A stretch of 38,269 bases of DNA, from assembly GCA_025357215.1 (NCBI GenBank), contig JANXPR010000234.1, positions 1 to 38,269 of the forward strand. The letters run 5' to 3'. The stretch's first letter is position 1. Each line of letters starts with the position of its first letter. This document shows positions 1-38,269 of the stretch, in pieces. A model generated the notes under the pieces. The model was given only the letters and a program-made list of their open reading frames with translations. It made no database searches and was not told where the DNA came from. Position numbers and translations under genes: made by a program. This DNA is from Acidobacteriaceae bacterium. Lineage in GTDB: Bacteria; Acidobacteriota; Terriglobia; Terriglobales; Acidobacteriaceae.

Positions 1-128
1 ATCAGATTCTACAGATTCTCAGCCTCACACTTTTCGAGAAAACGCCCATTTTATGCGCCCTTCAGGCCATCGATCAGGACGCCAACTTCACCGCAAACGC
101 CAACCAACTGATTCTCTTCGACTTTTAA
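1..128 (+). mobile_element. IS4-family transposase, C-terminal end (cut by window edge)
   Basis: One frame is open from base 3 to the TAA at 126-128 and encodes about 41 residues. They contain LTLFEKTPI and end in NQLILFDF. I recognise this ending from IS4-type transposases of the DUF4372 kind, which commonly finish in a similar Asn-Gln-Leu...Leu-Phe-Asp-Phe tail; that is recall of the family, not a search. The catalytic DDE part lies outside the window, so it cannot be said whether the copy is intact. The right end of the element probably lies within the next tens of bases, but its inverted repeat cannot be defined without the left end. Confidence 0.6.
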
Positions 129-167
129 CCGGACAGCAGTGAGTTCAGATAAACATGAGTAACCATG

Positions 168-187
168 GGCGCCTGCGGGCGCCTTTG
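168..187 (+). terminator. Short GC-rich hairpin after the transposase
   Basis: GGCGCC (168-173), loop TGCG, GGCGCC (178-183), then TTT. It is a compact 6-bp stem with a poor T tail and could end transposase transcription. The rest of 129-266 holds no gene that I can support. Confidence 0.3.
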
Positions 188-266
188 GTTTGACCTATAG
201 CTTTCAGGCCTCAGCTAAGCTTTCTATCTATTTGTTTAGATGGTTTCTTGCTGTAAGATTCCTGGC

Positions 267-1875
267 ATGATGCCACGTCTTGTGATTTGTTTATGCCTGT
301 CCGTGGCCGCGTGGGGGCAAGCGGGAGAAAGCGCCGGGAATACTAAGTCGGCGAGCCCCGCCACGGCGGCTGTAGCCACCAACGCAACGGCTGCCGATCC
401 TCTTACCTCCGCCCAGGCTTTATTCAAAAAAGGCAACTTCGAAGAAGCCGCTACGGCCTTTAAAGCTCTTGTAGAGAAGACGCCGGATTCAGCGGAAGCT
501 CAGTCTGGTCTAGTTCGTAGCTTGCTGCGGGCACGTAAGTTTGATGAAGCGGAAGCGGCTGCCAGAAAAGCCACAAGCGCTCTTCCTTCGTCCGCTATGG
601 TGCAGGCCGCCGCTGGAGACGTTTTCTTTCGCGCCGGGAAACTCGGCGAAGCAGAAGCTGCTTATCGCGCTGCGGTAAAAGCAGACGCCAATTCGGCCCG
701 TGGCGTTTTTGGCATTGGCCGCATTTATGACATGGTGTCCATGCACAAGCGCGCCAGGGATACTTTTGCGCGCGCGCATGAGCTCGATCCTTCTGACGGT
801 CAAATCTACGACCACTGGCTCGACTTGATGACGCCTGCGGAGCAGCTTGCGGCCGTCAAGAAACATGCCGGAGAAAACCCGGTGGGGTTTGAAGCGGAAC
901 GGCTTAAGTACCTGACCGCTATTACCTCCAAGAAGCCATGGGCCATGTCCACGGAAGTCAAACCCATGGACATCAAGGTTCAACCTTACGGCAAAGAGCA
1001 ACAGGTGTTTATGACATCAATCGCAGCGGGCCCCTTACCATCAGTAAGGGCTATGGCCTGCAAGTCAAATTCAATGATCGCGCTTCCGCGGTCCTCTTGC
1101 TGGATACCGGAGCTAGTGGCATCACCATCGGAAGAAAACTTGCCGAGAAGGCCGGCGCGGTAAAAATTGCTGACACGTTCATCGGCGGAATTGGCGACCA
1201 GGTTCCATTCGCAGCTATCTTGCATGGATCGACAAGGTGGATGTTGGCGGCGTTGAATTTCACGATTGCGTGGTCATCGTTTCCAGCAAGAACAGCGTGG
1301 CAGATGAAGCTGGACTGATCGGCGCGGACGTATTTGATAAGTTCCTGGTAACTCTCGATTTCAAAAACTGGCACGTGCAACTGGCCCCGCTCCCCAAAAA
1401 TCCAGCGGCACCCGCGGACGACGACATCGCACAAGACCGATTCATCGCTCCAGAGATGCAGTCCTTCACGAAGTTCTTCCGCTTTGGACATGACATCGTT
1501 GTTCCCGTGGTGGTCAACGACAAAGCCGTCGGGAACTTTATCCTGGACACCGGCGCCGACCTCAACACCATGAGCCCCGAGTTCGCTGCTCAGGTAACCA
1601 CGGCCAGGGACGATCACGACTATACGATGAAGGGCGTGAGCGGCAAGGTGAGCCAGGTGTTGACCGGACAGAAAGCCATTTTGCAGTTTGCTAACATGCG
1701 TATTGAGAGCCATGACTTGCCGGTATTCACCACGTACGGCGCAAGCGCTTCGGCCGGAACAGAAATCGCCGGATTCATAGGTATCCGTACGCTGGTGCAG
1801 ATGAAAATGAGCATCGACTATCGTGATGGTCTGGTGAAACTCGAGGTGTACGAATTCAAAAAAGCGCGCGAGTAG
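267..1875 (+). pseudogene. TPR / double retropepsin-like aspartyl protease, broken by two frameshifts
   Basis: Three overlapping reading frames line up end to end with the intact paralogue that follows. Frame 1 (to about 1030) gives a signal peptide (MPRLVICLCLSVAAWGQA) and TPR-like helices. Frame 2 (about 1030-1200) gives the first aspartyl protease motif, LLLDTGASGITI. Frame 3 (about 1205-1875) gives the second, FILDTGADLNTMSP. Both changes are -1 in direction. The first falls near GGGCCCC (1028-1034), phased as G GGC CCC; the second, between about 1196 and 1212, has no slippery site. An inactivated gene or assembly errors are therefore likelier than programmed frameshifting. An ATG at 240 is also in frame, but the signal peptide begins at 267/270. 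TAAGAT at 254-259 lies 7 nt before 267, which fits a leaderless start. The intact product would be exported and, with two lobes, could act as a monomeric protease. Confidence 0.7.
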
Positions 1876-1955
1876 ATTTCTTTGGCCGGCCTCCTTCTTC
1901 GCAGGCCAGGAGGCCCGTCCACTCTTATACTCGCAAACACGCCGCCGCTCCGCTC

Positions 1956-3431
1956 TTGCTGCTTTTGACGGCAGGCCTGCTGGTTGCGCAATCTTCGGTG
2001 CTTGCGCCTCAGGAGTTGTACCGGTCTGCTCGCTCATCCTTTAAACAAGGCCAATTCAAGGAAGCTGCCGCCGCTTACCGCGCCATCATTGCGCAGAAGC
2101 CTTCGCCAGAGGCTTACGCCGGACTGGAGCAGTCCCTTCTTAAACTCGATGACGTCTCCGCCGCTGAAGCCGAGTCCAAGAAAGCTCTTGCGCTTTTTCC
2201 TCAGTCTGCGCTGACTCACACCTCTCGCGGCGACGTTAATTTTCGACAAGGCCTGTTTGCCGACGCTGACGCCGAATACGCGACGGCCCTGGGGCTCGAC
2301 GAGAAATGCGCGCGCGCCTGGCTGGGCGAAGGCAAGATTCAACTCGCGACCTCGCGCGAAGACCAGGCCATGAAGTCCTTTGCGCGTGCCCGCGAGCTTG
2401 ACCCTGACGATGGCGACACGCTCTATTACTGGGCCGCGCTACAGCCGTATCCGCAAAATGTCGCTGGTTTGGACAAGCATCTGGCCGAGTTTCGCTCTGA
2501 TCCCGACGAAACACGCCGCGAGCACGACTTCGTGGAACTATTGCGTCACGTTGCCGACCACAAAATCTGGGTCCTGGCTAAGCGCGTGCCGCAAGCCGAA
2601 ATTAAGATGGAGACCATCTCTCCCGTGCCGCGCATGCTGCTGGGAATGGGACTGCGTGTCCGTTTCAATGATTCCGTCAACGCCACGCTCTTGCTAGACA
2701 CTGGCGCAAACTGGATCACCATCCCGCGCAAGCTGGCGGAAAAAGTTGGCGCCAGAAAAATCTCTGACTACGGGCTGGAAGGCACCGGCGACTCCGGTCC
2801 CGCCGCCGGTTACTTTGCCAGGGTGGACAAGATCACCATCGGCGAACTTGAGTTTCGCGATTGCATCGTCCACGTCTCGATGAAAGATACCGGCGTGGTT
2901 GAAGGACTGGTCGGTACAAGCTTTTTGTCGCAATATCTGGTCACGTTGGATTTCCCCGCGCACCGCTTGCGTCTCACAACGTTGCCGTCATCACCTTCTG
3001 ACGCAAAAGAAAAGTTTTTCAGCGCAGCCGAAGAAAATCAGCCCGTCCGGCGTTTCTTTGGTTTTGGCCACTTGCTTCTCATGCCCACGCAGGTGAACCG
3101 ATCCGCAGAAGGCCTGTTCGTATTGGACACCGGCGCAAACACCAGTTCGATATCGCCGGAACTCGCCCGGCGCGCAGGGAAGGTGCGGAACGCGACCACG
3201 CACGTAAGCGGCGTCAGCGGTGAAGTCAAAGAAAAGTTCGTGCTTGACGGCGCGACCTTGCGTTATTCAGCAACGCCCCAGACTCTTGATCAGCTCATCG
3301 CTTTTGATCGCCACAATCTCAGCAAGCAATTGGGAACTGAAGTTTCCGGCTTCATCGGTTACGACTTACTGCAGAAGATGAAAGTTGCCATCAATTATCG
3401 CGACGGGCTGGTGGAGTTTGAAGGTAAGTAG
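1956..3431 (+). CDS. TPR and double retropepsin-like aspartyl protease domain protein
   Basis: The 491-residue product starts with a hydrophobic signal-like stretch, followed by TPR-type helical repeats to about residue 170. Two retropepsin-like domains follow, with active-site motifs LLLDTGANWITI (Asp248) and FVLDTGANTSSIS (Asp391). Each lobe brings its own Asp-Thr-Gly, so the chain can form the two-Asp active site without dimerising, unlike viral retropepsins. Substrate is unknown; an envelope location is inferred from the signal. The start is uncertain: TTG at 1956 is the first usable codon of the frame, while the AGGAGG at 1908-1913 is more than 40 nt upstream with no in-frame start codon near it, so the 5' end may itself be damaged. 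It lies 80 bp after its broken paralogue, and the pair clearly arose by tandem duplication. Confidence 0.75.
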   Translation: MLLLTAGLLVAQSSVLAPQELYRSARSSFKQGQFKEAAAAYRAIIAQKPSPEAYAGLEQSLLKLDDVSAAEAESKKALALFPQSALTHTSRGDVNFRQGLFADADAEYATALGLDEKCARAWLGEGKIQLATSREDQAMKSFARARELDPDDGDTLYYWAALQPYPQNVAGLDKHLAEFRSDPDETRREHDFVELLRHVADHKIWVLAKRVPQAEIKMETISPVPRMLLGMGLRVRFNDSVNATLLLDTGANWITIPRKLAEKVGARKISDYGLEGTGDSGPAAGYFARVDKITIGELEFRDCIVHVSMKDTGVVEGLVGTSFLSQYLVTLDFPAHRLRLTTLPSSPSDAKEKFFSAAEENQPVRRFFGFGHLLLMPTQVNRSAEGLFVLDTGANTSSISPELARRAGKVRNATTHVSGVSGEVKEKFVLDGATLRYSATPQTLDQLIAFDRHNLSKQLGTEVSGFIGYDLLQKMKVAINYRDGLVEFEGK

Positions 3432-3432
3432 T

Positions 3433-3497
3433 ACTTAGCAATTAGCACTTAGCAATTAGCCAAACCAAGATCAACATCAAAAGTCAAAAGTCAAAAG
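3433..3497. repeat. Two short perfect tandem repeats
   Basis: ACTTAGCAATTAGC occurs twice head to tail at 3433-3446 and 3447-3460. Seventeen bases later TCAAAAG occurs three times head to tail at 3477-3497. The remainder of this gap up to 3690 shows no gene. Slippage-type repeats between genes; function unknown. Confidence 0.8.
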
Positions 3498-3690
3498 CAT
3501 CGGGTTCGCGGGCACGGGTTTCTTGCCGAAGGGGAATCTCGCCGCGCACGAGACAAAGCTAACGGCTGAGAGCTAAGGGCCAATGGCTGCTTTGTCATTT
3601 GCTAATGCGCGTTGCATCCTCTTATGATGATCCGCTTGATCGGTCGTTGTGATTGTTCTTGCTTGACTAATGAAGGAGTTTACATCCGCT

Positions 3691-6600
3691 ATGAGCTTCC
3701 GGAAATTGATTTGTCTTGTGATCGTCGCCACCTTGGGAACGTTTTGTTTTGCTCAGACTGAAACCGTACAGCCGAAGCCCAAAGCGCCCAAGCCGCCTAA
3801 GCCTGCGGTGGCATCAACCAAGCCGTCCAAGGTTGCCATGGCGACTCCGACTCCGCAGGTGGATGAAAAGCTCTTCAACGCCATGCGCTGGCGTCAGGTA
3901 GGGCCCTTCCGCGGAGGCCGCGTACTGGCCGTCACGGGTGTTCCGGGCGAGCCCAACGTTTTTTATTTTGGCGGAGCATCGAGCGGCGTATGGAAGTCCG
4001 TGGACACCGGAGTTTCCTGGCAGCCGATGTTTGACAAGCAATCGATCGCTTCCATCGGCGCGATTGCCGTGGCTCCATCCGATCACAACATTATTTATGT
4101 TGGGTCCGGTGAGGGCTGCATCCGCGGCAACATCTCTTACGGCAACGGCGTTTACAAATCAGTGGATGGCGGCAAGACCTGGAAGAACATCGGCCTGAAA
4201 GACACGCAACACATCGGCGCCGTTGTCATCGATCCCAAGAATCCCAACATTGCTTTTGTGGCGGCGCTGGGTCACGCCTATGGTTCCAATGAAGAGCGCG
4301 GCGTGTTCCGCACCACGGACGGCGGCCCGACCTGGCAGAAAGTACTATATAAGGATGCCAAGACCGGTGCGATCGACGTGGTTTTTGACCCGAACAACTC
4401 GAGCACCCTGTTTGCTTCCATGTGGGAGGTCTATCGCACGCCGTGGAGCCTGAACAGCGGCGGTCCGGGCAGCGGCCTCTATAAATCGACGGACGGCGGC
4501 GCAACCTGGGCCCGCCTGGAAGGCAATGGCCTGCCCGCAGGCATCCTGGGACGCATCGGCATTTCGGTTGGCGCGGATTCCAATCGCGTCTATGCGTTGA
4601 TTGAAAACAAAGAAGCCGGCGGCCTTTACCGCTCGGATGACGGTGGCGATAACTGGGCCCGCGTGAACGATGATGGCCGTCTCCGCCAGCGTGCATGGTA
4701 TTTCACACACATTTTCGCCGATCCAAAGTCGCCAGACACGCTTTACGTCCTGAATACCGGCTTGTTCCGTTCCACGGATGCCGGCAAGAGTTTTAATTTG
4801 CTGCCTGCTCCGCACGGCGACCATCATGGTTTGTGGATCGACCCGGACAATCCGCAACGCATCATCAACGGAAATGACGGCGGCGCTACGATCACCACCG
4901 ACGCGGGCGCCACGTGGAGCACGCAGTACAACCAGCCCACCGCGCAGTTCTACCACGTGATTACCGATAATCGCTGGCCGTATTACATTTATGGCGCGCA
5001 GCAAGATAACTCCACCATCGCCATCAAAAGTTATAACGATGAAGGCGTGATCGGCAGGCAGGACTGGTTCCCGGTGGGTGGCGGCGAAAGCGGATACATT
5101 GCGCCGTACCCTCCAGATCCCAACATCACTTTTGCCGGAGCCGAAGCGGGCATCAGCCGCTTTGATAAGCGCACGGAACAAGTAGTGGACATCTCCGTGA
5201 TGCCGCTCGATTTTTCCGGCAACGGCGCGGAGAACCTTCCGCACCGCTTCAACTGGACGTCGCCCATGTTCATTTCTCCGCACGATCCCAACACGCTTTA
5301 CGTTGCGGCGGAAATGCTTTTCAAGACCACGACAGCCGGACAGAGCTGGGACGCCATCAGTCCGGACTTGACGCTGAATGACAAATCCAAACAGAAGCCG
5401 TCTGGCGGGCCAATCACTCTGGACATCACCAGCGTGGAATATTTTGACACCATCTTTGCCATGGCCGAATCGCCGGTAAAGAAAGACACTATCTGGGTGG
5501 GCACCGATGACGGCCTGATTCAGCTCACCACCGATGGCGGCAAGACGTGGAATAACGTTACGCCCAAAGACATGCCGGAATACAGCATGATCAGCATTGT
5601 TGAGCCGTCACACTTTGATGCCGGTACTGTCTACGTGGCCGTGGACCGCCACAAGCTTGACGATTTCCGTCCGCTGATTTTCCGTTCGCGAGATTCCGGT
5701 AAAACATGGATCCTTACCGCCGGCGGCATTCCTGAAGGCGCCTACGTCCGCAGCGTGCGTGAGGATCCCAAACGTAAAGGTCTGCTCTATGCCGGGACGG
5801 AACTCGGCGTCTATTTCTCGCTTGACGATGGCGGACACTGGCAGCCGCTCAAACTAAACTTGCCCGTGGTGCCGATTCACGATCTCACGATCCATGATGA
5901 CGATCTGGTAGCTGCCACTCATGGCCGCTCGTTCTGGGTGCTGGATGACATTACACCGTTGCGTCAGGTTGAAGCCGGCGCCGCTCCAGCGGACATAATT
6001 CTGTACAAGCCGCAAACCGCACTTCGCCTTCACTTGCCCGATGCTGTGGAACGCCGCGGCCCCTTGGGCGACAATCCGCCACCCGGCGCGCTCATTGACT
6101 ACTATTTCAAGACCGCGCCTAAAGAAGAAGTGAAGCTGGAAATCTTTGACAGCGGCGGCAAACTGGTGCGCCGACTCTCAAGTCAAGAGAAGAAAGAATT
6201 CGAACAGCCGCCGGAGTGGCCAGACCAAGTCAAGGAAGTAACCACCATCCCCGCAGCGGCCGGCATGAATCGTTATGCCTGGAACCTGCGCTGGGAACCG
6301 CCAGTGAAAATCCCCGGAGCGTTTTATAGTGACCAGGGCCCGCAAGGTCCTATCGCCATGCCCGGCCTGTACACCGTGAAACTGACTGTCGGCAATCAGA
6401 CGCAAACGCAAACTCTCGACCTGGCCATTGATCCGCGCATGAAAGACATGAAGATGGCCGATCTGCAAAAGCAATTTGACCTGGCCATGCAGGTGCGCGA
6501 CGCCAACAACGATCTCCATCGTGGCGTGAACCAGATTCGAACGCTCCGCGCGGAACTCAAAGCCATGCACCAGCGTTTTGAAGGCGACGCCAACATGAAA

Positions 6601-6924
6601 TCGCTGGTGGAGAAGGCCGACGCTCTCGATAAGAAGATGACTCCGGTGGAAGAGCGCCTGATCCAGGTGAACATGAAAGGATCAGAAGCCAACCTGGCTT
6701 TCCCCAACATGCTCAACGAACAGTTGGACTCGTTTGCGGCCGCGGTCCAGGCCGGAGACAGCACGCCTTCACGCCAGCACTTTGAAGCCTTCAAAATGCT
6801 GCGCACTCAATTGGACGAACAATTGGCCGCCTGGAAGCAAATTATGTCCGCTGACGTCCCGGCTTTTAACGAAGAAGTAAAGCACAGCAACGTGCCGGCG
6901 TTGTATTTGCCGGCGGGGAACTGA
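3691..6924 (+). CDS. Secreted Asp-box (BNR / sortilin-type) beta-propeller protein
   Basis: A large exported protein of about 1077 residues. The signal peptide MSFRKLICLVIVATLGTFCFA is followed by a Pro/Lys/Ala linker and then a long series of Asp-box motifs (S/T-x-D-x-G-x-T-W), for example KSVDTGVSW, KSVDGGKTW, RTTDGGPTW, KSTDGGATW, LTTDGGKTW and RSRDSGKTW. Such boxes mark the loops of sialidase- and VPS10-type propellers. No complete sialidase active site is evident, so an exo-sialidase call would be unsafe. The last 250 or so residues are helical and charged, after a beta-rich segment around residues 800-900. I chose ATG 3691 because AAGGAG (3673-3678) precedes it and the signal peptide begins there; ATG 3670 is also in frame. 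Likely periplasmic or surface binding or hydrolysis of a carbohydrate or peptide; substrate unknown. Confidence 0.8.
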   Translation: MSFRKLICLVIVATLGTFCFAQTETVQPKPKAPKPPKPAVASTKPSKVAMATPTPQVDEKLFNAMRWRQVGPFRGGRVLAVTGVPGEPNVFYFGGASSGVWKSVDTGVSWQPMFDKQSIASIGAIAVAPSDHNIIYVGSGEGCIRGNISYGNGVYKSVDGGKTWKNIGLKDTQHIGAVVIDPKNPNIAFVAALGHAYGSNEERGVFRTTDGGPTWQKVLYKDAKTGAIDVVFDPNNSSTLFASMWEVYRTPWSLNSGGPGSGLYKSTDGGATWARLEGNGLPAGILGRIGISVGADSNRVYALIENKEAGGLYRSDDGGDNWARVNDDGRLRQRAWYFTHIFADPKSPDTLYVLNTGLFRSTDAGKSFNLLPAPHGDHHGLWIDPDNPQRIINGNDGGATITTDAGATWSTQYNQPTAQFYHVITDNRWPYYIYGAQQDNSTIAIKSYNDEGVIGRQDWFPVGGGESGYIAPYPPDPNITFAGAEAGISRFDKRTEQVVDISVMPLDFSGNGAENLPHRFNWTSPMFISPHDPNTLYVAAEMLFKTTTAGQSWDAISPDLTLNDKSKQKPSGGPITLDITSVEYFDTIFAMAESPVKKDTIWVGTDDGLIQLTTDGGKTWNNVTPKDMPEYSMISIVEPSHFDAGTVYVAVDRHKLDDFRPLIFRSRDSGKTWILTAGGIPEGAYVRSVREDPKRKGLLYAGTELGVYFSLDDGGHWQPLKLNLPVVPIHDLTIHDDDLVAATHGRSFWVLDDITPLRQVEAGAAPADIILYKPQTALRLHLPDAVERRGPLGDNPPPGALIDYYFKTAPKEEVKLEIFDSGGKLVRRLSSQEKKEFEQPPEWPDQVKEVTTIPAAAGMNRYAWNLRWEPPVKIPGAFYSDQGPQGPIAMPGLYTVKLTVGNQTQTQTLDLAIDPRMKDMKMADLQKQFDLAMQVRDANNDLHRGVNQIRTLRAELKAMHQRFEGDANMKSLVEKADALDKKMTPVEERLIQVNMKGSEANLAFPNMLNEQLDSFAAAVQAGDSTPSRQHFEAFKMLRTQLDEQLAAWKQIMSADVPAFNEEVKHSNVPALYLPAGN

Positions 6925-6935
6925 CTTCGAGACTT

Positions 6936-7030
6936 ACCACAGAGGACACAGAGAGCGCACAGAGGCCGCCACAGAACGAACTGCAAACTGATTTTGCGTG
7001 AACTCAGTGTTCCTCTGTGTCCTCCGCGGT
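6936..7030. repeat. Imperfect inverted repeat of the CTCTGTG type
   Basis: The 18 bases at 6936-6953 (ACCACAGAGGACACAGAG) are the reverse complement, with 2 mismatches, of 7013-7030 (CTCTGTGTCCTCCGCGGT). The 59-nt spacer carries further partial copies (CACAGAGGCCGCCACAGA). This CTCTGTG/CACAGAG wording recurs in my recall of intergenic DNA from environmental bacteria. It could fold as a long hairpin between the propeller gene and the deacetylase gene, but there is no T tract typical of a terminator. Confidence 0.7.
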
Positions 7031-7055
7031 AAAGATGTTTTGTTAGACTGCACCA

Positions 7056-7922
7056 GTGCGCCGCCTGATCATCAACGCCGACGATTTCGGCCTTACGTCC
7101 GGAGTTAACCGCGCTATTGCTGAAGCCAGCCGTTCCGGCGTGCTGACGTCGGCCACCATCATGGCCAACTCGCGGGCCTTTGATGAAGCGGTGATGCTCA
7201 CGCAATCTTTGCCTGCTCTCAAGACCGGTTGCCATGTGGTTTTGATTGACGGCGAACCGATCACCAGTGGGCTTTCGTCGCTAACTAACAGCGCCCAGCG
7301 CTTTCGCTCCAGCCTGAAGGAATTTGCTGTTGCGGCTGTGCGCAAGAAAATCTCAGCCGATGAAATTCAGCGGGAAGCCGAAGTCCAGATCCGCAAGATT
7401 CAAGCGAGCGGCATCACTGTGACTCACGTCGACAGCCACAAACACACACACATGTTCCCGCATGTACTGCGGGCGGTTTTGCGTGCGGCGAAAGCGTGCG
7501 GCGTACCCGCCGTGCGAAATCCTTTTGAGCCTCTACGCGCATGGCCGATGGGCGCCATCCTTGGCGCGCCGTCTTTGTGGGTGCGCGCCACCGAAGTCGC
7601 GACGCTGCGGATGTTTGCCGCGTCTTTCCGCAAAGCGGTTCAAGAAGAAGATATGTTGACCACCGATGGCACCGTCGGCATCGCGGCCACCGGAGTGCTC
7701 GATCAAAAAATGTTAACGGCAATCCTCAACGCTCTGCCAGAAGGTACGTGGGAGTTGGTTTGCCATCCCGGATATTCTGATGCTGACCTGCAATCCGCCG
7801 GCACGCGATTGCTAAAATCCCGTGAAGTAGAATTGGACGCGCTTACGTCACCCGAAACCCGGAGTCTAATATCCCGCCGCGGCATCGATCTGATTTCGTA
7901 TGCCGACCTCCGTCGCGATTAA
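7056..7922 (+). CDS. ChbG/HpnK-family (YdjC-like) carbohydrate deacetylase
   Basis: The 288-residue product begins MRRLIINADDFGLTSGVN, with the family's N-terminal Asp-Asp metal-binding motif (residues 7-12). It also has HVDSHKHTHMFPHV, the conserved His-x-Asp-Ser-His-Lys-His block (about residues 127-140), and near the C-terminus the CHPGYSD motif. Members remove acetyl groups from N-acetylated sugars such as chitooligosaccharides, or act on hopanoid precursors (HpnK); the sequence does not decide the substrate, and no hopanoid genes are nearby. The start is GTG at 7056, with no Shine-Dalgarno; TAGACT at 7044-7049 lies 6 nt upstream, consistent with a leaderless message. The next gene downstream is bshA, another amino-sugar enzyme. 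Confidence 0.8.
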   Translation: MRRLIINADDFGLTSGVNRAIAEASRSGVLTSATIMANSRAFDEAVMLTQSLPALKTGCHVVLIDGEPITSGLSSLTNSAQRFRSSLKEFAVAAVRKKISADEIQREAEVQIRKIQASGITVTHVDSHKHTHMFPHVLRAVLRAAKACGVPAVRNPFEPLRAWPMGAILGAPSLWVRATEVATLRMFAASFRKAVQEEDMLTTDGTVGIAATGVLDQKMLTAILNALPEGTWELVCHPGYSDADLQSAGTRLLKSREVELDALTSPETRSLISRRGIDLISYADLRRD

Positions 7923-8089
7923 CGGGCACATTTGTGAATCCGCGAGCTGGCGATTGAATCAAAGACAAGCGACGTAAACTTTTCCCGCGAGGCCGGCTAG
8001 CACGCCGAGCGGGATGTTACCGGCGCAAGATAGTCTCAGTATTGAGAAAGCAGCTCAAGCGGTTTCGAGCGAAGCGAGATGAAATAAGG

Positions 8090-9235
8090 ATGAAAATCGG
8101 AATCACATGTTATCCGACGTACGGCGGCAGCGGCGTTGTCGGCACCGAGTTGGGGATTGAACTCGCCGCCCGCGGCCATGAAGTCCATTTCATTGCCTAC
8201 CAGCAGCCGATTCGTCTGACTACGCAGCATCCGCAGATTTTCTTTCATGAAGTCACGGTGTCGCAGTATCCGCTTTTTGAATACCCGCCTTACGATCTGG
8301 CGCTGGCCACGCGCATGGCCGAGGTAGCCGAGATCTATGAACTCGACATCCTGCATGTGCACTATGCTATTCCGCACTCGGTAAGCGCGCTGCTGGCGCG
8401 GCAGATGCTTGCCGCGCAAACCAACGGCAAGGCGCGCAAGCTGCCGTTTGTGACCACGCTGCACGGAACGGACATCACCATTGTGGGCGCGGACCGTTCC
8501 TATCTTCCGGTCACGCGCTATTCCATTGAACAGAGCGACGGCGTCACGGCTATCTCGAACTATTTGAAGAAGGTCACGCTCCAGGAATTCGATATCAAGA
8601 ACCACATTGAAGTGATCTACAACTTTGTAAACTGCGACACATATCGTCGCGACCCCAACGCCGCCGACCGCCGCGCCGAATTCGCCGACAAAGACGAGCG
8701 CATTTTGGTCCACGTATCGAATTTCCGTCCGGTGAAGCGCCTTTGTGACGTGATTGAGATCTTTGACCGCGTGCAGAAGAAAGTTCCTTCGCGATTATTG
8801 CTGATGGGCGATGGCCCGGACCGCTCGCAGGCTGAATGGCTGGTGAGCCAGAAAGGGTTGCGCAACAAAGTTGAGTTTCTGGGTAAAGTGGACCGGGTGC
8901 ATGAAAAGCTCTCGTTTGCCGACCTGATGGTTGCGCCCAGCGAAATGGAATCGTTTGGGCTGGCAGCTCTTGAAGCCATGGCTTGCGAAGTCCCTACGGT
9001 GGGAACCGCGGTAGGCGGAGTCCCTGAAGTTGTGGAGCATGGACGCACAGGCTTCCTCGCCCAGGTAGGTGATGTGGAAGCCATGGCCGCTTTCGCCATC
9101 GATATTTTGTCCGACGAAAAACGTTTGCGTGAAATGGGAATGCTGGCGCGTTGGGAAGCGCAAGCCAAGTTCTGCACCACGCGCATCATTCCCGAGTATG
9201 AGCAGTTTTATGTGCGCGTGTTGGAGCGGGCATAG
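8090..9235 (+). CDS. bshA: N-acetyl-alpha-D-glucosaminyl L-malate synthase
   Basis: First step of bacillithiol synthesis: transfer of GlcNAc from UDP-GlcNAc to L-malate, in the cytoplasm. The 381-residue GT4 protein begins MKIGITCYPTYGGSGVVGTE, the characteristic BshA N-terminus. It carries LHVHYAIPHS, TTLHGTDITIVG and YNFVNCDTYRR, and the GT4 Glu-x7-Glu motif in SEMESFGLAALE (Glu287 and Glu295). I placed the start at ATG 8090, where BshA proteins normally begin, rather than at the upstream in-frame TTG at 8042. No bshB (LmbE-type) or bshC is in the window. Its last 28 bases overlap the 3' end of the opposing kinase gene. Implies a bacillithiol-type low-molecular-weight thiol in this organism. 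Confidence 0.9.
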   Translation: MKIGITCYPTYGGSGVVGTELGIELAARGHEVHFIAYQQPIRLTTQHPQIFFHEVTVSQYPLFEYPPYDLALATRMAEVAEIYELDILHVHYAIPHSVSALLARQMLAAQTNGKARKLPFVTTLHGTDITIVGADRSYLPVTRYSIEQSDGVTAISNYLKKVTLQEFDIKNHIEVIYNFVNCDTYRRDPNAADRRAEFADKDERILVHVSNFRPVKRLCDVIEIFDRVQKKVPSRLLLMGDGPDRSQAEWLVSQKGLRNKVEFLGKVDRVHEKLSFADLMVAPSEMESFGLAALEAMACEVPTVGTAVGGVPEVVEHGRTGFLAQVGDVEAMAAFAIDILSDEKRLREMGMLARWEAQAKFCTTRIIPEYEQFYVRVLERA

Positions 9236-10566
9236 ATCGCTGCGGAAGCGCTTTCACCAAGCAAATCCTGCTGCAATACGGGAATTTCCAGAATCACCAA
9301 GGTGCCTTCGCCATCGCGGCTCTGGACGATCATCTTACCTTCATCGCCAAACAACACATGCAGGCGTTCGGCAACGTTCATCATGCCAATGCCGCGCCCG
9401 GAGCCTCTGGTTTCCGCGGCAACCGCCGGCGGCGCGCCTATGCCCACGCCGTCATCTTCCACCTGAACCACCAGCTTGCCATCTTGCAAGCGGCTGCGGA
9501 TGGTGATGCTGCCGCCGTCAACTTTGGGCGCCAGTCCGTGCTTGATGCTGTTTTCCACCAGCGGCTGGAGAAGGATCGCCGGGACCACGACGTCCAGAGT
9601 TTCCGGGTCCAGATGTTTGTACACGCGCAGTTTGTCACGGCCAAAGCGGACGACTTCAATGTCCAGGTAATCGTCAACGAATTCGATCTCTTCGCGCAGC
9701 TGCACGAACTCATCATGCTTACCCAGAAGGCGCCGCAGGATTTTAGAAAGTTTCAGGATCAATTCGCGCGCGCGGTCAGGATCAAAACGCACCAGCGACG
9801 AAATGGAATTCATCGTGTTGAACAGGAAGTGCGGATTGATCTGGCTTTGCAGGGCGTCCAGGCGCGCTTCCAGCAGAAGTTTTTTCTGTTCTTCCAGTTT
9901 CATCTCAATGCGCGTGAGGTTCCAGATCTTGATGGGCGTGGCGATGGTGGCGACCATAAACGCAAACACCGCGAGCAGCGCACCCGGCGAGGGCAGATAA
10001 AGAGCCCAGAGCCGCTTTGGGCCAACAACGTAGGCAAGCTCCAGCCGCGCCGCTTGCAACGCGATGATGATCAGAAAAAACGCCGTCTGCCAGTCAATCC
10101 GCGGATGCCGCAAGTTGCGCTTGACCCAGCGGTAAATACTGAGATCGACGAAGGGGGAGAACGTCCAGATCTCTTCTTCATTGCGGCAGAAGTGGCGCAG
10201 CGATCCGGCGAGCATTCCGGCAAGTACGTTCACCGGCAAAGCCAGATACTCCCCGTAAAACACGGCGGGAATGGCGGTGATCACGCCGGCGAGCGTGCCG
10301 GCAACGCGCCCGCCCATTACGCCAATCAGGATGGACGCTTCAAACCCCATGTCCGCAGCCATGAAAGTTTTTACGCGGCAGCGGAAGTAAACGCCCAGCG
10401 CAAACGGAATCGACGTGAACAGAACGAACAGGATGTTTTTCCGGCGCGAGCGGCGCTCCGCAAACAGCAGCTTCTTGAATTCGCGCGCGCGACCCAGGGC
10501 GCTGGCCACGGCCGTGGCAACGCCTAGTTTGATCAGAAGCTGTATGAGGAGCAGTTCTATGTCCAC
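9208..10566 (-). CDS. LytS/YehU-type membrane sensor histidine kinase
   Basis: The 452-residue product has several hydrophobic helices in its first 220 or so residues, including glycine-rich segments (GVMGGRVAGTLAGVITAIPAV, NVLAGMLAG) typical of 5TM-LYT-type sensor modules. A linker helix follows, then the His_kinase motif INPHFLFNTMNS with the phospho-acceptor His246. The HATPase domain has LLQPLVENSIKHGL (N box), VEDDGVGIG (G1) and GSGRGIGMMN (G2). Such kinases usually phosphorylate a LytTR-type regulator encoded next door; none is adjacent here, so the partner is unknown. Start is GTG 10566; an in-frame stop lies just upstream, and no good Shine-Dalgarno is visible. The gene is convergent with bshA and the two stops overlap by 28 bp. 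Confidence 0.85.
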   Translation of the reverse strand: MDIELLLIQLLIKLGVATAVASALGRAREFKKLLFAERRSRRKNILFVLFTSIPFALGVYFRCRVKTFMAADMGFEASILIGVMGGRVAGTLAGVITAIPAVFYGEYLALPVNVLAGMLAGSLRHFCRNEEEIWTFSPFVDLSIYRWVKRNLRHPRIDWQTAFFLIIIALQAARLELAYVVGPKRLWALYLPSPGALLAVFAFMVATIATPIKIWNLTRIEMKLEEQKKLLLEARLDALQSQINPHFLFNTMNSISSLVRFDPDRARELILKLSKILRRLLGKHDEFVQLREEIEFVDDYLDIEVVRFGRDKLRVYKHLDPETLDVVVPAILLQPLVENSIKHGLAPKVDGGSITIRSRLQDGKLVVQVEDDGVGIGAPPAVAAETRGSGRGIGMMNVAERLHVLFGDEGKMIVQSRDGEGTLVILEIPVLQQDLLGESASAAIYARSNTRT

Positions 10567-10648
10567 AGAGACTATTTTTTCACGGAATCAGGGCGCGGCG
10601 ATTATTTAGTTGCATGTACAGGATGACCTGAAAGCGCGAAGGAGACCG

Positions 10649-11701
10649 TCATGCTTTCCTGGTTGCAAAGCGCATCGGCGAAAAAGCCGAGATGTCCCAT
10701 CCCGCGGGCTTGCCCATCACCAGGTTGGCCATGATCCGTGCGGTCAACGGCGCCAGCAACACGCCGTTGCGAAAGTGTCCGCTGGCCAGGAACACGCCGG
10801 GCGTGCCGGTTTCGCCCATAAGCGGCAAGTCGTCGGGAGTTCCCGGGCGCAGCCCAGTCCAGGTTGAGATGACTTGCGCGTCTGCCAGTTCCGGAACGTA
10901 CCGCGCTGCTGCCGCGTGCAGCGTGTCAATCGTCCCGGGCAGCACCGTCTTGTCAAAGCCCGCGTCTTCGACCGTGGTTCCCAGCAGAATCTTGCCGGAG
11001 GTGCGCGGGACGATGTAGGAATCTGCCGCGCGAAACACGTGCTGCAAAAGGCCTGACTGCTGCGGCTGAACGTACAGCATGTGCCCTTTGCGCGGCTTCA
11101 CCGGGGTTCCGGACCAAGCGCCGCAGCAGTTGATTGCCGCCTTAGAGGTGAACGTTCCTGCGCTGGTTTCAACTTCAGTTTGGCCGTTGCGCGCACGCAG
11201 CTCATGCATCGCCACGGACGTCTTCAATTCCACGCCGGCGAGTTCCGCCGTTCGGGTTGCGGCTTGCATCAGCAGATCAGGATCAACGCAACCTTCGGAG
11301 ACAAAAAATGCTTTACGGCCGTGCGTGTTGAGTTGGGGCTCAAGCCGCTGCAACTCATCTGCTTGAAGCTCGCGATATTCCGGCGGCGGCGCTTCATGAG
11401 AAAAGTCGTTTTCCACGGTGATCGCGCCGTGCTGGCGAAGGTCGACGGAAATTCCTGAAGCTCGCTCCAACTTACTCACAAATTCCGGATACACGCGGGC
11501 ACACTCGCGGGCAAAGTCTTGCAGTCCGGCTGGAGTTTCCGGGTCGAAAGCAGACAGCATGCCGGCTGCGGCTGACGAAGCTTCGCGTCCCGGTTGGCCG
11601 CGGTCCAACAGCAGGACCCGGGCCCCGCGTTCGCGCAGTTCCAGCGCGGTGGAAACGCCGATGATTCCAGCGCCGGCAATGATTACGTCCCAGGAATTCA
11701 C
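10649..11701 (-). CDS. thiO: FAD-dependent glycine oxidase, ThiO family
   Basis: The 350-residue DAO-fold flavoprotein has an N-terminal dinucleotide-binding motif VIIAGAGIIGVSTALEL (Gly10, Gly12, Gly15) and the flavin-contacting ReASSAAAGML segment. The C-terminal pattern STWTGLRPGTPDDLPLMGET ... GHFRNGVLLAP is typical of ThiO-type glycine/D-amino-acid oxidases. In thiamine synthesis ThiO converts glycine to the iminoacetate used for the thiazole ring. No thiG, thiS or other thi genes are in view, so a more general D-amino-acid oxidase role remains possible. Start is GTG 11701; only a weak GGAG overlaps it. It is followed on the same strand, after 82 bp, by the histidine kinase gene. Confidence 0.82.
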   Translation of the reverse strand: MNSWDVIIAGAGIIGVSTALELRERGARVLLLDRGQPGREASSAAAGMLSAFDPETPAGLQDFARECARVYPEFVSKLERASGISVDLRQHGAITVENDFSHEAPPPEYRELQADELQRLEPQLNTHGRKAFFVSEGCVDPDLLMQAATRTAELAGVELKTSVAMHELRARNGQTEVETSAGTFTSKAAINCCGAWSGTPVKPRKGHMLYVQPQQSGLLQHVFRAADSYIVPRTSGKILLGTTVEDAGFDKTVLPGTIDTLHAAAARYVPELADAQVISTWTGLRPGTPDDLPLMGETGTPGVFLASGHFRNGVLLAPLTARIMANLVMGKPAGWDISAFSPMRFATRKA

Positions 11702-11952
11702 TCCATCATTCTAAAAGCATGAGTGCGTTCCCTGGGTAATCGGCGTCACATTGAAATCGAACTTCTGATTGGACTGACAGGATTGAATTTCGGATTGGGC
11801 GTCCGTCAGGCGTCTGAATTGGGCTTCGGATTGGGCTTCGGATTGACCTAGCGTGCGCGGTTTTTCCGCGGCGTTTCATTGACACAAACCGGGTTCTGCT
11901 GAACAATGTCTACGACCTTCCCAGAAAACTTTTTTCGAATGGAGAATTTCTT
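11702..11952. other. Intergenic region between divergent genes with short direct repeats
   Basis: No gene seen. Repeated wording TTGGGCTTCGGATTG is present twice in overlapping tandem around 11819-11845, preceded by related TTCGGATTGGG at 11789-11799. A small CGCGG-TTTTT-CCGCG hairpin lies at 11856-11870. GGAG at 11941-11944 is the ribosome-binding site of the next gene. Confidence 0.5.
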
Positions 11953-12789
11953 ATGGCCGGTATGCCTGATGGCGACGGTGGCAGTCCTTTGGTGCGCAAC
12001 ATACTGATGGTTGTAGGCGGCATTTTTATGATCGGCACCACTATTTTTATGGTCCAGGCCTACAACCGCTTGAATGACATGGAAGACGCTCAGCGGAAGG
12101 CCCAGAAAGACGTGGTCAAAAAGCTTGACGAGTCCACGGCCCAGACGCGCGCCCAGGTGAATGTGCTGGCCGATAAAGTCGGCATGACGCACAAAGAACT
12201 GAGCAAAAAGGCCACCGACCTGCAGGTGCAGGAACAGGCGACCCAGGCACGGCTCAAGGCCGATGAAGAAGCCACCACGAAGCAATTCGGGCAGGTGGCC
12301 ACCGATGTGAGCGGCGTGAAAGGCGACGTGACCAAAGTCGCCTCTGATGTGACCGACACCAAGGCCGACCTGGCCACCACCAAAGGTAAGCTGGAACACG
12401 CCATTGGCGACCTGAATCAACACAGCGAACTGATCGCCAAGTCGCATGACGAATTGGAATTCCTCAAGCATCGCGGCGACCGCGACTATTTCGAATTCAC
12501 CCTGCACAAGGGCAAAGCGGCCACGCACGTTTCCATCATCAGCCTGGAGTTGAAAAAGGTTGACCCCAAGAAGAGCAAGTTCACCTTGAACGTGCTGGCG
12601 GAAGACAAGAGGATCGAAAAGAAAGACCGCAACATCAACGAGCCGCTGCAGTTCTATACCGGTCGCGAACGCGCCTTGTTTGAAGTGGTGATCAACTCCG
12701 TGACCAAGGACGAGGCCACCGGCTATCTTTCAACTCCCAAGAACGCGGCAACGGCGCAGATGCCCAGCCACGGGGCAACGCCGCAGTAA
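11953..12789 (+). CDS. Membrane-anchored coiled-coil protein, unknown function
   Basis: The 278-residue product has one N-terminal transmembrane helix (about residues 15-35, RNILMVVGGIFMIGTTIFMV). A long, highly charged helical stretch (about residues 36-160) follows, with recurrent Thr-Asp-Val/Lys-x-Asp patterns suited to a coiled coil, then a small globular C-terminal part (about 170-265). The layout suggests a cytoplasmic or periplasmic rod hung from the inner membrane. I do not recognise the C-terminal domain and assign no function. Start ATG is supported by GGAG 8 nt upstream. The gene stands alone and ends in a strong terminator 34 bp downstream. Confidence 0.75.
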   Translation: MAGMPDGDGGSPLVRNILMVVGGIFMIGTTIFMVQAYNRLNDMEDAQRKAQKDVVKKLDESTAQTRAQVNVLADKVGMTHKELSKKATDLQVQEQATQARLKADEEATTKQFGQVATDVSGVKGDVTKVASDVTDTKADLATTKGKLEHAIGDLNQHSELIAKSHDELEFLKHRGDRDYFEFTLHKGKAATHVSIISLELKKVDPKKSKFTLNVLAEDKRIEKKDRNINEPLQFYTGRERALFEVVINSVTKDEATGYLSTPKNAATAQMPSHGATPQ

Positions 12790-12822
12790 AGGACTCTCAA
12801 AGTTCGAAGACGTTTTGAAGCA

Positions 12823-12848
12823 GGGTAGCGGAAAACGCTACCCTTTTT
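12823..12848 (+). terminator. Rho-independent terminator
   Basis: Perfect 8-bp stem GGGTAGCG / CGCTACCC with loop GAAAA, followed immediately by TTTTT. It ends transcription of the coiled-coil gene. Confidence 0.9.
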
Positions 12849-13024
12849 CTTTGGCGCGGTCGTTCCAGTCGCGATCCGCCATTCCGTGGAGTTTGGGAAT
12901 TGGAACGATGTACTACTTCCTTCTGGAAAAGGCGAACAAAAGGAGTTATAATGTCCGATTGGTTCGAGTGGACATGAGGGAAATCGCCGGGATCGGCAAA
13001 AAACTGAAAAACCAAAGAGCAATC

Positions 13025-13132
13025 CCTTGGGATGGGTGGGCGTAAGTGCTTTAGAATCCTAGTTGAGGGCACGGGGAGGAGGGTGAAAAATCTGGTGATC
13101 GGTTCATCTGGTGATCGGGTGATCGGAAAACC
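13025..13132. repeat. Module A of a diverged ~108-bp duplication
   Basis: It shares with module B (13220-13329) a CCTTGGG-type left end, CGTAAGT-CTTTAGA exactly 200 bp apart (13041-13055 versus 13241-13255, 14/15 identical), a GGGGAGG-rich centre, a short internal duplication and a right end in AAAACC. Within A, TCTGGTGATCGG occurs at 13091-13102 and 13107-13118. Confidence 0.6.
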
Positions 13133-13139
13133 AACCCCC

Positions 13140-13211
13140 GCAGCCGAGGTCGGCTGCCGCTCCACAGTTCATCTGACCGCAGGCGGAAACACACAGGCAG
13201 GAGTGCCTGTG
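13140..13211. repeat. Two perfect REP-like hairpins
   Basis: Hairpin 1: GCAGCCG, loop AGGT, CGGCTGC (13140-13157). Hairpin 2: CACAGGCA, loop GGAG, TGCCTGTG (13192-13211). They sit between the two duplicated modules. They resemble dispersed REP-type palindromes; neither has a T tract, so they are poor terminators. Confidence 0.75.
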
Positions 13212-13219
13212 CCACACGT

Positions 13220-13329
13220 TCCTGGGTTGGGGTGAATTCGCGTAAGTCCTTTAGACCTTGGGATGAGCAGGGAGGGGAGAGAATAGAGATTTGAAATCGG
13301 GTAATTTGAAATCGGGTAATTGCAAAACC
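13220..13329. repeat. Module B of the diverged duplication
   Basis: Counterpart of module A. Its internal duplication is a perfect 15-bp tandem, ATTTGAAATCGGGTA at 13289-13303 and 13304-13318, where A has its TCTGGTGATCGG pair. Confidence 0.6.
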
Positions 13330-13334
13330 GAAAG

Positions 13335-13429
13335 AGCTGTTGACCGCAGAGGAAGCTGTTGAGAGCAGAAGAAGGTTTTGACGGCAGAAGAAGCTCTTGA
13401 GAGCAGGAGAAGGTTTTGACGGCAAAGGA
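13335..13429. repeat. Five tandem 19-bp degenerate units
   Basis: Units of exactly 19 bp start at 13335, 13354, 13373, 13392 and 13411. The shared pattern is AG-[CG]-T-N-TTGA-N2-GCA-[AG]-A/G-[AG]-GA. Units 2 and 4 resemble each other, as do 3 and 5, so units 2+3 and 4+5 form a 38-bp higher-order repeat with about 4 differences. Because 19 is not a multiple of 3, a coding origin is unlikely. Confidence 0.85.
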
Positions 13430-13533
13430 TGCCGAGGCAGCGGGAAGCGGAAGTCGGGGCAGAGAAAGGCAGACAAAGCTGTTTCTTACTCCGGTATCGC
13501 TTGCAACCTGTTGAATTAGACTTGTGAATTCAA

Positions 13534-14484
13534 ATGAATGAAAACGTATCGCCACCGTTGTCCCGCAGCCAGTTGGCGGGCTTTATTGCTTTGTGCCTGA
13601 TTTGGGGAAGCACATGGATGGCGATCCGCGTCACGGTGCAAGACGTCCCGCCATTTGAAGCTGCCGCCATTCGCTTTTTTCTGGCGGCGTTGTTACTTGT
13701 TTTTGTTGCCGCCGTGCAGCGGAGAAAGTGGCCGAATGATCGTCAGCAATGGAAGGCGCTGATGGTACTTAGCTTGACCATGATGGCCGTCCCTTACGGG
13801 TTGCTGTTCTGGGCTGAGCAATATGTGGCCTCTTCCCTGACGGCCGTAATGTTTTCCGCCATGCCTTTGCTGGTGGCGCTGCTTACGCCGCTGATGGGCC
13901 ACCGACCCGTTGCGCGACGCGCTGTGTTTGCCATGGTGTTGGCGTTCGGTGGGCTTCTGGTGATTCTTTATAAAGATCCCAATACCAGCACGCAGGCCTT
14001 GCTCGGCTATGGAGCTATCCTGTTCGCAGTATTTTTGAGCTCATGGTCCGTGGTGTATGCCAAGGACCGTTTGCACGATGTGGATTCCGTGGTAGCCACT
14101 GGCTTGCAGTTACTCTTTGGCTCCGTGGCCCTGGGCTGGGCCACGTGGGCGATGGAGTCGCATCGCCACGCTGTATGGAGCAGGCCCGCAGTTCTGGCCA
14201 TGGCATTCCTTACGGTGTTTGGTTCGTGCGCTGCTTTCGTCATTTATTATTGGCTCCTGAAAAAGATGCAGCCTTATCAGTTGTCCACCACCAGCTTGAT
14301 TGTTCCAGTGGTTGCCGTGCTTGAGGGCGCGCTTATTCTGCGCGAGCCAGCTCCTTGGTGGATGATCGTCGCCATTGGAGTGGTGTTAGGGGCTGTTGCC
14401 ACAGTTTTGCTGGCGCGCAACGAACCCGAAATCTCTGGTGACGAACAAGGCCGCGTGTTGATGGTGGAGGGGCCCGGCAAATGA
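13534..14484 (+). CDS. EamA-type DMT-superfamily transporter
   Basis: The 316-residue product has about ten hydrophobic helices in two EamA halves. The first half begins GFIALCLIWGSTWMAIRVTV and includes the family-typical PPFEAAAIRFFLAALLL; the second holds GALILREPAPWWMIVAIGVVLGAV. Members export metabolites or drugs across the inner membrane; substrate unknown. The start could be ATG 13534 or ATG 13538 by position, but only 13534 is in frame. No Shine-Dalgarno is visible; TAGACT at 13517-13522 lies 11 nt upstream. It overlaps the next gene by ATGA (14481-14484), so the two are translationally coupled. First gene of a five-gene run to 17581. Confidence 0.88.
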   Translation: MNENVSPPLSRSQLAGFIALCLIWGSTWMAIRVTVQDVPPFEAAAIRFFLAALLLVFVAAVQRRKWPNDRQQWKALMVLSLTMMAVPYGLLFWAEQYVASSLTAVMFSAMPLLVALLTPLMGHRPVARRAVFAMVLAFGGLLVILYKDPNTSTQALLGYGAILFAVFLSSWSVVYAKDRLHDVDSVVATGLQLLFGSVALGWATWAMESHRHAVWSRPAVLAMAFLTVFGSCAAFVIYYWLLKKMQPYQLSTTSLIVPVVAVLEGALILREPAPWWMIVAIGVVLGAVATVLLARNEPEISGDEQGRVLMVEGPGK

Positions 14485-15269
14485 GCACCGTAACAATCCT
14501 GGCATTGCTGGTCGTTGGTTTCTTTACCGGAGGCTTTGGCGCGGTGGCCGGCATCGGCGGCGGCGTGATTATCACCCCGCTGCTGATGATGTACTTTGGA
14601 CTGCCCATGCAGCAGGCCATCGGCGTGACGCTGGTGGCTGTCATTGCCACTTCCACGGCCACGTCATCACTCTTTGTCGAGCGCCACGTTACGGACATCC
14701 GTCTGGGGATGACGCTGGAGATTGCCACCACGGTTGGCGCGATGATTGCCGCTCTGCTGGCTCCGCACGTTGATCGTCGCACATTGGCGGTGCTATTTAC
14801 CGTGTTTCTCTTGTACACCGCATTTTCGTTGGTCAAGAAGGCATGGGACACGCGCAAGCAGAAGAAGCATGACGAAGTGGCCGACTACACCGTGCACAAC
14901 TATCCCATTGGGATGGGCGCGTCATTGATTGCGGGCGGCATGTCCGGACTCCTGGGCATTGGTGGCGGCCCGATTAAAGTTCCGGTGATGCTCTTGTTCA
15001 TGAAAGTTCCGTTGCGTGTTGCTGCCGCCACCAGCAATTTCATGATCGGCGTAACAGCCGCCACCAGCGCGCTGATCTATTGGGGACGCGGCGACGTGAA
15101 CATCTCGGTGGCCACGCCGCTGGTTGCCGGAGTGTTTGCCGGATCATTGCTGGGTGCCCGGCTGGCGCCCAAGGTCCGTCCGGTGTACGTGCTGGGACTG
15201 CTGATCGTGCTGTTGAGTTGGCTCGGCATACAGATGCTGGCCCGGTTGTTGAGCGGAGGCATCCACTAA
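14481..15269 (+). CDS. TauE/SafE-family sulfite/anion exporter
   Basis: The 262-residue permease has about eight transmembrane helices and the duplicated family motif: GGFGAVAGIGGGVIITPLLMM near the N-terminus and GGMSGLLGIGGGPIKVPVMLL near residue 153. TauE/SafE proteins move sulfite, sulfoacetate or other small anions; the substrate here is unknown. The ATG overlaps the stop of the DMT gene by 4 nt, and the DUF1634 gene begins at the base after its stop, a pairing I know from other bacteria. Confidence 0.88.
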   Translation: MSTVTILALLVVGFFTGGFGAVAGIGGGVIITPLLMMYFGLPMQQAIGVTLVAVIATSTATSSLFVERHVTDIRLGMTLEIATTVGAMIAALLAPHVDRRTLAVLFTVFLLYTAFSLVKKAWDTRKQKKHDEVADYTVHNYPIGMGASLIAGGMSGLLGIGGGPIKVPVMLLFMKVPLRVAAATSNFMIGVTAATSALIYWGRGDVNISVATPLVAGVFAGSLLGARLAPKVRPVYVLGLLIVLLSWLGIQMLARLLSGGIH

Positions 15270-15593
15270 ATGCCGTCAACTTCGAATTCGGCTACGCCGG
15301 CAGCCACCAACCGTACTGATCCTGCGGCAGACCGCGTGGTGGCGCTGACGCTGAAGATTGGCGCGTACCTGGCTTTTAGTTTGATCGCCGCTGGATTAGT
15401 GATGCAGATTTGGCTCCCGATGGGGAAGCGCGTGGCGTCCGCCGGACTGCTGGTGTTGCTGTTCACTCCGCTGGTGCGCATTGTGGTGGCTGGTTTGCAA
15501 TTTGCGCACGAACGCGACTGGAAGTATGTTGTTGTTTCGACCGTGGTGCTGGGCGTAATGGTTTTAGCGTATGCCCTGGGCATTAAGGTTTGA
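15270..15593 (+). CDS. DUF1634 membrane protein
   Basis: The 107-residue product has three predicted membrane helices: TLKIGAYLAFSLIAAGLVMQ, a second around VASAGLLVLLFTPLVRIVVAGL, and KYVVVSTVVLGVMVLAYALG at the C-terminus. This matches DUF1634, small proteins encoded immediately after TauE/SafE permeases and thought to be their partners. The start ATG abuts the permease stop (TAA ATG), which implies coupled translation and probably a joint complex. Confidence 0.8.
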   Translation: MPSTSNSATPAATNRTDPAADRVVALTLKIGAYLAFSLIAAGLVMQIWLPMGKRVASAGLLVLLFTPLVRIVVAGLQFAHERDWKYVVVSTVVLGVMVLAYALGIKV

Positions 15594-15627
15594 CATTGAC
15601 CACGAATTGACAAGAGGGACGATCAAG

Positions 15628-16620
15628 ATGAAAAAGGCATTCCTCCTTTTCCTGCTCACGTTTGCTGCGGTTGCTTATTCGCAAACCCCGCCGCCAGTTT
15701 CCACGTTCTCCATTGTTGCCATTGATCCTCAAAACGGCGATCTCGGGATTGCCGTGGCCTCGCGATATTTCTCCGTGGGCTCCGTCGTTCCGTGGGCCAT
15801 GGCGGACGTGGGCGCAGTGGCCACGCAGGCCAACGTCAACGTCGGCTACGGACAGCAAGCGATTGATCTGCTCCGTGCCGGCAAGACGGCTTCTGAAGTC
15901 CTGAAGAAGATCATGGAAGACGACAAGTTCGACGGCAAAGACGGACGCCAGGTGGCCATCGTCGACGCCAAGGGCAACGTCGCGGCATACACTGGCCCGA
16001 ATGCTCCCAAGTGGGCGGGCGATCGCCAGGGCAAAACGTGGTCTGCGCAAGGGAACATTCTTGTCGGACCGCAAGTGCCGGAGTCCATGGGCAAGGCGTT
16101 TGAAGGCACCAGCGGCGAGCTGGCGGAAAAACTCTTTGCGGCTTTGAAAGCGGGCGACGCAGCCGGTGGTGATGCGCGCGGCCGCCAGTCGGCTTCGATC
16201 TTAGTCGTCCGCAAACGCGGTGGCCGCAATTACAACAATGATCGCTACGTTTACATCAACGTGGACGACAGCACCGATCCCTTTGCTGAACTCCGCCGCC
16301 TGCTCGATCTGAATCTGGCTTACAACTACCTGGACGCGATGTACAAAGTGATGGAAGCAACGCCGCTCGATGCCAAGAAAGCACAGGCCGCGGGCGCTAA
16401 GGCCGTGAGTTACGCGCCGAACAACTATGGCGTCCACATGAATGTGGGTTTTGTGCATTATCTCGCCGGGGACAAAGAAGCTGCTCTTGCTGAATTCCTG
16501 AAGGCCAAAGCTTTGGGCCCCACCATATTCAACAAGGACTGGCAAGATGAAGCGCAGTACGGCCCCTTCAAGCCGATTCTGGTGGATACGCCTTTCTTAC
16601 AAAGGCTGTTCCCGATCTGA
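15628..16620 (+). CDS. Secreted DUF1028 (Ntn-hydrolase-like) protein
   Basis: The 330-residue product opens with a signal peptide (MKKAFLLFLLTFAAVAYS) and then STFSIVAIDPQNGDLGIAVASRYF, the DUF1028 signature. The domain continues to about residue 215 (AGGDARGRQSASILVV), after which a helical TPR-like tail extends to the C-terminus. DUF1028 has an Ntn-hydrolase-like fold; no substrate is established. Here the Thr/Ser of STFSIVA follows the leader closely, so signal cleavage and exposure of a nucleophile may be linked (inference). ATG 15628 is preferred: GAGGGA precedes it by about 8 nt. It follows DUF1634 by 34 bp, and the esterase gene begins 1 nt after its stop. Confidence 0.82.
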   Translation: MKKAFLLFLLTFAAVAYSQTPPPVSTFSIVAIDPQNGDLGIAVASRYFSVGSVVPWAMADVGAVATQANVNVGYGQQAIDLLRAGKTASEVLKKIMEDDKFDGKDGRQVAIVDAKGNVAAYTGPNAPKWAGDRQGKTWSAQGNILVGPQVPESMGKAFEGTSGELAEKLFAALKAGDAAGGDARGRQSASILVVRKRGGRNYNNDRYVYINVDDSTDPFAELRRLLDLNLAYNYLDAMYKVMEATPLDAKKAQAAGAKAVSYAPNNYGVHMNVGFVHYLAGDKEAALAEFLKAKALGPTIFNKDWQDEAQYGPFKPILVDTPFLQRLFPI

Positions 16621-16621
16621 A

Positions 16622-17581
16622 ATGGCTATAGCCAACGCTCCAACTCAGACTGCGCCGGACACGCATCCAGCGCCACGATCTGGCCCAAGTGTGCGCGGAC
16701 GAATTTTGGCGGGCATCGTCCGTTTGGTGGTTAAGCGGTGGCCCCGCAAAAGTCCGGAATCAGTCTTGCGCTGGTCGCGGTTGTTGTTTGATTTGCCCAG
16801 CTTTCTAAGCGTAGGGCGGACTCGCGGACTTACTTTGACTCAGGTGAATGAAGACGGTGTTCGCGGGGAATGGCTCACACCCGTGGGCTTGTCTCCCCAC
16901 ATTTTGCTTTTTCTGCATGGCGGCGGATACGTAAGTTGCTCGCCGCGCTCGCACCGTCCTATCACCGGAACGCTGGCCCGACTGCTGAAGCAAAGAGTTT
17001 TTTCGCTCGACCAGCGTCTGGCTCCGGAACATCCTTTTCCCGCAGCGGTGGACGACGCTTCGGCGGCTTATCAATGGCTCCTGAAAAAAGGGACCAGGCC
17101 GGATCAGATTTCTCTCGCCGGAGATTCCGGTGGCGGGCTGGTGGTCGCCACGCTGCTGCGGCTCCATCGCGAGAATGTGCCGCTGCCATCTTGTGCGGTT
17201 TGCCTTTGCCCGTGGGTGGACTTGACGGGCACCTTTGCCTATCGCAATGGCGATAGCTGCGCCATGTTCCGGCCGAGCGACATTTCCAACTTCGCGGGGC
17301 TCTATTTGAACGGCGCTCCGGCGGAAACCCCGGAAGCTTCGCCGCTGTTTGGCGACCTCACCGGGCTGCCTCCGTTGCTGATCCAGGTCAGTTCATCTGA
17401 GCTGCTGTTTGACGATGCCCGGCGTCTGCACGAGAAGGCCGGGCAATGCGGAGTCAAGAGCAAACTGAGCGCTTATCCCGGGCTGCCGCACGTTTGGCAT
17501 TTGGCTGTAGGCCTTATTCCTGAGGCGCTTGCAGCGCTTCGCGAAGAAGTAGAGTTCATCCGCGGCGAACAAAAGCCTTAG
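16622..17581 (+). CDS. Alpha/beta hydrolase, hormone-sensitive-lipase-type esterase
   Basis: The 319-residue protein carries the HSL-family oxyanion motif HGGGY (His99-Tyr103) and the nucleophile elbow GDSGGG (Ser169). A downstream SSSELLFDDA supplies the likely catalytic Asp and PHVWH the catalytic His. Such enzymes hydrolyse short- to medium-chain acyl esters. No signal peptide is seen, so it is probably cytoplasmic, with a basic amphipathic N-terminal region. The ATG lies 1 nt after the stop of the DUF1028 gene, so translation is coupled; the in-frame start at 16547 would run inside that gene and is unlikely. Last gene of the run. Confidence 0.85.
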   Translation: MAIANAPTQTAPDTHPAPRSGPSVRGRILAGIVRLVVKRWPRKSPESVLRWSRLLFDLPSFLSVGRTRGLTLTQVNEDGVRGEWLTPVGLSPHILLFLHGGGYVSCSPRSHRPITGTLARLLKQRVFSLDQRLAPEHPFPAAVDDASAAYQWLLKKGTRPDQISLAGDSGGGLVVATLLRLHRENVPLPSCAVCLCPWVDLTGTFAYRNGDSCAMFRPSDISNFAGLYLNGAPAETPEASPLFGDLTGLPPLLIQVSSSELLFDDARRLHEKAGQCGVKSKLSAYPGLPHVWHLAVGLIPEALAALREEVEFIRGEQKP

Positions 17582-17598
17582 TTCCGGGACCCTAAGTA

Positions 17599-17607
17599 TG
17601 CTATAAT
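17599..17607 (+). promoter_or_regulatory. Extended -10 promoter of the cold-shock gene
   Basis: TGCTATAAT (TG at 17599-17600, TATAAT at 17602-17607) with no convincing -35. It would give a 5' leader of about 110 nt before the cold-shock ATG, in keeping with long leaders of csp mRNAs. Confidence 0.5.
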
Positions 17608-17726
17608 CAGGCTGCGTTAGAAATTGAATTGTTGATCTTCTGCACAGCGACCAACCCTTCGCACCTGCCGAACATTTCGATATTTAATTCCAGCGTCAAA
17701 TCAAAACAATAGGAAAAAGAAACAAA

Positions 17727-17927
17727 ATGGAACAAGGAACAGTAAAGTGGTTCAACGCCGCCAAAGGCTTCGGCTTTATTTCACGTCAAAACGGTGAAGA
17801 TGTATTCGTGCATTTCTCCGCCATCCAGAGCAGCGGCTACCGCAGCCTGGAAGAGGGACAGGCCGTTGAATTCACGGTAACGAAAGGCCAGAAGGGCTGG
17901 CAGGCAGAGAACGTTCGTCCTCTCTAA
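17727..17927 (+). CDS. CspA-family cold-shock protein
   Basis: The 66-residue product is a single cold-shock domain. RNP1 is KGFGFISR and RNP2 is DVFVHFSAI, opened by [16 protein letters not shown]. These proteins bind single-stranded RNA and DNA and act as RNA chaperones during cold or growth transitions. Full family length, with nothing missing. AGGA at about 17710-17713 is a rather distant ribosome-binding site. The gene is monocistronic, with its own promoter, a long leader and a strong terminator about 100 bp downstream. Confidence 0.95.
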
Positions 17928-18026
17928 TCGCCACGTGCCGCTCCGCGGTTGAGCGGGTTGAAAAACTTGACTCACCCTTGAGTGGAATCTGAAACATCGC
18001 TGCCGGGTTAAATCCTGGTGGCAACG
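17928..18026 (+). other. Structured 3' region of the cold-shock transcript
   Basis: Between stop and terminator lie three hairpins: CCGCTC/GAGCGG (17938-17943 with 17951-17956), ACTCA/TGAGT (17970-17974 with 17979-17983) and CCGGG/CCTGG (18003-18007 with 18014-18018, loop TTAAAT). They are bracketed by GCCA/TGGC (17930-17933 with 18019-18022). The outline is cloverleaf-like, but loop sizes do not fit a tRNA. Confidence 0.35.
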
Positions 18027-18053
18027 AAAAGCGGCCTTTGGGGCCGCTTTTTT
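18027..18053 (+). terminator. Rho-independent terminator after the cold-shock gene
   Basis: Perfect 10-bp stem AAAAGCGGCC / GGCCGCTTTT with a 5-nt loop, running into six T (18048-18053). Confidence 0.92.
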
Positions 18054-18138
18054 GTTGTTTGCTGCACACCTGCATCCGGCTTTACGATTGGTGCAGACTA
18101 AGTTGATCGGTTTTTGAAGAGAGTAAAACGTAAATCCC

Positions 18139-18309
18139 ATGCAAATTTTGATTTCCCTCATGCGCGGTCTGCATCTGTTCCTGGGCATCTCCCCACCGGA
18201 ACCAAAAAATGAAAAGTGGTTTGCGCTGGCATGGGTGGGGATACTGACCGCGATCGTCGGCGTGACGGTGCTCTTCACGGCGTTCATCGTTCCCTATGTG
18301 ATGAAGTAG
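18139..18309 (+). CDS. Small single-span membrane protein (56 aa)
   Basis: The ATG at 18139 opens a 56-codon frame to TAG 18307-18309. The protein has an amphipathic or hydrophobic start (MQILISLMRGLHLFLGI), a charged Pro/Glu/Lys turn (SPPEPKNEKW) and one membrane helix (FALAWVGILTAIVGVTVLFTAFIV). That arrangement is coherent for a real small inner-membrane protein. A purine-rich GAAGAGAG lies about 15-22 nt upstream, too far for a strong ribosome-binding site. It ends 2 bp from the stop of the convergent DUF362 gene. Function unknown. Confidence 0.6.
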   Translation: MQILISLMRGLHLFLGISPPEPKNEKWFALAWVGILTAIVGVTVLFTAFIVPYVMK

Positions 18310-18311
18310 TT

Positions 18312-19334
18312 TTACGCCGCTTTGGCCGGCGCTCCATCCAGCAATGCGCGGATCGGTTTGGCATACTCGGCGCTGTCTTTGTCGCCCGTCACCAGTTCAA
18401 TCTGCTTCGCGCTGCCTACGCCGATGCCCAACTGCACGGCGCGCGCAATCTGTTCCTGATCGAAGATTGCTCCTTGGCTGACTTCCGGAGTGGTGCCAAA
18501 GTAACGGAGCAGGGCCACGCCCACGGCGTCCACGGCTACACGGTCGGTTCCGGCAAGGATGATGTTGGCGTTGACCAGCTTGCCCTGGTCAGGGCCGCCG
18601 TTCACAAAAGCCTGCACGCCATCGAGCACGATCAAGTCAGGGTGATAACCGGCGTTGATTTCGGCGATCATGCGCCGCTGGTTAGGCGAGGAATGTAGCT
18701 CGCGCATGAAGTTGTAACTGTTGCCCGGCACCAGCTTGGCCGCGAAGCCGACGGAATTCTTGAGTGAAAGAGTAAAGTGTCCGCCATAGCGATGTGTCTT
18801 GAGGCAACACGTCTGCACCACGCCTCCGGCTTTGCGGACTACTTTGGGTAACGCAAAACCCTGTTGCCAGTGGCTGTCCGGATGTTTGAGCAGTTCCCAT
18901 TCGTCGGCGGCTAGATCGTCAAATACCACGACCCTGGCGTCCAGTTCCTTGCCCATTACGAACGCATGTTTCTTGTCCATGACTTCGCGCGTGTTGCCCA
19001 TGCCGCTGCGGTCGCCAATGGTGAGCGGTCCGGCGCCCATGGATTTCAGCTTACGCACCACGGAGGCGAGCGTGTCTTCATGCGTGGAGCCGGGAGTAGC
19101 GTCGGCGCTGTTGAAATTCGGCTTGATGAAGAGATCTTTGCCGCCGAATTTCCCAAGTCCCAACAGATCGATAGCGCGGCTGACTCCAGCCACACGGTCG
19201 GTGGTTTTCACAAAGGCCACTTGGGCCATCGCTCCCGGGGCGGGCGCAAACTCAAATGCTTTAAGCAGGGAAGGCGCAAGCAAAGCGGCGCTGCTTAGCG
19301 TGGATGCATCTTTGAGGAACCGTCTGCGATTCAT
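18312..19334 (-). CDS. Tat-exported DUF362-domain protein
   Basis: The 340-residue product has an N-terminal twin-arginine signal (MNRRRFLKDASTLSSAALLAPSL), so it is likely exported folded, perhaps with a cofactor. The body matches DUF362: DLFIKPNFNSADATPGSTHEDTL, LTIGDRSGMGNT, LKTHRYGGHFTLSLKNSVGF and LDGVQAFVNGGP. The family is of uncertain function. Some members are fused to ferredoxin domains, but I see no CxxCxxC cluster here. Start ATG 19334 fits the signal peptide. Convergent with the small membrane gene. Confidence 0.82.
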   Translation of the reverse strand: MNRRRFLKDASTLSSAALLAPSLLKAFEFAPAPGAMAQVAFVKTTDRVAGVSRAIDLLGLGKFGGKDLFIKPNFNSADATPGSTHEDTLASVVRKLKSMGAGPLTIGDRSGMGNTREVMDKKHAFVMGKELDARVVVFDDLAADEWELLKHPDSHWQQGFALPKVVRKAGGVVQTCCLKTHRYGGHFTLSLKNSVGFAAKLVPGNSYNFMRELHSSPNQRRMIAEINAGYHPDLIVLDGVQAFVNGGPDQGKLVNANIILAGTDRVAVDAVGVALLRYFGTTPEVSQGAIFDQEQIARAVQLGIGVGSAKQIELVTGDKDSAEYAKPIRALLDGAPAKAA

Positions 19335-19713
19335 GGAGTCACCTCGTCGAATGGAGTCAACTCAGTTTCCAGGCACGTTAATCACGTTAATAAGGACGGA
19401 TCGGAATTTGTTTCGTAATCCGCTCCGCCCCATTTGGAGTCTGCAAGGCTTATTGTGCTCCTATTCCCGCCGTCCTTGCCAGAGCTTTCCGTTGCGCTGC
19501 GAGATTATGCAAGCGCCAAGCTCTTGCCGTATCCTGAATAACGAACCTCCATGCGCGGACGCCACCGACTTACGGCCAAAGAACGCTACATTGCCGAGCG
19601 TGGGTGAGCGAAGCGAAAAGCGCCGCACAGTTTCAAAAGAGCCTCGGCTTTAGCCCTGCGGTTGCTGTAATGCATTTCTAAAAACGGTGTAGAAGCAGAA
19701 AGGGAACCCCCGA
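19335..19713. other. Intergenic region between divergent DUF362 and FTR-type genes
   Basis: No gene seen. Perfect 9-bp tandem CACGTTAAT at 19374-19382 and 19383-19391, about 40-55 bp upstream of the DUF362 start, could be an operator. Near 19642-19660 the GAGCCTCGGCTTTAGCCC wording resembles dispersed palindromic elements. AGGGA about 8 nt before 19714 is the next ribosome-binding site. Confidence 0.45.
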
Positions 19714-20139
<426 letters not shown>

Positions 20140-20164
20140 GACTTTATCTATTCAGATATTTAGA

Positions 20165-20409
20165 ACCTGTCATCCTGAGCCAAACGACGCTGCACGGCGT
20201 CGCGCAGTCGAAGGATCCCGTGAATATTTCTCAAATAATGGGTGTTACAGGGAGTTTTCACAAGGCACGCGTAGTTGGAGCGGGAGGCGAAAATCCGGTT
20301 GTTTGGTGAAAACTCCCTAAAGCATCTCCGCTGGCTCAAAAATCCTCGGGATGCTTCGACTTGCTCTCGCATCGCTCTGCTCGCTCGCGCGGCGCTCAGC
20401 ATGACAGGT
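20165..20409. repeat. Nested palindromic (MITE/REP-like) element
   Basis: Outer ends ACCTGTCAT (20165-20173) and ATGACAGGT (20401-20409) are perfect inverted repeats. The homology continues inward with gaps: TCCTGAGC against GCTCAGCA, and GCAGTCGAAGGATCCCG against CGGGATGCTTCGACTTGC. An inner perfect 13-bp inverted repeat, AGGGAGTTTTCAC (20249-20261) and GTGAAAACTCCCT (20306-20318), flanks 44 bp. The outer TGTCATCCTGAGC...GAAGGATC wording is, in my recall, common in environmental bacterial genomes. No transposase is encoded. The right end supplies the ATG of the next gene. Confidence 0.75.
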
Positions 20410-21279
20410 GTCCGGCGTTTGTTACATTGCGTCGCGATTTTCGCGCTGCTAGCAATCTCTTCGTGCTCCAGGTCGAGCCCGTCCAAGCCCGACCATCCGC
20501 GCCTTACCGTCGGCGTCACGCTGCGCGACGTTACGTTTCACAGCGCTGCACTGAATCGCGACATGACGTACCGCGTGATTCTTCCAACAAATGTGCCGGC
20601 TGGTGGGAAACGGCCGGCGATTTACTTGCTTCATGGTGGCGGCGAGAACTATCAAGCGTGGTCCAATGATTCTGATGTTGCCCGCTTTGCCGAAAAGGGC
20701 CTGATCCTGGTGATGCCGGAAGGCAATTCTTCTTACTACACCAACTCCGCGGACCATCCCCAAGACCGCTATGAAGACTACATTATCAACGATCTTATTG
20801 CCGACGCTGAGTCCAGATTCCCGATCGCACCCGGCCGGGAGAATCGAGCAATCATCGGCAACTCGATGGGCGGTTTCGGCGCGGTGAAACTTGCGCTCAA
20901 GCGTCCCGATCTTTTCGCGTTTGCCGCGGGCTTGAGTCCGGCGCTCGATGTTCCCAGCCGTCCGTTTTCCGTCAAGCGAGTTGACCAGTGGCGGCGCCAT
21001 GGTTCGATTTTCGGCGCGTGGGGAAGTCAGGCGCGGCATGGCAACGATCCCTACATACTTGCGCGATCCGCCGATCCTGCAAAAGTTCCATACATCTATC
21101 TTTCGTGCGGCGACAAAGAAGGTCTGCTTGCGGCAAACCGCAAATTCGCCGGACTCTTGGAACAGCGCCATTTTCGCTATGAATTCCGCGTCGCGCACGG
21201 CGGACATGACTGGAACCAGTGGAACGCGCAACTTGGCGGTGTCTTCGAACGAATGCAACAGATCAAATTGGAGCCATAA
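20401..21279 (+). CDS. Putative esterase lipoprotein (esterase D / PF00756-like)
   Basis: The 292-residue product starts MTGVRRLLHCVAIFALLAISSC, a lipoprotein signal whose lipobox (ISSC) puts the lipidated cysteine at residue 22. The alpha/beta-hydrolase body has YLLHGGGENYQAW (oxyanion region), the nucleophile elbow GNSMGGFGA (Ser155) and a late HGGHDWNQW (catalytic His), as in the esterase D / S-formylglutathione hydrolase / feruloyl esterase group. Its anchoring suggests action on acyl esters at the cell envelope. An in-frame start at 20275 would add residues encoded by the palindrome and spoil the signal peptide, so ATG 20401 is preferred, although no Shine-Dalgarno precedes it. Confidence 0.78.
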   Translation: MTGVRRLLHCVAIFALLAISSCSRSSPSKPDHPRLTVGVTLRDVTFHSAALNRDMTYRVILPTNVPAGGKRPAIYLLHGGGENYQAWSNDSDVARFAEKGLILVMPEGNSSYYTNSADHPQDRYEDYIINDLIADAESRFPIAPGRENRAIIGNSMGGFGAVKLALKRPDLFAFAAGLSPALDVPSRPFSVKRVDQWRRHGSIFGAWGSQARHGNDPYILARSADPAKVPYIYLSCGDKEGLLAANRKFAGLLEQRHFRYEFRVAHGGHDWNQWNAQLGGVFERMQQIKLEP

Positions 21280-21398
21280 GCACTCCCAGCCGCGACGCGG
21301 AGATGCCAGCGACCTGCCTCCATTTCACAGCCAGCAGGTGAGCCGAGTCACAGCTATTCATGATTGCTGGTGGGAACATCGGGGCAGAGGAACAATCC

Positions 21399-22262
21399 AT
21401 GTCCCGTCTTTCTCACAGACTCATTGTGTCGCTTGTCCTTGTTCTTTCCGCGGCCTTCGCGCATTCCCAGAATGACAAACCTGGGAGCAAGGACTATCCC
21501 GGCATCACCCGCATGCCCACTTACTACATCTATGGCGCCAGTGAAGCCAAGTTTGACGGATTTACTTTTCCCGTAACGGTGAACGGCAAAGAGACCGAGC
21601 AGCAAGTGGAAGGGCATCTCTACAAGTACCAGTATGTGCAAAAAGAAAATGCCGCGCCTACCAGCACGCTCCAGGTGATCCGCAACTATCAGAACGCCGT
21701 GAAAGCGGCCGGCGGCCAGGTGATGAATGATGCTTCTGGCGATAGCGGCTCCTGGCGCAACACCACGCTGCGCTTTATCAAGGGCGACAAGGAAGTCTGG
21801 ATACTGATTGAAGCGCGCAGTAACCACCACGATCTGACGATCGTGGAAAAGCAGGCCATGGCGCAAGAAGTGGCCATCAGCGCGGAAATTCTAGGCAATG
21901 ACTTGAACGCCGGCGGCCGAGTTGCAATCTATGGGATTTATTTCGACACCGGCAAGGCTGACGTGAAGCCGGAATCCGGGCCCGCACTGGTTGAGATTGC
22001 CAAACTGCTGAAGCAGAAGCCAACGCTGAAGGTTTTCATTGTCGGGCATACAGACATGGTGGGTGATACGGCGGCCAACATGAAACTCTCGCAGGCGCGC
22101 GCGCAGTCCGTGGCGAGCCTACTCACATCAAAATACGGAATCGCCGCCGCACGGCTCATTCCGTTCGGCAACGGACCCTACTCTCCGGTCGCTTCCAACA
22201 AAGCCGACGACGGACGTGCCAAGAACCGCCGGGTGGAACTGGTGGAGATGGCGACAAAGTAA
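21399..22262 (+). CDS. OmpA-family peptidoglycan-binding protein
   Basis: The 287-residue product has a signal peptide (MSRLSHRLIVSLVLVLSAAFAHS) and an N-terminal domain of about 150 residues that I do not recognise. A C-terminal OmpA-like domain (about residues 175-287) follows: GIYFDTGKADVKPES, LKVFIVGHTDMVGDTAANMKLS, QARAQSVASLL and KNRRVELVEM. OmpA domains bind diaminopimelate in peptidoglycan through the conserved Asp and Arg of these motifs. No membrane-spanning barrel is evident, so it is probably periplasmic. ATG 21399 has GAGG 8 nt upstream; the in-frame 21360 start would bury the signal. Confidence 0.85.
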   Translation: MSRLSHRLIVSLVLVLSAAFAHSQNDKPGSKDYPGITRMPTYYIYGASEAKFDGFTFPVTVNGKETEQQVEGHLYKYQYVQKENAAPTSTLQVIRNYQNAVKAAGGQVMNDASGDSGSWRNTTLRFIKGDKEVWILIEARSNHHDLTIVEKQAMAQEVAISAEILGNDLNAGGRVAIYGIYFDTGKADVKPESGPALVEIAKLLKQKPTLKVFIVGHTDMVGDTAANMKLSQARAQSVASLLTSKYGIAAARLIPFGNGPYSPVASNKADDGRAKNRRVELVEMATK

Positions 22263-22473
22263 TCGCTGCAATTTCGGCCAGCCGCAATGGCTTGTTATCG
22301 ACCAGAGGGCGTTTCCGCCCACTTTCCCGGCAGGATCGCCCAATTCCGTGTAGTATCGACTATAGCAAGTCAGTTGTCCTCGACTCGGATAGACAAAGTT
22401 TCCCGCTTTTTTGTCCTGCCTATTTCTGCTGAGAACAGCCAATCTACGCATCAAGAAAATCAAGGAGCAACAC

Positions 22474-22809
22474 GTGAAGAAGATTTACGTCGGCAATTTC
22501 TCATTCAGCATGTCAGAGCAGGAACTGCGGTCACTGTTCGAGCCTTTCGGCGCAATTGAAAGCGCAACCATCGCCACGGACCGTGATACCGGACGCTCGC
22601 GTGGTTTTGGCTTTGTGGCCATGACCAACGATGAAGAAGCGGAAAAAGCCATGACGGCTTTGAACGGCAAGGATTCCGGCGGACGCGCCCTGACCGTGAA
22701 TGAAGCCAAACCGCAGACGCCGCGCAGCGGCGGTGGCGGCGGATACGGCGGCAACAAAGGCGGCAATGATCGTGGTGGTCCGCGGCAGCGTCGCGAACCA
22801 CGTTGGTAA
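22474..22809 (+). CDS. RRM-domain RNA-binding protein (glycine-rich tail)
   Basis: The 111-residue product is one RNA-recognition motif: RNP2 KIYVGNFSF at residues 3-11 and RNP1 RGFGFVAM at about 44-51. A Gly/Arg-rich tail (GGGGGYGGNKGG, QRREPRW) follows. It resembles the small bacterial and cyanobacterial Rbp proteins, often cold-induced. Start is GTG 22474, supported by AAGGAG (22462-22467) with 6-nt spacing; the longer in-frame ATG at 22411 lacks such a site. The preceding 211 bp hold no gene and are probably its promoter and leader. Confidence 0.9.
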   Translation: MKKIYVGNFSFSMSEQELRSLFEPFGAIESATIATDRDTGRSRGFGFVAMTNDEEAEKAMTALNGKDSGGRALTVNEAKPQTPRSGGGGGYGGNKGGNDRGGPRQRREPRW

Positions 22810-22877
22810 AATTGAACGGCGTTTTAAGCGGTGTGCGGGGCACGGCGTCTCGCACACCAAGCGCCCAGGTGCCAAAT

Positions 22878-23279
22878 ATGGTTGTACCCCCCAACACTGA
22901 TAATTCGGCTGCCGGCCGGGCAGATAAGCATGGCGTCTTGTTTGCGGCACTCCGGAAGCTGTTGCGGCCGTATGAAAGTGAACTTTCCGTAAAAACGGAC
23001 AAACCCGGCAACTGCTATCTGGAAACCCGCTCGGCTAGCATGAATGGTCGCCGGCTGTTCTTTGCCGCCGCCAAGGTCAAGAAGAACTACGTGAGCTACT
23101 ACCTCACGCCGCTGTACATGTTTCCGGACCTGCTGCACTTGATTTCGCCCAAATTGCGGAAGGTGATGCAGGGCCAATCCTGTTTTAACCTGACTGTGGC
23201 TGACCAGGACTGCCTCAACGAGCTGGCGCAGCTGACTCAGGCCGGGTTCCAGAAGCTCAAGAACGAAGCTTTGCTATAG
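22878..23279 (+). CDS. Conserved hypothetical protein, possibly DUF1801-like
   Basis: The 133-residue product (from ATG 22878) contains VKTDKPGNCYLETRS, AKVKKNYVSYYLTPLYMFPDLL, MQGQSCFNLTVADQDCLNELAQLTQAGFQ and a helical C-terminus. The pattern of a small alpha/beta domain ending in Ser-Cys-Phe-Asn plus a helix recalls DUF1801/YdhG-like proteins, but I am not certain. An in-frame TTG at 22803 would extend it by 25 low-quality residues overlapping the RRM gene. It follows the RRM gene by 68 bp. A small TCTTGA-N6-TCAAGA dyad (23281-23298) lies just after its stop. Confidence 0.6.
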   Translation: MVVPPNTDNSAAGRADKHGVLFAALRKLLRPYESELSVKTDKPGNCYLETRSASMNGRRLFFAAAKVKKNYVSYYLTPLYMFPDLLHLISPKLRKVMQGQSCFNLTVADQDCLNELAQLTQAGFQKLKNEALL

Positions 23280-23457
23280 ATCTTGACCTTCCTCAAGATA
23301 GGGCCCAAAGCACCGGTTGCAGGGCAGTTGCCGCATTTTTTCGGGCGTCCCGAGGCAGTAGGGGCTGGCCCGAAGCGGACCGTTTGGACTTAGGCCAGGT
23401 GTGGCTTTTGGCCAACATCGTCCGGCACCAGATGTCAATATGCTGTAGAATAGATTC

Positions 23458-23652
23458 ATGTCCACACCGATTGACCAGAAAGCGGAATTGCTTGAGAAAA
23501 CCGCCGATTTTTACCGCCGCTCCATCGCAAATTACGGCCAATTTAGCAGGACCGAACGGAAACCACGAACCAAGAAACAGTTGGAAAACCGGCTGCAAAC
23601 CATCCTCAAGGAAATTGACACCTTGAAGACGAATCCCGTTCCCGTTCTGTAG
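23458..23652 (+). CDS. Small helical charged protein (64 aa), hypothetical
   Basis: The 64-codon frame starts MSTPIDQKAELLEKTADFYRRS and is rich in Lys, Glu and Arg, with heptad-like leucines at the end (QLENRLQTILKEIDTLK), suggesting two helices. There is no Shine-Dalgarno, but TAGAAT at 23446-23451 sits 6 nt before the ATG, as a leaderless gene would have. A 63-codon antisense ORF overlaps its first bases and ends in the previous gene; I judge it less likely. Function unknown. Confidence 0.45.
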   Translation: MSTPIDQKAELLEKTADFYRRSIANYGQFSRTERKPRTKKQLENRLQTILKEIDTLKTNPVPVL

Positions 23653-23846
23653 GCTTTCTGCTTCGCGTGTTAAGCAAGGTCGATCTGGGCGGCTCTGCGC
23701 TTGGAATTTGGTTCTGTACCGATTCAGATTTCCACCAAGCTGCATGAGTCCACCGGGCGAGCAATCGTTCCCGGATGTGTTGACCGGCGCAGCTTGTTCT
23801 AGCCGTGCCATGTATTTTCAGTTTTACTCTTTGCGAAAGGTAACTC

Positions 23847-25538
23847 TTGGCTGTTAACGATAAATATGACCGCGTAGGAAAGTCCATGGATGCGGATCCG
23901 GGTGACGGCAGTTTTTTCACCGACGATGAAGCCGCCAGCCTGATTGGCGAAGACATTGCTGCCGCGGACGATCTCGATGATTTGGCGATGACCGTTGACC
24001 ACCAGGGCATGGACCTGGTGGAAGGCGAGCTTCCGTCACAACGCAAGAGAAAGCCTGAGTCCGACATGGACGAAGGCGAAGACATCGACTTCAAGATCAC
24101 GCCGGAAGTCCTGGACAAGACCAGCGATCCCGTCCGCCTGTACCTGCGGGAAATGGGCACGGTGCCACTGCTGACCCGCCAGGGTGAAATTGAAATTGCC
24201 AAGCGGTTTGAGGGCGGGCATCTTCGCGTGCTCAAAGCCATCTCGCGTTCTCCTCTGGTAATCCGCGAGATCATGTCCATTGGCAAGGATCTGGAACGCG
24301 CCGCGCGCTCCATAAAAGAGATCGTAATTTTTGACGAAGAAGACGTTACTGATGAGATAGTGGCCGATCGCGCCAAAGTTACCATCGAGCTGATTGACGA
24401 AATGGCCGCGCACTACGAAAAGGCGCGCAAGCTGGAAGAAAAACTCGGAGAGATCAGCCAGAAGAAAAATCCCAAACAGTACCGCCGCTATTTCTGGAAG
24501 ATGAGCCGTGAGAAAGTCGCCGTCTCCAAGATCATACGTGGCCTGAAGTATACGCATCCGGAGCGGAAGAGGCTCATTGCCATTGTTACCACCACGGCGG
24601 ATACCATGCGCTCACTGGACCGCCAGATTCATACTCTGGAAAAGAAGGTCACCAGCACGCGCAGTGAAGAAGTCCGTTCGGAATACAAGCACCAGCAGCG
24701 CACCAGCCAGGCTGACTTGAAGCGCTTGGAAAAAGAAGCCGGAGCCAGCTTCCAGGACCTGCGCCGTACGCAGCGGGAAATCGTGCAAGGCAACGTGGAC
24801 GCCGAGTATGCCAAGCGCGAATTGGTGGAAGCCAATCTTCGTCTCGTGGTATCCATCGCCAAGAAGTACACCAATCGCGGCATGCACTTCCTTGATTTGA
24901 TCCAGGAAGGCAACATGGGCCTGATGAAGGCCGTGGACAAGTTTGAATACCGCCGCGGCTACAAGTTTTCCACGTACGCCACGTGGTGGATTCGCCAGGC
25001 GGTCACGCGTGCCATTGCCGATCAGGCCCGCACCATTCGCGTCCCGGTGCACATGATTGAAAACATCAACAAGTTGGTGCGTACGTCGCGCCTGTTGGTG
25101 CAGGAACTGGGCAGGGAACCAACGTCAGAAGAAATTGCCCAGCGCATGGATATTCCGGTCTCTACGGTCCGCAAGGTCATGAAAGTGGCCCAGCAGCCCA
25201 TTTCTCTGGAAACCCCGGTAGGCCAGGAAGATGATTCACGCTTGAGCGATTTCATCCAGGATACGGCCGGCGTTTCGCCCGCGGAAGCCATGATCCAGTT
25301 GAACCTGAAAGAGCAGACGGCCAACGTGCTGCGTACACTCAATCCGCGCGAAGAACACATCATCCGGATGCGCTTTGGCCTGGAAGATGGTTCGGAACAC
25401 ACGCTGGAAGAAGTTGGACAGAATTTCCAGGTCACGCGCGAGCGCATTCGCCAGATTGAAGCCAAAGCATTGCGCAAGTTGCGTCATCCATCGCGCTCAC
25501 GGAAGCTTAGAGTATTCGTTGATCGGGAGCGTCCGTAA
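23847..25538 (+). CDS. rpoD: Principal RNA polymerase sigma factor (sigma-70)
   Basis: The 563-residue group 1 sigma factor. An acidic N-terminus (about 1-90) has no clear region 1.1. Region 1.2 is [27 protein letters not shown] (about 92-118). A long non-conserved region spans about 120-315, and region 2 about 320-400 ([53 protein letters not shown]). Region 3 comes next, then region 4.2 with [27 protein letters not shown]. It directs core polymerase to housekeeping promoters. Start is TTG 23847: AAAGG lies 6 nt upstream, an in-frame stop precedes it, and the next Met is residue 14. The primase gene dnaG, often placed directly upstream, is absent here. Confidence 0.96.
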
Positions 25539-25566
25539 GATCAAATATTTTGGATAAATGCTCTGC

Positions 25567-25621
25567 GGGGGAGACTTGGGCGTTCTTGAATGAATGACGC
25601 TTAAGCCTCCCCTGACTTTTT
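25567..25621 (+). terminator. Stem-loop terminator after rpoD
   Basis: GGGGGAG...CTT..GCGT pairs with ACGC.TTAAG.CTCCCC (arms 25567-25583 and 25596-25612, small bulges), followed by TTTTT at 25617-25621. Confidence 0.65.
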
Positions 25622-25691
25622 GCCCACGCTTACTCTGGGTAGGCTTTTTCCGCTCGGCTTCTCCCTGTACAGCTCTCAGCTTCGGGCCAGA

Positions 25692-25700
25692 TGCTATAGT
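25692..25700 (+). promoter_or_regulatory. Possible extended -10 promoter of rfbC
   Basis: TGCTATAGT, closely matching the cold-shock gene's TGCTATAAT, lies about 85 nt before the rfbC ATG and after the rpoD terminator. No clear -35. Confidence 0.35.
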
Positions 25701-25784
25701 GGCCTGCTGTCTTGCGCCGCCTTTCGTCCGATTGTGCCAGGCGAGGCGTGGTGTTACCAATTTCGGGTTCGGGAGCGCCATCGA

Positions 25785-26363
25785 ATGCCGCTGAAGATTG
25801 AATCTGTGCACTTGGATGAAGTCGTGGTAGTGGTCCCGGAAGTATTTGGGGACGCCCGGGGCTTCTTCATGGAGACGTTCCGGTCTGACCAGTTTCGCCA
25901 GTTTGGTATTCCCGAAGCCTTTGTTCAGGAGAACCAGTCCCGCTCAAGCCGGGGCGTGTTGCGAGGACTACACTTTCAGTGGGACCCGCCGCTCGGGAAG
26001 CTGATGCGCGTGGTCCATGGAGCCGCGTTCCTGGTGGCCGTGGACATTCGCAAAGGTTCGCCCCATCTGGGCCGCTGGTTTGGCCTTGAGGTTTCCGCGG
26101 AGAACAAGAAGCAAGTCTGGGCGCCGTACGGATTTGCCCGCGGGTTCTGTGCCCTGACCGATGACTGCGAAGTACTCTACAAATGCACCGGCCTCTATAA
26201 CCCAAAAACCGAAGGCGGGATCTTCTTTGGCGACCCAGCTATCGGAATCAAATGGCCGGTCGACCTGGCCTCTGCCGTAACTTCAGAGCGTGACCGGAAA
26301 TCTCCCACGCTGGCGCAATGGCTGGAATCGCCGCTATCAGAGCACGTGCAGTATTCTTCTTAG
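25785..26363 (+). CDS. rfbC: dTDP-4-dehydrorhamnose 3,5-epimerase
   Basis: The 192-residue cupin-type epimerase is the third step of dTDP-L-rhamnose synthesis. Diagnostic segments are DARGFFMETFR, FVQENQSRSSRGVLRGLHFQ (with the catalytic His of the RGLHFQ block), VVHGAAFLVAVDIRKGSP, VWAPYGFARGFCALTD and YNPKTEGGIFFGDPAIGIKWP. The usual length is 180-190 residues, which fits ATG 25785 with GGGAG about 9 nt upstream; the open frame continues upstream to 25620 but has no family similarity. It is separated from the other rhamnose genes by 8 kb or more. Confidence 0.93.
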   Translation: MPLKIESVHLDEVVVVVPEVFGDARGFFMETFRSDQFRQFGIPEAFVQENQSRSSRGVLRGLHFQWDPPLGKLMRVVHGAAFLVAVDIRKGSPHLGRWFGLEVSAENKKQVWAPYGFARGFCALTDDCEVLYKCTGLYNPKTEGGIFFGDPAIGIKWPVDLASAVTSERDRKSPTLAQWLESPLSEHVQYSS

Positions 26364-26464
26364 CGGACGGAGTGCGATTTGTCTTGTCCTTAACCAACTT
26401 CAGCCGTAAGCGACCTTATTTGCTATCAAAATAGTTGCGTGGTTCTGTTGTATTTGCAGCAATG

Positions 26465-26470
26465 TATACT
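26465..26470 (+). promoter_or_regulatory. Possible -10 box upstream of the Wzz-type gene
   Basis: TATACT preceded by TG, about 40 nt before the ATG at 26512. TTCTGT at 26443-26448 would be a poor -35 with a 16-bp spacer. Confidence 0.3.
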
Positions 26471-26511
26471 CATTGCATTCTTGGCCGGATGCGTGCCGGG
26501 ATTTAAGACCC

Positions 26512-27789
26512 ATGCCAACAAGGGCGACCAACCAACTTCTGGTAGAAGACGATAAGGTAGCCGGGCGTGTGCCGCCTGGGATCGAGAGGGCGCGCCACTG
26601 GATCGCTCAGGCCCGGCACTTGTGGCGAATGCGCGTGAAAATTCTTCTTTGGGCACTGGCTGGCGGAGGCGCTGCCGCGCTGCTGACCCTAACAATCTGC
26701 GCGTTTGAAGCCACTGTGCAGATCATGCCTCCCGACTCTGGCGCAGGCGGCCTGAGTGCCCTGGCCGTCCCCGCGATGCTCAAGTCTCCTGGGATGGCGG
26801 GCCTTGCCGGCCTGGCCGGAGACATGCTCGGGGTTAAGAGCACGGGGGCGCTGTATGTCCGCGTGTTGCAGAGCCGCGTGGTGGAAGACAACATCGTTGA
26901 CCATTTTGATCTGCGCGCGAAATACGGCAAGAAATACTTTGAAGATGCCCGCAATGTTCTGGAAGACCAAACCAAAATCAACGAAGACAAGAAAAGCGGC
27001 GTCCTGAGCATTACGGTGCGCAACCGAGACGCCGCGTTTGCTTCTGCGCTGGCCGGGGCTTATGTGCATGAGCTGGACATGGTAATGCTCCAGGTAACTA
27101 CTTCCGCCGCGCGCCGGGAGCGCATGTTCATTGAGCAGCGCTTGCAGGAAGAAAAGAAAGTCCTGGACGACGCCGAGTTGCGCTTCAGCCAGTTCGCCAG
27201 CAGTTCCATGGCGCTGGACATCCCGCAGCAGACCCGCGTCATGGTGGAGACGGCCGCGCGGCTCCAGGGCGAGATGATCGCCGCCAAGGCCGAAGCCGAA
27301 GGACTGGAACAGATTTACACGGCGGAAAACACTCGCGTGAAAACCCTCCGTTCGCGTATCGCGGAACTGCAAAAAGCCATCAACAAGATCAACACCGGCG
27401 GCATGGTGAAAGGCGCTGCTCCTGACCCTTCCAGCCCCTACCCGTCAGTCAAGAATTTGCCGCTCGTAGGAGTGGAATGGACCAATCTTTTCCGGAATAC
27501 AAAGATCCACGAAACGGTCTTCGATCTTTTGACGCAACAATATGAAGTTGCGCGGATTCAGGAAGCGCGGGAAATTCCCACAGTGAAGCTCCTGGACGTT
27601 CCGGTGGTCCCGGAACGGCGTCACCCCAGTCCTAAGTTGGTGATGGGAATCGGCGTGCTTATGGGAGCCCTGCTGGCCTGCCTCGGACTGCTATTGCAAT
27701 ACAAATGGAACAATTTGAGCGAGGACGATCCGTGGCGCCACTTTCTTACTCATCCATTCAGTGGGGGTGATGAGTTTTCAGGGAATTGA
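26512..27789 (+). CDS. Wzz/GumC-type polysaccharide chain-length determinant
   Basis: The 425-residue protein has the polysaccharide co-polymerase layout. A basic N-terminus precedes a membrane helix (about 44-65, ILLWALAGGGAAALLTLTICAF), then a large periplasmic part with the Wzz-like FEATVQIMPPDSG opening. Long charged helices (about 190-305) follow, then a Pro-rich approach (IPTVKLLDVPVVPERRHPSP) to a second membrane helix (about 372-394). No tyrosine-kinase domain is attached. It would set glycan chain length together with the polymerase encoded opposite. ATG 26512 is chosen over the in-frame TTG 26473. Its last 40 bp overlap the 3' end of that convergent gene. Confidence 0.85.
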   Translation: MPTRATNQLLVEDDKVAGRVPPGIERARHWIAQARHLWRMRVKILLWALAGGGAAALLTLTICAFEATVQIMPPDSGAGGLSALAVPAMLKSPGMAGLAGLAGDMLGVKSTGALYVRVLQSRVVEDNIVDHFDLRAKYGKKYFEDARNVLEDQTKINEDKKSGVLSITVRNRDAAFASALAGAYVHELDMVMLQVTTSAARRERMFIEQRLQEEKKVLDDAELRFSQFASSSMALDIPQQTRVMVETAARLQGEMIAAKAEAEGLEQIYTAENTRVKTLRSRIAELQKAINKINTGGMVKGAAPDPSSPYPSVKNLPLVGVEWTNLFRNTKIHETVFDLLTQQYEVARIQEAREIPTVKLLDVPVVPERRHPSPKLVMGIGVLMGALLACLGLLLQYKWNNLSEDDPWRHFLTHPFSGGDEFSGN

Positions 27790-29180
27790 TCCTGCTCCGC
27801 GCGCTTCATGAGGGAGATGGCGCATCCGACCAGTCCGAGTTGAACCCATACAAAGGCCAGCAGCGTTCCTTCCGTCGCTTGAAAAGAGACGCAGTAAACC
27901 AAGCTTCCAGTCAGGAGTGCCGCGAGTTCAGGAAAGTTCTGTTTTTTGAGCACTCCGCGTGCTTGCCAGGCCAGAGACACCACGAAAAGACTGAACGCGG
28001 CCAAACCTACAATGCCAGTATCGTGCAGCACGCGCAGCTCCGTGTTGGCGATCCATCCCTGGTCTTCCCACCCTGTAGTCAACGTCTCTCCTAGGCTTTG
28101 CCAGTCAAAAGCCAATTGAAAGCTGGAGGTTCCGCCGCCGAAGATAGGGTGGTTGGCTACCTCGTCAATAGCGGTAATCGTTTGTATGGCGCGGGTCAAC
28201 GTGTTGGGGTCAGCCGTTGGGTCAGAGATTTCGACGGTGCTAAAACGGTCAACGAAATGCACAATTACAAACGGCGCTACCAGAAGAACGGCGGCCAATC
28301 CTGCCGCTGCCGCTGACAGCATCACTTTCCGGGTCAGTAACTTCTTTTTGAAGCTGAACCAGACGACTGCAAGGAAGCCGATAAACGTGGCTCCCAGGGC
28401 TCCCCGGGAAAGGCTGACGATCATCGCGGTCAGGGCAAAGAAGCTGAATCCAATCAGGTATTTTCTGGAATTTTCCTGGACGTACATGGCCAACATCATT
28501 ACAGACAGGGCTCCGGAAAAAGCGCCCAGAAGATTGGCCTCATACTGCAGCCCATAAGTGGCCGCGACGTCTCCGTACTGCTCTACCTCCACGCCCAGCG
28601 CGGTCCCCAAAAAAACGTAAGAGTAAAAACAAATGACAGCGTAGCCTGCCGTGGCGGCGCCGATCCACAACAGAAACTCGAATGCCTGGCGGAACTTTTT
28701 GCGGTCGGCAATCAGAATTCGCAGCCAGAAGTAAGGAAGGATGGCCAGCGTCTGCTGCACGGCCCACTTAACTGTCTGGGCAGGAGAAACTGACAAGAAA
28801 GCCGAACTGACGAAGTTCAAGGACACATAGGCAAGCAATAGGTAATCGGGGAAAATCCAAAGCACCGGTTGTTCCCGCTTTTTCCATACAAAGGGAACAA
28901 CAAATATAAGCAGCCCGCCGATGATGTGCTCGGGACGCGATTTCAAGCCACCAATTTCAATGAAAATCTTGGGGACGGCAGAGGCTGCGATCAGAACGAA
29001 TGCGGCGGCTTCCGGACGCTTGATGGACCAAGACAGGACAAAGGGCACTGCAATGGCGCCCGCTCCCGCAATCACCGCCACTCCTGGCGCGTCCGGCCAC
29101 AACAAGACCGCCAGCGCCGTGATAAGAAATAGCACAGGCGTGGGGTTTGGGACGGACCGAATAGAAGAGCTGGTCTTCAT
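27750..29180 (-). CDS. O-antigen ligase / polymerase-type membrane protein (Wzy_C)
   Basis: The 476-residue, very hydrophobic protein has about eleven predicted membrane helices and one larger periplasmic loop (about residues 315-385). It shows the family-typical pattern DPNTLTRAIQTITAIDEVANHPIFGGG, corresponding to the Arg-rich loop and P-x-x-G-x-G of WaaL/Wzy proteins. These join or polymerise lipid-linked glycan repeats in the periplasm; ligase and polymerase cannot be told apart by sequence alone. Pairing with the Wzz-type gene favours a polymerase. ATG 29180 has no clear ribosome-binding site. The 3' end overlaps the wzz-type gene by 40 bp. Confidence 0.85.
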   Translation of the reverse strand: MKTSSSIRSVPNPTPVLFLITALAVLLWPDAPGVAVIAGAGAIAVPFVLSWSIKRPEAAAFVLIAASAVPKIFIEIGGLKSRPEHIIGGLLIFVVPFVWKKREQPVLWIFPDYLLLAYVSLNFVSSAFLSVSPAQTVKWAVQQTLAILPYFWLRILIADRKKFRQAFEFLLWIGAATAGYAVICFYSYVFLGTALGVEVEQYGDVAATYGLQYEANLLGAFSGALSVMMLAMYVQENSRKYLIGFSFFALTAMIVSLSRGALGATFIGFLAVVWFSFKKKLLTRKVMLSAAAAGLAAVLLVAPFVIVHFVDRFSTVEISDPTADPNTLTRAIQTITAIDEVANHPIFGGGTSSFQLAFDWQSLGETLTTGWEDQGWIANTELRVLHDTGIVGLAAFSLFVVSLAWQARGVLKKQNFPELAALLTGSLVYCVSFQATEGTLLAFVWVQLGLVGCAISLMKRAEQDQFPENSSPPLNG

Positions 29181-29709
29181 TTGAGTCGTCGGCTTGACGC
29201 TGCAACATTACCATATCTGTTTAGCGGGCGCGATTGAGCCCCGGCATGAGGTCCAAGGCTGCATTCAGCAACAGGCGTCCCTCGTTGAGCGGTCAGAACC
29301 TGCCAGCAGAAGTTTCACTGCAATGTTATAAAGCACGGTCCACGCGAGCCGTGTCGCATTGTGTGCCGCGCTATGCCGTCAGCAAGCAAAGCTGGCATGA
29401 GATTCTTTTTATGGAGTTCTTGAATGTGATGATTCAAAGATGCTAGGCTTCTCAGCGTGGGGCAGGGCGGGCTCGCAACGGGCCGGTGGTTGGCGTACGG
29501 CTCTTTGTGTGGCCACGCCGACAGATGACGAATCATCAACTGTGGACGAATTCTAAATCCCTCGTTTTTCAAAATCAATGTTCGCTGTACAGGGCTTCCG
29601 GGTGATCATGCTGTCTGGTGACGGCCCGGCGCGAACAATATGTGAAGTGGCCTGCCCGAGCCGTGCTTGCGTGACTGCTGTTGCAGATTGATTTCAGCCG
29701 GATCCAAGA
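29181..29709. other. Long divergent intergenic region in the polysaccharide locus
   Basis: About 530 bp between divergent genes. It contains copy 1 of the 38-bp dyad element (29413-29450). Short ORFs on both strands look accidental, and I see no other gene. Confidence 0.5.
29413..29450 (+). promoter_or_regulatory. Conserved 38-bp dyad element, copy 1
   Basis: It begins GGAGTTC, then TTGAAT (29420-29425), 6-nt spacer GTGATG, ATTCAA (29432-29437), AGA, and ends TGCTAGGCTT (29441-29450). It is 35/38 identical to copy 2 at 32718-32755; the three mismatches are adjacent and lie inside the dyad spacer. A TTGAAT -35 and TAGGCT -10 with an 18-bp spacer is one reading; a dimeric regulator site is another. 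It lies about 260 bp before the methyltransferase gene. Confidence 0.6.
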
Positions 29710-30441
29710 ATGAATTATTTCTTCAGTGCCGTACGCTCGGTATATTTGCAGTTCAGGGCACGCGATCGCTATGCCGAATACGATAGGCCGGCGGCTGTAC
29801 GCCGTTTGCTTAAAAAGCCGGCAAATCTGATTCAGGTCGCCGCCAACAAGGTTGTCAATCGAAACCGCCAGTTCCAGTTCGATGGCGCCGATCTCAGGTA
29901 CTTCCATCACTATTACAACAATACTTCGCTGAACGAAAGGACGATCGAGGTCCCGATCATGCGGCACTTTATCCGTCCCGGGCCAAGGACGCTTGAAGTG
30001 GGCAACGTTATTAACCACTACTTTCCGTTTCAGCATGATGTGGTTGACCGGTATGAGGAGTACCCGGGAGTCACCAACCAGGATATTTTGCAGTTCACGG
30101 CGCCGCCCTACGACCTGATCATCTCGATCTCAACGTTGGAGCACCTGGGGTGGGACGAACCCGTGGCAGAAAGGGACAAGCCTCTGCGGGCCATCCAACA
30201 TCTCAAGACGCTTCTTGCTCCATCAGGAACCATGGTTGTGACGGTATCGCACGGAGAGAACCCGTATCTTGATTCAGTGATCGACGAAGTTCCGTGCAGC
30301 CGTCATTTTCGTTACCAGCGGTTTGCCCGCTTTGTTGGCTGGCATGAAGTCGAGCGTATTGATCCGCGGACCAGATACGGTTCACCTTATCCGGGCGCCA
30401 ATGCGATTCATGTTCTGCTTTTTCACAGAGAACCGCAATAA
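29710..30441 (+). CDS. SAM-dependent methyltransferase-like protein
   Basis: The 243-residue product has a class I methyltransferase core: RTLEVGNVINHYFP (motif I region, about 92-105), a DRYEEYPGV acidic loop, YDLIISISTLEHLGWDE (motif II/IV) and LKTLLAPSGTMVVTVSHGENPYLD. The first 80 residues are basic and helical. Motif I lacks the usual multiple glycines, so activity is not assured. In this setting a role in sugar methylation or another glycan modification is likely (inference). ATG 29710 has no clear Shine-Dalgarno. Confidence 0.72.
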   Translation: MNYFFSAVRSVYLQFRARDRYAEYDRPAAVRRLLKKPANLIQVAANKVVNRNRQFQFDGADLRYFHHYYNNTSLNERTIEVPIMRHFIRPGPRTLEVGNVINHYFPFQHDVVDRYEEYPGVTNQDILQFTAPPYDLIISISTLEHLGWDEPVAERDKPLRAIQHLKTLLAPSGTMVVTVSHGENPYLDSVIDEVPCSRHFRYQRFARFVGWHEVERIDPRTRYGSPYPGANAIHVLLFHREPQ

Positions 30442-30548
30442 AGTAAAACAGCGATGGGCTAAGTGTTAGTTTATTGTCTTATTGCTGTGCACGGCGAACA
30501 CCGTGGTAGGCGGAAAGTGCGCGACCAAAGTACGGTGATATTGAACTG

Positions 30549-31754
30549 ATGAAGACGCAAACAAAACCCGTCCCGGCAAAAAACACCTTGAAAATCGCTT
30601 TCTGTGGAGGACGAGGCATGCCCTCCTCTTACAGCGGCTTTGAGACTTTCTTTCTGGAACTCGCTCCACGGCTTGCCGCTCGCGGTCATGATGTGACCGT
30701 ATATTGCCGCAAGTCTTTGTTTCCCGAGCGGCCCGATTCCTACCAGGGCGTGAAGTTGATTTATCTGCCCAGTATAGAGACCAAGAACCTGGGTACGCTG
30801 ACCCATACGCTGGCCTGCATGTTTGACGTGGTGCGCCGCGACGTTGACGTTGTGCTAGTGGTGAACGTGGCCAACGCATTTCACTGCCTGATTCCACGTA
30901 TTTTCGGGAAGCGTTGCGCGCTGAGCGTGGATGGGATCGAATGGTTGCGAGGCAAGTGGGGCGTGTTGGGGAAAGCGTTCTTTTATCTAAGCGCGCGCGC
31001 GTGTGGAAAAATCCTGCCGAAAGGCATCATCACGGACGCCTACGCCATGCGCAAGCTTTACCTGGAACAATTCAATACACCGTCCGCGTGTATTGCCTAC
31101 GGTTCCAACATTGGTGTTTCCACCAATCCTGAAGTTCTGCGCCAATATGGTTTGGAACCCGGCAACTACTATCTGGTACTGGGCCGGCTGGTGCCGGAAA
31201 ACAGCGCCGATTTGCTGGTAGAAGGATTCACTCAGGCCAAGACGGACCGTCTGCTGGCGATTGTGGGTGATGCGAACTACAAGAGCAGTTTCGTGGCCCG
31301 GCTGAAATCCGCGGCCGGTGAACGGGTTAGGTTCCTGGGGCGCGTGGACCGACCGGACCAAGTCAAAGAACTCTATTGCAATGCCTATGCATACCTGCAC
31401 GGACACACCGTTGGCGGCACCAATCCGGCGCTTTTACACGCCCTGGGATACGGCGATTGCATTCTGGCCCGCGACAATCCATTTAACGCGGAAGTGCTGG
31501 ATGGCCACGGCCTCCTGTTTCGCGATGCCGCTGATCTGGCTGCGAAGATTGAAATGATTGAGGCTGACCCTGCGCTGGCCGCGGACTACCGCCGCCGCGC
31601 TCCGGAACGCGTGCGTACGGTTTACAGTTGGGACCGGATCGCAGACCAATACGAAGAACTGTTCTTACAGATGGCTGAAGGAGAAGATCCGACTCAAGCA
31701 CACTCCAGTGTGACCGCTGGTAGCCGCGAGTTGATCGCCACAAGTTATGACTAA
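30549..31754 (+). CDS. Glycosyltransferase, GT4 with DUF1972-type N-terminus
   Basis: The 401-residue GT-B glycosyltransferase has an N-terminal domain with LKIAFCGGRGMPSSYSGFETFFLELAPRL and SLFPERPDSYQGVKLIYLPS, matching the DUF1972 acceptor domain seen in rhamnosyl- and related transferases. The C-terminal half has the nucleotide-sugar motif (YYLVLGRLVPENSADLLVEGF) and HGHTVGGTNPALLHALGYGDCILA, the counterpart of the Glu-x7-Glu region. Cytoplasmic; it probably adds a sugar to the lipid-linked repeat unit. It follows the methyltransferase by 107 bp and precedes another methyltransferase by 29 bp. Confidence 0.87.
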   Translation: MKTQTKPVPAKNTLKIAFCGGRGMPSSYSGFETFFLELAPRLAARGHDVTVYCRKSLFPERPDSYQGVKLIYLPSIETKNLGTLTHTLACMFDVVRRDVDVVLVVNVANAFHCLIPRIFGKRCALSVDGIEWLRGKWGVLGKAFFYLSARACGKILPKGIITDAYAMRKLYLEQFNTPSACIAYGSNIGVSTNPEVLRQYGLEPGNYYLVLGRLVPENSADLLVEGFTQAKTDRLLAIVGDANYKSSFVARLKSAAGERVRFLGRVDRPDQVKELYCNAYAYLHGHTVGGTNPALLHALGYGDCILARDNPFNAEVLDGHGLLFRDAADLAAKIEMIEADPALAADYRRRAPERVRTVYSWDRIADQYEELFLQMAEGEDPTQAHSSVTAGSRELIATSYD

Positions 31755-31783
31755 GTGCGCGCCGGTGGAGAGTTTTCCGAAGA

Positions 31784-32500
31784 ATGACAATGACAAAACT
31801 GCCAGAAGGTAAGGGCGAACCGCAGGTTGCTTTGGGATCCGTGCTCAGCGCTTCGCGCTATAGCATTCATCACGATGCAGTTCTCGGAGGAAAAGGCAGT
31901 CGCAATCGAATTTGTATTGATTTGGCGGCGCAAGGGAAAAGAGTTCTGGAACTAGGTTGTGCAGACGGTTTCATCAGCCGGCATTTGCAGGAACGCGGCT
32001 GCCAGGTGACCGCTATTGAAATTGATGCTCAAGCAGCGGAGCGTGCTCGCCCTTGGTGTGAGCGGGTGGAAGTGTACGATCTGAATCGCGCAGACTGGAC
32101 CGACCGCGTGGGCCGGGGCTTTGATACCGTGCTCTGCGGTGATGTGCTGGAGCACCTGGCACGTCCTGACTTGGCCTTGCGCCAAATCCACAAAGTACTG
32201 CCACCACACGGGCGGGTCATCATTTGCCTGCCCAACGTCGCCCACATTCGCATTCGGTTGAACTTGCTAGTGGGAAGATTTGCCTATGAACCTACCGGCA
32301 TCATGGATACCACGCATTTGCGGTTCTTCACCATGAACACGGCCCAAAAACTTATTGAGGAGTCGGGGTACCGAATCTTGTCACGCACCGCGATCGTAGG
32401 TGGTGGGAACGTGACACATGCGCTCCGTTTGCTTTTGCCCGGGTTGTTTGCAGTGCAAATGATATTTGTGGCCACGCCCGTGGAGGCAGGCAACTTATAG
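31784..32500 (+). CDS. Class I SAM-dependent methyltransferase
   Basis: The 238-residue enzyme has a clear Rossmann methyltransferase: VLELGCADGFISRHL (motif I, Gly-Cys-Ala-Asp-Gly), VTAIEIDAQAAERAR (acidic residue for the ribose), FDTVLCGDVLEHLARPD (motif II) and LPPHGRVIICLPNVAHI (motif III). The downstream GIMDTTHLRFFTMNTAQKLIEESGY segment is common in polysaccharide-locus methyltransferases of the Methyltransf_11/23 type. A target sugar hydroxyl in the glycan is inferred. ATG 31784 sits 29 bp after the glycosyltransferase gene, so co-transcription is likely; a second in-frame ATG follows two codons later. Confidence 0.85.
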   Translation: MTMTKLPEGKGEPQVALGSVLSASRYSIHHDAVLGGKGSRNRICIDLAAQGKRVLELGCADGFISRHLQERGCQVTAIEIDAQAAERARPWCERVEVYDLNRADWTDRVGRGFDTVLCGDVLEHLARPDLALRQIHKVLPPHGRVIICLPNVAHIRIRLNLLVGRFAYEPTGIMDTTHLRFFTMNTAQKLIEESGYRILSRTAIVGGGNVTHALRLLLPGLFAVQMIFVATPVEAGNL

Positions 32501-32654
32501 GAGTGGCGGTTGCGGGAGCTGGCCGCCGGCTTCGCCAGTACGTTTTTCGCGGCGTTCCAGGGCAGCGGTGATGAAGGCATCCTTCCGCATCAGGTAACAG
32601 CCGAGGAACTTCAAGGTTCAAACCAAGTTCAACAAGAATCTTGAGTACACACTA

Positions 32655-32685
32655 AAAGCGCCTTTAGGCTGAGGCGCTTTGTTTT
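32655..32685 (+). terminator. Rho-independent terminator
   Basis: 9-bp stem AAAGCGCCT / AGGCGCTTT with an 8-nt loop, then GTTTT. It ends the 29710-32500 transcription unit. Confidence 0.8.
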
Positions 32686-32717
32686 CCGTATGCCTTCAGC
32701 GCGTGACTTTCTTTTCT

Positions 32718-32755
32718 GGAGTTCTTGAATGCCGTGATTCAAAGATGCTAGGCTT
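32718..32755 (+). promoter_or_regulatory. Conserved 38-bp dyad element, copy 2
   Basis: Same layout as copy 1: TTGAAT (32725-32730), spacer GCCGTG, ATTCAA (32737-32742), ending TGCTAGGCTT (32746-32755). It lies directly after a terminator and about 130 bp before the glycosyltransferase ATG, as a promoter or operator would. Confidence 0.62.
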
Positions 32756-32887
32756 TCACGGTGTTGAATCGAGATATAACGAATAAGGAACGCCAAAGAA
32801 CGCGGCGCTTTCGTGGGTCCAATCGTACGCCTACACCCGACTGCGAACGAATCTGAGGAGCTCAAAGTCAATCCTGCGTGACCCTGC

Positions 32888-33853
32888 ATGCAACCAGCGA
32901 ATGCTGACTTGAACAACGAGCAAGTGGCGCGGCCCCCGTCCTCCCACCGGGTCAGCATTATCACGCTAAATTGGAACTGTTATGAGGTCACCCGGGATTG
33001 CCTGGCTTCTCTCGAAAAGATCGATTTTCCGGACCACGAAGTGGTACTCGTAGACAATGGATCCACGGATGGTTCCGCAGATAAGCTGGCTACGGAGTTT
33101 CCTTCTGTCCGGCTCATTCGCAACCAACATAATCTTGGCTTTGCGGCAGGGAACAACGTGGGGATTCGCGACGTCCTGGCCTGCGGGGCTGACTATGTGC
33201 TCCTGCTCAACAATGACACTATAGTGGCTCCCGACTTCCTGAGTAAGATGGTGCGGGTGGCGGAACAACAGCCCTTGGTAGGCATCGTGAACCCCAAGAT
33301 TCTCTACTACGAACCGGCAAACAGGATCTGGTATGCCGGAGGATCTCATAAACTGGGATGGAGTTTTGCCAAACAATTCGGCGTCAATCAGATTGACACA
33401 GGAAAATATGATCAGCCGCGGGAGGTTACCTTTTCTACCGGTTGCGCGATGCTGATGAGAAGCCAGGTCATCCGAGAGATTGGGCTGTTGGATGAAGCGT
33501 TCTTTTTTGGTTTTGAAGATCTTGACTGGTGCATTCGCGCACGCAAAGCGGGATACAAAGCTTACTACGAGCCGGCGGCGGTAGTCTGGCACCATGTGGG
33601 CTTTGTGACAAAAAGGAACCTGGGCAAGGCGGCCAAGGACTTCGAATATGTCAGGAACAGTGTGATCCTTGCCCGAAAATACTTTCGCGCCTGGCATTGG
33701 TTTTCGTACATACCATCTTTAGGTTGGTTTCTGGCATATCGGACCGTGGGTTATCTGGTTCGTATGGAGCCGCAACGCGCGAAAGCGCTTTACCGGGGAA
33801 TGTGGTGCGGCGCTATGGCACGAATCAACGGTACCAACGACAATGCTGTTTAA
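32888..33853 (+). CDS. Family 2 glycosyltransferase, rhamnosyltransferase-like
   Basis: The 321-residue GT-A enzyme has VSIITLNWNCYEVTRDCL at the nucleotide-binding start, VVLVDNGSTDGSADKL, HNLGFAAGNNVGI and YVLLLNNDTIV (the Asp-x-Asp-like metal site, Asn-Asn-Asp). FSTGCAMLMRSQVIREIGLLDEAFFFGFEDLDWCIRA contains the catalytic-base Glu-Asp motif. The C-terminus carries a short amphipathic/hydrophobic region (WFSYIPSLGWFLAY). It is closest to the WcaA/rhamnosyltransferase group; with rfbC, rfbD, rfbA and rfbB nearby, dTDP-rhamnose is a reasonable donor (inference). No strong ribosome-binding site is visible. Confidence 0.87.
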   Translation: MQPANADLNNEQVARPPSSHRVSIITLNWNCYEVTRDCLASLEKIDFPDHEVVLVDNGSTDGSADKLATEFPSVRLIRNQHNLGFAAGNNVGIRDVLACGADYVLLLNNDTIVAPDFLSKMVRVAEQQPLVGIVNPKILYYEPANRIWYAGGSHKLGWSFAKQFGVNQIDTGKYDQPREVTFSTGCAMLMRSQVIREIGLLDEAFFFGFEDLDWCIRARKAGYKAYYEPAAVVWHHVGFVTKRNLGKAAKDFEYVRNSVILARKYFRAWHWFSYIPSLGWFLAYRTVGYLVRMEPQRAKALYRGMWCGAMARINGTNDNAV

Positions 33854-33956
33854 ATTGCTCCGAGAAGAATGACCGGCGATCGCAGTGACATTCTCGAGTA
33901 CCTCGCGGTTAAACGTGCGCGTGCGGCGTCGGTGCATTCACGGAAAGGAGCCGTTC

Positions 33957-34835
33957 ATGCGGATCGCCGTGGTTGGAGCCAACGGGCAGTTGGGCCATGA
34001 CGTTGTGGCTTCGTTCCAGAACAACGGCGATGACGTTGTCGCGATGACCCATCAGGACGTGAGCGTTGACTCTCCGGAATCGGTGACGCGAGCGCTAGAG
34101 GCGGCGCGTCCCGAGATCGTAGTGAATGCCGCCGCATTTAATCACGTTGAAAAGTGCGAGACCGAGCCGGGTCTGGCTTTTGCCGTGAATGCGCTTGGGG
34201 TCCGCAATGTTGCCCGCAGCAGTGCATCTCTGCAAGCTCGGCTGTTTCACATCAGCACGGACTATGTCTTTGACGGCGCCAAGGGCAGCCCGTACGTCGA
34301 AGACGACCTACCTTGTCCGCTCAACGTTTACGGCAACAGCAAGCTGGCTGGAGAGTACTTTGTGCGATCCGGGAATCCGCGGCACTTTGTACTGCGAGTG
34401 TCAGCCATTTACGGCTTGCATCCTTGCCGCACCAAAGGCGGATTGAATTTTGTGGAGATGATGCTCAAACTGGCCACAGAACGCGAGCGGCTTCGCGTTG
34501 TTGACGACGAATTTGTCAGCCCGACTTCAACCGTGGAAATCGCACGGCAGATCGTGAAGCTAAGCCGTACGGAGGAATACGGACTCTACCATGCATCGGC
34601 GGAAGGAAGTTGCTCGTGGCGCCAATTTGCGCAGGCCATTTTTGAAATTACCGGAACAAGGACGCCCGTGGATCCAGCTCTGCCCGGAGAGTTCGCCACC
34701 AAGGTGGTTCGGCCCAAGTTTTCCGTGCTGGAAAATAGCGAGCTGAAACGCAAATCCCTCAATTTGTTTGGCCACTGGAAAGACGGACTGAAAGCCTACT
34801 TTGCCGCGCGAGAACGCGCCCAAGCCGGCCAGTAG
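33957..34835 (+). CDS. rfbD: dTDP-4-dehydrorhamnose reductase
   Basis: The 292-residue SDR-fold enzyme performs the final, NAD(P)H-dependent step of dTDP-L-rhamnose synthesis. Seen: MRIAVVGANGQLGHDV (Gly-x-x-Gly-x-x-Gly), NAAAFNHVEKCE, FHISTDYVFDGAKGSPYVEDD and the catalytic Tyr-Lys in YGNSKLAGEY. The C-terminal substrate part has GLYHASAEGSCSWRQFAQAIF and RPKFSVLENSEL. ATG 33957 is set by AAGGAG (33945-33950) at 6 nt; the frame is open upstream to 33885 without family similarity. It follows the family 2 glycosyltransferase by 103 bp, probably in one unit. Confidence 0.94.
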   Translation: MRIAVVGANGQLGHDVVASFQNNGDDVVAMTHQDVSVDSPESVTRALEAARPEIVVNAAAFNHVEKCETEPGLAFAVNALGVRNVARSSASLQARLFHISTDYVFDGAKGSPYVEDDLPCPLNVYGNSKLAGEYFVRSGNPRHFVLRVSAIYGLHPCRTKGGLNFVEMMLKLATERERLRVVDDEFVSPTSTVEIARQIVKLSRTEEYGLYHASAEGSCSWRQFAQAIFEITGTRTPVDPALPGEFATKVVRPKFSVLENSELKRKSLNLFGHWKDGLKAYFAARERAQAGQ

Positions 34836-34899
34836 TGGGCATTGAGGGCAACCACGTTGGCCCCGCGCCGGGCTATCCCGCCCGCCTATGTTGCCCCGC

Positions 34900-36003
34900 C
34901 TACCTTACCAATGAAGCGTAGACCTGAAGGACCTGGCCGGCGAAGTTCTCAATCGTAAAGTCGGCGCTGCGGCCGAGACCGCGCGCTGCCAGGTCGGCAC
35001 GCAAATCCGCGCTGCCCAGCACACGCTCCATGGCGTTAACCATGGAATCCACACTGTGGGGATCAACGAGCAGGGCTGCGCCCCCAGCCAATTCTTCCAG
35101 AGACGATCCGACAGACGTTATCGCCGGAGTCCCACAGGCCATGCTTTCCAGAACCGGCAGGCCAAAGCCTTCAAAAAATGATGGGAAGACAAACGCCTCA
35201 GCCCCTTGATAGAAAAGAGGCAGGTCTTCTTGTGGAACATACCCAGGGGAAAAAACGGCGTCATGAAGGCCAAGGTCCGCGATCTTGTCAAAAACCTGTT
35301 TGGAGTCGTAGTCAGATTTGCCGACGATTACCAGTTTGGCGGTGGCGCCGCGCTGGCGCACGCGCGCGTAGGCTTCAATGAGTTGTACCAGGTTCTTTCT
35401 AGCCTGGATCCTTCCAACATAGAGCAGAAATTCGTTTTCCAATTTGTATCTGGCCGCCAGGTGGATGCGGGCCTTTTGTTTGTCGCCCGGCTGAAAGGCC
35501 GGGGAGACCGCGGGATAAGCAACAGAGATCTTCTCCCGCGGCACGCCATAAGTCCTGCTGATATCGTCGGCGGAAAAGTGCGAGATGGTAAGAATACGAT
35601 CGGCCCGCATGGCAGCTTGCCGCACAAGTGTCTTCATTGCCATGCGCTGAACCATGCTGAACGTTTCGGGGAAATGCTCAAAGGCGAGGTCGTGGATCGA
35701 TACCACCGTCTTGCATTTCAGGCCTGGCGGCCGGATGTACTGGCAGTGGCAAACGTCTGGCTTAATTCTCCGCAAAGCGCGCGGCAAGTCGAACAGTATG
35801 CGGCGCACCCGATTGGGGGAAACCGCTACCCAGTTAAAACGTTGATCGACGGGAGTGTTTAGCGGTGCGGCCGCATGGGTGTATAGAAGACTGTATTGAT
35901 TGGCGTTGTTTTTCTTGACCAGGCTGCTCAGCAATTGTTGAAAGTAGGTCTCATTGCCGGCGGATTGGGACTCCAGGCTGTGAACGTCAATGGCAATCTT
36001 CAT
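34900..36003 (-). CDS. Family 4 glycosyltransferase (GT-B, mannosyl/rhamnosyl type)
   Basis: The 367-residue product begins MKIAIDVHSLESQSAGNETYF, the N-terminal pattern of GT4 enzymes that start with an Asp-x-x-x...Gly-x-x-Tyr block. It carries CHCQYIRPPG, VSIHDLAFEHFPETF, ILTISHFSADDISR, FLLYVGRIQARKNLVQLIEAY and the Glu-x7-Glu region FPSFFEGFGLPVLESMACGTP. Cytoplasmic assembly of the repeat unit is inferred. The open frame extends upstream to 36129, but family similarity begins at Met 36003, so that start is used. It is divergent from the following methyltransferase gene and convergent with rfbD (64-bp gap, nothing seen in it). Confidence 0.87.
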   Translation of the reverse strand: MKIAIDVHSLESQSAGNETYFQQLLSSLVKKNNANQYSLLYTHAAAPLNTPVDQRFNWVAVSPNRVRRILFDLPRALRRIKPDVCHCQYIRPPGLKCKTVVSIHDLAFEHFPETFSMVQRMAMKTLVRQAAMRADRILTISHFSADDISRTYGVPREKISVAYPAVSPAFQPGDKQKARIHLAARYKLENEFLLYVGRIQARKNLVQLIEAYARVRQRGATAKLVIVGKSDYDSKQVFDKIADLGLHDAVFSPGYVPQEDLPLFYQGAEAFVFPSFFEGFGLPVLESMACGTPAITSVGSSLEELAGGAALLVDPHSVDSMVNAMERVLGSADLRADLAARGLGRSADFTIENFAGQVLQVYASLVR

Positions 36004-36185
36004 AGTTAGACAGGGCAGGCCTAGGGATTTTCCCGCGGAGTCCGCGAACCGCGCTCTCTGGGTAATGTCCCGACCCAGTATACAGTTCACCGACGTGCCG
36101 GCACGCGCGGCTGGCTTTGTTGTACGCAAAAGGCCGCCTAGCGTTGGGCTTGTGCAGGTGGCATGAGAATCGAGTGCCGTTCGGG

Positions 36186-36191
36186 TACAAT
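36186..36191 (+). promoter_or_regulatory. Possible -10 box (TACAAT)
   Basis: TACAAT ends 12 nt before the ATG at 36204, in the 200-bp divergent gap. No Shine-Dalgarno and no clear -35 are present. Confidence 0.28.
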
Positions 36192-36203
36192 CTCCCTTCC
36201 ATT

Positions 36204-36800
36204 ATGGAGCCGATCAACTTCCAGATGCCGGTGCGGACGTATTTCCGCAAGCGGCGGTTCAAGGATTTTGTCCGGGAATACTCCGACTGCAAGTCCATTC
36301 TGGACGTTGGCGGCGAACACTACACCTGGCCGATCATTGGGCGCATCGAAGGGATTGTTCTGGTGAATCCCAACATACCCCAAGACACCGGCGGTTATAG
36401 TTACGTGCTGGGCTCCGGCATGGCGCTGCCGTTTCGCGACCGTTCGTTCGATTTGGCATTTTCAAATTCCGCAATCGAACATGTGGGCTCGGAAGAGAAC
36501 CAATTCAAGTTTGCCGCGGAGATGATGCGCGTGGGCACACGGGTCTATTGCCAAACGCCGTGCCGGCTGTTTCCCATTGACCCGCACCTGAGCGCTTTCT
36601 TTCTGCACTGGCTCCCCAAGGCATGGCTGACGCCAAAGTTCCTGAGGTACTTCACGCTGAACGGGTGGCTATGGAAACGGCCCTACGAGTATGACGTAAC
36701 GTGGATTTCAAAAGCCAAGCTGCGCCAAATGTTTCCCGGGTGCAAAATCAAAACGGAAAGATTCATGCTGCTGCCGAAATCATTTGTGGTAATGAGCTAG
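36204..36800 (+). CDS. SAM-dependent methyltransferase-like protein
   Basis: The 198-residue product starts MEPINFQMPVRTYFRKRRF. It has a degenerate motif I (SILDVGGEHYTWP), then LPFRDRSFDLAFSNSAIEHVGSEENQFKFAAEMMRV, the usual Methyltransf_11 central block, and VYCQTPCRLFPIDPHLSAFFLHWLP. The latter segment is frequent in methyltransferases of glycan loci. The C-terminal part (WKRPYEYDVTWISKAKLRQMFPG) is also family-like. Target unknown. ATG 36204 is preferred; the open frame starts at 36117 but the added residues look noncoding. It faces rfbA with only 34 bp between stops. Confidence 0.78.
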   Translation: MEPINFQMPVRTYFRKRRFKDFVREYSDCKSILDVGGEHYTWPIIGRIEGIVLVNPNIPQDTGGYSYVLGSGMALPFRDRSFDLAFSNSAIEHVGSEENQFKFAAEMMRVGTRVYCQTPCRLFPIDPHLSAFFLHWLPKAWLTPKFLRYFTLNGWLWKRPYEYDVTWISKAKLRQMFPGCKIKTERFMLLPKSFVVMS

Positions 36801-36834
36801 CAAGAAATATGGCAAGCGACATCTAAGATTTCTT

Positions 36835-37725
36835 CTAGAACGCAGGACGCTCGATCAGACCCAGCAGGTATTGTCCATAACCAATCTTCCCCATCGCGGC
36901 GGCCAATGCCGCCAACTGCTGGCGATCAATGAATCCAAGCCGGAAGGCGATTTCTTCCGGGCATGCCACTTTGAGTCCCTGGCGCTTCTCAATCGTCTGA
37001 ATGAAAAGTGAAGCTTCCACCAGGGAATCATGCGTTCCCGTATCGAGCCAAGCCGTGCCGCGCCCTAGAATCTCTGCACGAAGCTGGCCGTGCTCCAGGT
37101 ACCAGCGGTTCACGTCCGTAATTTCAAGTTCTCCGCGGGCAGATGGCTTTACCGCCGCTGCCACATCACACACCTGCTCATCATAAAAATACAGGCCGGT
37201 CACAGCGTAGCGCGACTTCGGGGACTGAGGCTTCTCTTCAATCTTTAGCGGCTTGCCTTGTTCATCAAATTCAATCACCCCGTAACGTTGCGGATCGTTA
37301 ACGGCGTACGCAAACACGGTGGCGCCGCTGGTTTGCGCGGAAGAGTGTTGCAAAGTCTTGGAGAGGTCATGGCCGTAAAAGATGTTGTCGCCCAAAACCA
37401 GCGCACTGGAGTGGCCGTTGATAAAATCTTTCCCGATGACAAAAGCCTGGGCCAGTCCTTCCGGTGCGGGCTGGACTGCATAGCAAAGATCAATGCCCCA
37501 TTGCTTCCCGTCACCGAGCAACCTCTTGAAAAGCCCGGCGTCAGAAGGTGTGGAGATGATCAGAATCTCCCTTATCCCAGCCAGCATGAGCACACTGAGC
37601 GGGTAGTAGATCATGGGCTTGTCATAAATTGGCAGAAGTTGTTTGGAGATGGTATGGGTAAGCGGATAAAGCCGGCTGCCGGACCCGCCGGCCAATATGA
37701 TGCCGCGCCTGTTATTGGTTTGCAT
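36835..37725 (-). CDS. rfbA: Glucose-1-phosphate thymidylyltransferase
   Basis: The 296-residue enzyme makes dTDP-glucose from glucose-1-phosphate and dTTP, the first step to dTDP-L-rhamnose. Seen: [38 protein letters not shown] (nucleotide-binding loop), [14 protein letters not shown] (metal-binding Asp), [43 protein letters not shown] and [19 protein letters not shown]. Full family length. Cytoplasmic. It lies 44 bp downstream of rfbB on the same strand and is very likely co-transcribed with it. Confidence 0.96.
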
Positions 37726-37769
37726 GATCCCCCAGGATCGCTTGCGTTCTTTGGAGTGAAAAGCCCAGC

Positions 37770-38269
37770 CTAATGCTGGTGATGCGCGCTAGCCGTTACG
37801 CTTTGGGCCCAGTTCCGGTTCTCAAGATACCATTCAATTGTCTTGCGTAAGCCGCTGGAAAAAGTTTCCTGTGGCGACCATCCAGTATGCATGCGGAGTT
37901 TGCTGGAGTCCACGGCGTAACGCCGGTCGTGCCCGGGGCGGTCGTTAACGAAAGTAATCAGCGACTCATAGCGCGGTCCCGGACGCAGGTCCGACAAGAG
38001 CGCGCAAATTTCATTGACCAGATCGATATTGTTTTTTTCACAATTCGCTCCGATGTTGTAGCTTTCACCCACGGTCCCGCGGTGAAACACCTGACGCAAT
38101 GCTTGGCAATGGTCTGCTACGTGGATCCAGTCGCGAACGTTTTGTCCGTCGCCGTATACGGGGAGCGGCATCTGACAAAGCGCGTTGTGGATCATCAGCG
38201 GTATCAGTTTTTCCTGGAATTGATGCGGTCCGTAATTGTTGGAGCAGTTGGTATTGATCGTGGGCAGGC
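37770..38269 (-). CDS. rfbB: dTDP-glucose 4,6-dehydratase, C-terminal half (runs off window)
   Basis: The visible 165 residues continue past the window edge on the 5' side. The frame at the edge reads [20 protein letters not shown], the well-known RfbB segment after the catalytic Tyr-x3-Lys. It is followed by [57 protein letters not shown] and [25 protein letters not shown]. It converts dTDP-glucose to dTDP-4-keto-6-deoxyglucose, the second step of rhamnose synthesis. The N-terminal NAD-binding half is not in view. Confidence 0.95.

Follow-up and report, generated by a model that had tools for sequence, protein, structure and literature searches.

Several described systems come close to the 38-bp element that occurs twice in the polysaccharide locus studied here. 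The ARG box of ArgR has the form wnTGAAT-N4-ATTCAnw. Mobile dif modules bounded by XerC/XerD sites are known in Acinetobacter plasmids. RfaH works through a 12-nt ops element in the leaders of RfaH-activated operons, and capsule and lipopolysaccharide genes are activated by NusG paralogues (PMC6391919).

The element analyzed here shares features with each of these systems and also with sigma-70 promoters that carry an operator. Like a sigma-70 promoter, it combines TTGA.. and TAnnnT hexamers, separated by 18 bp, with a TG that precedes TAnnnT; its dyad overlaps the first hexamer, and it is placed ahead of operons; its -10, however, is weak compared with the tRNA promoters of the same genome. 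As a short conserved sequence upstream of polysaccharide operons, it resembles the JUMPstart/ops sequences of RfaH-controlled polysaccharide operons, but it carries no ops sequence, and both the dyad and the promoter-like hexamers suggest initiation, not elongation. Its TGAAT/ATTCA half-sites stand in inverted repeat as in the ARG box, as that box is generally described, whereas the spacer is 6 instead of 4 nt, no arginine genes follow, and only 2 sites are present in the genome. Two arms around a 6-bp variable spacer, in direct repeats that bound a gene module, are also found in Xer dif/pdif sites, although the arm sequence does not match theirs and there is no third site. Judged from the sequence, the element is a genome-private, nonrandom, duplicated intergenic element that most likely serves as a promoter/operator common to 2 glycan operons. 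It is real but local and fairly ordinary, an instance of a common kind of thing.

We identified the 2 copies of the core as direct repeats on the same strand around a 3.3-kb segment of the window (the whole stretch of 38,269 nucleotides that was analyzed), each with a similar region on its left:

29413-29450, plus strand: core copy 1, with dyad arms at 29420-29425 and 29432-29437, identical to copy 2 at 35 of 38 positions
32718-32755, plus strand: core copy 2, with dyad arms at 32725-32730 and 32737-32742
29347-29412, plus strand: left flank of copy 1, decayed; homology to 32664-32717 from gapped alignment and shuffles
32664-32717, plus strand: homologous counterpart of 29347-29412 to the left of copy 2, overlapping the terminator at 32655-32680

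The cores align without gaps, and their 3 differences are adjacent (TGA in copy 1, CCG in copy 2) and lie within the 6-nt dyad spacer, with the TTGAAT-N6-ATTCAA arms perfect in both copies. The coordinates, the identity, the consecutive spacer differences, and the perfect arms given in the original prediction were all re-found; its view of conserved half-sites with a free spacer agrees with the perfect arms and the 3 spacer changes but remains a weak generalization from 2 copies. The window contains 2 matches to a 31-base core pattern, whereas 100 dinucleotide-preserving shuffles of it contained none, and the next-best ungapped match to the 38-bp core in the window reached 22 of 38 positions. 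With copy 2 as a BLAST query against the whole genome (4.98 Mb in 593 contigs, 92% complete), copy 1 was found at an E value of 5.6e-11 and the next match at 0.03. The 38-bp repeat is not due to chance. A reading of the element as a dispersed repeat found no support, since that search returned copy 1 and then nothing better than E 0.03.

Similarity between the copies reached approximately 60 to 75 bp beyond the core on the left in a gapped and decayed form, with the alignment starting at about 29347 and 32664, ending at the core, and containing gaps of 3 and 12 nt. When 60 nt of left flank were aligned with gaps, the score was 17 against a shuffle mean of 8.4. Neither 2,000 shuffles nor 5,000 intergenic 60-mer pairs drawn at random from this genome produced such a score; with 75-nt flanks, likewise, 0 of 2,000 shuffles were as good. 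The weaker leftward similarity that had been proposed is thus real and longer than was stated, and because it extends in decayed form beyond the core, the intergenic region was probably duplicated. On the right, no similarity of the 2 copies was detected over the first 60 nt in a shuffle test, and at 100 to 130 nt it was marginal (10 of 2,000 shuffles as good at 130 nt). The alignments suggest that an intergenic region was copied and that TAGGCTT marks its right edge or the end of its conserved part.

The same pattern bears on the main rival of the promoter/operator reading, a functionless relic in which a short intergenic stretch was copied and the core is nothing but its best-preserved part, for example, if recombination had inserted or rearranged the operon at 29710-32500 within the locus. 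We regard such a relic as possible but rather unlikely. It would account for direct repeats that flank the 3.3-kb segment, for the presence of only 2 copies in the genome, and for the abrupt, breakpoint-like end of identity at the right end of the core, beyond which the flank is at chance level for 60 nt, but the left flank has decayed with indels and the core has not, with the core changes confined to the dyad spacer. The core was identical at 35 of 38 positions without gaps, compared with 35 of 47 aligned positions with indels in the left flank (Fisher P = 0.045). As there are only 2 copies, this conservation could in part stem from a breakpoint or from the duplication being young, and not from selection.

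The genes and the terminator around the 2 copies are as follows:

27750-29180, minus strand: Wzy_C/O-antigen-ligase-type gene, to the left of the gap that holds copy 1
29710-32500, plus strand: operon after copy 1, with methyltransferase-like, GT4-type glycosyltransferase, and methyltransferase genes (Pfam)
32655-32680, plus strand: intrinsic terminator before copy 2, with a 10-pair stem and a T-rich tail
32888-34835, plus strand: operon after copy 2, with GT2 glycosyltransferase and RmlD genes (Pfam)

Copy 1 sits in the 530-bp gap between the minus-strand gene and the plus-strand operon, and copy 2 between the terminator and the glycosyltransferase gene, both as originally described. The copies lie 260 bp (copy 1) and 133 bp (copy 2) upstream of plus-strand glycan operons and have the same orientation as the genes, so placement and orientation fit the proposed promoter- or operator-like position. 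For the methyltransferase-like gene at 29710-30441, the first after copy 1, the Pfam match was below threshold. A search of 89 other genomes gave no relative of this gene, in contrast to the glycosyltransferase after copy 2, and this would suit the relic reading; base composition, however, is uniform across the region, with the 3.3-kb segment the same as its surroundings. A mobile 3.3-kb module could also be bounded by a pair of site-specific recombination sites, used by a tyrosine recombinase with a 6-bp spacer in the manner of dif modules. Conserved arms, a variable 6-bp spacer, and direct repeats flanking an operon agree with this, but we consider it extremely unlikely: the best match to Escherichia coli dif, which may not be the dif of this organism, was 13 of 28 positions and not clearly above that of a random 28-mer slid along 60 bases, no integrase was identified among the window genes scanned, the conserved part runs asymmetrically to TGCTAGGCTT, and the genome holds no third copy.

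A duplicated promoter/operator is favored because of the placement and orientation of the copies, the terminator that precedes copy 2, and the smaller change in the core than in its left flank; a new promoter is needed at copy 2 because a good terminator directly precedes it. We put at about an even chance the explanation that an intergenic control region was duplicated within the locus, with each copy heading a plus-strand glycan operon. The putative promoter, read from the sequence of the core, would consist of TTGAAT, 18 bp, and an extended TGC-TAGGCT:

29420-29449, plus strand: copy 1 of the promoter-like TTGAAT-18-TAGGCT, the second hexamer preceded by TGC
32725-32754, plus strand: copy 2 of the promoter-like TTGAAT-18-TAGGCT, the second hexamer preceded by TGC, scoring 5.4 bits in the tRNA -10 model

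The left arm of the dyad may double as the -35 element, with the dyad lying over the -35 and part of the spacer. A dimeric protein on the dyad could then either compete with RNA polymerase or be positioned to help it; the position of the dyad would suit a repressor or an activator contacting polymerase, and the bound protein would co-regulate both glycan operons. The tRNA promoters of this genome carry an extended -10 of the form TGnTAnaaT, and TGCTAGGCT fits their TGnTAnnnT frame without their A's. With a -10 model trained on the regions upstream of the genome's tRNA genes, copy 2 scored 5.4 bits compared with 7 to 14 bits for most tRNA promoters, and approximately 0.4% of intergenic positions scored as well. 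In copy 1, TGCTAGGCT fell outside the top 5 -10 sites of its gap, where a better -10 was found at 29324-29335. A simple sigma-70 consensus scan did not list the element, and general upstream regions in a 0.5-Mb sample of the genome gave no clear promoter consensus, the statistics of that sample being too weak. We also counted against the promoter reading the 260 bp between copy 1 and its gene and the lack of relatives in other genomes. The promoter is therefore put forward only as a plausible candidate; it is weak, which is compatible with a regulated promoter. If the promoter reading is true, it would show how duplication of an intergenic region can bring another operon of a polysaccharide locus under shared control, and the 2 copies would offer 1 promoter pair open to testing in a lineage that has received little study.

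We searched for further copies of the element in the genome, its relatives, and wider collections. The full element with up to 3 mismatches matched only the 2 copies in its own genome, and at the same tolerance the 31-base pattern was absent from the 149 other relatives of a 150-genome set. Across 398 family genomes, again with up to 3 mismatches, there was 1 other match, whose 3 mismatches break the dyad and which lies inside long open frames; a reversed-pattern control likewise gave 1 match, in a different genome, and the single match is at chance level. The first 28 bases, searched exactly, matched once in 84,980 species genomes, in a coding-looking planctomycete stretch, a frequency about that of chance by a simple count, and did not match in viral contigs. 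When 120 genomes were scanned with a profile built from the duplicated region (124 columns), the other 119 gave 6 weak matches, with per-genome E values no better than 0.005 and a total within the chance expectation; 3 of these were read with their surroundings, and none was upstream of glycan genes. The element was also absent from the DNA examined around same-genus relatives of the glycosyltransferase of copy 2. Thus, the pattern search proposed in the original prediction, run in the genome and its relatives, recovered both copies and no further credible match, and the element pair is private to 1 genome among those searched. The element is local to that genome, and the general picture is unchanged. 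In 2 same-genus relatives, we observed a shared conserved intergenic region approximately 150 bp ahead of the gene homologous to the glycosyltransferase; it includes a promoter-like TGTTAAACTAGC and has no resemblance to the 38-bp element.

The dyad alone, with 1 mismatch allowed, occurred at 13 further places in the genome, 12 of them within open frames 100 codons or longer and 1 outside such frames. There was no sign of a regulon of operator sites, with 2 full sites only and single-mismatch dyads mostly within long open reading frames, and the dimeric regulator with a set of glycan targets that had been envisaged was not borne out, given 2 full sites and no credible relative in other genomes. 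A narrower version, in which a lineage-specific dimeric regulator with just 2 operator sites co-controls the 2 glycan operons and its operator-promoter spread by duplication of the intergenic region, appears improbable. If true, the copying of a terminator-promoter junction would have created a regulon of very small size.

The core can also be read as a short or decayed coding repeat on the minus strand, with the peptide SLASLNH-x-IQEL, an alternative raised together with the original prediction. The frame is open in both copies and is the least unlike coding of the 3 minus-strand frames over the shared region; the left-flank gaps of 3 and 12 nt in one alignment preserve it, and the left-flank mismatches number 3, 5, and 8 at codon positions 1, 2, and 3 (8 of 16 at the third). 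The coding log-likelihoods of the 2 minus-strand open reading frames, however, were -12.4 and -17.3, compared with positive values for 3 neighboring genes, and protein similarity outside the core was no better than that of shuffles (493 and 469 of 2,000). The peptides had no Pfam match above the cut-off, no NCBIfam match, and no plasmid match, with a PHROG match at chance level only, and the frame of copy 2 passes through the terminator. In 299 other genomes, the best match had an E value of 5e-4 per genome, approximately chance for 300 genomes, and falls in a frame that we take to be dihydroxy-acid dehydratase (IlvD)-like. With coding scores below zero and no credible relative, we largely set this alternative aside and leave it a small probability on account of the frame-preserving gaps and the third-position bias.

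If the element were instead a transcribed leader read by a specialised NusG paralogue, in antitermination of the RfaH/ops kind, a polysaccharide locus would be a fitting target, and a second NusG-like gene is indeed present in the genome. We consider this very unlikely: the best correspondence to ops was 6 of 12 positions, RNA folds of the core were no better than those of shuffles, and the paralogue lies on a different contig from the element. A structured RNA element was not supported, with no Rfam match in the window and the same result for the folds. Because the core folds no better than shuffles, any function it has is probably exerted as DNA, in line with the promoter/operator reading. 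The second NusG-like gene (C315:2683-2961, 170 aa) is apparently of the specialised RfaH/UpxY kind and adjoins an apparent LuxR-type regulator. Within the window, a sigma-70 factor of 563 aa with regions 1.2, 2, 3, and 4 is encoded at 23847-25538, at the edge of the polysaccharide locus and directly before an rmlC-type gene.
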